Below are positions 1-64,000 of a DNA stretch of 64,000 bases, one piece after another; position 1 is the first letter of the stretch; the number at the start of each line of letters is the position of its first letter. Made by a program: the position numbers and the translations under genes. The stretch is from Stigmatella aurantiaca DW4/3-1 (lineage in GTDB: Bacteria > Myxococcota > Myxococcia > Myxococcales > Myxococcaceae). The notes below the pieces were generated by a model. That model was given only the letters and a program-made list of their open reading frames with translations, was not told the origin of the DNA and did not search any database. Location of the stretch: contig NC_014623.1 of the NCBI RefSeq assembly GCF_000165485.1, positions 372,001 to 436,000 on the forward strand, given 5' to 3'.

Positions 1-753
1 CAGCACCGCCTTGCCGGCCTCCATCTTGGAGAGATCCAGCAAGTCGTTCACCAGATCATAGAGGGCCTCGGCCGAGGTGCGGACGAACTGCACCTGCTTC
101 TCCTGCTCGCTGGTGAGCGGCCCGTTGAGCGGGTTGAGCAGCACCTTGGACAGGCCGAGGATGGAGTGCAGCGGGGTGCGGAACTCGTGGCTGACGTTGG
201 CCACCACGCGGCCCTTCACCTCGGCGGCCCGCTGGAGGCTCTCGGCCTTCTCGTCCAGGGCGGCATGGAGGCTGCGCACGCCGCGGTTGGATTCCTCCAA
301 CTCGCGGTTGAGCCGCTGCAACTCGTCCGCGCGGCGCTGGAGCTCGCGCTGCTGGCGCTCCGTCTCCCGGTGGAGCGCGGACAGCTCGCTCAAGGTGGAG
401 CTGACCTGGGAGAGCGCCGCGCCGTAGTCCTCGGGCACCAGGCTGCCCACCATCACCACCTGGCCCTCGTAGGGCTGGGCGCGGAAGGCGAAGGTGGTGG
501 GCTTGTGATCCGAGGTGCAGAGGATGAGCTCCCAGCCCTCCACACGCTCCTCGTGGGCCTGGAGCAGAAGCCGGTCCACCTTCTCCTCCGTCCCCTGGGC
601 CGCGAGGAGCCGCAGCCGCGTGCCCTTCCGCGCCCCGAGGATGCTCTCCGCCCGGGCATCCGCCCAGGTGATGAGCCCAGAGGGCTCGCAAACGAGGGCC
701 ACTTCCCGGCTCAACGCGTCGAGCAGGCGTGAGGCAAATGGGGCAGCCGTCAT
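1..753 (-). CDS. PAS-domain sensor histidine kinase (3' end cut by window)
   Basis: Membrane-free sensor kinase; the window contains its first 251 codons and the frame is open to base 1. Reading the minus strand from the ATG at 753 gives a PAS-like N-terminus (about residues 5-105), a long Glu/Arg/Gln-rich coiled coil (about 115-185) and the HisKA dimerisation helix with H-box NVSHEFRTPLHSILG, whose phospho-accepting His is residue 189. The ATPase domain lies outside the window. An AGGAGA ribosome site sits before the ATG. It is the third gene of a tight operon (12 nt after the stop of the 766-1482 gene) headed by a B12-binding protein, so the kinase is probably the output partner of that sensor. 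The partnership is inference; the kinase call is firm. Confidence 0.9.
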   Translation of the reverse strand, partial: MTAAPFASRLLDALSREVALVCEPSGLITWADARAESILGARKGTRLRLLAAQGTEEKVDRLLLQAHEERVEGWELILCTSDHKPTTFAFRAQPYEGQVVMVGSLVPEDYGAALSQVSSTLSELSALHRETERQQRELQRRADELQRLNRELEESNRGVRSLHAALDEKAESLQRAAEVKGRVVANVSHEFRTPLHSILGLSKVLLNPLNGPLTSEQEKQVQFVRTSAEALYDLVNDLLDLSKMEAGKAVL

Positions 754-765
754 GAAAAACTTCTC

Positions 766-1482
766 CTAATCGGCGGCGCGCGCCGGGGCGAGCACCGCTC
801 TCACGGTATCCAGATCCGCAGGAGCGAAGTGCGCCCCGAGCGCGGAATCCAGGGCTTCAAGAAATCGCTGAAAAGAAAGTCTGTCCAGCGCCCGCTGAGG
901 CCAGAACGCCCTATACCAACTGGCATGCTGTGCAAAGAGTTCGGGCCGGCCCGTCCCGACCGCGTCGGCCAGGTAGGACAGCTGGAGCAGGGCTTCCTCC
1001 TCCAACCGGGGATGGATCGAGAGGGGCAGCTCCGGGGTCAGGGTCTGGAGCAGGGTCCGGGCCAGCGCGGGGGTGGCGTCCTGGAGCGAGCGGGCGAGGC
1101 CCTCGGGGTAGCGCAGCGCCGTGCGTCCGGCCTGGACGTAGGCCTGAGCGGGTGAGTCCAGCCCGAAGCCCGAGGCGGCCAGCGCCGCTTGAAGCCCCGC
1201 GAAATGCTGATCCAGGTGACGTGTGCACATGCCCCGGGCCACGAGCAGGGGGCGCAGCCAGGCCGCATAGCCCTCCATCACCGAGGGGCGCCGTTCCTGA
1301 AGCGCCTGGATGAGGTAGCGCACGTGGAAGAGCGCATCCTCGTTGCCGAAGCGGCGGGCCCGCTCCTCGCCATAGCGCGCCCTCCAGAAAGGATCCGCGT
1401 ACATCCACTCCACGGACGAGGAGGCGAGTTCGGGGGCACGGGCTTCGAGTTGCTGGTGGAGCGTGGGGGGGAGCGAGGTCAT
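766..1482 (-). CDS. Helical protein of unknown function in B12-sensor/kinase operon
   Basis: I cannot assign a family. The ATG at 1482 gives 238 aa, soluble, alpha-helical, Leu/Ala/Arg rich, with no signal peptide or membrane segment. Distinctive patches are DPFWRARYG near the start and RGMCTRHLDQHF in the middle; the Cys-His cluster could bind a cofactor or metal, but this is only a guess. The longer open frame to 1545 is rejected because it runs over the end of the upstream gene. It starts 7 nt after the stop of the B12-binding gene and ends 12 nt before the histidine kinase, so the three are almost certainly co-transcribed, and it may be an adaptor between the two. Confidence 0.75.
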   Translation of the reverse strand: MTSLPPTLHQQLEARAPELASSSVEWMYADPFWRARYGEERARRFGNEDALFHVRYLIQALQERRPSVMEGYAAWLRPLLVARGMCTRHLDQHFAGLQAALAASGFGLDSPAQAYVQAGRTALRYPEGLARSLQDATPALARTLLQTLTPELPLSIHPRLEEEALLQLSYLADAVGTGRPELFAQHASWYRAFWPQRALDRLSFQRFLEALDSALGAHFAPADLDTVRAVLAPARAAD

Positions 1483-1489
1483 GGGAGGG

Positions 1490-2155
1490 CTAGACTCCCA
1501 GCGCTCTGCAAGCCGAGGCGACCAACTCGCGCGCGTCTTTTCCAAAGAAGGAGACGCCGAGCTCCTGTTCCAGGCCGGGCGCCCAGTTGAAGGCCAGACC
1601 GCCCACGGCGATGGGCAGGCGCGGCACCGCCTCGCGGACGGCTGCCACGGCGGTGCGGAGGGCGGGCAGGTGGTAGGTCATCGTGACGGAGAGGGCCAGC
1701 AGGTCCGGGGTCTGCTCCCGGATCATTCGCACCAGGTGGTGGCTGGGGACGTTGGCTCCCAAGAAACGTACGTCGAAGCCCGCCATCTCCAGGAAGTCCG
1801 CAGCCATGCGCGCCCCCACCTCGTGCAGCTCGCCTTCCACGCACGATAACATCACCACTTTTCCGTTGGGGGGATCTCTCGGCAGGTGGCGGTAGAGGTG
1901 AGACAGGGCGAGCTGGGAGATGGCCGTGGCCAGGTGTTCCTGGGCCACGGAGATGTGGTTCTCCTGCCAGAGGCGGCCAATCTCGTACTGCGCGGGCTGG
2001 ATGATCTTGAGGTGCAGATCCTGCAAGGGGACGCCCCTCAACAACCCCTCATCCACGATGAGGCGCAAGGCCTCGCGGCGATTTCCCCCAAGCTGGGCGG
2101 CGAGATAGCGTCGCAGGAGGAACGGAAGAGGGTCGGTTTCCACAGAGGGATGCAT
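1490..2155 (-). CDS. Stand-alone cobalamin-binding protein, CarH-photosensor-like
   Basis: About 221 aa made only of the two modules of a B12 sensor: a helical cap (B12-binding 2) followed by a Rossmann-type B12-binding domain. The cap holds W-x9-E-H (LWQENHISVAQEH), the signature that shields adenosylcobalamin in CarH-type photoreceptors. The B12 domain has E-x-H-x-x-G (GELHEVG), whose His ligates cobalt, and later SVTM and GG loops. Unlike CarH/CarA there is no MerR-type DNA-binding domain, so output must be through a partner, probably the histidine kinase two genes downstream. The start at 2155 is chosen for its GGGAGAG ribosome site; ATG 2206 and TTG 2233 are alternatives. Light sensing is inferred from the motifs. 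Confidence 0.85.
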   Translation of the reverse strand: MHPSVETDPLPFLLRRYLAAQLGGNRREALRLIVDEGLLRGVPLQDLHLKIIQPAQYEIGRLWQENHISVAQEHLATAISQLALSHLYRHLPRDPPNGKVVMLSCVEGELHEVGARMAADFLEMAGFDVRFLGANVPSHHLVRMIREQTPDLLALSVTMTYHLPALRTAVAAVREAVPRLPIAVGGLAFNWAPGLEQELGVSFFGKDARELVASACRALGV

Positions 2156-2317
2156 GCCAGGGCTCTCCCGCCCATCGTAAGAGAAGGCGCACCGTCCGTC
2201 TGTCATCTCCCGATGAACACGGTGGAGGAACAAGCCCTTCCTGTCCGGTAATGGCTGATTGGGATGCCCCGCCGTGGGAGCGAAGGCCTCAGGGGCCGCT
2301 GGGGGAGGGAGCGGGCA

Positions 2318-3115
2318 CTAGGCGGGCGGGGCGGGGCGCTCCAGGCGGCGCACCCAATTGGTCCAGCGGCCCACGGTCCGGAAGCCCAGGCGTTGGTAGA
2401 CCCCATGTCCCATGGAAGTGGCTTGGAGCACGGCCGCGGCGCTTCCCCGCTCCCGGGCACCGGCCAGCAGGCCGCGCATCACCTCGGAGGCGAGGCCTTG
2501 GCGGCGCGCTTCCGGAGCGGTGGCCACCAGGTAGATGCCGGTGGTGTCGTCCTCGTCCAGGCACAGGCCACAGGCGAGCACCTGACCCTGCTTGCGCAGG
2601 GCGATGGCGTGCAGGGTGGAGGGGGGCTGGCGGTGCCACGGCTGGGGACTGACATCGGAGCCGAAAACCCTGGCGCACAGCTGGATGAGTTCGTCCAGGG
2701 TCGAGAGTGTCTCCAGGGTGGTGCCCGGCGGGGCCGGGGGCACGTCCGCGAAGGCCAGCCCCATGGCGAGGAAGGCCTCCTCGCGGAGGTAGCCGGCCTG
2801 GCGCAAGAGATCCTCCGCACGCGGCTCCCCGGAGGGGACCTGCACCCGCCAGGCGGGGATGCCATGGCCCCGGAAGAAGCCCTCGAGGGACCCCAGCGAC
2901 GACCCCAGCGCCTCCGCGTCCGAGAAGAGGACCTGTTGCAGGAAGAGCACCTGGGGCGCCGTGGGACGGACGGCGGCCCAGACGCCCGGCAGTTGGAGGC
3001 TCCAGTCCGGTATGCCCGAGGCCTGGAGGCGCTTGAAGCCAAGGAGATTGGAGCGCAATCGCGCGGCGAGTTCAGCATCCGTCACGGGGAGCAAGGGTAG
3101 GCCGGGGCCGCTCAC
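2318..3115 (-). CDS. GNAT-family N-acetyltransferase
   Basis: 265 aa from a GTG at 3115. The C-terminal half (about residues 125-260) is a GNAT fold: TGIYLVATAPEARRQGLAS is strand 4 plus the acetyl-CoA pyrophosphate loop (variant of Q/RxxGxG/A), followed by QATSMGHGVYQRLGFRTVG, the usual final helix-strand with the Tyr. The N-terminal half is a degenerate GNAT-like or substrate-binding region. Substrate unknown. The 162 nt between its stop and the B12-sensor gene hold no obvious gene, so it is probably not part of that operon. The ribosome site is weak and the start is less sure than the family. Confidence 0.82.
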   Translation of the reverse strand: MSGPGLPLLPVTDAELAARLRSNLLGFKRLQASGIPDWSLQLPGVWAAVRPTAPQVLFLQQVLFSDAEALGSSLGSLEGFFRGHGIPAWRVQVPSGEPRAEDLLRQAGYLREEAFLAMGLAFADVPPAPPGTTLETLSTLDELIQLCARVFGSDVSPQPWHRQPPSTLHAIALRKQGQVLACGLCLDEDDTTGIYLVATAPEARRQGLASEVMRGLLAGARERGSAAAVLQATSMGHGVYQRLGFRTVGRWTNWVRRLERPAPPA

Positions 3116-3184
3116 CGGAGAACAGCCTGATGGTGGAAAGTCCCCTCCTGGAAGGGCCAGGGCGATTAGGTTGGGGGCTCACGT

Positions 3185-3643
3185 ATGGATTCACGCTTCT
3201 ACGCCTTCAATCCCCGGCCCACTCGGATTGCCCTGTTCCTGGGGGCGTGTGTGTTGGCGGTGCTCACCGCCTGGGCCCTGGCGGCCGCCCGCCACGGCGC
3301 CGAGCCCTATGCGGAGGCCCGCGGGGGCATCTCCGCCGGCTTGATGCTCGTCTTCCTGTTCGCCTTCCACCGCCTGCGCCCCCGGCCCGAGTGGGGCATC
3401 ACCCTGGGGCCCCTGGGCGTGAAGGTGGCCCGGCCCTTCAGCAACACGCAGGCCCTGGAGTTCGCCTGGTCACAGATCGGCAGCGTGCGCCGGCTCGGCC
3501 GCAAGGGGGACGTGCTGGGGCTCTTCTTCCGGGAGCAAGGGCGGGTGCTCGTCACCCGGCATCTCTTCGCGGGCCGGGCTGTTTTCGAGGAGATGGTCTC
3601 CGCGCTGGAAAAGCGTGTCCCGGCGCCCCCTTACGACGCGTGA
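3185..3643 (+). CDS. Small membrane protein, two TM helices plus PH-like tail
   Basis: 152 aa, not recognised as a named family. Residues about 14-36 and 48-62 are hydrophobic helices separated by a short Glu/Arg loop; the rest is a cytoplasmic domain of alternating strands (GITLGPLGVKVARPF, FAWSQIGSVRRLG, VLGLFFREQGRVLVT) typical of small bacterial PH/bPH-like domains. Function unknown. It sits alone between the minus-strand GNAT gene and gyrB, 144 nt ahead of the gyrB start. Confidence 0.7.
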   Translation: MDSRFYAFNPRPTRIALFLGACVLAVLTAWALAAARHGAEPYAEARGGISAGLMLVFLFAFHRLRPRPEWGITLGPLGVKVARPFSNTQALEFAWSQIGSVRRLGRKGDVLGLFFREQGRVLVTRHLFAGRAVFEEMVSALEKRVPAPPYDA

Positions 3644-3685
3644 GGGGCCGGAGAGAACGTGCAGCCGGCCGAGCGGGTTTTCTGA

Positions 3686-6241
<2,556 letters not shown>

Positions 6242-6265
6242 GCCGCGAGTTCATGGACGTGAGAG

Positions 6266-6285
6266 CCGCCCCTGGGATGGGGCGG
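6266..6285 (+). terminator. Hairpin after gyrB, no T-tract
   Basis: CCGCCCC and GGGGCGG form a perfect 7-bp stem with a 6-nt loop, 25 nt after the gyrB stop and 16 nt before the next start. No run of T follows, so it may be a weak or Rho-assisted end, or a processing element, rather than an intrinsic terminator. Confidence 0.35.
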
Positions 6286-6301
6286 ATCCAGGGAGGCACC
6301 G

Positions 6302-6760
6302 ATGCTTGCTGCTCTGGGAGTCGACAACTTCAAGAGCTACCGAAGTGCTCGGCTTCCGCTCGCGGAACTCACGGTGCTGATCGGTGCGAATGCTTCCGGC
6401 AAGAGCAATCTGCTGGAGGCTTTGCAAATGCTCTCTTGGCTTGCCCGTGGGCGGCGGCTGTCAGAGATCCTTTATGCTTTGAAAGACCGGCAACTGGATG
6501 TTCGTGGACCCGTGAACCGTCTGGTTCATGAAGACAACGCGTCCTTCATGCTGTCGGCCAGGATTAAAGGTGACGGTCAGCTTCTAGGATTCGCCGTAAC
6601 GCTGGGACTAGAAGCGCAGGGCCTTCGAATCGCCGGCGAGGCTCTGGTTGATGAGGAGACCGCCGCCAAGTTGTTCCTCTACCAGGTCGACAGAGAATCA
6701 TCGTCTCCCTACAGCAACGAGATACAGGTCGCGTACAACAACTTCGCACGGGAGGAGTGA
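6302..6760 (+). CDS. AAA family ATPase, N-terminal part (frameshifted gene)
   Basis: First part of an ABC/SMC-like AAA ATPase (RecF/OLD-like AAA_15 or AAA_21 group). The 152 residues begin with the strand MLAALGVDNFKSYRSA, then Walker A GANASGKSNLLEAL. Translation stops at 6758-6760, but the following ATPase halves continue in another frame: one extra G in the GGGAGGAG run would read ARGGVKPKIACI and restore a single protein of about 440 aa. A good AGGGAGG ribosome site precedes ATG 6302. Base composition is visibly less GC-rich than gyrB, suggesting acquisition. Either a real one-base deletion or a sequencing slip. Confidence 0.8.
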   Translation: MLAALGVDNFKSYRSARLPLAELTVLIGANASGKSNLLEALQMLSWLARGRRLSEILYALKDRQLDVRGPVNRLVHEDNASFMLSARIKGDGQLLGFAVTLGLEAQGLRIAGEALVDEETAAKLFLYQVDRESSSPYSNEIQVAYNNFAREE

Positions 6761-7617
6761 AGCCCAAGATCGCATGCATTGATCAGCAGGCCATCTTCAC
6801 TCAGCTCACGACACCTGCTCGTTTCTGGAGTGAGCACAAGAAGTCGCAAGAGCGCATTCCGCAGGCTGCGAAACAGCTCCAAGCCGCGTTGGAGTCGATC
6901 TTGTTCTTAGATCCTGTGCCTCGACGGATGCGGGATTATAACTTCACCGTAGAGCGTACCCTGCAGGGGGATGGCTCGAACGTCTCCGCGGTTCTCTACG
7001 AACTCTGTGAGAAGCAACAGCGCAAGGCCGAGGTGCTCGCCTTCATTCGGGCTCTTCCAGAGCAGGACATCCTGGACCTTTTGTTTCTCAAGGGGCCTCG
7101 GGATGAGGTCATGGTCCAGCTCACGGAGAGCTTTGGCGGCAGGTCGCGGACTTACGAGGCAGCGTTGCTGTCTGACGGGACGCTGCGCGTTCTCGCCGTG
7201 GCCGCCGCGGTTCTCTCCGTTCCTGAAGGCTCGTTGGTGGTCGTCGAGGAAATCGACAACGGTGTGCATCCGACGCGCGCCAAGTTGCTTCTGGAGAACA
7301 TCCAGCGCGTGGCCCGGGAACGGAAGCTTCGTGTCCTGCTCACCACCCACAATCCCGCTCTACTGGACGCCATCCCGGTGGATGCGATCCCGGACGTGGT
7401 GGCCTGTTACCGGGATCCAAAAGAGGGCGATAGCCGCCTGATGCCGCTCAGCAAGATCCCGGACTCCCCGGAGTTGGTGGCTCAGGGGCCCGTGGGTCAG
7501 CTCGCGACACGGGGGATTCTGGATCGCTACCTCAAGTTCCCGAAGACGCCCGAGGACAAAGCGGCTCAGGCCCAGGAAGCCTTGGAGATGCTTCATGATG
7601 CTCCGAGCGAGCCGTGA
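6757..7617 (+). CDS. AAA family ATPase, C-terminal part (frameshifted gene)
   Basis: Continuation of the ATPase begun at 6302. It holds the signature-like LLSDGTLRVLAVAAAVL, Walker B/D-loop SLVVVEEIDNGVHP and the switch His in LLTTHNPALLDAIP, so it needs the upstream Walker A to work. A GTG at 6757 overlaps the upstream stop as GTGA, and translational coupling into a two-subunit enzyme is formally possible, but the GGAGG is almost touching the GTG; a frameshift is the simpler reading. Immediately downstream is a broken PIN-like gene whose GTG overlaps this stop. ATPase plus nuclease-like pairs are typical of defence or toxin modules; that role is inferred. Confidence 0.8.
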   Translation: MKPKIACIDQQAIFTQLTTPARFWSEHKKSQERIPQAAKQLQAALESILFLDPVPRRMRDYNFTVERTLQGDGSNVSAVLYELCEKQQRKAEVLAFIRALPEQDILDLLFLKGPRDEVMVQLTESFGGRSRTYEAALLSDGTLRVLAVAAAVLSVPEGSLVVVEEIDNGVHPTRAKLLLENIQRVARERKLRVLLTTHNPALLDAIPVDAIPDVVACYRDPKEGDSRLMPLSKIPDSPELVAQGPVGQLATRGILDRYLKFPKTPEDKAAQAQEALEMLHDAPSEP

Positions 7618-7822
7618 GGATCTGCCTCGTAGACACCAGCGTCTTCTGCGAATTGCTCCGGGTCCCGAACATGGACCAGCGGCATGCGAGGGAAGTGGGC
7701 TGGGCGATCTCTCGATCCTGAAGGACTTCGAGCATCAATGCGCGTTGCACCGGGGGCGCCGCGTCTACATCTGGTCCTTGGATGAGCACCGCTCCAGCTA
7801 TGACCGGCCGCACTCCTCTGAG
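7614..7822 (+). pseudogene. PIN-like nuclease relic, internally deleted
   Basis: The GTG at 7614 overlaps the ATPase stop. It opens with VRICLVDTSVFCELL, the first strand and metal-binding Asp of PIN-like domains, and runs into a stop at 7711-7713. Another frame of the same stretch then reads GLGDLSILKDFEHQCALH followed by RRVYIWSLDEH, which looks like the C-terminal end of the same kind of protein. The middle, including the other expected acidic residues, is missing, and the junction near 7690 changes frame. So this is a deletion remnant, not a short gene. The end is approximate. The family call is from motif memory. Confidence 0.6.
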
Positions 7823-7831
7823 CACGAGCCG

Positions 7832-8710
7832 TCACTCGATGCCCAATCGCTCTGGGTGCGTGTAGACGTTGAATCGGCCGTTTCGCACGAACGTGGCGAG
7901 TGTAATCCCGGAGCGCTCGGCCAGGTCCACCGCCAGCGAACTGGCCGCTGACACGCTGGCCACCACCGGAATCTTCGCCATCGCCGCCTTCTGCACGATT
8001 TCGAAGCTCGCGCGGCCGCTCACCACCAGCACCCACGGTTGATCCTTGGGGCTGGGATTCAGAAGGGGCGTGGGGGCCCGCGCGGAGCGCATCGCCCGCT
8101 CCAGCACCAGCTCTCCCACCACCTTGTCCACCGCGTTGTGCCGGCCCACGTCCTCGGCCGCCGCCAGCATCTCGCCCTTCGCGTCCAGCGCCGCCGCCGC
8201 GTGCATTCCGCCCGTGCGCGCGAAGTTGAGCTGCACCTCCTTCAGGCGGTCCGTGGCCCGGGCAATCACCTTGGGAGGGAGTGTCATCCCAGGCGGTACC
8301 AGCGTGCAGACCGCCATCAAGTCCTCCACGCTGCGCCGCCCGCACACCCCACACGCCGACGTCGTCAGCGTCCCTCGCCGCGCCGCGCTCACCTTGTCGA
8401 TGTCCAGCACCAGCCCCGGTGCGGGCGTCACCTCGATGATGTTGCCCCAGCCTTCTTCTCCGGGATGCCCGCAGTGCGCCAGCCCCCCCAGGTCATCCGA
8501 CGAGCGGATGATGCCCTCGGAGAACAGGAACCCCACCGCCAACTCGCGGTCCTGTCCTGGCGTCCGCATGGTGATCGCCACCGTGTCTCCGCTCACGCGG
8601 ATCTCCAGGGGCTCCTCCACCGCCACCGAGTCCAGCTCCGAGGGCAGGGCCTTTCCCGAGGAGAAGCGCATCACCTTCCGCTGGGCGACGCCTTTATTGT
8701 CAATCAACAT
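7832..8710 (-). CDS. fdhD: FdhD: formate dehydrogenase accessory sulfurtransferase
   Basis: 292 aa from ATG 8710. FdhD passes sulfur from the IscS persulfide to the molybdenum bis-MGD cofactor, needed for formate dehydrogenase activity. Visible landmarks are EEPLEIRVSG near the start, ELAVGFLFSEGII, the SACGVCGRRS motif carrying the CxxC sulfur-transfer cysteines, GGMHAAAAL, AEDVGRHNAVDKVVGE and VSGRASFEIVQKAA. It overlaps mobB by 11 nt and forms a minus-strand unit moeA-mobB-fdhD. No formate dehydrogenase gene is visible in the window. The frame is open further upstream, but that part lies inside mobB. Confidence 0.95.
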   Translation of the reverse strand: MLIDNKGVAQRKVMRFSSGKALPSELDSVAVEEPLEIRVSGDTVAITMRTPGQDRELAVGFLFSEGIIRSSDDLGGLAHCGHPGEEGWGNIIEVTPAPGLVLDIDKVSAARRGTLTTSACGVCGRRSVEDLMAVCTLVPPGMTLPPKVIARATDRLKEVQLNFARTGGMHAAAALDAKGEMLAAAEDVGRHNAVDKVVGELVLERAMRSARAPTPLLNPSPKDQPWVLVVSGRASFEIVQKAAMAKIPVVASVSAASSLAVDLAERSGITLATFVRNGRFNVYTHPERLGIE

Positions 8711-9224
8711 GGGTCCTCTCCCGCGCCAACCGCGCGATGAACATCGCGAGCCCTTGCACTTCCTCCAGGCCAAAACGTCTCGGCTCCGGCGGGGCCTCCG
8801 CGGGCAGCTCCCGGGCATCCGTGACGATGGCCACGACATCCGGCCGGGAAGCCGCCAGCAGCGGCCCCTGGCCCTCGCGCCACACCTCCAGCTTGGGCAA
8901 TGGCCCGTTCTTCCAGCCCTCCACCAGCACCAGGTCCACCGTGTCCCCGAAGCGTGCCAGCAAGGGCAGCAACGCGCGCGAGGGCTCCTCGCGCACCGTG
9001 AGCTGCACGCCCGCCGGTGTGGCGAAGGCGACGAAGGCAGCCTCCGCCCGTTCGAACCGGGCCGTGTCGCTGTGCTCCCGGTGCAGCGGGTGGGGATCCG
9101 AGGAGTGCTTCACCACGCCCACCCGCAGGCCCTGGTCCCGGAGTGCCGGCAGCAGCCGCTCCAGCAGCGTCGTCTTCCCCATGCCCGAGCCACCGATGAT
9201 GCTCACCGCGGGCGGTGCCCTCAT
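8700..9224 (-). CDS. mobB: MobB: molybdopterin-guanine dinucleotide biosynthesis adaptor
   Basis: 174-aa P-loop GTPase-like protein that assists MobA in attaching GMP to molybdopterin. The P-loop is GGSGMGKTTLLERLLPAL, where the usual GxxGxGKTT is kept; KHSSDPHPLHREHSDT is the conserved KHxxH...DS/T region and LVLVEGWK the Walker B-like strand. Start ATG 9224 overlaps the moeA stop as ATGA, which argues for translational coupling and against the longer open frame to 9533. Confidence 0.93.
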   Translation of the reverse strand: MRAPPAVSIIGGSGMGKTTLLERLLPALRDQGLRVGVVKHSSDPHPLHREHSDTARFERAEAAFVAFATPAGVQLTVREEPSRALLPLLARFGDTVDLVLVEGWKNGPLPKLEVWREGQGPLLAASRPDVVAIVTDARELPAEAPPEPRRFGLEEVQGLAMFIARLARERTHVD

Positions 9225-10459
9225 GGCGAGGCCGCCACGTACCGGGGCCGGTCGAACAGCTCCACCTCGACCTCGTCTCCCTCGGCGAAGTCCGCCCGTC
9301 CGGGGGGAAGCACCGCGTAGCCCTCGGCCCCCACGTTCTGGAGAATCTGGCCCGCGCCCTGAGGCCGCAGCCGCACCCAGGCGTCCCCCGCCCGGTGCTC
9401 CACCTGGGCGCTGATCAGATAGGTGAGGCCCGCCTGCTTGTGGCGGCCTTCCGTGAGCCTCGCTCGCAGGCGCCGCCGCTCCTCGCGCACGCCCTGGAGT
9501 TTGAGCAACACCGGACGCCCGAGTTGATCCCACGCGACGGTGGCGGCCCCAGGATTTCCCGGCAGGACGATCACCGCCGTGTCCCCCAGCCGCGCCACCG
9601 CCACGGGCTTGCCAGGCTTGAGTGCCACCCCATCCACGACAAAGCGGGCCCCCAGTTCGGTGAGTGCGCTTTTCACCCGGTCTTTGTCTCCCACGGAGGC
9701 CCCTCCCGTGGTGACAAGCACGTCCGCTTGGGACGCCAGCCGTGTCACGGCCGCGCGAAGCGCCGGGCAGTCGTCCCTTGCTCGCCCGGTGGAGATCACC
9801 TCGGCGCCGGCCTCGCGGGCCAGGGCGGCCACGAGCAGGAGGTTGCTCTCGTACACCTGATGGGGTTGAGCGGGCTCTCCCGGCGACACCAGCTCATCCC
9901 CGGTGGCCAGCACGGCCACGCGCGGCGCGGGGCGGACGAGCGCCGTGGGCATCCCCAGGGAGGCGAGTACCCCCAGCACGGCGGGCTCCACACGCTGGCC
10001 CGCGGCAAAGAGCGGCGTGCCTTCGAGCACTTCCTCGCCCGCCCGGCGGACATCGTGGCCCGGCGGAACGGTGATGAAGAGGGAGACGTGTCCGGTGTCC
10101 TCGGCCCGGGCCGCTTCCTGGCGGACGACGGCATCGGCTCCGAGGGGAAGCGGGGCACCCGTGAAGATGCGCGCGGCTTCGCCCGGTTGGAGGGGGCACG
10201 AGGGCAGGGCGCCCGCGTACACCGTATCGACGACGCGCAGGCGCACGGGGTGGCTCCGGGTGGCCCCCCGGGTTTCCCCGGCGCGCACCGCCCAACCATC
10301 CATGGCGGAGTTGTCGCATCCTGGCAACGCGCGCGTGGCGCTCACCGCGGTGGCCAGGAACCGGCCGTGGGCGTGCAGCAAGGGCACGGCCTCGGCGGGC
10401 GCGGGGCAGACGGCGTCGAGCACGGCCTGTCTCGCGGTGGCGAGGGAGGTCAGGGACAT
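9221..10459 (-). CDS. moeA: MoeA: molybdopterin molybdenumtransferase
   Basis: 412 aa; inserts molybdate into adenylylated molybdopterin. Domain order is MoeA-N (ALPGCDNSAMDGWAVRA; IFTGAPLPLGADAVV), MoCF-binding core (VAVLATGDELVSPG; VLVTTGGASVGDKDRV; KPGKPVAV; LPGNPGAATVAW) and the small MoeA-C beta domain. The start is ATG 10459; the frame is open to 11053 but that part is antisense to mobA. First gene of the moeA-mobB-fdhD unit and divergent from mobA over a 144-nt gap that must hold both promoters; I cannot define them. Confidence 0.95.
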   Translation of the reverse strand: MSLTSLATARQAVLDAVCPAPAEAVPLLHAHGRFLATAVSATRALPGCDNSAMDGWAVRAGETRGATRSHPVRLRVVDTVYAGALPSCPLQPGEAARIFTGAPLPLGADAVVRQEAARAEDTGHVSLFITVPPGHDVRRAGEEVLEGTPLFAAGQRVEPAVLGVLASLGMPTALVRPAPRVAVLATGDELVSPGEPAQPHQVYESNLLLVAALAREAGAEVISTGRARDDCPALRAAVTRLASQADVLVTTGGASVGDKDRVKSALTELGARFVVDGVALKPGKPVAVARLGDTAVIVLPGNPGAATVAWDQLGRPVLLKLQGVREERRRLRARLTEGRHKQAGLTYLISAQVEHRAGDAWVRLRPQGAGQILQNVGAEGYAVLPPGRADFAEGDEVEVELFDRPRYVAASP

Positions 10460-10603
10460 GAAGGGCTGGAGGTCCCCTGTTCCTACGGGTTCCAGGGCCA
10501 GGAATCCTATCTCAAGGGCGGGTGGATCTGCTGGACAGACAAGGTGGCTGCCAGGCGATATAGGGCGGCTCCATGTCCGCGGTCCTTCCTGGAGCGTTGA
10601 GCC

Positions 10604-11227
10604 ATGGGCCCGTATCCCGATGTGACCTGGGCGGTGATTGCCGGAGGCCAGGCCCGGAGGCTGTCGGGCGTGCCCAAGGGGCTCCTCGAGTTCGAGGGCC
10701 GTCCGGTGCTGGAGTGGTTGCTCGCCCTGTCGCCGCTCTTCGCGGAGACGCTGTTGGTGGCGAACTTCCCGGAGCCCTATGCGCGCTTTGGATTGCGCGC
10801 GGTGGCGGACCGGGTGCCGGGCAAGGGCGCGCCTGGGGGCGTCCATGCGGCGCTGAGCGCGGCCCACACGGAGTGGGTGATGGCGGTGGCCTGCGACATG
10901 CCCTTCGTGGCTCCCGCTGCCGTGCGTGTGCTGCTGGAGGCTCGAAGCCCCGAGGTGGACGCGGTGGCCTTCACGGTGGACGGGCGGGTGGAGCCCCTGC
11001 TGGCGGTCTATCGCGCGTCGCTCGCCGCGCCCTGGGGCGAGGTGTTGACGCACGGCAATCCCTCCCTGCGCGGGCTGCTCGCCCAGTGCCGCGCGAGGCT
11101 CCTGCCAGAAGAGGCCCTGCGGGCCGTGGATCCGGTGCTGCGCTCCCGGGTGAGCGTGAACACGCCCGAAGACCTGGCGCGCTGGGGCCTCACGGAGCCA
11201 GGGGTCCCCGGGGCAGGTAAACGGTGA
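10604..11227 (+). CDS. mobA: MobA: molybdenum cofactor guanylyltransferase
   Basis: 207 aa nucleotidyltransferase converting molybdopterin plus GTP to MGD. The N-terminal AVIAGGQARRLSGVPKGLLEF carries the variant GGxxxRMGxxK GTP-binding loop (R-L-S-G in place of R-M-G); VMAVACDMPFV holds the metal-binding Asp, and EPLLAVYR and SVNTPEDL are typical later motifs. GGAGCG precedes ATG 10604. Its last 38 nt overlap, tail to tail, the end of the minus-strand histidine kinase. Completes a set with moeA/mobB/fdhD for bis-MGD enzymes. Confidence 0.93.
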   Translation: MGPYPDVTWAVIAGGQARRLSGVPKGLLEFEGRPVLEWLLALSPLFAETLLVANFPEPYARFGLRAVADRVPGKGAPGGVHAALSAAHTEWVMAVACDMPFVAPAAVRVLLEARSPEVDAVAFTVDGRVEPLLAVYRASLAAPWGEVLTHGNPSLRGLLAQCRARLLPEEALRAVDPVLRSRVSVNTPEDLARWGLTEPGVPGAGKR

Positions 11228-13061
11228 AGCAGGTGCCCTCGTCCTTCGTCGAGCGCACCTCCAGCCTTCCGCCGTGCGCGAGGGCGATCTGCCGGGCGAT
11301 GAAGAGCCCCAACCCCAACCCGGAGGGCTTCGCGTTCTCCGCCTTCGCGCCCCGGCGGAACGGCTCGAAAAGCTCGGGGAGCATGCTGGCGGGGATGGGC
11401 TCGCCTTCGTTGTGCACCTCCAGCCGCACTCGGGGGCCGTCGTCGTACAGCGTCACCGTCACCGGCGTGTCGTCCGGGCTGTAATCCAGCGCGTTCTTCG
11501 CCAGGTTCCCCACGAGCTGCGCCAGCCGGTCCCCGTCCCAATCCCCCTGGAACTGGCCCTCGCCCTTCAGCAGCACCTCGCGCTCGGGCCGGGCCACCCG
11601 CAGCTCGTCCAGCACGTGGCGGCACAGGGGGCGCAGGTCTCCAGGCCTCCGGACGATGGGGATGCCTCCGCCCAGCCGCCCCCGTGTGAAGTCCAGCAGC
11701 TCGCCGATCATTCGCCCCATCCGCTCGGTGCTGTGGACGATGCGGCCGGCAGCCTTCAGCGCCCGTGCGGGCAGTGCGTCCTCGCGCACCAGGGCCCCCG
11801 CGGACAGGGCGATGGCGTTGAGCGGGTTGCGCAAGTCATGGCTGACGATGCCCAGGAAGCGCTCGCGGAACTCCGCGGCCCGCCGCAGCTCGCTCTCGCG
11901 CTTCTGGTGCTCGGTCAGGTCCGTGATGATCACCACCGCGCTGGCGATGCGCTCGCCCATGCGCACGGGCGCCGCCGCGAAGCGCACCCACATGTCCTTG
12001 CCGCTGCGGGCGTGGCACAGCACCAACTCGTGGGTGAAGGCCTCGCCCATCAGGGCCCGCGTGAAGGGCTCGTTCTCGGGCGTCAGGGCCTCGCCGGTGT
12101 CCGCCATTCGGCAAGCCAGCCGCCGGCCCAGCTCCCGCGGCGCCACATGGTGGATGTCCTCTCCCAGCAGCTCCCGGGCCCGGGCGTTGGCGTGCTCGAT
12201 GCTCCGGGCGTCGCCCACGTACACCGCGTCCGGGATGCTCTGGAGGATGGCCTCCAGCTTCGCCGCGTTGCTGGCCACCGCGTCCGCGGACCGCTTGCGC
12301 TCGGTGAGGTCCACCACCACGGAGCCCATCATGAAGGTGCGCCCCTGGGCGTCCTTCACCGGGTAGCAGCTCACCACCCAGAAACCCGGCTCTCCGTTCA
12401 GGCCTGGCGTGGTGCCCGTCAGCTCGAAGTCGAGCACCGGCTCTCCGGTCTCCAGCACCTTCTGGTAGAGCGGTTCGAGCACGGAGGCCAGCCCCGGGAC
12501 GACGTCCCGCAGGGGCCGGCCCAGGGTCTGCTCCACCGGCATGCCGTTGATGGCGGCGATGGTGCGGTTGAGGTGCACGAAGCGCAGGTCCGGACTCACG
12601 AAGCACAACCCCACCGGTGCGGTGGCCAGCATCGTGTCCAGCAGCACCTGGGCCTCGACCCGCGTATTATGGCCCTGGTTTTGCCGCGCGGAGACGGCTT
12701 CCTCCGCCAGCGCTTCCGCCAGCGCTTGATCCAGGAAGCGGTTGAGCACCTTCAGCTCCTGGAAGTCAGCCGTCCCACCGGTTTTCTCCCACAGGTCGAG
12801 GACACACTCCCGGACGAGACCGAATCCAGCGTGGAGCTGCGAGGCGTTCGCTCCCTCCAGCGGCGGGTGGGCAGGCACCTGGGGCGAGGGCAAGGGTCGG
12901 GACTCGAGCGCGGCCTGAAGCCCATCCAGCAACCCGGGGAGCGTCTCCAGCCAGCCGAGGGGCAGCGCTCCTCCAGGCAGAGGCCTGAGCTGCGCCTTGT
13001 GCGCGACGCTCTGGAGGAGGGCCTCTCTTGCGGAGGCGAGCAGCCTGGCCAGTCCGTTCAT
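11190..13061 (-). CDS. Sensor histidine kinase with two PAS domains
   Basis: 623 aa, no membrane segment. Order: N-terminal helical region (1-165); PAS 1 (about 166-290), beginning LLDTMLATAPVGLCFVSPDLR; PAS 2 (about 292-400), beginning LEAILQSIPDAVYVGDA; HisKA with FLGIVSHDLRNPLNAI (His near 408); HATPase_c with VGNLAKNALDYSP (N-box), GLGLGLFIARQI (G2) and GTCFTVYLP. The H-box DLRNPL variant resembles many myxobacterial kinases. The receiver gene begins upstream and its stop is only 5 nt before this ATG, so the receiver is the likely cognate partner. Signal unknown. Confidence 0.93.
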   Translation of the reverse strand: MNGLARLLASAREALLQSVAHKAQLRPLPGGALPLGWLETLPGLLDGLQAALESRPLPSPQVPAHPPLEGANASQLHAGFGLVRECVLDLWEKTGGTADFQELKVLNRFLDQALAEALAEEAVSARQNQGHNTRVEAQVLLDTMLATAPVGLCFVSPDLRFVHLNRTIAAINGMPVEQTLGRPLRDVVPGLASVLEPLYQKVLETGEPVLDFELTGTTPGLNGEPGFWVVSCYPVKDAQGRTFMMGSVVVDLTERKRSADAVASNAAKLEAILQSIPDAVYVGDARSIEHANARARELLGEDIHHVAPRELGRRLACRMADTGEALTPENEPFTRALMGEAFTHELVLCHARSGKDMWVRFAAAPVRMGERIASAVVIITDLTEHQKRESELRRAAEFRERFLGIVSHDLRNPLNAIALSAGALVREDALPARALKAAGRIVHSTERMGRMIGELLDFTRGRLGGGIPIVRRPGDLRPLCRHVLDELRVARPEREVLLKGEGQFQGDWDGDRLAQLVGNLAKNALDYSPDDTPVTVTLYDDGPRVRLEVHNEGEPIPASMLPELFEPFRRGAKAENAKPSGLGLGLFIARQIALAHGGRLEVRSTKDEGTCFTVYLPRGPLAP

Positions 13062-13066
13062 GCCCT

Positions 13067-13435
13067 TTATCCATCACAGTGCGCGGCGACCGTGGCGAAC
13101 AATTCGCCAATCTCGAATGGCTTCTTGAGGATGCCCTGCGCTCCAGGGAGGGGTTGCCGTCCACTGGCGGTCACGATGATGACGGGCAAGGAGTGGAAGA
13201 CCGGATGCTTTCTCAGGTGGCGCAGGAAATCCTCTCCACTCATCACCGGCATCATGAGGTCCAGCAACACCAGGCATGGGCGTGGCATCTGTTCGATGAC
13301 CTCCAGGCCCTCCTGGCCATTGGACGCCACCGAGATTTCGAAGCCCTCGTTCTCGAGGAGCTCGGCCATCGCGGCCCGGATGTCTTCATCATCCTCGACG
13401 ATGAGGATGCTGCCTCGGGAGGTCGGAATGCTCAC
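13067..13435 (-). CDS. Single-domain response regulator (receiver)
   Basis: 122 aa, CheY-like and nothing else. ILIVEDDEDIR gives the acidic pocket, LVLLDLMMPVMSG the phospho-acceptor Asp, IIVTASG the Thr/Ser switch and LKKPFEIGEL the conserved Lys. No output domain, so it acts by protein contact or as a phosphate shuttle. The kinase start follows its stop by 5 nt. It is divergent from the sigma-54 activator gene. Confidence 0.93.
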   Translation of the reverse strand: MSIPTSRGSILIVEDDEDIRAAMAELLENEGFEISVASNGQEGLEVIEQMPRPCLVLLDLMMPVMSGEDFLRHLRKHPVFHSLPVIIVTASGRQPLPGAQGILKKPFEIGELFATVAAHCDG

Positions 13436-13487
13436 AAGAGGATTCTAGACAGGCAGCCCTTCCTGGTAATTTGGATTGCACTTGCTC

Positions 13488-13502
13488 TGTCGGATTCCGA
13501 CA
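13488..13502. promoter_or_regulatory. Palindrome TGTCGG-n3-CCGACA in divergent region
   Basis: Perfect 7-bp arms around one central base, lying between the receiver gene (minus) and the sigma-54 activator gene (plus). The half-sites TGTCGG/CCGACA are the same as those in the paired palindromes downstream of the activator (15226-15257), so this may be an autoregulatory or shared operator. Binding is inference. Confidence 0.45.
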
Positions 13503-13571
13503 ACGCGCGGGTGGGGGACGCCCCCTGCCGCGGTCCGCTACACTGCCGGTGACAGGACGGGCGCCCACGGA

Positions 13572-15194
13572 ATGGATGACTCCTCGCGTGAAGGCAACAT
13601 GGCCGACGTCTCCACGATGGGCGTGAGGGAGCGGGCCAGCGAGCAGCAACGGGCCCGTGTCGTCCCCGCGCTGACCCTCGTCTCGCATGCCATGGCCCAC
13701 CGGGTCGGCGAACGGTTGCTGCTGGAGCCGCTCGTGCTCGGCCGAGAGGTGGCCTTGTCGCGTAACCTCCCGGATTTCCAGCGCCCTGGCACCTCGCTGG
13801 GGCTTCCCCTCGCGGACCCCTTCTTGAGCCGCAAGCCGCTGGTGTTCTCGCCCGCGTCCGAGGAGGGGCTGCGGCTGAATCCAGGAGAAGGCAGCACGGT
13901 GTCCATCGCGGGCATGCCCCTGTCGGGCCCCTGGGAGTTCACCCGCGAAGAGGTGGCCGCGGGGATTCCCCTGGAGCTGGCGGGACGCGTGGTGGTGCTG
14001 CTTCACCTGGCGGACCTCTCGCTGGCGGAGATGGGGGACACGCTGGGGATGGTGGGCGTGGGCGCGGGCGTCCAGCGCGTGCGCCGGCACATCGAGCAGG
14101 TGGCGGACCTGAACGTCCCGGTGTTGGTGCGGGGAGAGACAGGCTCTGGCAAGGAGCTCATCGCCCGGGCCATCCACCAGCGCAGCAAGCGGCGGGACAA
14201 GGCCTTCATCAGCGTGAACCTGGGAGCCATTCCGAAGGAGCTGGCGGCCGCCGAGCTGTTCGGGGCCCACAAGGGGGCGTACACGGGCTCCACGCGGGAT
14301 CGCGAGGGGTTCTTCCGGGCGGCGCACGAGGGGACGCTCTTCCTGGACGAAGTGGGCGAGGCGCCCCCCGAGGTGCAGGTGATGCTGCTTCGGGTGCTGG
14401 AGACGGGGGAAATCTATCCCGTGGGCGCCCACACGCCGGTGCTCACCGATGTGCGGCTCATCGCGGCGACGGATGCGCAACTGGAGGACCGCATCCAGGA
14501 TGGGCGGTTCAAGGCACCGCTGCTGCACCGGCTGTCAGGGTATGACCTCCGGGTGCCCCCCTTGCGCGAGCGCCGGGAGGACATCGGGCTGCTGTTCCAC
14601 CACTTCGCCCGGGAGGTGCTGGAGGAGCTGGGGGAGACGTGGCGGTTGAAGCCAGAGGACCCCTCGGCGGAGCCGTGGCTGCCGGCCTCGTTGGCCTCCC
14701 AGCTGGTGCGGTATGCGTGGCCCGGCAACATCCGGCAGCTGCGCAACCTCTCGCGGCAGCTCATCATCGGCAGCCGGGGGCATCCCCGCTTAAGGCTGGA
14801 TCCGCGGTTGGAGCAAGACCTGGAGGCCGAGACGATGGTCCGGCCGGGCCGTCCCGCGGTGCTGTCACCCATGCCCACGCCCGAGCCGAAGACGCCTGCC
14901 CGGCGCAAGGCCTCGGATGTGGCCGAGGGAGAGCTGCTGTCCGCCCTGAGGGCGTGCGCGTGGGACCTCAAGGCCACGGCCGACCGGCTCGGGATTCCCC
15001 GCTCGTCCATCTACGATTTGATCGACAAGAGCCCTCACCTTCGGACCGCGGGAGACCTGAGCGTGGAGGAACTCACCCGTTGTTACCGGGAGTGCGGAGG
15101 AGACCTGGAAGCCATGGCCCGGCGGCTCGAAGTGTCGAAGCGGGCCTTGGGCCGCCGCATCAAGGAGCTGGGCCTGGGGGCTCAAGACGCGTGA
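13572..15194 (+). CDS. FHA-type sigma-54 enhancer-binding transcriptional activator
   Basis: 540 aa from ATG 13572. ATG 13599 (MADVSTMG), with GAAGG five bases ahead, is an equally good start. N-terminal FHA-like domain (about 30-140; LLLEPLVLGREVALSR, then PFLSRKPLVFSP), expected to read phospho-threonine. AAA+ sigma-54 interaction domain with Walker A GETGSGKELIARAIH, Walker B GTLFLDEVGEAPPE, and AWPGNIRQLRN. The sigma-54 contact loop is GAYTGS instead of GAFTGA. The C-terminus has two successive Fis-type helix-turn-helices (DLKATADRLGIPRSSIYDL and DLEAMARRLEVSKRALGRR). A Ser/Thr kinase probably controls it through the FHA domain; the kinase-TPR gene just downstream is a candidate. Confidence 0.9.
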   Translation: MDDSSREGNMADVSTMGVRERASEQQRARVVPALTLVSHAMAHRVGERLLLEPLVLGREVALSRNLPDFQRPGTSLGLPLADPFLSRKPLVFSPASEEGLRLNPGEGSTVSIAGMPLSGPWEFTREEVAAGIPLELAGRVVVLLHLADLSLAEMGDTLGMVGVGAGVQRVRRHIEQVADLNVPVLVRGETGSGKELIARAIHQRSKRRDKAFISVNLGAIPKELAAAELFGAHKGAYTGSTRDREGFFRAAHEGTLFLDEVGEAPPEVQVMLLRVLETGEIYPVGAHTPVLTDVRLIAATDAQLEDRIQDGRFKAPLLHRLSGYDLRVPPLRERREDIGLLFHHFAREVLEELGETWRLKPEDPSAEPWLPASLASQLVRYAWPGNIRQLRNLSRQLIIGSRGHPRLRLDPRLEQDLEAETMVRPGRPAVLSPMPTPEPKTPARRKASDVAEGELLSALRACAWDLKATADRLGIPRSSIYDLIDKSPHLRTAGDLSVEELTRCYRECGGDLEAMARRLEVSKRALGRRIKELGLGAQDA

Positions 15195-15225
15195 GCCCGG
15201 GAAGCATGGAAAAAAGGAACGAGGG

Positions 15226-15257
15226 CGACGTGTCGGGAGGCCTCGGCCGACATGTCG
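15226..15257. promoter_or_regulatory. Paired 10-bp palindromes 22 bp apart (candidate enhancer/UAS)
   Basis: CGACGTGTCG at 15226-15235 and CGACATGTCG at 15248-15257 differ at one base; the second is a perfect palindrome. They are 22 bp apart start to start, two helical turns, and together form one larger inverted repeat (TGTCGG-n10-CCGACA). They lie about 80-110 bp upstream of a -24/-12 promoter and just after the gene of a sigma-54 activator, the usual place for an enhancer. No T-tract follows, so a terminator is unlikely. Confidence 0.6.
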
Positions 15258-15336
15258 AGAGGGGGGGGCCCCCCTTGTTCACAACCCGATAGGACGGTCA
15301 TGCTGGAAACGGCTGCTGACCTTGCGGGTCTCTTTG

Positions 15337-15353
15337 TTGGCATCGCCGTTGCT
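15337..15353 (+). promoter_or_regulatory. Candidate sigma-54 (-24/-12) promoter
   Basis: TTGGCATCGCCGTTGCT matches TTGGCACG-n4-TTGCW at 15 of the defined positions apart from two mismatches at the end of the -24 element, with the invariant GG and GC exactly 10 bases apart. Transcription would start near 15364, some 50 bases before the start of the 42-aa peptide gene. It follows a sigma-54 activator gene and its candidate enhancer. Confidence 0.6.
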
Positions 15354-15414
15354 GAGGCCCCAAGGCGGACAGCCTTTATCGGATCCACCTGCCGGACACA
15401 TTGGAGACATGACC

Positions 15415-15543
15415 ATGGCCAACGAGAAAGAGACCCCGAAGAACGCGTCGACGACGACCACCACGACCGGCAAGGGCAATGGCCCTACGACGAACGCGGG
15501 TCCGGGTGGCAAGACGGGCGACGTGCCGGTGGTTCCGAACTAG
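15415..15543 (+). CDS. 42-aa Thr/Gly/Asn-rich peptide
   Basis: Not a known family. A GGAG at 15403-15406 is 8 nt from ATG 15415; the in-frame ATG at 15409 is too close to it. The peptide opens with a charged stretch (MANEKETPKN), then six threonines in a row, a Gly/Asn/Pro-rich middle and ends GDVPVVPN. No signal peptide, Cys or membrane segment. Third codon positions are G/C-rich, as in real genes here. It is the only gene that the candidate -24/-12 promoter at 15337 could serve. It could be a small regulator or a precursor of a modified or exported peptide; no evidence decides this. Confidence 0.55.
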   Translation: MANEKETPKNASTTTTTTGKGNGPTTNAGPGGKTGDVPVVPN

Positions 15544-15569
15544 TCCGCAGTGTGAGCGCAGCGCCGGTG

Positions 15570-18500
15570 CTAGTCCTTCCAGCCCGGTGCCAGGTTGGGG
15601 TTTTTTTTCAGCGCCAGGGAGAGATCATTCCTGCTCTGGGCCATCCACGCTTGCTGTTCGGCAGCGTTGGCCGTTTCCGTCACTGCCCGCATGCGCCGCA
15701 GCTGGGCACGTAGCAGCAGGGCTCGGGGCCACTCGGAGCATGTGGAGAGCGCCTCTTCCACCAAGGTGAGGCCGCGCTCCAAGGGGACCGTTGGAGTGCG
15801 CCCCGCTCGCGTTTCGAAGGTGGCCCAGTCGTGCATCAATGCACCGAAAGCCAAGTGCACATCGGACGAGTCCTTTGCCAAGGCCAACGCCTTCTCAAAG
15901 GAGCGCGTTGCTTCATCGAAGCTCGCTTGGGTCACGGGTGCGCCTTGTGACTGCCAGCGGGCTTGAATGCTGTGTGACTGGCCCAGGTAGAGCCATGCCC
16001 GGGGGTGCTGAGGATTGATCTTCAAGGCCTCGCGCAAGGCCTTCTCGGCGCGGTGGAGGAGGGGGGTTGGTGCTCTGCCCCGCTTCAACTCAGCATCCGC
16101 CAGCCAGACCAAGCTTTCGCCCAGCCCCGCTTGAGCATCCGGATCGTCTTGGGACAGGTGGATGGCCTGCTCGAAGGAACGCAAGGCCGCTTGAAGGCTG
16201 GCGCTGGAGTCTTGCCCCTGATCTCGCTGGAAGGTGGCTCTCAGAAGGAAAGCCGACCCACGGTTGAGGTAGCCGTAGACTTGGCGAGGGGCCAGTTGGA
16301 TTGCTTCGTCATATGAGGCCTGTGCTTCATCCAGCAGGGAGTAGGCATTGCCGCCCTGCTCCCAGTTCAGCTGGGCGAGGTTGAATAGGGTGAAGCCCAG
16401 ACCATTGTGCAGATTGGGCGCTTGGGAGTTGATGGCAAGCCCCTTGCGGAACAACTCCCGGGCAGACTCCAGATAACGCGAGCCTCCAGCGTCGCAGCGG
16501 TGCATCGCGCCCCACAGGTTGTGGATGTTGCCCCCATAGAAGTAGGCCACCCAATGTTGGGGGTTGAGTTCCATGGCCCGTTGGAGTGCTTCCCAGGCTT
16601 GTTGGAGCCGCTGCTCGCGCAGCGCCTGCGCGGTGGGACCTACCATCGGTCCATCCGCATGCCGGTAGCAGGCCATGCCGAGGTTGATCCACGCTCCGAG
16701 ATAGCCGGGAGAGAGACGGGTAGCACTTTGAAAGGAGTCGATGGCGTTCTGCCAATGCTCTTGGGAGTTCGCGCCGGTGTCATCGTCATGGCCTGCCCAG
16801 GCGAAGAAGATGAGGCCGAGCGCATTGTAGAATTCGACATCTCGTTTCTCTTGCGGAATCTTCTCCAAGGCTTGTTGGGCCGCGCGGAGTTGCTCGCGCG
16901 GATCCATGCCTCGGTCCTTGAGGATGCGCGCCGAGAAGTAGAGCAAGAGTCCTTCTTCTTGGTGTGCGTCCCAGGTGGAGGGCTGTTGTTGAATCACCTC
17001 ACGGGCCGCCGCCAGAGCACGATCCAAAGGCTCGCGAGAGCCTTCGCCCCGGATAATTTGGGCCTCCGCGAACCGGCGGTAGAGGCGCGCCTCCTGGAGC
17101 AACGAGGCGGGGGCTTTGGGCAGTGCCTGAAGCGCGCGGGTGATTCCCTCCATCCCTCGGGTAAAAGGGGCGTGCACGTCGCCTTGGCCGTAGAGGGCCA
17201 TCAGCATGGCGGTGTACTCGAGTTTCGCAACGGCTTGGTGGACGGAAGGAACGCTGCGGCCGATGTCCGCTGCCGCCGCGTAGGCTCGGCGCCCCTCCTC
17301 TAAATCCTTCTTGGCCTCCTCGCCCTCTCCCTGGTTCCAATGACGGGCAGCCCGGGCCTGGAGGATGTCTCCCCGGAGCAATGGGGCTTCATAGAACCAT
17401 GGCAAGCGGTTGCCCATCGCGTCCAGCCGGGCGAGGGCGTCGTCGAAACGGCCCTCATAAAAGGACAGCAGTGCCGCCACGTACTCCGTGGAGGGCACGT
17501 CGGCGCCTTCGCTCTGGCGCAGATAGGCCAGGGCGGGGTCCCGGTATTGCCGCTCGACCTCCTGCCGGCGGGCTTCTCGCACGGATGCGTCGCGCAGGCG
17601 CTCGGCCTCCAGCAATCCGTCCTGATACAAATGACCCATCACCAGGGCCAGCGCATAGGCGACGCGGGGCTCGCGGTAGCCGCTGCGCCACGCGGCCTCC
17701 AAGTGCTGGCGCGCGCTGACTTCGTCCCCAAGCGCCAGGGCGCCGCGCCCCAACGCATAGCGGCCCGGCGCCGCGGCCAGCCCGCCCGCCCGTGCTACCT
17801 CGGATTCCAGGGTGGCGATGTGCTGGCGCAACTCCTGGAGGTCCGCCCGCGTGTCGTGCAACGGCGACAGGCCCGAGTACCGTGCCAGGGCTTCAATGTG
17901 CTCCACCTGCTCGGTGAAGCGGCGCGCCAGGTACTCGCGCCGGGAGGCCTGCCGCTGGGTATAGAACGCCCAGCCGAGCGCCAGCGCCACCGCCAGCAGC
18001 GCCACGGCGGACACGCTCACCGCCACCCGGTGCTTGAGGGCCTTCTTGCGCAGCCGGTACCCCAGCCCCATGGGGCGGGCCAGCACGGGCTCCCCCGCCA
18101 GGAACCGGTCCAGATCCTCGGCCAGGGCCCGGGCCGAGTCGTAGCGGGCCGAGCGGTCCTTCTCCAGGCACTTGAGGACGATGGCCTCCAGGTCCCTCGG
18201 CACATCTGGGTCCAGCTTGCGCGGCGAGCTGGGCTCCACGGTGGGGATGTTGGTGAGCACCTCCAAACCGTTGGTGCCTGGGATGGCGTGGCGGCCCGTG
18301 ATGAGGTGATAGAGCGTGGCGCCCAGGCTGTAGACATCCGCGCGCCGGTCCAGCCGCGCCACCTCGCCGCGGGCCTGCTCGGGAGACATGAAGTGGGGCG
18401 TGCCCAGCACCGCGCCCGTGGCCGTGTTGCCCGACTCGCTCCACTCGCGCGCCAGGCCAAAGTCCATCACGAAGGGCTTGAGCCGCCCGTCCTCCGTGCG

Positions 18501-19175
18501 CTCCACGAGGATGTTGGAAGGCTTGAGGTCCCGGTGGATGAGCCCCGCCCGGTGGGCGGCGTGCACCCCTTCGGCGGCGTCCCGGAGCACCATGGCCTTC
18601 TGTTCCACGGTGAGCTCGTGGGTGAGCTGGCTCAGCGGCTGCCCATTCACGTACTGCATCGCGATGAAGGGGCGCCCCTCCACCTCCCCCACCTCGAACA
18701 CCTGGCAGACGCGCTCGTGGTCCACGCGGGCCTGCGCCCGGGCCTCGGACAGCAGGCGCTGGACCAGCTCCGTGTCATCCCCCCGGACGAACTTGAGGGC
18801 CACGTTGCGGCGCAGCCGCGGATCATACGCGAGGAACACCTGCCCCATGCCCCCCTGGCCCAGGAAGCGCACCCCTTGGTAGCGCTCCCAGTTGGGCACG
18901 GGAAAGCGGGGGTCCACCTTGTGGCGGTCCTGGAGCGTGAGCGCGGGCCCCAGGGTGTCCGCCCCGCCGGGCCGGGCCCGCGTCACCGTGGGCTCCTCCT
19001 CGAGCCCTCTTAATGAGGCGAGCGACTTCTCCGAGAGGACCCCCCGCTCGCGGAGCACCGCCAGGGGACTGAGCCTCCGGTGGCGGGCTTCTTCGCGCAG
19101 ACCCTCGGCCTCTTCGCGCGAGATAAGACCCTCGCTCAGGGCGATGCGCAGTTCCGCCTCATGTTCTTCTAGCAT
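15570..19175 (-). CDS. Ser/Thr protein kinase with C-terminal TPR array
   Basis: 1201 aa. N-terminal helical domain (1-70), then a Hanks-type kinase (about 98-370): FLGQGGMGQVFLAYD (glycine loop), VALKFV (ATP Lys), IHRDLKPSNIL (catalytic loop), MDFGLAREW (DFG), GTPHFMSPEQARGE (activation segment). A single membrane helix around 390-408 (VAVSVSAVALLAVALALGW) puts the remaining roughly 790 residues outside the cytoplasm; they form many TPR-like helical pairs. The layout is common in myxobacterial PknB-like kinases. Start ATG 19175. It converges on the 42-aa peptide gene with 26 nt between stops. The substrate is unknown; the FHA activator nearby is a candidate. Confidence 0.93.
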   Translation of the reverse strand: MLEEHEAELRIALSEGLISREEAEGLREEARHRRLSPLAVLRERGVLSEKSLASLRGLEEEPTVTRARPGGADTLGPALTLQDRHKVDPRFPVPNWERYQGVRFLGQGGMGQVFLAYDPRLRRNVALKFVRGDDTELVQRLLSEARAQARVDHERVCQVFEVGEVEGRPFIAMQYVNGQPLSQLTHELTVEQKAMVLRDAAEGVHAAHRAGLIHRDLKPSNILVERTEDGRLKPFVMDFGLAREWSESGNTATGAVLGTPHFMSPEQARGEVARLDRRADVYSLGATLYHLITGRHAIPGTNGLEVLTNIPTVEPSSPRKLDPDVPRDLEAIVLKCLEKDRSARYDSARALAEDLDRFLAGEPVLARPMGLGYRLRKKALKHRVAVSVSAVALLAVALALGWAFYTQRQASRREYLARRFTEQVEHIEALARYSGLSPLHDTRADLQELRQHIATLESEVARAGGLAAAPGRYALGRGALALGDEVSARQHLEAAWRSGYREPRVAYALALVMGHLYQDGLLEAERLRDASVREARRQEVERQYRDPALAYLRQSEGADVPSTEYVAALLSFYEGRFDDALARLDAMGNRLPWFYEAPLLRGDILQARAARHWNQGEGEEAKKDLEEGRRAYAAAADIGRSVPSVHQAVAKLEYTAMLMALYGQGDVHAPFTRGMEGITRALQALPKAPASLLQEARLYRRFAEAQIIRGEGSREPLDRALAAAREVIQQQPSTWDAHQEEGLLLYFSARILKDRGMDPREQLRAAQQALEKIPQEKRDVEFYNALGLIFFAWAGHDDDTGANSQEHWQNAIDSFQSATRLSPGYLGAWINLGMACYRHADGPMVGPTAQALREQRLQQAWEALQRAMELNPQHWVAYFYGGNIHNLWGAMHRCDAGGSRYLESARELFRKGLAINSQAPNLHNGLGFTLFNLAQLNWEQGGNAYSLLDEAQASYDEAIQLAPRQVYGYLNRGSAFLLRATFQRDQGQDSSASLQAALRSFEQAIHLSQDDPDAQAGLGESLVWLADAELKRGRAPTPLLHRAEKALREALKINPQHPRAWLYLGQSHSIQARWQSQGAPVTQASFDEATRSFEKALALAKDSSDVHLAFGALMHDWATFETRAGRTPTVPLERGLTLVEEALSTCSEWPRALLLRAQLRRMRAVTETANAAEQQAWMAQSRNDLSLALKKNPNLAPGWKD

Positions 19176-19205
19176 CAGGCCCCGCTCTCCAAGACTTCCG
19201 GGCGA

Positions 19206-19850
19206 TTATGGACCCTGGGCATACCCCGTGCGTGCCACTTGCGCCCACTCCTCCAGACGCAGGGAATCCTCCTCCGTCCATTCTCCGAGGAACACCTGGA
19301 TGATGCCGCCATCCAGCGCCTCCAGGGAGGCCTCGATGCGGGCGCCCGGCTCCACGCTGAAGCCGGGGGCTTGGATGCCCTCGAAGCGCTGCACGGTGAG
19401 AGAGGTGACGCGTGCGTCCGGGAACTCCGCGAGGCACGCGTCGAGCAACTCCTGGGGGGGGCGGTAGGGGGGAGGTGCTCCCACGTGGACCTGCCAGGGG
19501 TGCATCCCCCGCCGCCGCGTGGTGTCCTTGACCCAGCGTGCGACGGCGCGGCGATGCGTGGCGCCCACGTTGCCCACGGATTCCGGGCGCCGCATCCCGT
19601 CCTGGCCCCGCACGTGCAACGTATAATGGGGTTGCTCCTCGCCCCACCACAGGCTCATCTCGAACCGGTCCCCGGGGCCGAGCCCGTCGGGCTGGAAGAG
19701 CGCCTCCAGGTGCAGGAGGAACTCCTCCAAGGAGAGGCTCACCCGGTGCTCTCGCAGGGCATGCCAGTCCGTCCGCGCGAAGAACAACACCCGCGCACGG
19801 TAGGCGTGCGGATCCGTGCGCAGCAATTGCCTCCAAACGTCAGCGTCCAT
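19206..19850 (-). CDS. Hypothetical protein, 214 aa
   Basis: Soluble, no signal peptide, no family recognised. Trp/Arg/Glu rich, with DVWRQLLRTDPHAYRARVLFF at the start (read in two halves: helix then strand) and a compact mixed alpha/beta pattern after it, including GDRFEMSLWWGEEQPHY and the C-terminal IIQVFLGEW. ATG 19850 is preferred to the TTG 12 nt earlier. It lies 30 nt upstream of the kinase-TPR gene on the same strand and is probably co-transcribed with it. Confidence 0.7.
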   Translation of the reverse strand: MDADVWRQLLRTDPHAYRARVLFFARTDWHALREHRVSLSLEEFLLHLEALFQPDGLGPGDRFEMSLWWGEEQPHYTLHVRGQDGMRRPESVGNVGATHRRAVARWVKDTTRRRGMHPWQVHVGAPPPYRPPQELLDACLAEFPDARVTSLTVQRFEGIQAPGFSVEPGARIEASLEALDGGIIQVFLGEWTEEDSLRLEEWAQVARTGYAQGP

Positions 19851-19903
19851 GGGCAGGCCCAACGTATCGCCCGGTTCTGGCGGCGACGCACCGGGAAAAC
19901 AGC

Positions 19904-19976
19904 GGCCGTGAAACCAGGAAAACGAGAGACTCGCTTGGCCGTGGCGGGAATCTCCCAGGTTTCTGGCTTCACGGCC
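19904..19976. repeat. Long-spaced inverted repeat
   Basis: GGCCGTGAAACCAG (19904-19917) pairs with CTGGCTTCACGGCC (19963-19976): 14-bp arms with one mismatch and a 45-nt spacer. It fills the gap between two minus-strand genes, upstream of the hypothetical gene and downstream of proline dehydrogenase. Could be a transcription end, an mRNA structure or a remnant repeat unit. Confidence 0.45.
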
Positions 19977-20003
19977 AATGCAGCCAAGGGGGGCTTTGAG
20001 CGC

Positions 20004-20942
20004 TTAGCCCTTCAGCAGATTCTTCATCACGAACCAGAGGTTGGCGGGGCGCTCGGCCAGCCGGCGCATGAAATACGGGTACCAGGAGCGGCCGTAGGGC
20101 ACATAGATGCGCACCGGGAAGCCTTCGCCCGCGAGGCGCAGCTGCAAGTCCCGGCGAATGCCATACAGCATCTGGAACTCGAAGGCCCCCTTGGGCAGGT
20201 GCTGCCGGGCCGCGTACTCCACCGTGGCGTCCACCATGCGCTCATCGTGCGTGGCGATACCGTGATACACGCCGCTGTCGAGCAGCACGCGCATCACCCG
20301 GATGAAGTTCGCATCCACATCCCGCTTGTCTGGAAACGCCACGCGGGGACCTTCCAGGTAGGCGCCCTTGCACAGCCGGATGCGCACGCGGCGCGCGCAC
20401 AGCGCCTTCGCATCCGCCTCCGTGCGCCGCAGGTAACTCTGGAGCACCGCGCCCACGCGGGCTTCCCCAAACTCCGCGTGCAGCGCGCCCACGATGTCCA
20501 GCGTCGCCTGGGTCACTTCGCTCTGCTCCATGTCCACCCGGACGAAGGACTGGCGCGCGGTGGCCTCCGCCACCACCGTGCGCGCGTTCGCCAGCGCCAG
20601 CGCCGGGTCGAACATCAGCCCGCACTGGGTCAGTTTGAGGGACACATTGGCGCGGACGCCCTGCGCGTCGATGCGGGCCAATAGGCGCCGGTATTCACGC
20701 ACTTCGTCCCGCGTCTCCTCCGGGGTGCGCACCGCCTCGTTGAGGTGATCGAAGCTGGCCATCAGCCCTTGGGCGTTGAGGGCTTTCACCGCCTCCACGG
20801 CGTCTTCCAGCTTCTCGCCGGCGATGAAACGGCTGGCCATCTCGCGCAAGGGGGCCAGCCGGGTGGCGGCACTCTTCAATCCCTCCTGGCGAGAGAGAAA
20901 GAGCAGGGCGGAGCGGGACAGGTCGGTGGGCGTGGGGGTCAT
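20004..20942 (-). CDS. Proline dehydrogenase (monofunctional, PutA-type barrel)
   Basis: 312 aa FAD-dependent enzyme oxidising proline to pyrroline-5-carboxylate, passing electrons to the respiratory quinone pool. The TIM-barrel landmarks are VSLKLTQCGLMFD, FVRVDMEQSEVT, RIRLCKGAYLEGP (Lys binding flavin), YHGIATHDERMV, FEFQMLYGIRRD and the terminal RIYVPYGRSWYPYFMRRLAERP with the substrate-binding Y-x-x-R-R. Size and order match short bacterial PRODH rather than PutA; no P5C dehydrogenase is nearby. ATG 20942 overlaps the hydrolase stop as ATGA, so the two are translationally coupled. Confidence 0.95.
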   Translation of the reverse strand: MTPTPTDLSRSALLFLSRQEGLKSAATRLAPLREMASRFIAGEKLEDAVEAVKALNAQGLMASFDHLNEAVRTPEETRDEVREYRRLLARIDAQGVRANVSLKLTQCGLMFDPALALANARTVVAEATARQSFVRVDMEQSEVTQATLDIVGALHAEFGEARVGAVLQSYLRRTEADAKALCARRVRIRLCKGAYLEGPRVAFPDKRDVDANFIRVMRVLLDSGVYHGIATHDERMVDATVEYAARQHLPKGAFEFQMLYGIRRDLQLRLAGEGFPVRIYVPYGRSWYPYFMRRLAERPANLWFVMKNLLKG

Positions 20943-21829
20943 GGGGCGGAGGGCGTGGCGGCCGGAGGGTCAGAGAGGTGGTCTTGCAGGAAATCGTCCA
21001 CGAAGGCGTTGAAGGCTTGCGGATGGCTCATGTAGGGCAGGTGGCTGGCTTCGCGGAGCACCTCCAGCCGCGCGCCAGGGATGCGCCGGGCCACGTCACA
21101 TGCGTCGGACAAGGGGACGACGTGGTCCCTCGCCCCGTGAATGATGAGGGTGGGCACCCGGAGGTGCTCCAAGGACTCCAGGTAATCCGCATCCAGGATG
21201 TCCCGGAGCCGCCGCAGCATCTCCAACGGAGAGAGGCGCCGTGCCTCGCGGACGATCTCCGCGCGGCCTTCGGGGGGCAGATAGCGCCCGCCGAGCACCC
21301 GCGCCACCGTGGGGGCGAAAAGATAGGCGAAAGGTTTGGGGATGCGCACCAGGGTGGAGAGGCTCAAGGCCCAACGCCGCACGCGGTGCACGCTCGGCAC
21401 GGGGGAGACCAGAATCAGCGCCCGGACCCGCTCCGGATGTTTCAAGGCGAAGGCCAGGCTGACGAGGCTTCCAAAGGACGAGCCCAGCAGGGAAAACCGC
21501 GGGGGCAGCCGGGCCTCGGGGTGCGCCAGGGCCTCCACATTCCATTGCAAGGGCGCGTGTGTCAGCGGGGTGCGCAGCGTGGGCGTCCACAAAAGCAGAC
21601 GGTGGTGCGGGGCGAGGGGCGCCAGGGGCGCGAAGGAGCGCCCCGAGGCCCCCAGGCCCGGCAAACACACCACGGTGCGCGACGCCTCCTCGGTGCCATT
21701 CGGAAAGGTAAAGAGGCGGATGGGCGCGCCGCGCACCCGCCGCTCCTCCAGGGGCAAGGCGTAGCCGTGCTGAATGTCCTCCAGCGCCGGAACGAGCGCC
21801 GGCGCCTGGGGGGAGGGGGCCTCAAGCAT
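20939..21829 (-). CDS. Alpha/beta-fold hydrolase
   Basis: 296 aa. Oxyanion loop TVVCLPGLGASGRSF, nucleophile elbow LLGSSFGSLVSLAF (Ser in G-S-S-F-G), acid TLIIHGARDHVVPL, catalytic His in REASHLPYMSHPQAF. A helical cap region (about 150-215) separates the two halves. Substrate unknown; a lipase/esterase or thioesterase role would suit its position between an acyltransferase (8-nt overlap upstream) and proline dehydrogenase (4-nt overlap downstream). Cytoplasmic: no signal peptide. Confidence 0.9.
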   Translation of the reverse strand: MLEAPSPQAPALVPALEDIQHGYALPLEERRVRGAPIRLFTFPNGTEEASRTVVCLPGLGASGRSFAPLAPLAPHHRLLLWTPTLRTPLTHAPLQWNVEALAHPEARLPPRFSLLGSSFGSLVSLAFALKHPERVRALILVSPVPSVHRVRRWALSLSTLVRIPKPFAYLFAPTVARVLGGRYLPPEGRAEIVREARRLSPLEMLRRLRDILDADYLESLEHLRVPTLIIHGARDHVVPLSDACDVARRIPGARLEVLREASHLPYMSHPQAFNAFVDDFLQDHLSDPPAATPSAP

Positions 21830-22628
21830 GGCAGGCCCTCACCAGAAGCCTGCGCACGCTGGCGGCCACCCGGTCCCGGAAAGCCTTCAAGCGCGTCTCG
21901 GACGCATTCTCGGGCGGCGGCTCATGGGGTTCACCCATGGCAAATGTCAGACGCACCGGCAGCGGGATGGGGCCCAATCCCATCACCAACGGCACACGGT
22001 ATTTGTCCCGCGCGGAGAGTCTCAGACACAGTCGTTCTTCTCCTGGAGGGTAGAAGAATGTGTCATCCACGCCGAAACCGGCGAAGGGAACGATGGGCAC
22101 CCCGGCGCGCGCGGCGAGGCGCACGAAACCCAAGGCCTGCTCCCAGCGAAGCATGTAGCGGCCCTGAGAGCGCTTGAACACCTCACGGGCCCCCCCGGGG
22201 TAACAGACCACCAGCTGGCCTTCGCGCAGCGCCGCCAGGGCATTGGCAGGCGTTCCCTCCAGCCCCCCGAGCCACGGGAGCACCGTGCGGACCAGGGGAA
22301 TGCGGAAGAACCCCCGCTCGGCGAGCCCGAGCGGATAGCGGCCACTGGCCTGGTGGAGCAGGTGAAAGAAGGCGGGGGTCTCGTAACCCCACACGCCATG
22401 GTTGCCGACGAGCAACACCGGCCCATTTCTGGGCAAGTGCTCGGCGCCCAACAACTGAGCCCGGTGATACATCGCTGACAGTGTGGCTCCCGCCTCGGCC
22501 AGCCGGAAGAATGCACGACGGGTGGTAGCGGACAGGGATTCCACGTGGAAAGGAAGATGGGGATGTTTGTTCCCGATGCCAGCCCTCCTCCCCTCTGAGG
22601 AGACCAGGCGGACAGCCAGGCACTCCAT
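21822..22628 (-). CDS. PlsC-like lysophospholipid/glycerolipid acyltransferase
   Basis: 268 aa. The acyltransferase block 1 is VGNHGVWGYETPAFF, where NHxxxxD becomes NH with Glu in the fourth-to-sixth position, as in DGAT2-like and related bacterial enzymes; block 3 is VVCYPGGAREVFKR (FPEG-type PGG), and block 4 is VPIVPFAGFGVDDTF. No clear membrane helix; probably peripheral. First gene of a three-gene operon. The start at ATG 22628 lacks a well-spaced ribosome site and could be later. Acyl acceptor unknown. Confidence 0.85.
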   Translation of the reverse strand: MECLAVRLVSSEGRRAGIGNKHPHLPFHVESLSATTRRAFFRLAEAGATLSAMYHRAQLLGAEHLPRNGPVLLVGNHGVWGYETPAFFHLLHQASGRYPLGLAERGFFRIPLVRTVLPWLGGLEGTPANALAALREGQLVVCYPGGAREVFKRSQGRYMLRWEQALGFVRLAARAGVPIVPFAGFGVDDTFFYPPGEERLCLRLSARDKYRVPLVMGLGPIPLPVRLTFAMGEPHEPPPENASETRLKAFRDRVAASVRRLLVRACHA

Positions 22629-22752
22629 TCCCTGGGAGTGAGTGCAAGGTGGCTTTTTTCCGGGGTTTTTTTGACGCGACGCACCCGGTGGCCGGTGGCC
22701 TGTGTTTCACCGGGTTGTGCAACCCCCCCGCCATGCGGATGGTTGAGAAGCC

Positions 22753-23241
22753 ATGGGTCCTTTTGACATTTTGTCCGAGAAGCACCGCGAGCTGGAGGAG
22801 CACCTGGAGGCACTCCTTTCAGAAGAGGGGGGCGCCGAGGCCGCAGAGAGGGCCTGGGGGCTGGCCTCGCTGATCCGGCAACACACGCGGCTGGAGGAGC
22901 GCCACTTGCAGCCGCTGATCCTGCGCGTCGAGGGGCGCAGCCGGGCCCGTGAGGCGTTGGAGGATCATCTGGCCTTGTGCGAGCTGGCCGAAGAGTTGGA
23001 GGAATTCGCTCCGGGCGGGCCGGAATGGCAGGCACGGCTCACGGCCTTGGAGGATCTGCTGGTGGCGCATGCGCAAGAGCAGGAGGCGGCGCTCTTCCCT
23101 CGAATTGCTACATGCCTGAATGAGCGGGAGGGCGAGGAGTTGCTTCGCGTGCTTGAGTCCTCCCAAGAGGACCTGGGAGGGCGTTTTGGATCAAGCACAG
23201 AGGGCCAGCGCCTGCTGGATGCGCCGCGTTGGGGGCCCTGA
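22753..23241 (+). CDS. Hemerythrin-like HHE-domain protein
   Basis: 162 aa four-helix protein. Candidate di-iron ligands are spaced as in HHE domains: H11 (SEKHRELEEHL), H44 with E48/H51 (RQHTRLEERHL), H73 (EDHLALCEL) and H109-E113 (VAHAQEQEAALFP). Such proteins bind oxygen, NO or iron, or act in stress responses. ATG 22753; divergent from the acyltransferase operon across 124 nt. Confidence 0.8.
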   Translation: MGPFDILSEKHRELEEHLEALLSEEGGAEAAERAWGLASLIRQHTRLEERHLQPLILRVEGRSRAREALEDHLALCELAEELEEFAPGGPEWQARLTALEDLLVAHAQEQEAALFPRIATCLNEREGEELLRVLESSQEDLGGRFGSSTEGQRLLDAPRWGP

Positions 23242-23385
23242 AGGCTTCTGGATGATGAGCCTCATGTGACAATGCCTCAAAAGACAATCGACAATTGCGC
23301 GCGTGACAGATATTGAAGCGCCTGAAGCAACGAAGCGCTTTTACCTGTCTCAAGCACACATTTCGGTACAAGAGGTTGCCCGCGC

Positions 23386-23907
23386 ATGTCTGTCGACAAA
23401 GCTTTCCGTGAGATGATCCGCAACGAAATCGAAGTTCAACTCAAGCCCCTGCGCGCGGTGGTTGCGCGCCTGGAGGCGGGCACGGCGGACTTGGAGTCGC
23501 TGCGCAGCGTGGTGGAGCGTCTGGCGCCGGTGGCGCAGGCCATTTCGCCGTTGTTCGGGACCCAGGCGCCGAAGACTGGCAAGCGTCCCCCCGGCCGTCC
23601 GCCGCGCGCGGCGGCCCCTGCCGCGGCGGCGAGCGCCCCGGCCTCCACGGGCAAGCGCCGTGGCCGCAAGCCTTCCGAGGATGGCGCGCGCGTGTGCGCG
23701 ATCCGTGGCTGCGGCTCGCCGAGCCGCACCAAGGGGTATTGCGCGGCGCACTACCAGAAGCTGCGCATGCTGACGAAGACCAACCGCCGCCCGAGCGCTT
23801 GGGTGGATTACGCGCCGCCCAACAGCGTTGAGGATGTGAAGCTGCCGCGTGGCCGCGCCGCCGCCAAGGCGCTCGCCGAGGCCGCCCAGAGCGGGGGAGC
23901 GTCGTAA
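23386..23907 (+). CDS. AT-hook and zinc-finger DNA-binding protein
   Basis: 173 aa. An N-terminal helix (1-55) is followed by a Pro/Ala-rich linker with two AT-hook-like cores, KRPPGRPPR and KRRGRKPS, which bind the minor groove of AT-rich DNA. Then CAIRGCGSPSRTKGYCAAHY is a compact C-x4-C-x8-C-x2-H site expected to hold zinc. Probably a nucleoid-associated or regulatory protein. The 144-nt leader contains AAGCGC/GCGCTT-type repeats but no promoter I can define. I do not recognise a named gene. Confidence 0.75.
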   Translation: MSVDKAFREMIRNEIEVQLKPLRAVVARLEAGTADLESLRSVVERLAPVAQAISPLFGTQAPKTGKRPPGRPPRAAAPAAAASAPASTGKRRGRKPSEDGARVCAIRGCGSPSRTKGYCAAHYQKLRMLTKTNRRPSAWVDYAPPNSVEDVKLPRGRAAAKALAEAAQSGGAS

Positions 23908-24061
23908 AACAGGCACCCGGTGCCTGAACAGTCGAGCAGTGTTTGGGCAGTTCGTCCGCGGACAATGCCTCTCTTTCGATGAGGGGGAGAGGCGTTCGGG
24001 GCGGAGGCTCTGGGGAGCGCGGCCCCCCCGGCCGCGTACCCCAGCCATTGCGCCCCGGGGC

Positions 24062-24952
24062 ATGGCGGAGCATGAATGGCGCCCCATGAACAAGCGCGAG
24101 ATGGAGCCTGGCATCGTCACGGAGCTGGCGGGCCATACGACGTACGGCGAATACCTGCAGTTGGACCGGTTGTTGGCCGCGCAGGTGCCTCGCTCACAGC
24201 CCCCGCACCACGATGAGATGTTGTTCATCGTTCAGCACCAAACAAGCGAGCTGTGGATGAAGCTGCTCATCCACGAGCTGACGGCGTGCATCCGCTATGT
24301 CCAGGCGGACCAGCTGGAGCCCTCGTTCAAGATTTTCGCGCGCGTGGGGCAAATCCAACGGATGCTCTTCGAGCAGTGGAGCGTGCTCGAAACGCTCACG
24401 CCCAACGAGTATCTGGCGTTCCGGGATGCCCTGGGCCACGCCTCCGGCTTCCAGAGCTTCCAGTATCACGCGGTGGAAATGCTGCTGGGGATGAAGGATG
24501 CGAAGACGCTGAACCCTTTCCGGCACGTGCCAGCGCAGCATGCGCTGCTGGAGCGGTTGCTGGAGTCACCCGGGCTGTATGACGAATTTCTGAGGCACCT
24601 GGCCCGCATGGGTCACCCGGTGCCGCACGACCGGGCGCAGCGGGACTGGAGCCAGCCGTATGAGAAGAGCCCCCAGGTCATGGAGGTCTTCCGGCGCATC
24701 TACGAGAACACGGAGAAGTACTGGGACGCGTACGAGATGTGCGAGAAGTTGGTGGACACCGAGGAGCGGTTCCAGCTCTGGCGCTACCGTCACATGATGA
24801 CGGTGATGCGGATTATCGGTTTCAAGCAGGGCACGGGGGGCTCCTCCGGGGTGAATTTCCTGCGCAAGGCCTTGGACATCCGCTTCTTCCCGGAGCTGTG
24901 GGATGTGCGCACCGAGCTGTCGCCCCTGCCGTCGCGCCGCCCGCCTGTCTGA
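24062..24952 (+). CDS. kynA: Tryptophan 2,3-dioxygenase
   Basis: Heme enzyme opening the indole ring of tryptophan to N-formylkynurenine, first step of the kynurenine route. Family landmarks: TTYGEYLQLDRLL, PHHDEMLFIVQHQTSELW, SGFQSFQYHAVEMLLG and WRYRHMMTVMRIIGFKQG (proximal heme His), then GGSSGVNFLRKAL. Length of 296 aa fits. Start chosen at ATG 24062; ATG 24086 (MNKREMEPG) is possible, and neither has a strong ribosome site. The frame is open to 23849 but overlaps the AT-hook gene. No other kynurenine gene is in the window. Confidence 0.95.
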   Translation: MAEHEWRPMNKREMEPGIVTELAGHTTYGEYLQLDRLLAAQVPRSQPPHHDEMLFIVQHQTSELWMKLLIHELTACIRYVQADQLEPSFKIFARVGQIQRMLFEQWSVLETLTPNEYLAFRDALGHASGFQSFQYHAVEMLLGMKDAKTLNPFRHVPAQHALLERLLESPGLYDEFLRHLARMGHPVPHDRAQRDWSQPYEKSPQVMEVFRRIYENTEKYWDAYEMCEKLVDTEERFQLWRYRHMMTVMRIIGFKQGTGGSSGVNFLRKALDIRFFPELWDVRTELSPLPSRRPPV

Positions 24953-25026
24953 GCGGCGTTGAGTGGAAGGCGTTGGGCGGTGGCGGGGCTCGGCCCGGAG
25001 GGGGGCGCTCTGGTAAGCCCCGGGGC

Positions 25027-25779
25027 ATGGTCCCGCTCGTCTTGGCCCTTGCCGTCTCCGCCGCCCCCCCGCCGGCCGTGGACGCCTGGGCCCGGCAGGT
25101 GTGTCCGCCGTCCAAAAAAGAGGCGCGCTCCAACGCGGAGTTCAAGGTGCAGCAGGCCGAGCGGGTGGCGTGTCTCGAACGGGCCATGAATCAGGCGGTC
25201 GACAAGGTGCTCCGCCCGCTCCAGAAGAAAGAGCCCGGCACGTTCAGGCAATGGGTGGCACTCCAGTCGGACTATCACCAGTGGGCCAGCGAGGCGTGTG
25301 CCGCCGTGGAGGAGGCGCTGTGGATCAACACCCGCACGGGGGAGCACTCCATGGGGACAGCCTATGGCAGCACCGAGCGGGAGTGTCTCCAGGGCCAGTA
25401 TGCCTGGCGCGGCTTCTTCGCGGAGACGTGGAGCCGGGGTGATTGGAAGACCCTCGCCTCCGTGCTCGAGCGCTATGCCCAGGGCCTGCCCAGGCGCCGC
25501 GATGCGCTGGCCCAATACAGGCAACGCGCCGCCGAGGCCGCCGGGCGCGCTCCCGCCAAGGTTGAGCGCATGGACTCTCCCTCGCGCAAGCTCACCCAGG
25601 ACGAGTGGGCCCGGTACAGCAGCCGTTTGAACCGCGTGGCCAACGCGCCGCCGCGGCTCGCCGAGCGTCAATGCGCCTTGCTGCCCAAGGCCAAACCTTC
25701 CTGTCCTGAACTGCTCCTGCCAGCTTTCATGGAGCATCTGGACTTTCATGAGGCGCTTGGAGTCTCCGAAGAACGCTGA
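25027..25779 (+). CDS. Secreted LprI-like protein
   Basis: 250 aa. Signal peptide MVPLVLALAVSAAPPPA, then a Cys-containing helical domain (AWARQVCPPSKKEARSN; ERVACLERAMN; ASEACAAVEEALW; STERECLQGQYAW) resembling the LprI N-terminal/lysozyme-inhibitor-like family: small secreted proteins with paired cysteines and an aromatic Y/W-rich C-terminal helix. Six cysteines in the mature part suggest disulfides and an envelope location. Function is uncertain. Stands 74 nt after the dioxygenase. Confidence 0.65.
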   Translation: MVPLVLALAVSAAPPPAVDAWARQVCPPSKKEARSNAEFKVQQAERVACLERAMNQAVDKVLRPLQKKEPGTFRQWVALQSDYHQWASEACAAVEEALWINTRTGEHSMGTAYGSTERECLQGQYAWRGFFAETWSRGDWKTLASVLERYAQGLPRRRDALAQYRQRAAEAAGRAPAKVERMDSPSRKLTQDEWARYSSRLNRVANAPPRLAERQCALLPKAKPSCPELLLPAFMEHLDFHEALGVSEER

Positions 25780-26029
25780 AGGCGCGCTTTCCCTCTCCCT
25801 GACAGGCTTTTAGCGGCCTTAAGGCCCATGCCGCGGTGTGTCGTTCCTGGGTGAGCCAACGGCTCACGCCATCTCATTTCCTCGGAACGCAGCAAGGAGG
25901 GTTTTTCTCTTTACGAGGGATGAATCCTCGACTTGTGTGCGCTCGCTGGTATGGAGCCGGGGGGGCCAATCCCCTGGGGCTCCGAGGGATGCCCTCCAGC
26001 GCCGACTCCACGCCCAGATGGATGACTGT

Positions 26030-27928
26030 ATGAACCAACCCACTTCTTTGCCCAAGCGACCGGCCATCACCCCGATCCGGTTGAGCCTTCTTTCCGCGCT
26101 GGTGTTGAGCACCTCCGCGCTGGCACAGCCTGCCGGCTTGCCGGAGTTCGAGGTGGAGCGCATCGAGTTCAATCCCAGTGGCGCGGGCTCGCTCGTGCTG
26201 GGCACCGGTCAGGTGCTGCCGGGCGACAGCTTTCGCCTCGCCCTCATCGGTCACTACGAGAACCGCCCGCTGACCCCGTCCATCCCGGATGCCAGCGCGG
26301 AGAATGGCCGCCGCGAAGTGCCGCTGATCAACCATCGCACCACCGCCCACCTTGTCGGCGCCTATGGTCTGGGGGGCAACGTGGAAGTCGGGCTCCAGGT
26401 GCCCGTCATTCTGAGCAATGAGCGGGGCCTGCTGGAGAACACGCCCTTTGGCACCCCCGAGGGGGGCGTGAAGCTGGGCACCCCGATCGCGACCTTCAAT
26501 CTGGGGATTCTCACCCAGTCGGAGGCCATTCCGGTGGACCTGGCCGCCGGGGTGAGCTTGGGCCTGCCGCTGGGCAGCGATCAGGCGCTGGCGCGTGAGA
26601 GCGGGCCGCGCGCCATTCCCCGCATCACGGTGGGCCGCGAGAGCGACGGCTTCCGCACGGGCTTCGAGTTGGGCGCCGCGTTGCGCCCCCGCGTGACGAT
26701 CGGGACGGGCGAGAGCAGCGAGGCGTACAACACGCTGCGCCTGGGCACCTCGGTGGCCACCGTGGGCGAGGGGCTCCGCTACGAGGGCAACCTCCTCTTG
26801 AACATCCCCTTCGGCACGGAGTCGCTCTCGGCCGAGGCGCTGGTGGGCGTGCGCGGCCCCAGGTCCAGCGGTATCGAGGTCTTCGCCCTGGGCGGCATGG
26901 GCTTCGGTGGCACGCTGGGCACCCCGGACTTCCGCGTCATGCTCGGAGCGGCCTACGGCGGCATGCCCGCGCGCTGTGTGGCGGGGGGCAAGCACACGCC
27001 CGCGCAGTGCCCGGACCTGGATGACGACAACGATGGGGTGAAGAACAGCGACGATGCCTGCCCCACCGAGGGGGGCAAGGTGGACACCAAGGGCTGCCCG
27101 CTCAAGGATGAGGACAAGGACGGCGTCGAGGATGTGGCCGACAAGTGCCCGCAGACGCCGGGCGCGGCGTCCGCCCAGGGCTGCCCGGACCAGGACGGCG
27201 ACGGCATTCAGGACTCCGAGGACAAGTGCCCGGCCGCCGCGGGCAATGCCGCGGGCCAGGGCTGCCCCGACAAGGATGGCGACGGCATCGACGATGCGTC
27301 GGACCGCTGCCCGGCCGAGGCCGGCCCCGCCGAGCGTCAGGGCTGCCCCATCAAGGACGCGGACAACGATGGCGTGCTGGATGAGCAGGACAGCTGCCCC
27401 AACGAGGCGGGCCTGCCTGAGCTGAAGGGGTGCCCGGCCAAGGACGCGGACAACGACACGCTGGCTGACCACCTGGACAACTGCCCCAACGAGGCGGGCC
27501 CCGTCGACAACCAGGGCTGCCCGGCCAAGCAGAAGCAACTGGTGGCCATCCGCCAGGACCGCATCGAAATCAAGGAGGCCGTCTACTTCGACTCCAACGC
27601 GTCCACCATCCAGGCCCGCTCCAACGGGCTGCTCGACCAGATGGCCAAGCTGCTCAACGAGCACCCCGAGATTGTCTCGGTGCTCATCGAGGGGCACACG
27701 GACGACCGGGGCGCGGCCGACTACAACCGTACCCTGTCGAAGCAGCGCGCGGACACCGTGCGCGACTACCTCGTCAAGAAGGGCGTGGCCGCGGAGCGCC
27801 TGGAGACCCAGGGCTACGGTCCGGATCGCCCGGTGCAGCCCAACACCACCGCCGCTGGCCGCACCGCCAACCGCCGCGTGGACTTCCTCACCCGCTACGC
27901 CAACACGAATCCCCCCGCCCAGCCGTAG
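26030..27928 (+). CDS. OmpA-family outer membrane protein with TSP3 repeats (copy 1)
   Basis: 632 aa. Signal peptide ends near ALAQPAG. Residues about 30-315 are a beta-rich, probably barrel, domain starting LPEFEVERIEFNPSGAGS. Then six thrombospondin type 3 calcium-binding repeats of the form DxDxDGxxDxxDxCP (about 320-505), and an OmpA peptidoglycan-binding domain (VYFDSNASTIQ; VLIEGHTDDRGAADYN; LSKQRADTVRDYL; GRTANRRVDF). Likely links outer membrane to cell wall. Start ATG 26030; the open frame to 25838 has no signal peptide. A close paralogue follows at 28250. The 250-nt leader has a strong GGAGCC/GGCTCC hairpin (about 25954-25984) but no riboswitch I recognise. Confidence 0.9.
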   Translation: MNQPTSLPKRPAITPIRLSLLSALVLSTSALAQPAGLPEFEVERIEFNPSGAGSLVLGTGQVLPGDSFRLALIGHYENRPLTPSIPDASAENGRREVPLINHRTTAHLVGAYGLGGNVEVGLQVPVILSNERGLLENTPFGTPEGGVKLGTPIATFNLGILTQSEAIPVDLAAGVSLGLPLGSDQALARESGPRAIPRITVGRESDGFRTGFELGAALRPRVTIGTGESSEAYNTLRLGTSVATVGEGLRYEGNLLLNIPFGTESLSAEALVGVRGPRSSGIEVFALGGMGFGGTLGTPDFRVMLGAAYGGMPARCVAGGKHTPAQCPDLDDDNDGVKNSDDACPTEGGKVDTKGCPLKDEDKDGVEDVADKCPQTPGAASAQGCPDQDGDGIQDSEDKCPAAAGNAAGQGCPDKDGDGIDDASDRCPAEAGPAERQGCPIKDADNDGVLDEQDSCPNEAGLPELKGCPAKDADNDTLADHLDNCPNEAGPVDNQGCPAKQKQLVAIRQDRIEIKEAVYFDSNASTIQARSNGLLDQMAKLLNEHPEIVSVLIEGHTDDRGAADYNRTLSKQRADTVRDYLVKKGVAAERLETQGYGPDRPVQPNTTAAGRTANRRVDFLTRYANTNPPAQP

Positions 27929-27967
27929 TTTTCGTGGCGGTGAAGGCAGAGTGTTTTGAATCGTAAG

Positions 27968-28015
27968 AAGGCCGAGGTGCGCAGCCCTACCGGGCAAGCG
28001 ACCTCGGCCTTTGTT
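27968..28015 (+). terminator. Rho-independent terminator after OmpA copy 1
   Basis: AAGGCCGAGGT (27968-27978) pairs perfectly with ACCTCGGCCTT (28001-28011), a 22-nt loop, and the right arm runs into TTTGTTT. It lies 40 nt after the stop. It separates the two OmpA paralogues into different transcripts. Confidence 0.8.
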
Positions 28016-28032
28016 TATATAAAGATAGATTG

Positions 28033-28057
28033 CCTGCCTGGGGACTCTCCAGGCAGG
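28033..28057. other. Stem-loop in leader of OmpA copy 2
   Basis: CCTGCCTGG (28033-28041) and CCAGGCAGG (28049-28057) form a perfect 9-bp stem with a 7-nt loop. A second hairpin (AGACCTCTGG / CCAGGGGTCT, one wobble) follows at about 28094-28119. No T-tract, so they are more likely leader structures of the downstream mRNA than terminators. Confidence 0.5.
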
Positions 28058-28249
28058 TGAGGTGGATTCTCGTTGGACGGTAGAATTTTTCCTAGACCTC
28101 TGGTGAAACCCAGGGGTCTTCTCCAGGGCCCGGCCACCTTGGGGGGGCGGGTGACGAGGTTCATGCCGATTCAAAACCGAAGGACCTCGTTCTCCACCGG
28201 CCGCCAGGGCCCCTTGCCCCCTCATTCCTCCAGCAGGAAGAAACACGAC

Positions 28250-30172
28250 ATGATTGATGCCTCACTTTCCACGGCCGTCTTGGCGGCTCCTGGCCACCGT
28301 GTGCGCCCGGGCTGCCACCGCTCCTTGCCGGCGCGGCTGACCGGTTTGATGGCGCTGTTGCTGGGCGCCACCGCGCTTGCCCAACCCCAGGGACTTCCCG
28401 AGATTGAAATCGAGCGGCTGTCCTTGAACCCCAGCGGCGCGGGCTCGCTGCTGCTGGGCACCGGCGAATTGCTGCGGGAAGGGGGATTCCGGTTCTCTCT
28501 CACGGGCCACTACGAGAATGACCCGCTGGTACTCTTCGATGACGGCGAGCGGGTGGGGCCCGTGGTGCAGCACCGCGTGACGGGCCACCTGGCGGGGGCC
28601 TATGGCATCTCGGACCGGTTGGAAGTGCAGTTGCAGGTGCCCGTGCTGCTGTTGCAGCGCGGTGATGACCTGACGGCGCGCGGCGTGGGCCGCCCCGAGG
28701 AGGGGTTGGCGCTGGGCACGCCCCTGGTGGGGCTGCGGTTCGGGATTCTCTCGCAGGGCCATGCGGACCCCGTGGACTTGGCGGTGGGCGTGAACCTGGG
28801 CCTGCCCCTGGGCAACGCCGATTCGTTGGCGCGGGACAACTCCCTGCGCGCCACCCCGAGCGTGATGGTGGGCCGCCGCTTCGGCTTCCTGCGCGCCTCA
28901 CTCGATGCGGGGGCGCTGCTGCGGCCGCGCACCCTCTTCAGCGATGACTCGGACGTGAAGGACGAGGTGGGCGATGCGGTCCGCCTGGGCGGAACGCTGG
29001 CCACCACGGACGAGGGGCTGCGAGGCGAGGTGGATGTCATCGGCACCATTCCCTTCCGGCGCGAGGGGGCCAACATCGAGGCCCTGGCGGGCGTGCGGCT
29101 GCCGTTGGGCCGCCATGTCGAGGCCTATGCGCTGGGCGGCGTGGGGTTTGGAGAGTCTCCTGGCACGCCCACCTTCCGTGGGTTGCTGGGCGTGGCGGTC
29201 GGCAGTGGGCCCCCGCCCGAGTGTGTGGCGGGGGGGAAGCACACGCCCTCGCAGTGCCCGGACCTGGATGACGACGGCGATGGGGTGAAGAACCGGGTGG
29301 ACACGTGCCCCGCCGAGGCAGGCGCCGTGGAGGCCCAGGGCTGCGCAGCGCGAGAGGTGGACACGGACCAGGACGGCATCCTGGACACGGCGGATCAGTG
29401 CCCCACGGTGGCCGGCGAGGCCGTGCACCAGGGCTGCCCGGACACGGACAAGGATGGCATTCCGGACGCGGCGGATCAGTGCCCGTCGGCGGCGGGTCTG
29501 GCGGTGTTCAAGGGCTGCCCGGACACGGACAAGGATGGGCTGCGGGACTCGGAAGACCTGTGCCCCCTGGAGGCAGGTCCCGCGGACCGCCAGGGCTGCC
29601 CGCAGAAGGACTCGGACGGGGATGGGTTGCTGGACGAGCAGGATGCGTGCCCCAGCGTGGCGGGCTTGAAGGAACTGAAGGGCTGCCCGGCCAAGGACAC
29701 GGACAACGACACGGTGTCCGACCACCTGGACAACTGCCCCAACGAGGCGGGCCCCGCCAGCAACCAGGGCTGCCCGGCCAAGCAGAAGCAGTTGGTGGCC
29801 ATCCGCCAGGACCGCATCGACATCAAGGAAACGGTCTACTTCGACAGCGGCAAGGCGACCATCCAGCGCCGCAGCTTCAAGCTGCTGGATCAGGTGGCCA
29901 AGCTGCTGCGCGAGCACCCGGAAATAGAGTCGATTACCGTCGAGGGCCACACGGACAACGTGGGCAAGCCGGAGGCGAACCTGCGGCTGTCCCAGCAACG
30001 CGCGGAGGCGGTGCGTGACTACCTCGCCCGTAAGGGCGTGGCACCGCAGCGTCTGGAAGCGAAGGGCTATGGGCAGGAGCGGCCCATTGCTCCCAACACC
30101 ACGTCGAAGGGCCGGGCCACCAACCGCCGCGTCGACTTCATCACCACGACCCGCGAGGGCGGACAGCAGTAA
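28250..30172 (+). CDS. OmpA-family outer membrane protein with TSP3 repeats (copy 2)
   Basis: 640 aa, paralogue of the 26030 gene over its whole length: signal peptide with longer basic N-terminus (cleavage near ALAQPQG), beta-rich domain (LPEIEIERLSLNPSGAGSLL), six TSP3 repeats (for example DTDKDGIPDAADQCP), and OmpA C-domain (VYFDSGKATIQ; ITVEGHTDNVGKPEAN; RATNRRVDFI). The segment AKQKQLVAIRQDRI is identical in both copies, marking the linker between repeats and OmpA. AGGAAG lies 9 nt before ATG 28250. Tandem duplication with divergence, strongest in the beta domain. Only 18 nt separate it from the giant adhesin, so those two are likely one transcript. Confidence 0.9.
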   Translation: MIDASLSTAVLAAPGHRVRPGCHRSLPARLTGLMALLLGATALAQPQGLPEIEIERLSLNPSGAGSLLLGTGELLREGGFRFSLTGHYENDPLVLFDDGERVGPVVQHRVTGHLAGAYGISDRLEVQLQVPVLLLQRGDDLTARGVGRPEEGLALGTPLVGLRFGILSQGHADPVDLAVGVNLGLPLGNADSLARDNSLRATPSVMVGRRFGFLRASLDAGALLRPRTLFSDDSDVKDEVGDAVRLGGTLATTDEGLRGEVDVIGTIPFRREGANIEALAGVRLPLGRHVEAYALGGVGFGESPGTPTFRGLLGVAVGSGPPPECVAGGKHTPSQCPDLDDDGDGVKNRVDTCPAEAGAVEAQGCAAREVDTDQDGILDTADQCPTVAGEAVHQGCPDTDKDGIPDAADQCPSAAGLAVFKGCPDTDKDGLRDSEDLCPLEAGPADRQGCPQKDSDGDGLLDEQDACPSVAGLKELKGCPAKDTDNDTVSDHLDNCPNEAGPASNQGCPAKQKQLVAIRQDRIDIKETVYFDSGKATIQRRSFKLLDQVAKLLREHPEIESITVEGHTDNVGKPEANLRLSQQRAEAVRDYLARKGVAPQRLEAKGYGQERPIAPNTTSKGRATNRRVDFITTTREGGQQ

Positions 30173-30190
30173 TCGCGGGGGACAACACAC

Positions 30191-33100
30191 ATGAACTCAG
30201 CCTTCTTGAAGAACTCTTTCCGCACCGCGCTCCTGGCGCTCCTCGCCTGTGCGCTGCCCGCGCTGGCCGCGCCCGACAACGTCTTGCTGGGCACCGGCCG
30301 GGACGGGGCCTTCACCGCGTCCTCGCTCAACCAGATCATCAACCGTTATGTCCAGGTGACGACCCCCCGCCTCCCGGGTGACACGTCCCTCGTGGTGCAG
30401 GACGCCACGGGCTACGCCGCAGGCGATCTGGTGATGGTCATCCAGATGACGGGCATCGTCCCCGAGCCCGGCTCGGGTTCGTCGACGCCCATTGATCTCA
30501 GCAACGACCCGGTGGGCCGGTGGGAGTTCGCTCGCCTGGCCTCGGTGTCGGGGACGACGCTGACGCTGACGGCGCCGCTCATCCACTCGTACGCTGCGAA
30601 TGTGACCCAGGCCATCCGGGTGCCTGAGTACACCGCAGTGACCATCGGGGCAGGCCGCTCGCTCACCGCAGCCGCTTGGAATGGGAGCACGGGCGGCGTG
30701 CTGGCCTTTTTGGCCACGGGAACGGTGACGAACTCGGGCGGCATCAACGTCTCGGGCAAGGGTTTCCGGGGCGGCAAGCCCGTGGTGGACACCAGTCTCG
30801 CCACGGGGTGCTTCGGCCTGGATGAGGCCCCTGCGCAGGGGGCTCAGAAGGGCGAGGGCATTGCCATCACGCGCTACGGGCCCTTGCAGACGGGCCGTGG
30901 CCGGGTGGCCAATGGCGGCGGTGGCGGTGTGTGCTTCAAGTCCGGCGGTGGCGGCGGTGGCAACGCGGGCGCCGGCGGCCAGGGCGGCAACAGCTTCCTG
31001 GATGAGTTTGGAACGCCCGACAGTGGCAACCGGTCGGTGGGCGGTGAGGGCGGCCTGCTCCTGACGCTCTCGCTGGCCGACCGCCTGATGATGGGCGGCG
31101 GCGGCGGCGCGGGTCACTCCGTGGACGGCACCAGCCGGGCGGGTGGTGAGGGTGGCGGTATCCTCTTCATCCGGGCCGCCCAGTTCGCCGGGACGGGCGT
31201 GGTCACGGCCAATGGACTGACCTCCACCCCTAGCAGTGGCACGGATGCGGCGGGCGGTGGCGGAGCCGGAGGCAGCATCTATCTGCGGGTGACCGCTACG
31301 GCCCTCCCAAATCCTCCTGTCTGCGGCGTCGTCCAAGCCGTGGGTGGCCGGGGCGGGGACGCGGACCTTGAGGTCGGCCCTGGCGGTGGTGGTGGCGGTG
31401 GCCGGATTTACTTCCAGCGGTTTGCGACAGGGAACGCCTGCTACCCCACGGCTACGGCTGCCATTGGCGCGACCGCGGGCGGCCAGCCCAACCCTGATGT
31501 GGGGACCTCTTACGGCGCACAGGCAGGGGCCAACGGCAGCTATCTCCGGATCGATACGGCTCCTTATCCCAGCGCTGTCCCTCCGACTCCCGTAGTGGAG
31601 ACACCGGCCAACGGCTCTGTGACGAACAACACCACGCCGACGTACACCGGCACGCTTCCGACGCCTTTCCCCGCGGGCACCCAGGTGGCCCTGTTCGTGG
31701 ACAACGTCCAGGTCGCGCTCGTGACGCCGAACGCTGCCGGGAACTGGAGCGCCACGCCCGGCACCGCGCTGGGCCAGGGGCCGCACTCGGTCTATGCCGT
31801 GGCGGTCATCCCGGATCAGGTGGTGTATGGCAATTCGAGCAACACCAACACCTTCACCGTGGATATCACTCCGCCGGCCGCGCCCGTGGTGACGACGCCC
31901 GCCAATGGCTCGACCACCAACGACAACACGCCGACGTACAGTGGCACGGCCGAGCCGGGCAGCGCCGTCAACATCATCGTGGATGGCACGTCCGTAGGCA
32001 CCGCGACGGCGAATGCCAGTGGCAACTGGAGCTTCACGCCCACCACGCCGCTGGCCGATGGTCCGCATACGGTCCGGGCCACGGCCACGGATGTGGCGGG
32101 CAATACCAGCCCTTCGTCCAGCACGAACAACTTCACCGTGGACGCCACGGCGCCGGTCGCGCCCGTGGTGACGACGCCCGCCAATGGCTCGATCACCAAC
32201 GACAACACGCCGACGTACAGTGGCACGGCCGAGCCCGGGAGCACCGTTAACATCATCGTGGATGGCACGTCCGTGGGCACCGCGACGGCGAATGCCAGTG
32301 GCAACTGGAGCTTCACGCCCACCACGCCGCTGGCCGATGGTCCGCATACGGTCCGGGCCACGGCGACGGATGCAGCGGGCAACACCAGCCCTTCGTCCAG
32401 CACGAACAACTTCACCGTGGACGCCACGGCGCCGGTCGCGCCCGTGGTGGCGACGCCCGCCAATGGGTCGACCACCAACGACAACACGCCGACGTACAGT
32501 GGCACGGCCGAGCCCGGGAGCACCGTCAACGTCATCGTGGATGGCACGTCCGTGGGCACCGCGACGGCGAATGCCAGCGGCAACTGGACCCTCACGCCGA
32601 CTGCGCCGCTGGCCGAGGGCCCGCACACGGTGAATGCCACGGCGACGGATGCAGCGGGCAACACCAGCCCCGTCTCCAGCACGAACACCTTCACGGTGGA
32701 TACCGTCGCCCCGGCGGCCCCGGTGGTGACGACGCCCGCCAATGGCTCGCTCATCAATGATTCCACGCCGACGTACAGCGGCACGGGCGAGCCGGGCAGC
32801 ACCATCAACGTCATCGTGGATGGCACGTCCGTGGGCACCACGACCGTGGATGGCAGCGGCAACTGGAGCTTCACGCCCACCACGCCGCTGGCCGAGGGCC
32901 CGCACACGGTGAGCGCCACGGCGACGGATGCAGCGGGCAACACCAGTCCTTCGTCCAATACGAATAACTTCACGGTGGATACCGTGGCCCCGGCGGCCCC
33001 GGTGGTGGTGACGCCCGCCAATGGCTCGACTACCAACGACAACACGCCGACGTACAGCGGTACGGCTGAACCGGGCAGCACCGTCAATGTCATCGTGGAT

Positions 33101-34498
33101 GGCACGTCCGTGGGCACCGCGACGGCGAATGCCAGCGGCAACTGGACCCTCACGCCTGGCGCGGGGCTGTCCTCGGGCCCGCACACGGTGAATGCCACGG
33201 CCACGGATGCGGCGGGCAACACCAGCCCCGTTTCCAACACCAACACTTTCACCGTGGACGCGGATCCGCCTGAGGCCCCGGTGGTGGTGACGCCCGCCAA
33301 CAACTCGGTGACCAACGACAACACGCCCATCTTCTCGGGCACCGCCGAGCCGGGCACCACGGTGGCGATCTACCTGGGCGCGGTGGAACTGGTCGCCAAC
33401 GTTCCCGTGGACGCGAGCGGCAACTGGACTTACACCCCCACCACGCCGCTGGCCGATGGCACCTATGACGTGAGCGCCGTGGCCACGGACGGGGTCGGCA
33501 ATGCGAGCGGGAGCTCGAACGTCAACCGCTTCACCGTGGACGCCACGGGCCCCGCCGCGCCGGTCATCACCTCGCCGGTGGATGGCTCGAGCACGGGCGA
33601 CTCGACGCCCACCATCACGGGCACCGCCGAGCCGGGCAGCACCGTGACGGTCGTCATCGACGGCACGGTGGTGGGCACCGCGCCGGTGGATGCGAGCGGC
33701 AACTGGACGTACACCCCCACCACGCCGCTGGCCGAGGGCCCGCACACCGTCACCGCCACGGCCACGGACGCCGCCGGCAACACGGGGCCCACGTCCGAGC
33801 CTGTCGACTTCATCATCGACGAGAGCCTGCCCGGGACGCCGGAGATCACCGGGCCCGCCAACAACTCGACGACCAACGACTCGACGCCCGTCATCTCGGG
33901 CACCGCCGAGCCAGGCAGCACCGTGACGGTCGTCATCGACGGCACGGTGGTGGGCACCGTCCCGGTGGACGCGAGCGGCAACTGGTCCTACACCCCCACC
34001 ACGCCGCTGGCCGACGGGCCCCACACGGTCACCGTCACGGCCACGGACAACACGGGCAACGTCAGCGCTCCGTCCACGCCGGTCACCTTCACCGTGGACA
34101 CGATCGCGCCCGATACGGTCATCGACTCCGGGCCTCCTCCCTCCACGGAGAGCTCTGACGCCACGTTCGCCTTCAGCTCCGATGAGGAGGGGGTGACGTT
34201 CGAGTGCAGCCTGGACGGTGGGGACTTCGTGCCTTGCAGCAACCCCGTCACGTTCCCGGGGCTCTCCGCGGGAGGCCACGTCCTCGAGGTGCGCGCCCGG
34301 GATCTGGCCGGCAACGTGGACGAGACCCCCGCCGAATGGACGTGGACGGTCACTTCGCCGGAGACGCCCTCGGGGGGCAACCTGGACTTCCTCGGCGACG
34401 GCATCGGGTGTGCGTCGGCCGGGGGCTCGCCCTCCACGTTGGCGGTGATGGGGCTGGCGGTGCTCTCCGCGCTGTTCTTCCGCCGCCGCCGCGCGTAG
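30191..34498 (+). CDS. Giant Ig-repeat surface protein with MYXO-CTERM anchor
   Basis: 1435 aa. Signal peptide ends at ALPALA. Residues about 30-450 form a Gly-rich beta-helix-like region with poly-Gly runs (NGGGGGVCFKSGGGGGG). Then nine bacterial Ig-like (Big_6-type) domains, several of exactly 93 aa, recognisable by TPANGSxTNDNTPTYSGTAE and ASGNW; a tenth, different domain (FAFSSDEEGVTFECSLDGG) resembles those seen near the end of adhesins. The C-terminus is a MYXO-CTERM tag: Cys-containing IGCASAGGSPSTLAV, hydrophobic helix, then FFRRRRA. This tag is expected to lead to sorting/processing by myxosortase and surface anchoring. Likely adhesin, co-transcribed with the OmpA copy 2 gene. Confidence 0.9.
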   Translation: MNSAFLKNSFRTALLALLACALPALAAPDNVLLGTGRDGAFTASSLNQIINRYVQVTTPRLPGDTSLVVQDATGYAAGDLVMVIQMTGIVPEPGSGSSTPIDLSNDPVGRWEFARLASVSGTTLTLTAPLIHSYAANVTQAIRVPEYTAVTIGAGRSLTAAAWNGSTGGVLAFLATGTVTNSGGINVSGKGFRGGKPVVDTSLATGCFGLDEAPAQGAQKGEGIAITRYGPLQTGRGRVANGGGGGVCFKSGGGGGGNAGAGGQGGNSFLDEFGTPDSGNRSVGGEGGLLLTLSLADRLMMGGGGGAGHSVDGTSRAGGEGGGILFIRAAQFAGTGVVTANGLTSTPSSGTDAAGGGGAGGSIYLRVTATALPNPPVCGVVQAVGGRGGDADLEVGPGGGGGGGRIYFQRFATGNACYPTATAAIGATAGGQPNPDVGTSYGAQAGANGSYLRIDTAPYPSAVPPTPVVETPANGSVTNNTTPTYTGTLPTPFPAGTQVALFVDNVQVALVTPNAAGNWSATPGTALGQGPHSVYAVAVIPDQVVYGNSSNTNTFTVDITPPAAPVVTTPANGSTTNDNTPTYSGTAEPGSAVNIIVDGTSVGTATANASGNWSFTPTTPLADGPHTVRATATDVAGNTSPSSSTNNFTVDATAPVAPVVTTPANGSITNDNTPTYSGTAEPGSTVNIIVDGTSVGTATANASGNWSFTPTTPLADGPHTVRATATDAAGNTSPSSSTNNFTVDATAPVAPVVATPANGSTTNDNTPTYSGTAEPGSTVNVIVDGTSVGTATANASGNWTLTPTAPLAEGPHTVNATATDAAGNTSPVSSTNTFTVDTVAPAAPVVTTPANGSLINDSTPTYSGTGEPGSTINVIVDGTSVGTTTVDGSGNWSFTPTTPLAEGPHTVSATATDAAGNTSPSSNTNNFTVDTVAPAAPVVVTPANGSTTNDNTPTYSGTAEPGSTVNVIVDGTSVGTATANASGNWTLTPGAGLSSGPHTVNATATDAAGNTSPVSNTNTFTVDADPPEAPVVVTPANNSVTNDNTPIFSGTAEPGTTVAIYLGAVELVANVPVDASGNWTYTPTTPLADGTYDVSAVATDGVGNASGSSNVNRFTVDATGPAAPVITSPVDGSSTGDSTPTITGTAEPGSTVTVVIDGTVVGTAPVDASGNWTYTPTTPLAEGPHTVTATATDAAGNTGPTSEPVDFIIDESLPGTPEITGPANNSTTNDSTPVISGTAEPGSTVTVVIDGTVVGTVPVDASGNWSYTPTTPLADGPHTVTVTATDNTGNVSAPSTPVTFTVDTIAPDTVIDSGPPPSTESSDATFAFSSDEEGVTFECSLDGGDFVPCSNPVTFPGLSAGGHVLEVRARDLAGNVDETPAEWTWTVTSPETPSGGNLDFLGDGIGCASAGGSPSTLAVMGLAVLSALFFRRRRA
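31562..34116 (+). repeat. Tandem Ig-domain coding repeats, 279-bp unit
   Basis: Copies beginning at 31880, 32159, 32438, 32717 and 32996 are spaced by exactly 279 bp and share long nearly identical stretches; flanking copies (31590, 33275, 33560, 33840) are more diverged. Such near-identity marks recent unit duplication or gene conversion and makes copy-number change by recombination likely. Confidence 0.85.
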
Positions 34499-34539
34499 TT
34501 CCTGGGTCCGGCCGCCGGTGGCAGGTTCACCGGCGGCGG

Positions 34540-34564
34540 TCCCACCCAGCAGGTGGGATTTTCT
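34540..34564 (+). terminator. Rho-independent terminator after the adhesin
   Basis: TCCCACC (34540-34546) pairs with GGTGGGA (34552-34558) across a CAGCA loop, followed by TTTTCT. A second perfect stem, CCGCCGGTG/CACCGGCGG, lies just upstream (34512-34536). Good end for the OmpA copy 2-adhesin transcript. Confidence 0.75.
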
Positions 34565-34733
34565 CCCGGATCCGTGAACCCTGGGCCCCCCCAAGGGCCC
34601 TCAACCGGGGGCCTGCCGGGTTGGCCCTCACTCTCGGCTCACCAGGAGTGGGCCCCCTGGGGTACGATTCACTCCATCTGGGCCCTTTCCGGAAGATCCG
34701 GGGGTTTCCTCCCGGGTGGTAAAGCTTGACTCG

Positions 34734-36200
34734 ATGAGTTCCTCCAGCCCCCTCTTCGGCGACCTTCTCCTCAAGCTGGGCATCGTCACGCCCAGTCAGG
34801 TCCAAGAGGCGCTCGCGCTGCAGCCCCGCACGGGGCAGCGTGTGGGCGAGGCACTCATCTCCCTGGGCTACGTCACCCGGGCGCAGCTCCACGACGCGCT
34901 GAGCGAGGCGCTGGGGCTCAACCACGACAAGGGCCCCGCGCACCCGCCCCTGGGCGAACTGCTGGTGGGCCTGAAGTACATCACCCTGGGACAGCTCGAG
35001 GAGGCGCTCGCCTTCCAGCGCAAGGATGGGCGCAAGCTGGGCGAAATCCTGGTGGAGATGGGCCACTGCACCTACCGGCAGATCTACGAGGCGTTAAGCC
35101 TCCAGGGCCGCATCACCGGGCGCCAGGAGGCCCCTCGCCAGGTGCTCCAGGGCCACCACCGGGTGATGGTGGTGGATGACAGCCCGCTGGCCTGCGACTT
35201 CGTGAAGGAGGGGCTGGAGGCGCTGGGGCTGGGCTACGAGGTGATGTGCTTCCAGGATCCCTACGAGGCGCTGGAGCAGGTGGGCAAGGTGCAGCCGGCC
35301 ATCGTGCTGTCGGACCTGGACATGCCGGGCATCGACGGGTTGGAGCTGTGCTGGCGGCTGAAGGAGAGCCCTTCCCGGCAGGTGCCCGTCATCATCCTCA
35401 CGGCCAATGACAGCGAGGCCGAGCGCGTGAAGGGCCTGCGCGCCGGCGCGGATGACTACGTGAACAAGTCGGCCTCCATGGCCGAGCTGTCGGCGCGCAT
35501 CGAGAGCGTCATGCGCCGCACGAGCGAGACGGAGCGCATGCGCAAGCTGTTCGCGCGCTACACGTCCGACGCGGTGGTGGAGGAGATTCTCAAGAGCCCG
35601 GACACGGTGGTGCTCACCGGCGAGAAGCGCGAGGTGACGGTGCTCTTCGCGGACATCCGCAACTTCACGGGCTTGGCCGAGAGCCTCCCCCCCGAGCAGG
35701 TGGTGGGTGTGCTGAACCAGGTGCTCGGGCGGCTGTCGGACGCGGTGCTCACCTGCGGGGGCACGCTGGACAAGTTCCTCGGGGACGGGCTGATGGCGGT
35801 GTGGGGTGCGCCAGTGCACCGCACGGATGACGCGCTGCGGGCGCTCCAGGCCGCGAAGATGATGATGACGGCCATGGTGGAGCTGCGCCAGGCCGCTCAG
35901 GCCGAGTGGGCCGCCAACGAGCGGCTGGGCCGGCCGCTGGTGCTGGAGCTGGGCATCGGCATCAACTCGGGGCTGGCGGTGGCCGGCAACATCGGCGGCT
36001 CCATGCGCACCGAGTACACGTGCATTGGCGACGCGGTGAACGTGGCCGCGCGGCTGTGCGCCCTGGCGGGCCCGGGGGAAATCCTGGCGGGCGAGCGGAC
36101 GCGGGAGCTCGTCTCGCACCGGGAGATGCCTTTCGAGGACTTGCCTCCGGTGCGGCTCAAGGGCAAACAGCAGCCCGTGCCGCTCTACCGCGTGTTGTGA
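34734..36200 (+). CDS. MshEN-like/receiver/class III adenylate cyclase fusion
   Basis: 488 aa. Residues 1-130 carry T2SSE-N/MshEN-type repeats of the RLGxxLLxxGxxxxxQLxxAL pattern ([77 protein letters not shown]), a fold that binds c-di-GMP in some ATPases. Then a receiver ([33 protein letters not shown], about 145-265) and a class III cyclase ([42 protein letters not shown]) with both metal Asp, the adenine-specifying Lys and the Asn/Arg pair present, so cAMP is the likely product. ATG 34734 or GTG 34716. A GspG-like gene follows after 4 nt. Confidence 0.9.
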
Positions 36201-36204
36201 GGCC

Positions 36205-36600
36205 ATGACCGGGACGTCCCAACAGGTGGTGTCTTCTCCGCGGCCCGCGAGGCTGTTGCTCGTGGTGGCCCTGGTGCTGTGCGCGGTGGCGGTGCCCACC
36301 ACCCTGGCCTTGCGGGGGGAGCAGCACCCCTCCTATGCGCGCGTCCACGCGGACTTCGCGGTGCTGAATGCGGCGCTGGAGAAGTACCGGGCGGCCCAGG
36401 GCACGCTGCCCGAGGACGGGGCGCTCGACTTCTTGGTGCCCGACTACCTGCCGGAGCTGCCGGTGGACCCGTGGGGGCGGCCCTACGTGTACCTGTACAA
36501 CGGCCAGCAGGTGTTCCTGGCCACCTTTGGCGAGGACGGGCTGCGCGGCGGCTCCGGGGTGGAGCAGGACCACACCATCCACGACGGTCACACGCACTGA
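36205..36600 (+). CDS. GspG-like protein without prepilin leader
   Basis: 131 aa. One N-terminal membrane helix (ARLLLVVALVLCAVAVPTTLAL) followed by the soluble fold of the major pseudopilin GspG: ALEKYRAAQGTLPEDG, LPVDPWGRPYVYLYN and FATFGEDG-type ending LATFGEDGLRGGSG, the calcium-binding loop region. The G-F-T-L-x-E cleavage motif of true pseudopilins is absent, so it is probably membrane-anchored but not processed. The tail HDGHTH is His-rich. It starts 4 nt after the cyclase stop and is surely in its operon. Confidence 0.8.
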   Translation: MTGTSQQVVSSPRPARLLLVVALVLCAVAVPTTLALRGEQHPSYARVHADFAVLNAALEKYRAAQGTLPEDGALDFLVPDYLPELPVDPWGRPYVYLYNGQQVFLATFGEDGLRGGSGVEQDHTIHDGHTH

Positions 36601-36743
36601 AGGCTCGCCCAAGGCTGAACGCATGTCCAGTCCACGGGCCCCGGGCCGGAAAATCGGCCCGGTAGGGCAAGGGGCTGTTCGACGGCCAACCCAGGGGGGC
36701 GTTAGGATGGGGGAACCTGGGTTACAGGGAAGGAAGGTCTGCC

Positions 36744-37334
36744 GTGTTGATTCCCCGCGGATATGGCGAAGAGGAGCTTGTCTCCAACCGCGCGTCACTG
36801 CTGCTCTACGGGGGGACGGAGGAGGAGAGGCGGCTGTGGGCGCAGGAGGCCGCGTACCATTTCGAGCATGAGGGCGCGATGGTGGAGGTCCGTCAGGCGG
36901 CGGATCTGGCCCCGGCGCTGCAACGCCCCAAGGGCGTGGTGTTCATTCCGGATGTGTCCAAGCTGAGCCGGGAGGCGCAAGGCACCATCCTGCGGTGCTT
37001 GCAGACGCAGGAGGAGCGGCCGAAGGTGGTGGTGGCCATCCTGGGCTCGGCGGAGGCGGCGCTGGAGCGAGGGGTGCTGCGCGATGACCTCCACTACCGG
37101 CTGCACCAGGCGCAGGTGAACCTGGCCCAGCCCGGGCTGCGCGAGACGCTGCGTGAGCGCTGGGCACGGCTGGCGGAGCTGCGCGCGGTGAAGGAGGCCA
37201 AGGCGCGCGAGGAGGCCGAGCGCGAGCGTCAGGCGGCGATGACCCGGCTGCCGGGCACGGTGACGCGGCTGACGCCGCAGCAGCGCAAGGTGCAAGGGTC
37301 GAAGCCCTCGTCGCGCAAGGCCAGCCGCCGGTAG
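36744..37334 (+). CDS. Degenerate sigma-54-activator-like AAA protein
   Basis: 196 aa from GTG 36744 (AAGGAAGG ahead). Resembles a shortened sigma-54 interaction domain: YGGTEEERRLWAQEAAYHF sits where Walker A would be but lacks GxxGxGK; VVFIPDVSKLSREAQGTIL resembles Walker B/switch; VVVAILGSAEAALERGVLRDDLHYRLHQAQVNL aligns with the arginine-finger region, quoted here in parts. The C-terminal third is a Lys/Arg/Glu coiled tail. ATP hydrolysis is unlikely; a regulatory or scaffolding role is inferred. Confidence 0.7.
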   Translation: MLIPRGYGEEELVSNRASLLLYGGTEEERRLWAQEAAYHFEHEGAMVEVRQAADLAPALQRPKGVVFIPDVSKLSREAQGTILRCLQTQEERPKVVVAILGSAEAALERGVLRDDLHYRLHQAQVNLAQPGLRETLRERWARLAELRAVKEAKAREEAERERQAAMTRLPGTVTRLTPQQRKVQGSKPSSRKASRR

Positions 37335-37392
37335 CGGCGGCGCCCGTGTTCCACAGAGGGGAGGCGCCTGGGGCCTCCCGTTCCCGGAGACA

Positions 37393-37812
37393 TCAGGGGT
37401 TGAGCTGGAGGGCCACGAGCTTGAAGTCCCCCTCCACATGGGCAAAGCCCAGGCGCTGGGCGCGCTTCACCACCACGTCGAGCACGGTGTAGCCCAGCAG
37501 CATCTTGAAACCGAGCCTGCGGGCCTCATCGCTCACGGCCTTCACGATGGCGTCGATGGCCACGCTGCGCTCTTCGCGGCTCAGCTCGGGGGCGGCCACG
37601 AGGTTTTCGATCCACGCCACCGAGCTGTCCGTCCGGTACAGGAAGCCCGCGGCCTTGCCCGGGAGGATGAAGCCCGTCTGGGGCAGGATGTCCTGGGTGA
37701 GCACCTCCTTGCGGGCCTGGTTCCAGCGGAGGATTTGATCGAAGTGCCGCTCGGGCACGAAGAGGATGGGCGTCAGCGTCTCGGCACCGGTCTGGCTGTG
37801 ACTTTCGGACAT
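37393..37812 (-). CDS. GNAT-like hypothetical protein
   Basis: 139 aa from ATG 37812. Compact alpha/beta protein with VAWIENLVAAPELSREERS (a GNAT-like strand and loop without a full R/QxxGxA), a helix, FKMLLGYTVLDVVVKRAQR and LGFAHVEGDFKLVAL, the usual closing beta-strand pair of acetyltransferases. Catalytic function is unproved; the acetyl-CoA loop is weak. Stands alone on the minus strand between two plus-strand or unrelated genes. Confidence 0.65.
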   Translation of the reverse strand: MSESHSQTGAETLTPILFVPERHFDQILRWNQARKEVLTQDILPQTGFILPGKAAGFLYRTDSSVAWIENLVAAPELSREERSVAIDAIVKAVSDEARRLGFKMLLGYTVLDVVVKRAQRLGFAHVEGDFKLVALQLNP

Positions 37813-37960
37813 GGATGGGCTCCCGGCGCCCGGAGCATCCACTGGGCGGAACACCGCCTGCGGCCCGGGCCGCAGGGAGTGCTAGTCCAGGCGAGGCCGA
37901 TGAGCAATGCACGCGATGCGCCGGGCGCCCGCGCGAGCGGTGCACCCTGGCGCGGGCGTG

Positions 37961-38458
37961 CTAGCGGCCGGTGTGGATGTGCTTCTGGCCGCGCTTGGCC
38001 TTGAAGACCGGCTTGGGCGCCTTGCCCGGCTTGGGCGCCTTGGTGCGCTTGGCGGAGGCGGCCGGCATGGTCTTGCGGCCCGCATCCCGTCCGGCCACGG
38101 GCGGCACCTCGATGGGGCTGGCCGTGGCGGCCCGCCGCGGCTGTTTCGGGATGGCCGGCTCGGCGCTGGCCGTCTCGGTGGAAATCACGCGCTGGGTGGG
38201 TGGCTTCGGAGCGGTGGGGGCCTTCGGGGCGGCGGGCGGCTTGGGCGCGGCGGCCTGCTTCGGGGCGGCGGCCTTGGACGGTTTGCGCCCGAGCTTCTGC
38301 TGGATCGAGTCCACCGTCTTCACGGCGGCCACGGTGGTCTCCACGATGGCCCGTGCGCCGCGGGTGCCGGCCTTGGCAGCCACTTCCGCGCTCCGGGTGC
38401 TCACCCGGGCCGCGGCCTTCTTCACCTTGTCCACCAGTCCACGCCTGAGTGTTGCCAT
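37961..38458 (-). CDS. Lys/Ala/Pro-rich histone H1-like protein
   Basis: 165 aa from ATG 38458, with GAGG 8 nt upstream. A short N-terminal helical part ([37 protein letters not shown]) is followed by a disordered basic tail of A/P/K repeats ([28 protein letters not shown]), as in bacterial H1-like or AlgP-type nucleoid proteins. Highly charged, no membrane segment. DNA binding is inferred from composition. Confidence 0.75.
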
Positions 38459-38567
38459 GACAGTCCTCACTTTGGGGAAATCTGGGTTTGCTGCCAAAGG
38501 TAGTCATGAAGCAGTGGGTGGGAAGCGGGGGACATGCGGATCGACCGCTGCCACACTGGGGGCCTCC

Positions 38568-39101
38568 ATGCGACGGGTGCTTTGGCTGGGAGACATCACG
38601 ACGGTGGCGGCGGATGCCATCGTCAACGCGGCGAACGAGTCGCTCCTCGGCGGAGGAGGGGTGGACGGCGCCATTCACCGCGCGGCGGGCGCGGAGCTCC
38701 TGGAAGAGTGCCGCACGCTCGGAGGATGTCCCACGGGCGAGGCGCGGATCACCCGGGGCTACCGGCTGCCCGCGCGCCACGTCATCCACACGGTGGGGCC
38801 GCGCTGGCACGGCGGGGGGCAGGGAGAGGCGGCGCTGCTGGCGCGCTGCTACCAGAGTGTCTTCGCGCGGATGGAGGAGCACGGGCTGCGCACGGTGGCC
38901 TTTCCCTCCATCTCCACGGGCGTTTACGGCTATCCCATCGAGCAGGCCTCGCGCATCGCGCTACGGGAGATCCACGCGGCGCTGGAGCGGCGGCCCGCCT
39001 TGGAGAAGGTGACGGTGGTGCTCTTCAGCCCGGGAGATCTTCAGGTGTACCAGCGGGCCCTGGCGGAGCTGCCTGGTGCCCAGGAGGGCACGCCGGGGTG
39101 A
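38568..39101 (+). CDS. Macrodomain protein (ADP-ribose-binding/O-acetyl-ADP-ribose deacetylase type)
   Basis: 177 aa, a whole single macrodomain of the YmdB/MacroD type. [20 protein letters not shown] gives the conserved Asp and Asn pair; [16 protein letters not shown] is the ribose-phosphate loop; [16 protein letters not shown] the second loop. It should bind or hydrolyse ADP-ribose derivatives. ATG 38568 follows GGGGG. The 3' end overlaps the next gene as GTGA. Confidence 0.92.
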
Positions 39102-39925
39102 GCGCCGCTCCGGAGCGCCGGACGCGCGGAAGGACGTCCCCCTCGCGGCTGCGGGCGCTCGATGCGTACCTGCTCCACTGCGAGCGTCCGTTGCTGGAAC
39201 GTCAGGACGGCCCGTGGGGCGAGGCCGCCTTCCTCGACGTGGGCTTCGGCGAGCACCCGTGGACGACGCTGGAGAGCGCCCGGGGGTTCCGGGAGCTGAA
39301 CCCCGCCTTGCGCGTCATCGGCGTGGAGGCGGACCCGGCGCGGGCGGCCGCGGCCGCGAGCCACGAAGGGGAACGCACCCACTTCCGGCAGGGCGGCTTC
39401 GGGTGGGCGCGGGAGGCGGGGCAGCCGGTCCGGCTGGTGCGGGCGATGAACATCCTGCGCCAGTACCGCCCCGAGGAGGCCGCGGCGGCGCACGGGGAGC
39501 TGGGCCAGGCGCTGCTGCCCGGGGGGCTGCTGGTGGAGGGCAGCACGGATGGCCCGGGCGGGATCACCGTGGCGTACCTGCTGCGGCGGGAGGCCGGGGG
39601 GCTGAGGCGCGAGGCGCTGCTCTTCCACACGGACTTCCACCAGGGCTTCGCGCCGCTGCTCTTCCGGGACTGGCTGCCGGTGGACTGGCGCCGCCGCATG
39701 GCACCCGGCTCGGCGCTGCACGCCTTCTTCGCGGCCTGGACGGCGGCCTGGATCGAGGCCCGGGCACACGGGGCGAACACGCCGGCGGAGAGCTTCCACC
39801 AGGGCGCCCGGCGGCTGTCCCAGGCGTGGCCTGGCGTCAGCGAGGAGCCGTGGCTCTGGGAGAACGGCTACCTGCGCTGGCAACCTCCCGCGGGGGTGCC
39901 CCGCCCGGGAGAACCGATCGCCTGA
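39098..39925 (+). CDS. SAM-dependent methyltransferase-like protein
   Basis: 275 aa from a GTG that overlaps the macrodomain stop; AGGAGG lies 9 nt ahead. [18 protein letters not shown] is motif I with the bound-SAM loop (D-x-G-F-G), [16 protein letters not shown] is motif [15 protein letters not shown] the strand-4/5 region. It belongs to class I-fold methyltransferases that lack an obvious known substrate. Coupling with the macrodomain suggests a shared nucleotide- or RNA-related job, which is inference. Confidence 0.75.
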
Positions 39926-39951
39926 TCCCAGCCTGGGCCTCGCTGGCCCTC

Positions 39952-40500
39952 CTATAATGATGCGGGCAGCGAGGCGGGCGGCTCTGTCGGTGAATGTGGG
40001 GAATGAGCCCACGCCGCTCCCCCGCCCAACTGCACCCGCCCGACGAGGGCGAAGATGAACTCGCACATCAGCGCACACATGAACCAGTAGGGGGCGTAGT
40101 CCAGGCGAATCAGCCCGTTCACGCTGGCCCACGCGGCCGAGTAGTCCCAGGGGCAGAGGCCCAGCACGGCGACGAGCCCGGCGCCGGTGAGGTACTCCAC
40201 CGCGAAGCACAGCACCATGCCGAGGGTGGCGCGCAGCAGCCGGCTCAACCCGGCGCGCTTCATCACCCCCACGAGCTGTTCACCCAGCAGCAGGCCCACG
40301 CCCCAGATCGGGTGCATCCACAGGTACGAGTAGCCGCGCAGCCGGAGGTCTCCAGCGCCCGTGGCCAGGTCCACCAGCGAGGTGAAGAGGCACTCGATGC
40401 ACCAGCCCATCAGGCCGTAGACGACGAAGCGGGCGAAGGTGCCCAGCGGCTGACCTTCTGATCCCAGCGGCCTCTGCCTCTCGCTTCGCCCTCCGCTCAT
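39952..40500 (-). CDS. CmpB-like (putative ABC transporter type IV) membrane protein
   Basis: 182 aa with four hydrophobic helices (about 20-42, 62-80, 88-112, 135-158). YSYLWMHPIWG, GLCPWDYSAAW and GLIRLDYAPYWF fit the motif set of the family annotated as putative ABC-transporter type IV (PF06541-like). No substrate known and no ATPase nearby. ATG 40500. N- and C-termini are disordered and cytoplasmic in appearance. Confidence 0.75.
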   Translation of the reverse strand: MSGGRSERQRPLGSEGQPLGTFARFVVYGLMGWCIECLFTSLVDLATGAGDLRLRGYSYLWMHPIWGVGLLLGEQLVGVMKRAGLSRLLRATLGMVLCFAVEYLTGAGLVAVLGLCPWDYSAAWASVNGLIRLDYAPYWFMCALMCEFIFALVGRVQLGGGAAWAHSPHSPTEPPASLPASL

Positions 40501-40644
40501 CCCTGGCCTCCCGCACCGAAGCTAGGAGGCAAAATGGTTCCCACCCTGGGTACTCGCAAGGTCCATCCCGGAGGAAACTTGCGTGAAAAAAGAAAAACCG
40601 GGCAGACTGTCAACACTTCTTCACTTTTGCCCGGAGCCCATGTC

Positions 40645-41073
40645 ATGTCCCAGGACACCCCCCGCCCCAAGCGCGGTCTCAAGCGGCCCATCGAGGTGGT
40701 ACGCGCCGAGCTGCTCAAGGACGCTGACACCAAGCGCATCGCCAAGTCGGTGGGCATGGAGCTGGAGGCGTACGTGGAGCTGGTGCTCGAGTACGCCCAG
40801 GACAAGGACAAGGAGCCGATGATCGCGGTGGTGAGCGACGAGGAGCTCCACGCGAAGGGCTTCAAGACGCCCACCAACGAGGACGTGGCGAAGCTCTTGA
40901 CCAAGGCGGCCAAGGGCGAGCTGGGGGTGAACGAGGAGTTCGAGAAGTCGGAGTTCTCGGCCGCCCGCGCCCCCAAGGGCCCCTCGCTGACGGGGGAGTC
41001 GGGGAGCACCGCCGGCCTCAAGACGGACCCGTCCCTGCTGGACCAGGTCAAGAAGAACGGGGCAAAGAGTTAG
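40645..41073 (+). CDS. Hypothetical acidic/basic small protein
   Basis: 142 aa from ATG 40645. Soluble and strongly charged: basic start (PRPKRGLKRPIEVVRAELL), helices rich in Glu/Lys (DKDKEPMIAVVSDEELHAK), and a low-complexity Ser/Gly/Lys tail. No family recognised. Possibly a regulator or chaperone-like adaptor. It precedes by 110 nt another small unknown protein and might share its expression. The longer open frame to 40534 includes no better start. Confidence 0.65.
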   Translation: MSQDTPRPKRGLKRPIEVVRAELLKDADTKRIAKSVGMELEAYVELVLEYAQDKDKEPMIAVVSDEELHAKGFKTPTNEDVAKLLTKAAKGELGVNEEFEKSEFSAARAPKGPSLTGESGSTAGLKTDPSLLDQVKKNGAKS

Positions 41074-41183
41074 GATCAGGAAAGTAAAAAGGAGGAGGAA
41101 ACCTTTTCCACTGCCCGCCGACAATTCAATCAAAGCCTCACCCCTTCCAAAAACCCTTCAAGAGTTCGAAAGCGAGTCCAGTC

Positions 41184-41633
41184 ATGGGCGGAGTCGTCAA
41201 GGCAGTTGGTAACGCGGTTAGCAAGGTCGCTGAGACGGTTGGCAACGTGGCCGGCAAGGTCGCCGATGTGGCCAAGGGCGTTGTGAACATCGGCTCGCAG
41301 GTCCTCAACTTCGCCAGCCAGGGCCTCGGCGCCCTGACCCAGCCCATCAAGGACCTCGCGGGCGGCTTCCTGGACAAGCTCCCCCTGGGCCTGGGCAAGT
41401 TCCTGAAGCCCCTGGCCGATGGCCTCATCGACAACGCGGCCTCGTTCCTGTCCGGCCCCGTGAACGCCGGCCTGGGCCTGCTCAGCAAGGCGCTGCCCAC
41501 GGTGGGCAAGATCGCCGACTTCGCCAGCACCGTGAAGGGCGTGGCGGACCAGGTGGGCGCGCTGGCCAACCCCCTGGCGCAGCAGAACTTCGCCAACACG
41601 ATCGCCAGCGCCCACGCGCAGCACATCTTCTAG
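41184..41633 (+). CDS. Ala/Gly/Val-rich repetitive helical protein
   Basis: 149 aa. The first 60 residues repeat a V/A-x-x-V-A-x-x pattern (AVGNAVSKVAETVGNVAGKV; ADVAKGVVNIGSQVLNF), giving amphipathic helices like those of membrane-active or gas-vesicle/tail-like proteins; the remainder continues GLGALTQPIKDL, LLSKALPTVGKIADF and ends AHAQHIF. No signal peptide and no Cys. Function unknown. Followed by a strong terminator, so it is probably expressed at a high level from its own unit. Confidence 0.7.
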   Translation: MGGVVKAVGNAVSKVAETVGNVAGKVADVAKGVVNIGSQVLNFASQGLGALTQPIKDLAGGFLDKLPLGLGKFLKPLADGLIDNAASFLSGPVNAGLGLLSKALPTVGKIADFASTVKGVADQVGALANPLAQQNFANTIASAHAQHIF

Positions 41634-41668
41634 TGCTTCGCGCCTCCTGAAGGCGCGGTGGTTTCAAG

Positions 41669-41709
41669 CGAGGGCCTGCCCTGATGAGGGGCGGGCCCTT
41701 CGCCTTTTT
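41669..41709 (+). terminator. Rho-independent terminator
   Basis: AGGGCCTGCCC pairs (one wobble) with GGGCGGGCCCT around a TGATGAG loop, followed by CGCCTTTTTGG. A smaller GCGCC/GGCGC hairpin lies between the stop and this stem. Ends the transcript of the Ala/Gly/Val-rich protein just before the methionine S-methyltransferase gene. Confidence 0.8.
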
Positions 41710-41748
41710 GGGCACGAGCCTCACCCTGGCTAGACTCCCCGGCCCACC

Positions 41749-44700
41749 ATGGCCACCTACCCAGAGTCGCCCCGGGAAGCCTTCCAACAGCTGCGCTCCC
41801 TGTCGGAGCAGCTCGCCGAGCCCGCCCGCCGTCCCCAGGCCCTCGCCGATCTGAGGGCGCTGGCCGAGCTCGCCCGGGACAAGCCCGAGGGCGCCCCGCT
41901 GCGGCTCACCTCGGTGGTGGTGGCGGTGGGCTCCTCCCAGGCGCGGCTGGAGCTGCTCCTGCTTCCCTCCATCTTCGCCCCCGAGGCGTGGGCCCATACC
42001 TTCCTGGAGGGGCTGCTGAAGGTCCCCCTCGACGAGTATGCCGGCAAGCGGCTGGTGGAGGTGGGCTCCGGCTCGGGGTGGATCTGCCTGGCGTTGGCCC
42101 GGTTCACCCGGCTGGCCCATGTGCTCGGGGTGGATCTCAACCCCCACTCGGCCCCCCTGGCGTGGTGCAACGCCTGGCTCAACGGCGACGAGGCCCTGGT
42201 ATCGCGGCTGTCCTTTGGCGAGAGCGATCTGTTGCGCCAGGTGCCGGTCGGCGAGCCGTGGGACTTCGTGGTGGGGTGCATTCCGCAGGTGCTCCGGGGC
42301 GAAGGGCTGCCGGCGGAGGTCTCCCAGGCGGATGAACAGGCGCTCTACGACCTGTCCAACTACTGCGCGATCCAGAACGTCTACGAGGATCATTTCGGCC
42401 TGGGGCTCAACGCACGGTTGCTGGACGAGGCCCCCGAGCGCCTGTCCCCCGAGGGGCGGCTGTTGCTCAACCTCGCCGGACGGCCGGGACGGGCCATCAT
42501 CGAGCGCATGTTCACCCGGCGGGGCTTCACCACCTGGGTGCGGGTGGCCAAGCGGGTGATGCAAGCGGCGGACACGGACATCCGCCCGCTGGTGGTGCTG
42601 GAGCAGCGCACGCGGCGCGAGTTCGAGTTCTTCATGGATGCCCACAGCCCCGAGCCCCTCCGGGCGGCCACCGCCCTGGGGTGGCTCACGGCGGGCCACC
42701 CCATCTGGCACGAGGTGGCGGTGTGGGAGGCCCGGCTCGCGCTGCCCCGGGAGACGCTGGCGCTGCGGGCTGCCCTGCGCGAGCTGGGCGTGCCCGGGTT
42801 GCAGGAGGAGTTGGATCTGGCGAACGCCCCCCCGGAGCAGCTCGGCTTCGTGGCGGCGCTCACCGAGCGCCTGGCCCGCGCGCCCTTGCTGCCCTATGCG
42901 CACGAGTCCGGAGACCGCAGCCTGCGGCAGCTCGTGGCGCGCTACCTGGGACGCTTCTTCGACCTGCGGCTGTCCGAGGAGGAGATCTTCGTCGCGCCCG
43001 AGCGCGAGCAGGCGGTGTACTCGCTGCTGCTGTCCACCTGTGACGAGGGGGATGGCGTGCTGGTGTCCCACAACCTGCACGCCGTCTACGCGCCGGTGCT
43101 GGACAAGGCGGGGGTGCGCGTCACCGTGACCCACAACACGCTGGGGGAGATCCGGCAGTTGCTGAGCGCCTTCGACGTGAAGGTGGTGCTGCTGGCGGTG
43201 GAGCCCGGCGAGCGCGCGAGCATGGCCGAGCTGCGTGGCATCCTCGCGGAGGCGGAGCGGCGGGGCATCCTCGTGGTGCTCGACGAGAGCGCCTTCTTCA
43301 ACATCACCGCCGAGGTGGAGCCGCGCACGCTCTTCGAGTTCCTCGCCCGAGAGCCGCACCCCTCGCACCTGGTGGTGCTGTACGGGCTCATCAAGAACGC
43401 CGTCTTTCCGGACTGGGAGCTGACGCTGTTGTTGCCGGTGCCGGCGCCGCTGCGTGCGGGGCTGGAGGTGGCGGCGGAGGTGACGTACTCGCGCATCAGC
43501 ACGCTGGTGCAGTGGTTCTACGAGCGCACCTTCGCGGAGCTGCTCGCCTTCCGCATCGCCTTCGCCGAGCCGCAACCGCCTCCCGAGCGGGGCACGCCCC
43601 AGGTACCCCGCTCCCGGCGCATCGCGCGGCTGGAGGCCTTTTCCGCCTTCGCGCCCAAGGTCTTCCGCGAGGAGGACCGGGAGCGGATCCGGCTGGACTA
43701 CGGGGAGAACGAGTCCCCGCTGCCGCCCCCGCTGCTGGAGGGGTTGGTGGCGGCCTGCGCGGCGCCGCGGGATGCGGGAGACCAGCATGGGCTGGCGGAG
43801 GCGGTGGCGGCCTTCCTGCTGGAGACGCGAGGGGTGCGCTACGAGCCGGGGGAGATCACCCTGGCGCCCGGCGTATGGCCCTTGATGCACCACCTGGGCG
43901 TCGCGCTGCGCCGGTTGCTGGGGCGCGCGCCGCGCGTCTTCATCGCGAGGCCCTGCTACGGCGTGTTGCCACCCACGTGGGATGCCGTGGGGGCGGAGCT
44001 GGACCTGGCGCCGCTGAGCGCCCTGTCCGAGCGTCGGGGAGCGAACGCGCCAGACGTGGTGGTCATCTCCCAGCCGTCCAACCCCGTGGGCAACTACCTG
44101 TCCCACGAGGAACTGGTGGCGCTGGCGGCCTATGTGGTGGAGGAGCGGTGTTGGCTGGTGTCGGATGAGATCTTCGGGCTGGTGAACCTCAGCCATCCCA
44201 CGGCGGAGACGGTACACGGCCCGGTGGGGCTGGAGGCGACGGTGCCGGGCATCGGGGCGAGGACGGTGGTGCTCGGAGGCCTGTCCAAGGAGTTTGCCGC
44301 GGGAGGGCTGCGGGTCGGGTGGATGGCCACGCGGGACCGGGCGCTGACGGAGGCGGTGAAGCAGACCTCGCCCGGGGTGCTGCACCTGGCCACGGCCCGT
44401 GCGGCCGCGAGGCTGTACGTGGCGTACGCGCGAGGGCCGGACGGCAAGCTGCTCTACCCGGAACGGCACCAGGCACTGCGCGAGTTCCTGGCGCACATGA
44501 GAAGAGACCTGGCGGAGAAGCGGGCGTTGCTGGCCGAAGCCCTGCCAGAAGACGGACTGGGAGAAACCGTGCAGGCCGGGGGACTCTTCTTGGCGCCCCG
44601 GATGACATCTTGGTTGGGCCGGGAGGTGGACGGCGTGAAGTTGACCCGAGAGAACCTCCCGGCGGTGGTGTACGAGCACACACACGTGGTGCTCAACAGC

Positions 44701-44814
44701 GGGGAATGGTGTGGAGAGCCCGATCGGGTGCGTGCCGTGTTTTCGATTCCCCGCGAGACACTGGAACAAGCCCGGGAGCGGCTGAAGGCCTTCGCTCGGA
44801 AGCTGCGAGGGTGA
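41749..44814 (+). CDS. Plant-type methionine S-methyltransferase with aminotransferase domains
   Basis: 1021 aa, likely S-methylmethionine synthase. N-terminal class I methyltransferase (about 60-290): LPSIFAPEAWAHTFLEGL, motif I LVEVGSGSGWICLALA, VVGCIPQVL, LSNYCAIQNVYEDHFGLGL and QAADTDIRPLVVLEQ, blocks that I recall from plant MMT. Two PLP-fold segments follow: a degenerate one (about 330-610, YGLIKNAVFPDWELTLLLP) and a canonical one (about 640-1015) with ISQPSNPVGNYL, LVSDEIFG and GGLSKEFAAGGLRVGW, whose Lys847 should bind PLP. Plant enzymes, as I remember them, have lost this Lys. Whether the aminotransferase part is active or only regulatory is open. Start ATG 41749; stands alone after a terminator. 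Confidence 0.85.
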   Translation: MATYPESPREAFQQLRSLSEQLAEPARRPQALADLRALAELARDKPEGAPLRLTSVVVAVGSSQARLELLLLPSIFAPEAWAHTFLEGLLKVPLDEYAGKRLVEVGSGSGWICLALARFTRLAHVLGVDLNPHSAPLAWCNAWLNGDEALVSRLSFGESDLLRQVPVGEPWDFVVGCIPQVLRGEGLPAEVSQADEQALYDLSNYCAIQNVYEDHFGLGLNARLLDEAPERLSPEGRLLLNLAGRPGRAIIERMFTRRGFTTWVRVAKRVMQAADTDIRPLVVLEQRTRREFEFFMDAHSPEPLRAATALGWLTAGHPIWHEVAVWEARLALPRETLALRAALRELGVPGLQEELDLANAPPEQLGFVAALTERLARAPLLPYAHESGDRSLRQLVARYLGRFFDLRLSEEEIFVAPEREQAVYSLLLSTCDEGDGVLVSHNLHAVYAPVLDKAGVRVTVTHNTLGEIRQLLSAFDVKVVLLAVEPGERASMAELRGILAEAERRGILVVLDESAFFNITAEVEPRTLFEFLAREPHPSHLVVLYGLIKNAVFPDWELTLLLPVPAPLRAGLEVAAEVTYSRISTLVQWFYERTFAELLAFRIAFAEPQPPPERGTPQVPRSRRIARLEAFSAFAPKVFREEDRERIRLDYGENESPLPPPLLEGLVAACAAPRDAGDQHGLAEAVAAFLLETRGVRYEPGEITLAPGVWPLMHHLGVALRRLLGRAPRVFIARPCYGVLPPTWDAVGAELDLAPLSALSERRGANAPDVVVISQPSNPVGNYLSHEELVALAAYVVEERCWLVSDEIFGLVNLSHPTAETVHGPVGLEATVPGIGARTVVLGGLSKEFAAGGLRVGWMATRDRALTEAVKQTSPGVLHLATARAAARLYVAYARGPDGKLLYPERHQALREFLAHMRRDLAEKRALLAEALPEDGLGETVQAGGLFLAPRMTSWLGREVDGVKLTRENLPAVVYEHTHVVLNSGEWCGEPDRVRAVFSIPRETLEQARERLKAFARKLRG

Positions 44815-44888
44815 ATGGACGGAGAGGGAGGGATGGCGACGGTTTCGCTTCCTTCGTACCGTACCGTGAATTCTCCCGAGAGGGTTTC

Positions 44889-45326
44889 ATGCAATCACAA
44901 CCGAGTGAGCAGCTGATCCGGGTGGGCCAGTTGGAACTGCGCTTCTTCGTCGACGGCACCCACACCGATGGGCACTTCTCCATGGCGGAGATGCTCGTTC
45001 CACCGGGCGCGCGCGTTCCGCCTCCCCACTCTCACGGCGATGTCGACGAGACAGTCCACGTCCTCGAAGGGACGTTCACCTTCAGCGTTGGTGGCACCGT
45101 CCACGAGTTGCGTGCCGGCGAGCGCTGCTTCTCACCGCGCGGCCTCGTGCACCACTTCGCCAACCGGCACGACACGCCGGCCCGGATCCTCACCGTGTTC
45201 TCACCGGCCCTCATCGGACCGCAGTACTTTCGCGACATCGGCGACATCATCAACGCGGGCGGGCCGCCCGACTTCGCGAAAGTCCGCTCGGTGATGGAGC
45301 GGTACGGCCTCACGCTCGCGGCCTAG
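44889..45326 (+). CDS. Cupin-domain protein
   Basis: 145 aa single cupin. Motif 1 is PPPHSHGDVDETVHVLEGTF (G(x)5HxH(x)3,4E(x)6G with two of the usual His kept) and motif 2 GERCFSPRGLVHHFANRH. Suitable for a metal centre; such proteins are dioxygenases, isomerases or sugar/acid-binding enzymes. GAGAGGG precedes ATG 44889. It follows the methyltransferase by 74 nt on the same strand and might share its message; a link with sulfonium metabolism is only a thought, since DMSP-cleaving cupins exist. Confidence 0.85.
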   Translation: MQSQPSEQLIRVGQLELRFFVDGTHTDGHFSMAEMLVPPGARVPPPHSHGDVDETVHVLEGTFTFSVGGTVHELRAGERCFSPRGLVHHFANRHDTPARILTVFSPALIGPQYFRDIGDIINAGGPPDFAKVRSVMERYGLTLAA

Positions 45327-45370
45327 CCGGGCCCAGCGCCCTCCTCAGGGCGGAGCCCGGGTGCGCTTGC

Positions 45371-48067
45371 TCAGCCGCCGCGCGCCCGCCTCCCGCGCAG
45401 CACCAGGAGCATCCCCAGCCACGCCAGTGCGCCTCCGGAGCCCGCGCCGCAGCCACAGCCCGACGAGTCGTCCTCCGGAGGCGGCTCCGTCCCACCGTCT
45501 GGCTCGGTTCCCCCATCGCCCTGCCCGGGCTGCTCGGGGGGAACACACTCCCCATCCCCCACGCACACCTTGACCTCGGCCTCGGCGCGCTGTCCGGCGG
45601 TGTCATAGACGACCATGCGCACCTGGTGTGCTCCAGGCCTCAGCGACGTCGTGTCCCAGCGGTTGTGCTCGCCTCCGTAGTGGTAGTGCCCGGAGGGCTG
45701 CGCATCCGTGCTCGCCAGCACCCCGTCCACGTAGAACTCCGCCCGCGTGCAGCCCACGTCATCCACGCAGTCTCCGAAGAACTCCGCCGTGGAGCCCGAA
45801 ACCCGCTCGCCCTCCGTGGGACGCGTGAGCACCGCGCTCGGCGGCTCGTCCGCCTTCACGGCGACCTGGAAGGACTGGCTTGCGTCCGGGCTCACCCCGT
45901 TGCTGGCGATCACCTGCATGTCCACCGTGCCCACTCCCGCCGGCGTCCAGAGCAGGACGCCGCTGTTGGCGTCGATGCTCGGGCCCTGCGCGCTGCTCGT
46001 CAGCGAGAACGTGGGCGCGGGCAGTCCCTCGGCCACCACCTCATAGCGGTACAGGGCGCCCACCACCGCGGTGATGAGGGGGGTGGAGGTGATTCTGGGC
46101 GCCGAGGGGTCATTGTCCTTCACGGTGACGGACACCGTGCGCGCGTCCCCTCCCGCGGCAGCCAGGGTGAGCGTGGCGGTGTCCCGGGTGTTGTCCGCGT
46201 CCTCCGCGGCCGTCACGGTGACGGACTGGGGCGTGTTCCAGTTGGCCGGAGTAAAGGTGAGGGAGGCGCCGCTGGACACCGTGACGTCCGTATCCCCCGC
46301 GGTCCGAGCCACCGTGACGGTGACACTCCGCTGGGGGGACTTGGAGAACGCCACCGTCAAGGAGGCCGTCTCCCCCTCGGTCATCGTCAATGCCGTGGAG
46401 GACAGCACCAGCCGCGCTGTGTTGTCGTCGATGGTCACCGCCTGGACCGTCTCGGGGCTCAGCCCCGGGGCGGACACCGTGAAGGCCGCGCGGTCCGGCT
46501 CCGCGTCCGGATCCTCGGCGGCGGCGAGGACGACGCGCTGGAGCTGGTTCCAGTTGGCGGGCGTGAAGGTGAGCTGCGCGCCGCCCACCACCGTCAGGTC
46601 CGTGTCTCCCGAGGCCCGCGCCACGCTGACGGGGATGTCCTCGGTGGGCGCCTCGGCCAGCCGCACCGTGAACACGGAGTTGCCGCCCTCGACGACCGTC
46701 ACGTTCAGCGCCGAGACGATGAGCTTCTGCCCGGTGGCGGCGGGAAGGATCCGCTTGATGGAGTTCGAGGTGACGCCCACGACGTACAGCGCGCCATCGG
46801 GCCCCACGTCCATGTCCACGGCCTGATTGAAGCCGCTGCCCCAGGCGTCCACGGTGGCCACCGAGTTGTCCGCGGCCAGCGTGGCGCGCACCAGCCGTCC
46901 GGAGTTGTAGTCCCCAAAGAAGAAGTTCCCGCGGTAGTCGTTCGGGAAGAGCGTGGAGTCGTAGAAGATGCCCCCGGTGATGGAACCGCCCAGGTCCTGG
47001 GTCACCGCCGTGCCGCCCCCGCTCGCCGCATCCGGTCCGGTCTGGGCCGCCGTCCACGCCCGGGCGTCCGGCACGTTGGCCACATAGTAGACCCCATTGA
47101 AGCTCGCGTCCGTCACGCCGGCCACGGTGATCTTCTCGCCCTTGCGGAAGCCGTGGTCCCCGGTGGTGGTGAAGGTGACGGTGCCTCCACTTCTCACGGC
47201 CCCCGTCGCGGTGAGGGTGCGCGTGTCCGTGCCGTTGGTGCGGTACTTGATGACCGGGGTGATGTAGCCCGCGGGCTGGTTGTTCTCGAAGTCGTTGTAG
47301 CCGGCGTGGTCTCTCCGGTTCGGGACGAAGATCTGTTCGTAGCCCGTGCCCACCGTGTTCACCCACAGCTTCCCGGTGCCCGGCTGGAACGTGAAGGTGA
47401 AGGGATTGCGGAAGCCGCGCGCCCAGATGTATTCGTTGTTGGGACCCACCCCATCGTTGAAGGGGTTGTCGTTGGCGGGGGTGCCGTCCAGCTCGGCCCG
47501 GCTCACCTTGGCCGCCATCGAGATGAGATCCGCATCCACGCCCGTGCCGTTGCCGAGGTCTCCGATGGCCCAGTACAGCTTGCCATCCGGGCCGAACCCG
47601 ATCGCGCCACCGTCATGGTTCTGCCCGGCGGTCGGCAGGTTGTCGACGAGCACCGTGCGCGCCGTGCCCACGCCGTTGGAGTCCGTGTAACGGACGATCT
47701 GCTGCTTGGCGTTGGTGGCCGTGAGGAACAGGTAGACGTAGCGGTTGACGGCGTAGTTCGGATCGAATGCGATGCCGATGAGGCCACACTCGCTGTTGGT
47801 GTAGACGGTCTCCGAGGCGAACTCGGCCGTGGCCAGGGTGGCGCCCTGCGTGACGAGTGCCCCATCGCGCATCGTCGCGACGAGCACCTTGCCATTCTTC
47901 TGCGTGATGAAGAGCCGCCCCGAGCCATCGGGCGCCCAGGCCAGTCCGGTGGCGGGGATGAGGGCGGACGAGGTGTACACCGTCTCCTGGAAGCCGGCTG
48001 GCACAGCGGCCAGCGCGGGAAACGCCAGGAGCCCGAGGAGAACGAGGGTGGTACGAGGCGAGCGCAT
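45371..48067 (-). CDS. Glucose/sorbosone dehydrogenase-fold protein with Calx-beta domains and MYXO-CTERM
   Basis: 898 aa. Signal peptide ends ALAAVPA. Residues about 25-440 form a GSDH-type PQQ-dependent six-bladed propeller (LAWAPDGSGRLFITQKNG; CGLIGIAFDPNY; AGQNHDGGAIGFGPDGKLY; WARGFRNPFTFTF; GPDGALYVVG). Two Calx-beta-like domains (about 455-660; TFTPANWNQLQRVVLAAAED and the paralogous stretch in the next one), a cadherin/putative-Ig domain, a Big-type domain with the pair CVDDVGC, then a Pro/Asp/Gly linker (CVPPEQPGQGDGGTEPDGG) and a MYXO-CTERM tag (SSGCGCGAGSGGALAWLGM; RGRRARGG). Surface-anchored sugar or polyol oxidase is the likely role. GTG/ATG start at 48067. Confidence 0.88.
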   Translation of the reverse strand: MRSPRTTLVLLGLLAFPALAAVPAGFQETVYTSSALIPATGLAWAPDGSGRLFITQKNGKVLVATMRDGALVTQGATLATAEFASETVYTNSECGLIGIAFDPNYAVNRYVYLFLTATNAKQQIVRYTDSNGVGTARTVLVDNLPTAGQNHDGGAIGFGPDGKLYWAIGDLGNGTGVDADLISMAAKVSRAELDGTPANDNPFNDGVGPNNEYIWARGFRNPFTFTFQPGTGKLWVNTVGTGYEQIFVPNRRDHAGYNDFENNQPAGYITPVIKYRTNGTDTRTLTATGAVRSGGTVTFTTTGDHGFRKGEKITVAGVTDASFNGVYYVANVPDARAWTAAQTGPDAASGGGTAVTQDLGGSITGGIFYDSTLFPNDYRGNFFFGDYNSGRLVRATLAADNSVATVDAWGSGFNQAVDMDVGPDGALYVVGVTSNSIKRILPAATGQKLIVSALNVTVVEGGNSVFTVRLAEAPTEDIPVSVARASGDTDLTVVGGAQLTFTPANWNQLQRVVLAAAEDPDAEPDRAAFTVSAPGLSPETVQAVTIDDNTARLVLSSTALTMTEGETASLTVAFSKSPQRSVTVTVARTAGDTDVTVSSGASLTFTPANWNTPQSVTVTAAEDADNTRDTATLTLAAAGGDARTVSVTVKDNDPSAPRITSTPLITAVVGALYRYEVVAEGLPAPTFSLTSSAQGPSIDANSGVLLWTPAGVGTVDMQVIASNGVSPDASQSFQVAVKADEPPSAVLTRPTEGERVSGSTAEFFGDCVDDVGCTRAEFYVDGVLASTDAQPSGHYHYGGEHNRWDTTSLRPGAHQVRMVVYDTAGQRAEAEVKVCVGDGECVPPEQPGQGDGGTEPDGGTEPPPEDDSSGCGCGAGSGGALAWLGMLLVLRGRRARGG

Positions 48068-48121
48068 GCGTCATCCTAGCCAGCCGAGCCGAGGATGACA
48101 CAGTGGAATGGGCAGGCCGGT

Positions 48122-48676
48122 TTACACCAGCGCCCGGCGCAGGATGAAGGCTCCAGACATCAGCGCAGCGCCCCGGACAATGAACTCCACTCCCACCAAT
48201 GTCCCCACCACCCACAAGGCTGAACTCGGCCCCTGGGCGAAGAGCATCACGCCCAGCAGAAAGGACACGACGCCCGAGGCGAAGTCCCATCCCCAGGACG
48301 GATAACGGTCGAGCAGCGAGGTGACTCCCCGGAAGATCCCTCCGGTGAAGAAGTAGCCCGCCAGGAGGAGCGTCACCGTGGCCAGGCCGGCCAGGGGCCG
48401 GAACAGCATCAGGCCTCCGACCACCAGCGAGAGAATGCCTCCGAGCAGATACAAGAAGAACGGTCCGTTCTTCCGCCGGCGGAAGGCATAGAAGACTTCC
48501 AGCCCGCCCGCGACGAGCAGGAACGTGCCGAGCAAGAGGATGGAGACCAAGCCTGTGATGAACGAGCTGCTGAGGGCGATGAGTCCCAGAACCGTCAGGA
48601 GCAGCCCAACGACGAAGGGCCCCCCCCAGAGGGCCGATACCGCGCGTTCAGAAGGAAGCCGCTGAATGGAAGCCAT
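48122..48676 (-). CDS. HdeD-family membrane protein
   Basis: 184 aa with six hydrophobic helices arranged in three hairpins (FVVGLLLTVLGLIALSSSF; LVSILLLGTFLLVAGGLEV; FFLYLLGGILSLVVGGLML, and so on), as in the acid-resistance protein HdeD family. AGGGAGAG stands ahead of ATG 48676. The upstream TetR gene is 92 nt away on the same strand. Function in acid resistance is by family only. Confidence 0.85.
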   Translation of the reverse strand: MASIQRLPSERAVSALWGGPFVVGLLLTVLGLIALSSSFITGLVSILLLGTFLLVAGGLEVFYAFRRRKNGPFFLYLLGGILSLVVGGLMLFRPLAGLATVTLLLAGYFFTGGIFRGVTSLLDRYPSWGWDFASGVVSFLLGVMLFAQGPSSALWVVGTLVGVEFIVRGAALMSGAFILRRALV

Positions 48677-48768
48677 GGGTCTGCTCTCCCTGTGTCCAGG
48701 TGTTCCATGGACGATGCGGCGGAGATGCCCAGGCACAAGTCCAGGGGAAGCCAGCGAGGGGGCCTCTG

Positions 48769-49320
48769 TCAGGCCGCTCCAGAACTCACGAATCGCTCGA
48801 CGAGCAACTGGAGCCGCCGGCGCAGGACACGGGGTGCCGGCAGGTCCAAGGTGAGCCCGTCGGTGGCGAGCATGAACAGCTCGGCGATCTCCTGGGTCTC
48901 CAGGATCGCCTGGGTGTACTTGAGCCGGAACCGCTCGTGCTTCTCCTCGACCTCGGGAAACAACCGCGAGCAGGCCTCGAAGAACTCGGCCGCCATCGGC
49001 GCGCCGGCCAACTCCTCCCACGGCTCCAGGAGCAGCAGCTCGTACACCCGAAAGAGCTTGTCGCGCTTGCTCCCGGCACCGGCCAGCACCTGCTCGGCTC
49101 GGGGGTAGCGCTCCTCGAACATGAAGTCGAAGAGCGCGGAGAAGATGTCCTCCTTGTTCTTGAACTTCCGGTAGATGAGCGTCCGCGAGATGTTCGCCCG
49201 CTTGGCGATGTCATCCAGGGAGGTCTTCGAGTAGCCGAATTGAAGAAAGCACCCCCGTGCGGCTTCCAGAATCGCCGTGCGGCGCATCACGTCGCGCTCG
49301 TCCTCTCTCGGAACTGACAT
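48769..49320 (-). CDS. TetR-family transcriptional regulator
   Basis: 183 aa from ATG 49320. N-terminal HTH: RTAILEAARGCFLQFGYSKT, then SLDDIAKRANISRTLIYRKF and NKEDIFSALFDFM. The C-terminal effector half is helical, Leu/Glu-rich. Divergent from the NAPE-PLD-like gene, with an inverted repeat in the shared 84-nt gap, and upstream of the HdeD-like gene. Likely represses the metallo-hydrolase and itself; ligand unknown. Confidence 0.93.
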   Translation of the reverse strand: MSVPREDERDVMRRTAILEAARGCFLQFGYSKTSLDDIAKRANISRTLIYRKFKNKEDIFSALFDFMFEERYPRAEQVLAGAGSKRDKLFRVYELLLLEPWEELAGAPMAAEFFEACSRLFPEVEEKHERFRLKYTQAILETQEIAELFMLATDGLTLDLPAPRVLRRRLQLLVERFVSSGAA

Positions 49321-49326
49321 GCGAAC

Positions 49327-49358
49327 AAATTGACAAAAAATGCCTCGAACGTCAACTT
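49327..49358. promoter_or_regulatory. Divergent-gap inverted repeat overlapping a -35-like TTGACA
   Basis: AAATTGAC (49327-49334) and GTCAACTT (49351-49358) match in 7 of 8 positions with a 16-nt spacer. The left arm includes TTGACA, a good -35 for the plus-strand gene. Lying between a TetR gene and the gene divergent from it, this is the best candidate operator. Confidence 0.5.
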
Positions 49359-49404
49359 GTGGCTCCAGGCCTGGGACGGGCCGGGAAGGGTGCGGAGCAG
49401 ACAC

Positions 49405-50562
49405 ATGACGTGGCGCAGGGGCTTGTCGAGGACGGTCCGGTGGGGGGGAGCGCTGGGGGTCATCGCGTTGGCCCTCGTCACCGCCGATGCGTGGACGGCG
49501 CTGGGGCGCGGGGCGAGCGGTGAGCGGCGCGCGCGAATGGAGCGCTCCCCACAGTGGAAGGACGGCCACTTCGAGAATCCAGAGCCGATCGTGAACGACA
49601 CCTGGGGCTCCGTGTCGACCATGTTCCACCCCAGCCCCGAGGTGAGCCCCACGCAGCCACTGTCCCCCGTGGCCGTTGGCCGCCAGCAGTTCGAGACGCC
49701 ACCCGCCACGGGCTTGCGCGTCACGTGGCTCGGGCACTCGTCGATGCTCATCGAGCTGGATGGCCACCGCATCCTCACGGATCCGATGTGGAGCGAGCGC
49801 GCCTCGCCGCTGACCTGGGTGGGCCCCCGGCGGTGGTATGCCCCGCCCGTGGCCCTGAAGGACTTGCCGTCCATCGATGCCGTCGTCATCTCCCACGACC
49901 ACTATGATCACCTCGATCATGGAACCCTCGTGGCGATGAAGGACTGGAAGACCACCTTCATCGTGCCGCTCGGGGTCGGGGCGCACTTGGAGTACTGGGG
50001 AATCCCGAAGGAGCGCATCACCGAGCTCGACTGGTGGGAGCGCACGCGGGTGGGTGCGCTCGACATCGTCTGCACCCCCGCGCGCCATGCCTCGGGGCGG
50101 ACCCTGTTCGACAAGGACGCGACGCTGTGGGCCAGCTATGCGTTCCTGGGACCCACCCACCGGGCGTACTACTCGGGGGACACGGGGCTGTTCCCGGCAA
50201 TGAAGGACATCGGGGATCGGCTGGGGCCGTTCGATGTGACGATGATCGAGGTGGGCCAATACCACCGCACGTGGCCCGATTGGCACATCGGGCCCGAGCA
50301 GGCGGTGCTCGCCCACCGGATGCTCCGGGGGCGGGCCCTGCTGCCGGTGCACTGGGCCTTGTTCAGCCTGGCCGTCCATGGGTGGACCGAGCCGGTCGAG
50401 CGCGTGCTCGCGGCCGCGGGCAACACCCAGGAGAAGGTCATCGTGCCGAAGCCGGGCCAGAGCATCGAGCCGGGCGCGACGCCCTCCCTGGATCGCTGGT
50501 GGCCGGAGCTGCCCTGGGTGACCGCGGCGCAAGATCCCATCGTCTCCTCGCAGATGAACTGA
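49405..50562 (+). CDS. NAPE-PLD/UlaG-like metallo-beta-lactamase-fold hydrolase
   Basis: 385 aa from ATG 49405, GGAG 8 nt upstream. One N-terminal membrane helix (VRWGGALGVIALALVTADAW). The metallo-beta-lactamase core has VTWLGHSSMLIELDGHRIL, the metal motif VVISHDHYDHLDHGT (HxHxDH), TPARHASG (next His) and AYYSGDTGLFP (Asp), ending with LLPVHWALFSLAVHG. WVGPRRWYAPPVAL is typical of the N-acyl-phosphatidylethanolamine phospholipase D group. Membrane-attached phospholipase-like activity is inferred. Probably under the divergent TetR protein. Confidence 0.85.
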   Translation: MTWRRGLSRTVRWGGALGVIALALVTADAWTALGRGASGERRARMERSPQWKDGHFENPEPIVNDTWGSVSTMFHPSPEVSPTQPLSPVAVGRQQFETPPATGLRVTWLGHSSMLIELDGHRILTDPMWSERASPLTWVGPRRWYAPPVALKDLPSIDAVVISHDHYDHLDHGTLVAMKDWKTTFIVPLGVGAHLEYWGIPKERITELDWWERTRVGALDIVCTPARHASGRTLFDKDATLWASYAFLGPTHRAYYSGDTGLFPAMKDIGDRLGPFDVTMIEVGQYHRTWPDWHIGPEQAVLAHRMLRGRALLPVHWALFSLAVHGWTEPVERVLAAAGNTQEKVIVPKPGQSIEPGATPSLDRWWPELPWVTAAQDPIVSSQMN

Positions 50563-50650
50563 AGTCCTCGAGCCGCTCGCCCGGTGGACTGCGCTGCGGC
50601 GGACGACCGTTTCCCCCGGTGACCCGCCCAACGCCTCTGCGGTTCCCGGA

Positions 50651-51045
50651 GCGCGCTACGGCCCGATCGATGCCATGCGCGGCTTTGCACTGGCAGGCGT
50701 CTTGATGGTCAACCTGGGACAGTTCATCCCGTACGAGTTCGTGGACGAGTCGGCCCGTGCCGCGCTGCCCACCGCGGGGTTCGACCGCATCTCGCTTCGG
50801 GCGATGGAGCTGTTGATCAACGTCAAGGCGGCCACCCTTATTCCAGCGGGTCTGTTCTACGGCGTGGTGCTGGGCATCGGACCCCGCTGGGGGTTGCCGG
50901 GTGGCTGCTCGCGTGGATGGGGGTGTTCACCGCGCAGTTCCCGCTCAGCCACTGGTGGTGGAGCGCTTCCGCTTCGGTCCGGTGGAGTGACTGTGGCGCT
51001 CGCTGACGTATGGCGCTTGGCAGCCCATGCGGGCGCCGCTCCCGG
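50651..51045 (+). pseudogene. DUF418-family membrane protein relic
   Basis: ARYGPIDAMRGFALAGVLMVN (first helix of DUF418/YeiB-type proteins) starts near 50651, continues to about 50870, then the frame breaks. Another frame carries GLPGGWLLAWMGVFTAQFPL, and a third carries the family C-terminal motif ERFRFGPVE, stop, LWRSLTYGAWQPMR (about 50963-51035), where a TGA replaces the usual Trp TGG. Most of the middle helices are absent. So there is a large deletion plus frameshifts and a nonsense change; coordinates are approximate. Confidence 0.65.
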
Positions 51046-51357
51046 TGAGCACGGCGTCCTAATTGCCTTGAAAAGCATCAATTCGAGACTAGCACGAGTC
51101 TGAATTCTGTCCTGAGCGGTTCAAATCTTAAACTCGCTCGAAAATCCCCGTGCTTTCAGAGACTTGGAAGTCGCTGTCGCGGCCCTCCTGAGGAATCCGT
51201 TCGGAAATTGAACTGTGAGGACGGCCGCCTTCGGACGTGTCAGGCCGATACCCGACTGCTGAGACTGGCTTGGGTTTTGCTCATGACTTGATTGCGGAAC
51301 TCGGAATCACCGGGTTTTGCTCCCTCGCACAAGACGTCTGTCCTGGTGGAAGGTGTT
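51046..51357. other. Lower-GC intergenic stretch before the RCC1 gene
   Basis: About 310 nt between the DUF418 relic and the RCC1 lipoprotein with no supportable gene. Composition is visibly less GC-rich than most of the window, as is the gene that follows. I see a possible promoter region but no defined element. Confidence 0.5.
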
Positions 51358-53718
51358 ATGAGAAGCCCATTCGGTGAGAGCACCAATCGAGCGCTGAGTA
51401 AGTGGTTTCTGCTTCTGGTTGCATTGACTTGGGGCACTGCGGGTTGTGGTTCCCAAAGGGATGCGGTGCCTGCTCAGCAAGAGGATGACTTTTCCAGTGC
51501 TTCCTTCTCCATCCAGCCTGCGGACTTCTACTCCTCGTCTCATGTCTCCCAGGCCCGCCTTTTCTCGGCTTCTTCGCGCCACTCAGCCCAGGGGTTCTCG
51601 TTCTCGGACGTCTCGTCCATCCGCATCGATGTGAATGAGAAGGATTCTGGGACTCCCCTCTACCTCAACCTCTACCTGACCCTGGTGTCCAATCAGTGGT
51701 CCGGTACGATTCCTTTTCTTCCAAAGAGCAAGGTTCTCGTTTTTTCCGCCAAGGCCTTCAATGCCTCCAAGGTGTTGCTTTTCCAGGGCACCACTGAGCA
51801 AGCCCTCTTCGGCAGCAATGACAAAGTGGTTCTGACCCTGGCAGCTGCCAATGATGGCCAATCCATCTCCATTCCTCGCATCAAGAAGATCTCAGTCCCT
51901 TCGGCGTTCAGCTCCAATCAGAGAGGAACGGTCTCTTTCTCCATGGAAGCCAACATGGGTGAGACGCTCACCTACGAGATTACTCCTGCCGTGGGGGGCG
52001 GGACCCTCCACCCTTTGGCCGGCTCTATTGCCTTGGGGGCCTCGGCGGGTACGTTCGTCAGTCAGTACATTCCGCCCACGGTGAGCGCGGAGAGCGAATT
52101 CGAGCATACGGTCAAGGTCACCAATGCGGTGGGACATTCCGTCATCACCTCGTTCAAGACCAAGGTTAAACCGCCTGGGACCCTTGATGGTGTGAGTGAC
52201 AGTGTCGTGCAGGTGCTCTTCAGCCCGGTCATCAACAGCATCACCACTCGACGCTTCCAGGGGACGGGCAACATCCTCTTTCTTGCCTCGGTGGCGGATG
52301 ACGAAGCGGCGGCTGAGCTTGGCTTCTCGTGGACCTTCACGCAGGCATTGGATTCCGCCGTCGAACCCGCACCGGCTTTCCCCACCGGAACCACCAACCC
52401 CTCTACCTTGGAGAACTATACTGCTGTGGTGAAAGGTACCGTGAAACTGGAGGTGGTGGACAGCAAGGGCGGCAAGACCACACTCTTTTATCCCCTTGCG
52501 GTCAATCAGTTCCCAGACAATCCCGTGACGGAGGAGGGGCCTGTGTCGGGCCTGAACATCATTGCCGCTGGCGATAGCTATACGTGTGTGATGTTGAATG
52601 GCGGGACGATGCGCTGCTGGGGCAACAATACATACGGGCAACTGGGGTACGGCAATACCGGCACCGTGGGGGACAGCGAGAAGCCCTATACGGCAGGAGA
52701 CATCCCCTTGGCGGGAATAGGGGGTGGCATCAAGGTTGCCGTGGGAGGCAATCATGCGTGTGCGCTCTTGGAATCTGGCCTGGTGCGCTGTTGGGGCAAC
52801 AATACGTACGGTCAGCTGGGTTACAACACCGTCGAGCATGTGGGAGATGGAGAGGCCATCTCCCATTATGGCTATGTCAATGTGGGCGGCTTCGTGGTGA
52901 AAATCGCCGCGGGCTCCTGGCATACGTGCGCCCTGCTGGATACGGGCAAGGTGCGTTGCTGGGGCCTCAATAACTACGGTCAACTTGGTTATGGCAATAC
53001 TCAGAACATTGGTGACAACGAACACCCATGGACCGCTGGGGATGTGCAGGTGGGAGGCATTGTCAAGGACATTGCCGCTGGCTTCGACCACACCTGCGCC
53101 TTGCTGGAAGGTGGCAAGGTGCGTTGCTGGGGCTTCAATAACTACGGTCAGCTTGGCTATGGCAACACGCAACTCATTGGTGACAATGAGCACCCCTCGG
53201 TGGCAGGAGATGTCAATGTTGGGGGATCCGTCCAACAGCTGGCCACAGGCTATTACAATACCTGTGCGCTGCTCACGACGGGCTATGTCCGTTGTTGGGG
53301 CTACAATGGTTCTGGCCAGCTGGGTTATGGCCACGCGTCCAATGTGAACTCGCCCTTGAGCGCTGGTGACGTGAACACAGGTGGAAAAGTGTTCCAAGTG
53401 GCGATGGGACAGCACCACACCTGTGCCTTGCTGAATTCTGGAAGTGTCAAGTGCTGGGGCAATGGAGGAGGGGGACGGCTTGGTTACGGCAACACCGTTG
53501 ATTACGTTTCTCCTCCCAGCGCCACGGTGAACTTGGGAGGCGCCATCGCGTTTCAGATTGCCGCGGGCTATTCACATTCCTGCGTTCAGTTGAGCACCGG
53601 TGCAGCTCGCTGTTGGGGAACCAATAATTACGGGCAGCTTGGGTATGGCCATACCCAAGCCATCGGAGACAATGAGCATCCCTTTACCGCAGGCGACATT
53701 CAGTTCTTGGAGCCGTAG
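51358..53718 (+). CDS. Lipoprotein with seven RCC1-type repeats
   Basis: 786 aa, GGAAGG ahead of ATG 51358. A lipoprotein signal with basic start, hydrophobic core KWFLLLVALTWGTAGC and lipobox Cys. Residues about 40-390 are beta-rich, Ig/cadherin-like. Then seven RCC1-like repeats of the form CALLxxGxVRCWGxNNYGQLGYGNT (about 395-780), enough for one complete seven-bladed propeller; each repeat has two cysteines (C-A-L-L and R-C-W-G). Codon third positions are visibly more A/T-rich than in flanking genes, and it abuts a mobile-element cluster, so transfer is likely. Function: outer-surface binding, unknown ligand. Confidence 0.85.
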   Translation: MRSPFGESTNRALSKWFLLLVALTWGTAGCGSQRDAVPAQQEDDFSSASFSIQPADFYSSSHVSQARLFSASSRHSAQGFSFSDVSSIRIDVNEKDSGTPLYLNLYLTLVSNQWSGTIPFLPKSKVLVFSAKAFNASKVLLFQGTTEQALFGSNDKVVLTLAAANDGQSISIPRIKKISVPSAFSSNQRGTVSFSMEANMGETLTYEITPAVGGGTLHPLAGSIALGASAGTFVSQYIPPTVSAESEFEHTVKVTNAVGHSVITSFKTKVKPPGTLDGVSDSVVQVLFSPVINSITTRRFQGTGNILFLASVADDEAAAELGFSWTFTQALDSAVEPAPAFPTGTTNPSTLENYTAVVKGTVKLEVVDSKGGKTTLFYPLAVNQFPDNPVTEEGPVSGLNIIAAGDSYTCVMLNGGTMRCWGNNTYGQLGYGNTGTVGDSEKPYTAGDIPLAGIGGGIKVAVGGNHACALLESGLVRCWGNNTYGQLGYNTVEHVGDGEAISHYGYVNVGGFVVKIAAGSWHTCALLDTGKVRCWGLNNYGQLGYGNTQNIGDNEHPWTAGDVQVGGIVKDIAAGFDHTCALLEGGKVRCWGFNNYGQLGYGNTQLIGDNEHPSVAGDVNVGGSVQQLATGYYNTCALLTTGYVRCWGYNGSGQLGYGHASNVNSPLSAGDVNTGGKVFQVAMGQHHTCALLNSGSVKCWGNGGGGRLGYGNTVDYVSPPSATVNLGGAIAFQIAAGYSHSCVQLSTGAARCWGTNNYGQLGYGHTQAIGDNEHPFTAGDIQFLEP

Positions 53719-53731
53719 ATTTCTCCGCTAA

Positions 53732-53760
53732 GAACTCCTAACAAAAAATAAGGTTTGAGG
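53732..53760 (+). repeat. Outer left terminal inverted repeat
   Basis: Begins GAACTCCTAACAAAAAA and reads on to GGTTTGAGG. Matches the reverse complement of 58251-58278 except for two substitutions and one length difference in the A-run. The 11 bases at its inner edge became the target of the IS4-family insertion. Confidence 0.75.
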
Positions 53761-53762
53761 GA

Positions 53763-55276
53763 CACCCCTTTCAAGATGTTGAATCAATGCGCCCGGAGGC
53801 GAGGACTCGAGCCGTGGCGACGTGCTGACGTGCAGTGCGTCCTGAGACGTAGCCCTTCTTCGTTTTCTTTTTGGGCCCCCGCGGGTGCTTGCGCAGACGC
53901 TTGGGCTGAGCGTGCTGCGCAATGCGGATGAGGGTTCGACTGAGTTGGAGAGGAGACTGCTCGTCGAAGGCGGTCCAAACGTCATCCCCCACAGCAATCA
54001 TCCTCCCGCCATAGGTGGCCTGCACTTCGGTAGCAACGAAGAAGGGGGAAAGTTCAATGCCCTCGGCCTTGGCCTCGGGGTGCGCTGCCTCGACTGCCGC
54101 CTGGATGACCGCCAGGATGTTGTAGGCCACCACGGCAGTCCCGAATGCGAGCAGCGCCGCTCGTGGATGACCCAGCGTCCGCACCTCACTATGGAGCGCA
54201 GACTCCAAGCTCTGAAACATGCCTTCGATGCTCCACCGTTTGCGGTACAAACACGCTACCTTCTCGGCGGAGAGCTTTTCTTTGGGAGCGTTGGTGAGCA
54301 GACGAATGAGGGGCTCCCCCTCCTCGGTGGGCTCATCCAGCTGAAGTTCGATGCGACGCAGCGTGAGCAGGCGCCCACCGTCGTCCTCCACCTGGACGGG
54401 CTGCTCGAAGACAACGCCCGTTTCCACACGGCCCACCCTCTTTCGCTTCCCCACCTCTGTAGGGCTGGGCGTGCGTCCATGCTCTCGGATGATGAAGGCG
54501 GCGTGCCTGTCCTCCAGGCCAAAGACAATCCGAGTCGTGGAGAAGTTCCTATCGGCTATCCACAAGTCGCCCTGCTGGGCGTGCTCCAGCACAGCAGCCA
54601 CCAGCGTCCGCTCCTGAGCGTGTGCGTCCTCACACGGCACCACGTCCACCACCAAGCCCTGCTCCGGGGCGTACACTACCAGCGAGTGTCCGGGCAGGGC
54701 GGCGCCTCGAAACTCACGCAGCGGCTTGAGCCTTTTCTCGCTGGCAGGCAGATGATTGCCGTCCATGACTCGGACGCGATAGCCCTCTGCCCAGGGCTTC
54801 TCCCCTGTCCTCAGCGGCTGGACTACAGGCTCCAGTCGTTGGGCGCTGCCACGGACCAGAGCTCGCACCAAGTCCGGCTCCATTCGATTCACCTTCTCGT
54901 AGAGCGCAGCGATCGAGGTGCCTCCCTCTGTGGCCTTGGCGGCCGCATGCAGCGAGGGTCGCAGCCCCATGGCCACCACGGACATCAACTCCACCACGGT
55001 GGAGAACAGCAACTCCCGGGTGTACTGCCTCTTCCGATGCGCCTCGAACAGTGAGTCCATCCACTCCGCGCTGACGGCACGCTGCAGCACCAGCCGGGCC
55101 ATGACACTGACCGGGCTGTTTTTCACGAACCGCTCAAGGATTGCATCGAAGGCCATCACACCTCTCCAGTCGCAGAGGCCTCCTTGATTCGCCGCAGCAG
55201 TCCTCTATTCCCTCGGGCGCGCGCAGGGCGCTCATTTCCTGCTTTCTCTTGGTTTATAGACACCTTGAAAGGGGTG
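53763..55276 (-). mobile_element. IS4-family insertion sequence, 1514 bp
   Basis: Terminal inverted repeats CACCCCTTTCAAGATGT (53763-53779) and its complement at 55260-55276 match in 16 of 17 positions. An 11-bp direct repeat, GGTTTGAGGGA, flanks it exactly (53752-53762 and 55277-55287), a typical IS4 duplication. The single transposase gene is intact. Inserted near the 3' end of the element's regulator gene and next to the element's left inverted repeat. Confidence 0.9.
53771..55156 (-). CDS. IS4-family DDE transposase
   Basis: 461 aa from ATG 55156 (GGAGAGG five bases ahead; GTG 55159 also possible). RNase H-fold DDE enzyme: first Asp in RVRVMDGNHLPASEKRL, second in GDLWIADRNFSTTR, and the YREK-type signature with Glu in CLYRKRWSIEGMFQSLES. 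The C-terminal tail is basic (RLRKHPRGPKKKTKKGYV) and runs almost to the left inverted repeat. Looks functional. Confidence 0.93.
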   Translation of the reverse strand: MAFDAILERFVKNSPVSVMARLVLQRAVSAEWMDSLFEAHRKRQYTRELLFSTVVELMSVVAMGLRPSLHAAAKATEGGTSIAALYEKVNRMEPDLVRALVRGSAQRLEPVVQPLRTGEKPWAEGYRVRVMDGNHLPASEKRLKPLREFRGAALPGHSLVVYAPEQGLVVDVVPCEDAHAQERTLVAAVLEHAQQGDLWIADRNFSTTRIVFGLEDRHAAFIIREHGRTPSPTEVGKRKRVGRVETGVVFEQPVQVEDDGGRLLTLRRIELQLDEPTEEGEPLIRLLTNAPKEKLSAEKVACLYRKRWSIEGMFQSLESALHSEVRTLGHPRAALLAFGTAVVAYNILAVIQAAVEAAHPEAKAEGIELSPFFVATEVQATYGGRMIAVGDDVWTAFDEQSPLQLSRTLIRIAQHAQPKRLRKHPRGPKKKTKKGYVSGRTARQHVATARVLASGRIDSTS

Positions 55277-56079
55277 GGTTTGAGGGATGGAATCGGGGAT
55301 GGACGGACGGGGAGGAAGTGTCCGCTCTGCCTGCCCAGGAACTCACCCCCAGTGCCCGAGCCAACCAGCGCCTGGGACAGTCGCTCCTGGAGGCCAAGCG
55401 GAACCCTTCGCGACGCTTCCTGGCCCTGAGGCACCTCCGCGCCGGGCGCCCCCTCTACCAGAGGGGTGCGTAAGTCCGAGGAGGGAGCCTCGGATGGGGG
55501 GCCCCCCGTGGGCGTCTGTTGGTTCGAACCTGTAGGGCAAGCAGACAGGTTGGGACTCTTCGCCTCCGACAGCCTCGCTGGGGCGTCCTCATGCTCCGAC
55601 GAGGGGGGAGAGGGGGCGGTGTCTTCGCAGGGTGGGGGCCGTGACGACCCCCTCGGCTCCTGCGGAGGTGGGAGGCTGGCGAGCAGGTGCGCATCGCTCG
55701 CCTGGAGCAAGGCGGGCAGTTCCCGACGCAGCGACTGCTCGTCCTTGGCTGCCAAGGCGTGCAGCGCACAGAGTGCCCACTGCCGAGTGGCCTGCGCATT
55801 CAGGTGCGGCACCAGCCGCCGGGCCATTCCTCGGTACGAGCGCTCCAGGGATTGTAGCAGCAGCGCCTGTCCGGGACGGTCCACCGCGCGGGCTGCCTGC
55901 CTCAGCAACTCGAACTCCCACTGCGCCCACCTGCCCGGGTTATCGTCCCAGCGGGCCGCCTCCGCCAACTCGAAGCACAGGCCTGCCAGCGTGTCCAGGT
56001 CCCTGGCAGAGGCCTGCTGGCAACACGCCGCCAGCAGTTCCACAGCCGTCTCTCGCTTGAGGGCCAGAAAACCCTCTAG
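55277..56079 (-). pseudogene. GntR/FCD-like regulator, C-terminal remnant
   Basis: Minus-strand coding remnant lying between the two IS elements. It reads LEGFLALKRETAVELLAACC, then a helical region (LDTLAGLCFELAEAARWDD; VDRPGQALLLQSLERSYRG) suggestive of the FCD effector domain of GntR proteins, and a Pro/Ser/Glu-rich tail ending RPSPIPSLKP at the IS4 junction. It is in the same frame as the HTH part at 57617-57892 once the IS1182 copy and its CTAG are removed, apart from one stop codon. Its ATG (57599-57601) lies on the far side of the IS1182 insertion. Confidence 0.6.
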
Positions 56080-57594
56080 GAGTCTGTTGAGCTAACGAGC
56101 CAGGAGCATCGGGCGGACGGCTCGACGCCTGATTCCTCCACGGCGAGCGAGCCCGCCGCTACGCAGCGACCGTGGCTCGGTACAGCTTCAGCAGATTGTG
56201 GGTCAGGCAGATGAGCGCCCACTCTCCACGGGCCTTCGTCAGCCCTCGCAGCAGCAGTTGCCGAAAGCCTCGTACCTGCTTGATTTGTCCAAAGGGTGCC
56301 TCCGCCACCGCCTTTCGGCGTGCGTACACCGCCCGGCCTTTCTTCGTCCTCAGCCGCCGGGCCATCCACTCCTTGAGGCTCAAGTCCCGGGGCATTCTGC
56401 CCCTGACCGGTGCGGGCTCTTCGCCGTGCTTCAGCCGCCCCGTGGCCAGGTAGGCATCGATTCCTAGGCACGTGCCTCTCACCACATTGTCCTCGCTGAA
56501 ATAGCCCGCGTCGGCCGTCACCACCCCAGGCACTCCACCGCAGTTGCCCACCACCTGCTCCATCAACGGCACGAAGTGCTCCACGTCCGGTGCCTGGTTC
56601 GTCAGCGCCTGCGCCACGATGATCTGGTGCCCCTCATCCACCGCTGCCTGCGCGTTGTAGCCTTGGATGAAGCCGCCCTGCGTCTTCTGGATTCGGCTCT
56701 CCGGGTCGGTGAAGTTGCGCTGCGCCTTGGGCTTGGGCTTGCCGTGCTTGTCTGTGGGCACCTGGTGGCTCGGCAGCCTCGTGGGCCCGGAGGGCGGTGG
56801 CTCCTGCTCGTCCTTCTTGTTCTTGGCCTCCTGCTGCGCCTGCCGGACCGCTTGGGCCTCTGCTTCCAGCTCCGCCTTGGCCTGACGGATTCTCTTCAGC
56901 CGACTCTCCGCTCGCCTCAGCTCCTGCGGCAGCTCGTCTCCTCGCTTCTTCTTGCCGTACAGCCGGTCCTCGGCCGCGTCCGCCTCCTCGGCCGCCTTCA
57001 TCAGCTCTCCCACCTTCTGCGTCAGCTCCTGTTCGCGCTGCTGCATCCGCTCGTAGCTCATCGCCTTGTGCTTGCTGGCGTTCGCCTTGAGCTTCGTGCC
57101 GTCCAGCGCCACATGCCCCAGCTTCACCAGCCCCGCCTTCTGGCACAGCGCCAGCACCTGCACGAACAGCCCCGACAACTCCTTCAGGTGCCGCCGGCGA
57201 AACTCCGCTATCGCCGTGTGGTCCGGATGCTGGCCCGCAGCGATGATTCGGAACGCCACGTCCTCGTACGTCTTCCTCTCCAACCGCCGCGACGAGGCCA
57301 CGCCTACGCGGTAGCCGTACAGCAACAGCCCCACCAGCATCCTCGGGTGGTACGGCGGGTAGCCCCTCAGCTCCCGCTCGTACTTCTCCAGCAGCACCTT
57401 CAGGTCCATCTCCTTCACCGTATCCAGGATGAAGTACGCCAGGTGCTCTTCGGGCAGCCACTCTCGAGGGGAAGGCGGCAGAAGTTCCGACTGCTCCTGC
57501 TGGTAGGGGCGGTAGATCTTGCTCATAGGTAGGCAAGCCCATCATGTCCTCGCCTACCCGTCGAGTAGGTTCTCTCCGTTACCCCAACAGACTC
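56080..57594 (-). mobile_element. IS1182-family insertion sequence, 1515 bp
   Basis: Ends GAGTCTGTTGAGCTAACG and, inverted, GAGTCTGTTGGGGTAACG match in 16 of 18 positions. CTAG lies on both sides (56076-56079 and 57595-57598), consistent with a 4-bp target duplication. It contains one intact transposase. The insertion is two bases beyond a regulator-fragment ATG. Confidence 0.88.
56159..57526 (-). CDS. IS1182-family transposase
   Basis: 455 aa. N-terminal DUF772-type region (REWLPEEHLAYFILDTVKEM; YHPRMLVGLLLYGYRVGVA), then DDE: HVALDGTKLKANASKHKAM (Asp 1), VVTADAGYFSEDN (Asp 2) and AVAEAPFGQIKQVRGFRQL (Glu). A long Glu/Arg/Gln insert (about 165-245) between the first two catalytic blocks is usual for the family. 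ATG 57526; full length. Confidence 0.93.
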   Translation of the reverse strand: MSKIYRPYQQEQSELLPPSPREWLPEEHLAYFILDTVKEMDLKVLLEKYERELRGYPPYHPRMLVGLLLYGYRVGVASSRRLERKTYEDVAFRIIAAGQHPDHTAIAEFRRRHLKELSGLFVQVLALCQKAGLVKLGHVALDGTKLKANASKHKAMSYERMQQREQELTQKVGELMKAAEEADAAEDRLYGKKKRGDELPQELRRAESRLKRIRQAKAELEAEAQAVRQAQQEAKNKKDEQEPPPSGPTRLPSHQVPTDKHGKPKPKAQRNFTDPESRIQKTQGGFIQGYNAQAAVDEGHQIIVAQALTNQAPDVEHFVPLMEQVVGNCGGVPGVVTADAGYFSEDNVVRGTCLGIDAYLATGRLKHGEEPAPVRGRMPRDLSLKEWMARRLRTKKGRAVYARRKAVAEAPFGQIKQVRGFRQLLLRGLTKARGEWALICLTHNLLKLYRATVAA

Positions 57595-57616
57595 CTAGCA
57601 TCTTGCGTCTCTCCGG

Positions 57617-57892
57617 TTAAGCGGCGCCCGGGCCCTCCAGCACCGCCCCCAGGTTCTCCAGGGTCACCGCCCCCTCCCAGGGGAGGGCTCGGCTGCGGCG
57701 GCCTGGGTGCTGCTCAATCAGCTCTCTGGCGGCCAGGCGCTTCAGCGCTTCACGGACGGTGCTGCGTGAAAGTCCGTAGTGCTTGGCCAGCGAGTTTTCC
57801 GAGGGAAGAAAGCCGTCCTGGGGCAGCAGGCCTTGCGAAATCATCCGCTCCAGGTCCTGCTCCACTCGTCCGGCCAGCCCCAACCCTTCCAT
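57617..57892 (-). CDS. GntR-type HTH fragment
   Basis: 91 aa from ATG 57892. A complete GntR winged helix: ERMISQGLLPQDGFLPSENS, then KHYGLSRSTVREALKRLAAR and ELIEQHPGRRSRALPW. The family normally continues into an effector domain, but a TAA (57617-57619) ends it. Downstream in the same frame, after ten further codons, the CTAG target of the IS1182 insertion and the FCD-like remnant follow, so this is the truncated start of a larger regulator. It may still bind DNA as a dimer. Confidence 0.65.
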   Translation of the reverse strand: MEGLGLAGRVEQDLERMISQGLLPQDGFLPSENSLAKHYGLSRSTVREALKRLAARELIEQHPGRRSRALPWEGAVTLENLGAVLEGPGAA

Positions 57893-58250
57893 GTCCGCTC
57901 CCTGCTTGTTTCCGCCTGGGCCATGACACCATCTGGGGCTGACAGGGTGGGGGGAGCTTGCCCCGATTGGGAGACTCTCCCTCTCTTCTCCTGGATGACG
58001 CAGCCAGAAGCACTCGACGCCTCAGCCCATCAACGCTGGCGCGCCTGGACCTTAGACGCTTGAGGCACTTGAGCCTTGTGCATTCAGAGTTCGAGCCGGG
58101 ATGCCCATTCGTCTGGGGCAGCACCGGTGGGGGGGAGCGGACCAACTCGTGGCTCCACCACCGGAAGCGTCTGCGCGTGCGCGATGAGCCGCGCGACGAG
58201 GTCCACTTCGGCTTCCTTGTTCTGAGCGGCTGCCTCATCTTCTTCCGGAA

Positions 58251-58278
58251 CCTCAAACCTTCTTTTTGTTAGGAGCTC
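58251..58278 (-). repeat. Outer right terminal inverted repeat
   Basis: Read on the minus strand it begins GAGCTCCTAACAAAAAG and ends GGTTTGAGG, matching the left end at 53732. TAA follows at 58279-58281, copying 53729-53731. Confidence 0.75.
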
Positions 58279-58303
58279 TAACGGCGGGAACGCGCCGCTA
58301 CGG

Positions 58304-60349
<2,046 letters not shown>

Positions 60350-60480
60350 GGAATCCTCCGAGTCGGGGGGGGGAACGTCCGTGCCAGGAGACTGGCGGCA
60401 CGGGCGCTGGAACCGTGCCCGCTTCGCCCGGGTCTGTCCACTGCCCGCCGGACAAATGAGGAGTACTGTGCCTGCCCATC

Positions 60481-61542
60481 ATGGTCCGCCCGGCATTGCC
60501 TCCAGGCTCCTCCCAGGTTCTCTCGTTCCGGCACCTGCTGACCGAAGCGGTCCAGGGGTTTCTCAAGGAGGAGGGGTTGGGGGACTCGGGGCTGGCGGAC
60601 GCACTCAGCGAGCTGATCATCACGCTCTCCCGCTACCGGGAGGAGGGCGAGCCCCTGTTCCCCATGGTCTTCCTGGGGGATGACCTGGAGGCCATGCTCT
60701 CGATGCTCGGCGGGCAGGAGCCCCTGGCCATTGGGACGGGCTTGCGGACGCGGGAGACCATCGAGCGGGCGCTCAAGCAGTGCGCTCCGCTGGGGCAGGG
60801 GCGCTGGTGGGCCCTGTACCTGCTCCTGGTGCCCGAGGGGCTCGCGTACGGCATCTTCCGCAGCGACCCCTTCCCGCTCCTGGAGACGCCCTTCGAGCGG
60901 ATGAGCCGCGCCAGGGACCGCTCCCTTCACGTGGTCGGCCTGTTGCAGTTGGCGGAGAGCGTCATCGAGCTGCGCGGGACCGGGGGGCTTCACCGGCACA
61001 TCTATCTCTCGGGCGCGCGGGTGGGTGCCGTCCTGCCGACGGCGGTGCTGGATTCGCTGGCCCAGGCGGCCACGATGGATGTGGCCGGGCCGCTGCGGAC
61101 CCTGGCCGGAGACTTCTACCGCCGGGTGCTCTTCGAGGTGATGCAGGCCTCGCACGGCGCGCTCGTCGCGGTGCTTCCCCAGGCCCGGGGCCGCTCGCCG
61201 CTCTTCGTGGATGGCATCCTCCTGCCCGAGCCGCTCGACATCGTCGCCCCCATCGCGCGCTACCAGGAGGGGGCGGAGGGGGCGGACTCGGCCGTCCGCT
61301 CCATGGCGCAACTGCTGCGCGGCATGATGGCGACGGATGGCATCACCGTGCTGCGCTCGGATGGCTGCATCCTGGGCTACAACGTCTTCATCCGCCATCC
61401 GGAGACGCTCGCGCGCACGTCCCTGCTGGTGGGTGGGGCCCGGCGGCGCACCTTCGATGTGCTGTGCGCCTCGGTGGGCACCGAACTGGTGGCGGCCTTC
61501 TTCCGCTCGCAGGATGGCGCTATCGCCTGCCACCGGGCCTGA
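60481..61542 (+). CDS. DAC-like (DACNV-type) sensor-domain protein
   Basis: 353 aa, soluble. The last 170 residues resemble the diadenylate cyclase (DisA-N) fold: FEVMQASHGALVAVLPQARG, MMATDGITVLRSDGCILGYN in the place of the DGA motif, GGARRRTFDVLCASVG in the place of RHR, and AAFFRSQDGAI. The catalytic DGA/RHR residues are changed (DGI, RRR), so it more likely senses a nucleotide than makes c-di-AMP. The N-terminal part (1-170) is a separate alpha/beta region. Assignment is by motif memory of a DAC-derived sensor family. Stands alone between divergent neighbours. Confidence 0.65.
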   Translation: MVRPALPPGSSQVLSFRHLLTEAVQGFLKEEGLGDSGLADALSELIITLSRYREEGEPLFPMVFLGDDLEAMLSMLGGQEPLAIGTGLRTRETIERALKQCAPLGQGRWWALYLLLVPEGLAYGIFRSDPFPLLETPFERMSRARDRSLHVVGLLQLAESVIELRGTGGLHRHIYLSGARVGAVLPTAVLDSLAQAATMDVAGPLRTLAGDFYRRVLFEVMQASHGALVAVLPQARGRSPLFVDGILLPEPLDIVAPIARYQEGAEGADSAVRSMAQLLRGMMATDGITVLRSDGCILGYNVFIRHPETLARTSLLVGGARRRTFDVLCASVGTELVAAFFRSQDGAIACHRA

Positions 61543-61560
61543 CGCGGGGGCGGCCGCGCT

Positions 61561-62211
61561 TCAGGGCGTCCCGAGGCGCTCCACGTCCTTCAGCATCCGG
61601 GCAAAGGCCTCGTCGTCGCTGCTGTCGTAGTAGCCGCGGATCTCCCCGGTGGCGTCCACGAGGACGAAGTGGTTGCCGTGGAAGATGCCCATGACGTCGG
61701 CCTCGTCCATGGACTCGCGGCCCATGGAGATCCGGAAGCCCTGGACGACGGTGTCTTTCAGGCGGGCATAGTCGCCGGTGAGGAAGCTCCAGCGCGCGGG
61801 GTTGGCGCCGTGCTTCTGGGCATACTCGGCGAGGCGCGCGGGGGTGTCGTAGGTGGGATCCACCGAGAAGGAGACGAGCTGGAGCGCGGGCCCGGCCGCG
61901 TCGGTCTGCTTCTGCACGTGCGCCATGCGGCGGGTGAAGGCGGGGCAGATGGTGGGGCAGCGGGTGAAGATGAAGTTGGCGACGAAGGGGTGGCCGCGCA
62001 GCTGCGAGAGCCCCCAGGGGGTGCCGTTCTCGCGGGTGAAGGTGAAGTCCGGCAGGGTGCCCAGCTTGGGCAAGGGCTCGGAGGGGTGGCTCAGGAGCCC
62101 CACGGCCATCACCCCCAGTCCGAGCACCATCACGGTGAGGGCGGCCCAGAAAGCCGGGTGGCGGGAGAGGCGCGGGGGGGAGGGGGCGAGGGCGGAGGTG
62201 TTCGCGGACAT
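61561..62211 (-). CDS. SCO1/SenC-family copper chaperone
   Basis: 216 aa, thioredoxin-like, delivering copper to CuA of cytochrome c oxidase. A membrane anchor (PAFWAALTVMVLGLGVMAVGLL) is followed by FVANFIFTRCPTICPAFTRRM, with C-x3-C metal cysteines, and the His in FHGNHFVLVDATGEIRG. Start at ATG 62211 (TTG 62223 lies just upstream). Divergent from the cytochrome oxidase genes, whose subunit II is its natural client. Confidence 0.93.
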   Translation of the reverse strand: MSANTSALAPSPPRLSRHPAFWAALTVMVLGLGVMAVGLLSHPSEPLPKLGTLPDFTFTRENGTPWGLSQLRGHPFVANFIFTRCPTICPAFTRRMAHVQKQTDAAGPALQLVSFSVDPTYDTPARLAEYAQKHGANPARWSFLTGDYARLKDTVVQGFRISMGRESMDEADVMGIFHGNHFVLVDATGEIRGYYDSSDDEAFARMLKDVERLGTP

Positions 62212-62376
62212 GGCGGGAGGCAAGGGCGAGGGCTGGAGGGACAGCTAACGGATGTCCCGCCAGGGCACAAGGCGGTGGAACGCCGCGGGGGGCGAGCGAG
62301 GGAGCCGTCCCGGGCCAGAGGTGGGTCTGGGAGTGACTTGAGACAGCAAGGGGGGGCGTGTTAACGCCCATGCGCC

Positions 62377-62655
62377 TTGTCGATCCCCTCTGGCCGTCCC
62401 AGCCGTGCCCCTCGCGCCGAATGCCCCGGGTGGGCGGCTCGCCGGGCCGCGTGGGCCTGGGGACTGGGGGGGGGCATCGGGCTGTGGCCGGCGTGGGGCA
62501 GGGCCTGTCCCACGTGCGTGGAGCGCGGCCCCGAGGTGCCCGGCACTTCAGCCCTGCTGATGGGAGCCATGTTGCTGACCCCCTTCGTGCTGGTGGCGGT
62601 GGGGGTGTGGGCGGCGAGGAGGGCGGCGCGAGGCGATCCGGCGGGGGAACCGTGA
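62377..62655 (+). CDS. Small membrane protein at head of cytochrome oxidase operon
   Basis: Up to 92 aa; a TTG at 62377 is the first start and the true one may be later. The C-terminal half is one clear membrane helix (SALLMGAMLLTPFVLVAVGVW) with a basic tail (ARRAARGDP); ahead of it, RACPTCVERGP holds a C-x2-C. The gene ends on GTGA shared with coxB, so coupling is likely. Possibly an oxidase assembly or accessory subunit; unknown. A perfect GGGCGT-GTTA-ACGCCC palindrome (62354-62369) lies just upstream. Confidence 0.5.
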   Translation: MSIPSGRPSRAPRAECPGWAARRAAWAWGLGGGIGLWPAWGRACPTCVERGPEVPGTSALLMGAMLLTPFVLVAVGVWAARRAARGDPAGEP

Positions 62656-63410
62656 CGGGGGAGGCGCGCACGCTGGGGCTGCCCGAGAACGCGAGCGCCC
62701 ATGGCCACCGCATCGACGCCTTGCTGGCCTCGAGCCACTTCCTGGAAGCGGTGCTGGCGGCGGTGATGTTGGGGTGGCTGGTGTTGGCGGTGTGGCGCTT
62801 CCGGAACGCTCCGCGCGCGGCGGTGGATGGCGGAACGCGGCGCAGCCGGCGGTGGGTGATGGCGCTGGCGCTGGTGGCGGTGGGCGCCGTGGATGGCTCG
62901 CTGTTTCTGCGCTCGCTGGGCTACCTGGACGAGGTGCTGTGGAACTTCGGCCCGCCGGCAACGCACCCGGACACGGTGCGGCTGGAGCTGAACGCGCACC
63001 AGTGGGCGTGGGAGGCCCGGTACGCGGGCGCGGACGGACACTTCGGCACGGCGGACGACGTGGTGACGTGGAACGACGTGCGGGTGCCGGTGGGCGTGCC
63101 GGTGTGGGTGCAGCTGGCTTCAACGGACGTGGTGCACGGCTTCTCGCTGCCGAACTTCCGGGTGAAGTTGGACGCGGTGCCGGGGCGAGTGAACCAGACG
63201 TGGTTCCAGGCGGCGCGCGAGGGGGTGTGGGAGGTGGCGTGCTACCAGCACTGCGGCACGAGCCACTACAAGATGCGCGGCGAGCTGACGGTGATGACGC
63301 CCGAGGCGTACGCGGCGTGGCTGCGCGAGGCGAGCCGCCAGGCGGTGCGGGCGTATGATCCGGCGGACGCGGCGGCGCACTGGGGCTGGGAGTGGAGGGC
63401 GGCGCCATGA
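62652..63410 (+). CDS. coxB: Cytochrome c oxidase subunit II
   Basis: 252 aa from GTG 62652 (overlaps preceding stop). Two membrane helices (HFLEAVLAAVMLGWLVLAVW; VMALALVAVGAVDGSLFL), then the CuA cupredoxin: ELNAHQWAWEARY, ASTDVVHGFSLPNFRVK (first His) and EVACYQHCGTSHYKMRG, with C-x3-C-x3-H-x2-M exactly spaced. Lacks an attached cytochrome c domain. The GHFGTADDVVTWN-like insert (about 120-140) between strands is typical of some caa3/ba3-like enzymes. Overlaps coxA by ATGA. Confidence 0.93.
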   Translation: MTGEARTLGLPENASAHGHRIDALLASSHFLEAVLAAVMLGWLVLAVWRFRNAPRAAVDGGTRRSRRWVMALALVAVGAVDGSLFLRSLGYLDEVLWNFGPPATHPDTVRLELNAHQWAWEARYAGADGHFGTADDVVTWNDVRVPVGVPVWVQLASTDVVHGFSLPNFRVKLDAVPGRVNQTWFQAAREGVWEVACYQHCGTSHYKMRGELTVMTPEAYAAWLREASRQAVRAYDPADAAAHWGWEWRAAP

Positions 63411-64000
63411 CGGGGTTGCCCCGGGACCACAAGGTGGTGGCGCGGTGGTTCCTCTGGGCGGGGCTGGGCTTCCTGGCGGTGGGGGGCCTCTTGGCGATGC
63501 TCATTCGCTGGCAGTGGGCATACCCGGGGAGGCCGGTGCCCTTGGTGGGCTGGGCGCTGCCGGAGTCGGGCGGAGCGCTCACGCCGCCCACGTACACGGG
63601 GGTCTTCACGATGCACGGGTTGGTGATGGTGTTCTTCGCCATCACCCCGTTGCTCATCGGCGCATTGGGGACCTTCGTGGTGCCGCTGGCGGTGGGGGCG
63701 CGGAGGATGGCCTTCCCGCGGTTGTCGGCGGTGGGCTTCTGGGTGTTCGCCGCGGGGGGAGGGCTGGTGCTGGCCTCGTTCGGGGTGAGGCTGGGGACGG
63801 CGGGGGCGGGGTGGACGTCCTATCCGCCGCTGTCCACGCATGTCTTCACGCCGGGGGTGGGGCAGACGCTGGTGATGGTGGGGGTGTTGTGCGCGGCGGT
63901 GTCCTCTTTCCTGGGGGCGCTGAACCTTCTGGTGACGGTGGTGCGGTGCCGGGCGAAGGGGATGACGTGGGGACGGCTGCCGTTGACGGTGTGGGGGCTG
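63407..64000 (+). CDS. coxA: Cytochrome c oxidase subunit I (3' end cut by window)
   Basis: First 198 codons of a heme-copper oxidase subunit I, frame open to base 64000. Helix 1 is WFLWAGLGFLAVGGLLAMLI, then RWQWAYPGRPVP and TGVFTMHGLVMVFFAITPLL, whose His in helix II should ligate heme a; the next helices follow. ATG 63407 overlaps the coxB stop, so the two are translated together. The binuclear-centre part is outside the window. Confidence 0.92.
   Translation, partial: MTGLPRDHKVVARWFLWAGLGFLAVGGLLAMLIRWQWAYPGRPVPLVGWALPESGGALTPPTYTGVFTMHGLVMVFFAITPLLIGALGTFVVPLAVGARRMAFPRLSAVGFWVFAAGGGLVLASFGVRLGTAGAGWTSYPPLSTHVFTPGVGQTLVMVGVLCAAVSSFLGALNLLVTVVRCRAKGMTWGRLPLTVWGL

Follow-up and report, generated by a model that had tools for sequence, protein, structure and literature searches.

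The window, a stretch of 64,000 nucleotides of Stigmatella aurantiaca DW4/3-1 DNA, encodes a plant-like (Group III) methionine S-methyltransferase (MMT) of 1021 aa whose long C-terminal part consists of two tandem aminotransferase-type domains, the second with a complete PLP site that is conserved among its relatives. Plant-like bacterial MMT is a protein type already in print and hence not new; the noteworthy part is the conserved complete PLP site together with its tandem partner domain. We tentatively favour, at close to even confidence, a reading in which the head of Group III MMT would make S-methylmethionine (SMM) and a composite PLP site, formed by the two tandem domains, would transaminate it.

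According to the accessible text of PMC9135737 (Peng 2022), Group III comprises the plant and bacterial MMTs and is classed with proven Met S-methyltransferases, and some Deltaproteobacteria and Oligoflexia have an MMT that resembles the plant enzyme and shares its dual-domain structure. The window protein shows the traits of this group, with a head homologous to MmtN and a C-terminal extension of aminotransferase type that places it in the size class of about 115 kDa. As far as the published Group III MMT is described in that text, it shares with the window protein an MmtN-type head and a long aminotransferase-type tail; the window protein differs in having a complete PLP site and a tail made of two aminotransferase domains in tandem. 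The sequence-only reading had taken the gene for a bacterial counterpart of plant MMT, and the MmtN-type head and aminotransferase-type tail within 1021 aa bear this out. Its "long aminotransferase-like tail" is indeed of aminotransferase type but is two tandem domains, not one. The sequence blocks that it quoted (LSNYC..ED-x-FGLGL, QAADTDI-x2-LV, VVLNSGEWCGEP, GGLSK847EF and GLR855VGW) were all found, except that the gap between LSNYC and ED is six residues rather than five.

Features of the MMT gene and protein, with coordinates given as positions of the window.
Feature	Coordinates	Strand	Evidence
Group III (plant-like) methionine S-methyltransferase gene, 1021 aa	41749..44814	+	Intact frame and full-length relatives
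MmtN-type class I methyltransferase head, residues 1-300	41749..42648	+	PDB sequence match and Foldseek
SAM-binding loop EVGSGSG, residues 104-110	42058..42078	+	The three Gly of GxGxG kept in 58/59 distinct sequences covering the loop
Middle aminotransferase-type domain, large domain only, residues 301-625	42649..43623	+	PF00155 and predicted fold
Tyr383	42895..42897	+	Aligned with the YAPPAGIPELRE motif of 1bjw; Tyr in 59/60
Lys549, the middle domain's lysine at the PLP-lysine place	43393..43395	+	Aligned with the lysine of GAAKAFAMTGWRIG in 1bjw; 58/60
Complete fold-type-I aminotransferase domain, residues 626-1021	43624..44811	+	PF00155 E 1.5e-26; 6f77_A Z 39.2
Asn778, NP motif	44080..44082	+	59/60 distinct sequences
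Asp806	44164..44166	+	60/60 distinct sequences
Lys847, putative Schiff-base lysine	44287..44289	+	60/60 distinct sequences
Arg855, GLRVGW	44311..44313	+	60/60 distinct sequences

The reading frame runs uninterrupted from its ATG to a stop codon at 44812-44814. Relatives cover the protein over its full length, and a start with Met-Ala/Pro-Thr-Tyr-Pro is common to most of the close ones. A search of Myxococcota genomes, as the sequence-only reading had proposed, found an MMT relative in 60 of 195 genomes (E <= 1e-60, with a single match per genome). Fifty-seven of these genomes belong to the window's own family, Myxococcaceae, and the other 3 to other families of the same order. On GTDB contigs, 19 named loci carried relatives, including Myxococcus, Corallococcus, Pyxidicoccus and Citreicoccus. 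Full-length identity to the window protein ranged from 96% down to about 40%, the lower end including the loci L056 (40%) and L057 (43%). Pairwise dN/dS was 0.06-0.31 in head, middle and tail (10 pairs; dS was high in the wider pairs). The sample used for conservation held 82 proteins, 60 of them distinct, which came from the named contigs and from every one of the 60 positive genomes; one of the 60 distinct sequences is cut by a contig end and lacks residues 1-147.

Beyond the phylum, a set of 290 relatives' genomes, 95 of them additional to the phylum set and apparently of other phyla, gave only the same 60 matches at E 1e-25. No MMT was found in five further phyla (G285, 8 genomes; G208, 1; G211, 247; G212, 2; and G213, 111), with the Bdellovibrionota (Oligoflexia) outside the scope. 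In G211, four matches in 3 genomes were all to the tail part and lie in frames of 384-403 aa. No MMT copy was found on plasmids at E 1e-10 and none was confirmed on viral contigs; 3 phage records gave partial, weak matches.

The top PDB sequence match of the head was MmtN of Roseovarius (7vvv, residues 79-333, E 1.6e-11; profile E 2.7e-16). An AlphaFold model of the full protein had a mean pLDDT of 84.2 and a pTM of 0.74, and among the best 50 Foldseek matches to this model MmtN was the sole methyltransferase (7vvw_A, E 7.2e-16, TMt 0.72), the others being aminotransferases and ACC synthases. In the head alignment, the SAM loop, D129 and C177 correspond to the loop, D69 and C121 of MmtN. The accessible text of PMC9135737 assigns the SAM contacts of MmtN to D69, S101, L102 and C121 and its Met contacts to E127, R132 and E250. 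The S101/L102 region differs in the window protein, which has SDLL, and the places aligned with the Met contacts showed no clear conservation, with loop 185-194 of the model low in confidence. MmtN (Group I, 7vvv/7vvw/7vvx) and the head of the window protein are of the same sequence type and fold and share the SAM loop and the D69 and C121 equivalents, whereas MmtN is tail-less and the window protein carries a long tail. As judged from its family, the head would make SMM from Met and SAM.

The predicted fold of residues 617-1021 superposed on 6f77_A with an rmsd of 2.5 over 370 residues (Z 39.2), and the titles of the 50 matches listed for the tail name aminotransferases and related PLP enzymes; the fold comparisons of head, middle and tail all rest on the best matches listed. 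We take Asn778 to be the ligand of PLP O3', Asp806 that of PLP N1 and Arg855 that of the PLP phosphate, with Arg995 presumably the substrate-carboxylate Arg and Phe809 presumably at the Tyr225 place of aminotransferases. Phe809, Arg995 and Tyr737 are kept in 59 of the 60 distinct sequences, and the exception at each of these positions, as at Asn778, is L057. The Tyr225 equivalent is absent, with Phe809 in its place; this Tyr is usual in the aminotransferase family and is dispensable for fold or PLP binding. The intact PLP lysine and Arg claimed by the sequence-only reading are kept throughout the sample (K847 and R855, 60/60).

To put a number on this conservation, we used seven spread sequences (L001, which is the window protein, L056, L058, L059, L060, L063 and L012, with L057 left out) and twelve PLP-site positions chosen from family knowledge. 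Ten of the 12 were invariant, compared with 98 of 375 positions domain-wide (hypergeometric p 4e-5), and just 6 of the 12 when L057 was added. From these residues we infer that the tail binds PLP. Compared with the fold-type-I aminotransferases (PF00155; 6f77, 1gd9, 1dju), residues 617-1021 share the fold and most of the PLP residues, but the tail is fused to a methyltransferase and a truncated partner domain, the protein has Phe for Tyr225, and a Y70-type Tyr is found in the middle domain only.

The middle domain matched PF00155 with an E of 1.9e-5 (24.5 bits, over a cut-off of 19.7), and the match ends after the large domain, making this a truncated second aminotransferase. Modelled by itself (pLDDT 80), the domain superposed on 4r8d_A with a Z of 20.1 and an rmsd of 2.8 over 222 residues. 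Under a two-domain description of MMT, residues 301-625 would be unnamed or counted as tail.

An aminotransferase site is completed by a Tyr from the partner subunit, and we take Tyr383 to occupy the place of this Tyr (Y70 of AspAT), which extends into the active site of the partner subunit. At the equivalent position of the tail the residue varies, and no Tyr is conserved there among the 60 distinct sequences. In the middle domain, no NP-motif Asn was seen by eye, and Lys549 is lost in L056 and L057; L056 nonetheless retains Tyr383 and the tail site. Because the Tyr motif is present in the middle domain and missing in the tail, these complementary residue losses suggest that the two tandem domains may form one composite PLP site. 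The tail might instead pair with another chain.

The deviant relative, L057, carries N778D, F809A, R995H and Y383C in its tail and middle domains, with K847, D806 and R855 unchanged. Its head is ruined: the SAM loop lacks its first Gly, and both QAADTDI and the IPQV stretch are gone. L057 looks like a decaying copy or a functionally changed one, and by this example the MMT family can decay as a whole. The idea that the PLP half outlives the methyltransferase half, which L057 had raised, was given up, as the PLP site of L057 has changed as well.

We also aligned a provisional Arabidopsis MMT sequence, which matches the window protein over its full length with 108 of 296 positions identical in the head (36%), 78 of 321 in the middle (24%) and 75 of 376 in the tail (20%). 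In this provisional sequence a Leu stands at the Lys847 place and a Lys at the Arg855 place, with the middle lysine kept. It also appears to share with L056 a GEP-containing insertion in the head, which is absent in the other sequences shown. On this footing, the plant loss of the PLP lysine is a lead. The head of the provisional Arabidopsis sequence was 27% identical to the MmtN fragment. An identity of about 30% is given in the accessible text of PMC9135737, near that value. In the literature searched, as far as its text was accessible, nothing was found on the PLP lysine of MMT; a statement on it is possibly in print (Bourgis 1999, Williams 2019).

If the head makes SMM, its fate bears on the function of the tail. 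A plant-type SMM cycle requires a homocysteine methyltransferase. Across the 96 Myxococcaceae genomes, the MmuM model scored above its cut-off in none of the 57 MMT-positive genomes, which leaves such a cycle unsupported, and in 9 of the 39 MMT-negative ones (Fisher p 1.6e-4, which ignores kinship; 7 of the 9 MmuM-positive genomes are in one genus). A further, weaker S-methyl_trans protein in 10 of the 57 MMT-positive genomes (68-85 bits against a cut-off of 215) could be an SMM recycler, and the single S-methyl_trans match of the window genome lies in a 1200-aa frame of MetH size. Since no MmuM above the cut-off was found in the 57 MMT-positive genomes, SMM likely meets a fate other than MmuM recycling, and the tail is the obvious candidate for it.

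In the mechanism that we propose, the head would move a methyl group from SAM to methionine to give SMM. Lys847 would hold PLP as a Schiff base, with Asp806, Asn778, Arg855 and Arg995, and the middle domain would serve as a built-in dimer partner that lends Tyr383 to the tail PLP site. The most likely substrate of the tail would be the SMM made by the head, and the most likely reaction its transamination to 4-dimethylsulfonio-2-oxobutyrate. A 1997 work by Rhodes, to go by its title, reportedly bears on the SMM transamination step proposed for plants. Transamination is our first choice because the best matches of the profile search were aminotransferases and because a plant "SMM transaminase-decarboxylase" has been proposed, being named in the accessible text of PMC5557254. 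Against the proposed mechanism stand Phe809 at the Tyr225 place, the Met contacts of MmtN without clear conservation, the many changes in L057 and the weaker S-methyl_trans proteins; none of the neighbour genes inspected points to a pathway.

The assignment of transamination has to be weighed against other uses of the same domain. S-methylation makes the sulfur a leaving group, and the tail could cleave SMM by gamma-elimination or by an ACC synthase-like cyclisation, with the methylated sulfur leaving as dimethyl sulfide, a reaction that we consider unlikely. The best PLP match in a single-sequence PDB search was the ACC synthase 1m4n (E 1.7e-10), the ACC synthase 3piu was a strong fold match (Z 35.1, rmsd 3.0 over 358), and the NCBIfam matches included the PLP cyclases GntC and VioD, far under their cut-offs. 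The tail shares with ACC synthase the fold, the PLP residues and, putatively, the sulfonium substrate class, but it showed no signature specific to ACC synthase and is itself without a conserved Y85-type Tyr. The profile search, moreover, ranked plain aminotransferases above ACC synthase, and the fold-type-I families are all so close that the reaction is not readable from the fold.

The tail may also have no chemistry of its own; its role would then be regulatory or structural, with PLP or an amino acid bound as a ligand (e.g., in SMM or Met sensing), while SMM formation remains the sole reaction. The plant MMT is active with a tail that presumably lacks its lysine, and the middle domain persists in L056 and L057 after the loss of its own. 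The retention of Lys847 in every distinct sequence, and of the other PLP residues in nearly every one, exceeds what a scaffold would need, and such a role therefore seems to us somewhat doubtful, though within reach. It is quite improbable that the substrate is a different one, with the tail transaminating methionine or another amino acid or the head methylating a different thioether. The MmtN Met-contact residues without clear conservation would fit this, as would YbdL (1u08), a methionine aminotransferase whose fold is near that of the middle domain, but the head is specifically MmtN-like by sequence and fold, and Group III is classed with proven Met S-methyltransferases in the accessible text of PMC9135737.

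Were SMM transamination by the composite PLP site correct, a gene would be assigned to this step. To our knowledge, an SMM transamination enzyme has been described only biochemically, in plants. An active tail could provide either the enzyme for this step or a previously unrecognised origin of dimethyl sulfide in myxobacteria, and the plant tail would be the relic of a second catalytic half. A wider claim is possible but rather doubtful, namely that myxobacteria have a one-protein pathway in which SMM made by the head would be converted on the spot, by a composite PLP site of one dead and one live aminotransferase domain, to a 2-oxo acid toward DMSP-type compounds or to dimethyl sulfide, and that plants have lost the second reaction. 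According to the accessible text of PMC9135737, the purpose that SMM serves in Group III MMT bacteria is hard to predict, and a conserved complete PLP site in the same chain offers a testable hypothesis for it. The sequence-only reading had connected the protein to dimethylsulfonium chemistry of DMSP-like routes. A link to DMSP production found no support; in the accessible part of the same source (PMC9135737, Peng 2022), DMSP was made by just one of the four Group III bacterial strains that were tested.

The surroundings of the gene are as isolated as the sequence-only reading had described them, with a Cupin_2 gene downstream at 44889-45326 and an upstream gene that matched no Pfam family at E 0.01. 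A tie to this cupin did not hold up in a comparison with 39 other loci, of which some are truncated by the ends of their contigs: the cupin adjoins MMT in one of the 39 and is absent in 4 of the 5 loci of the same genus, and we rejected it as a pathway partner. No DMSP or methionine genes were recognised among the neighbours inspected. Two downstream neighbours recur across genera, a WS/DGAT acyltransferase and a PRMT-like methyltransferase, each clustered in 12 of 20 loci and neither with a clear link to MMT; because the clustering took in every open frame, some of its clusters are spurious.

The protein encoded directly upstream of the methionine S-methyltransferase (MMT) gene is without a Pfam match, and it is conserved at 91-94% identity in the same-genus loci L082, L086 and L087. 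On the 3' side, loci from several genera (L012, L014, L018 and others) carry two further genes some 2-5 kb past the MMT gene, one for a PRMT-like methyltransferase and one for a WS/DGAT wax ester synthase; this pair is absent 3' of the MMT gene in the window.

Coordinates of the upstream gene and of two MMT relatives
Feature	Locus	Position	Strand	Remark
149-aa protein	window	41184-41633	+	directly 5' of MMT gene
MMT relative	L057	6070-8991	-	open frame
Divergent MMT relative	L056	1532-4654	-	

In the L057 relative, the methyltransferase motifs are gone and the PLP site is altered in part, with Lys847 and its neighbours retained. Judged by these residues, it is a putative copy in decay or re-purposed. 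The divergent L056 relative has lost the middle-domain lysine, and its head carries a GEP-containing insertion that is probably also present in Arabidopsis MMT.

A myxobacterial MMT gene is also present in BNCN01000002.1 (L015), a record titled 'Comamonas sp. KCTC 72670'. This record shares its size, 969165, with contig C2 of G125, a genome within the window genome's family, and the title appears to be a mislabelling.
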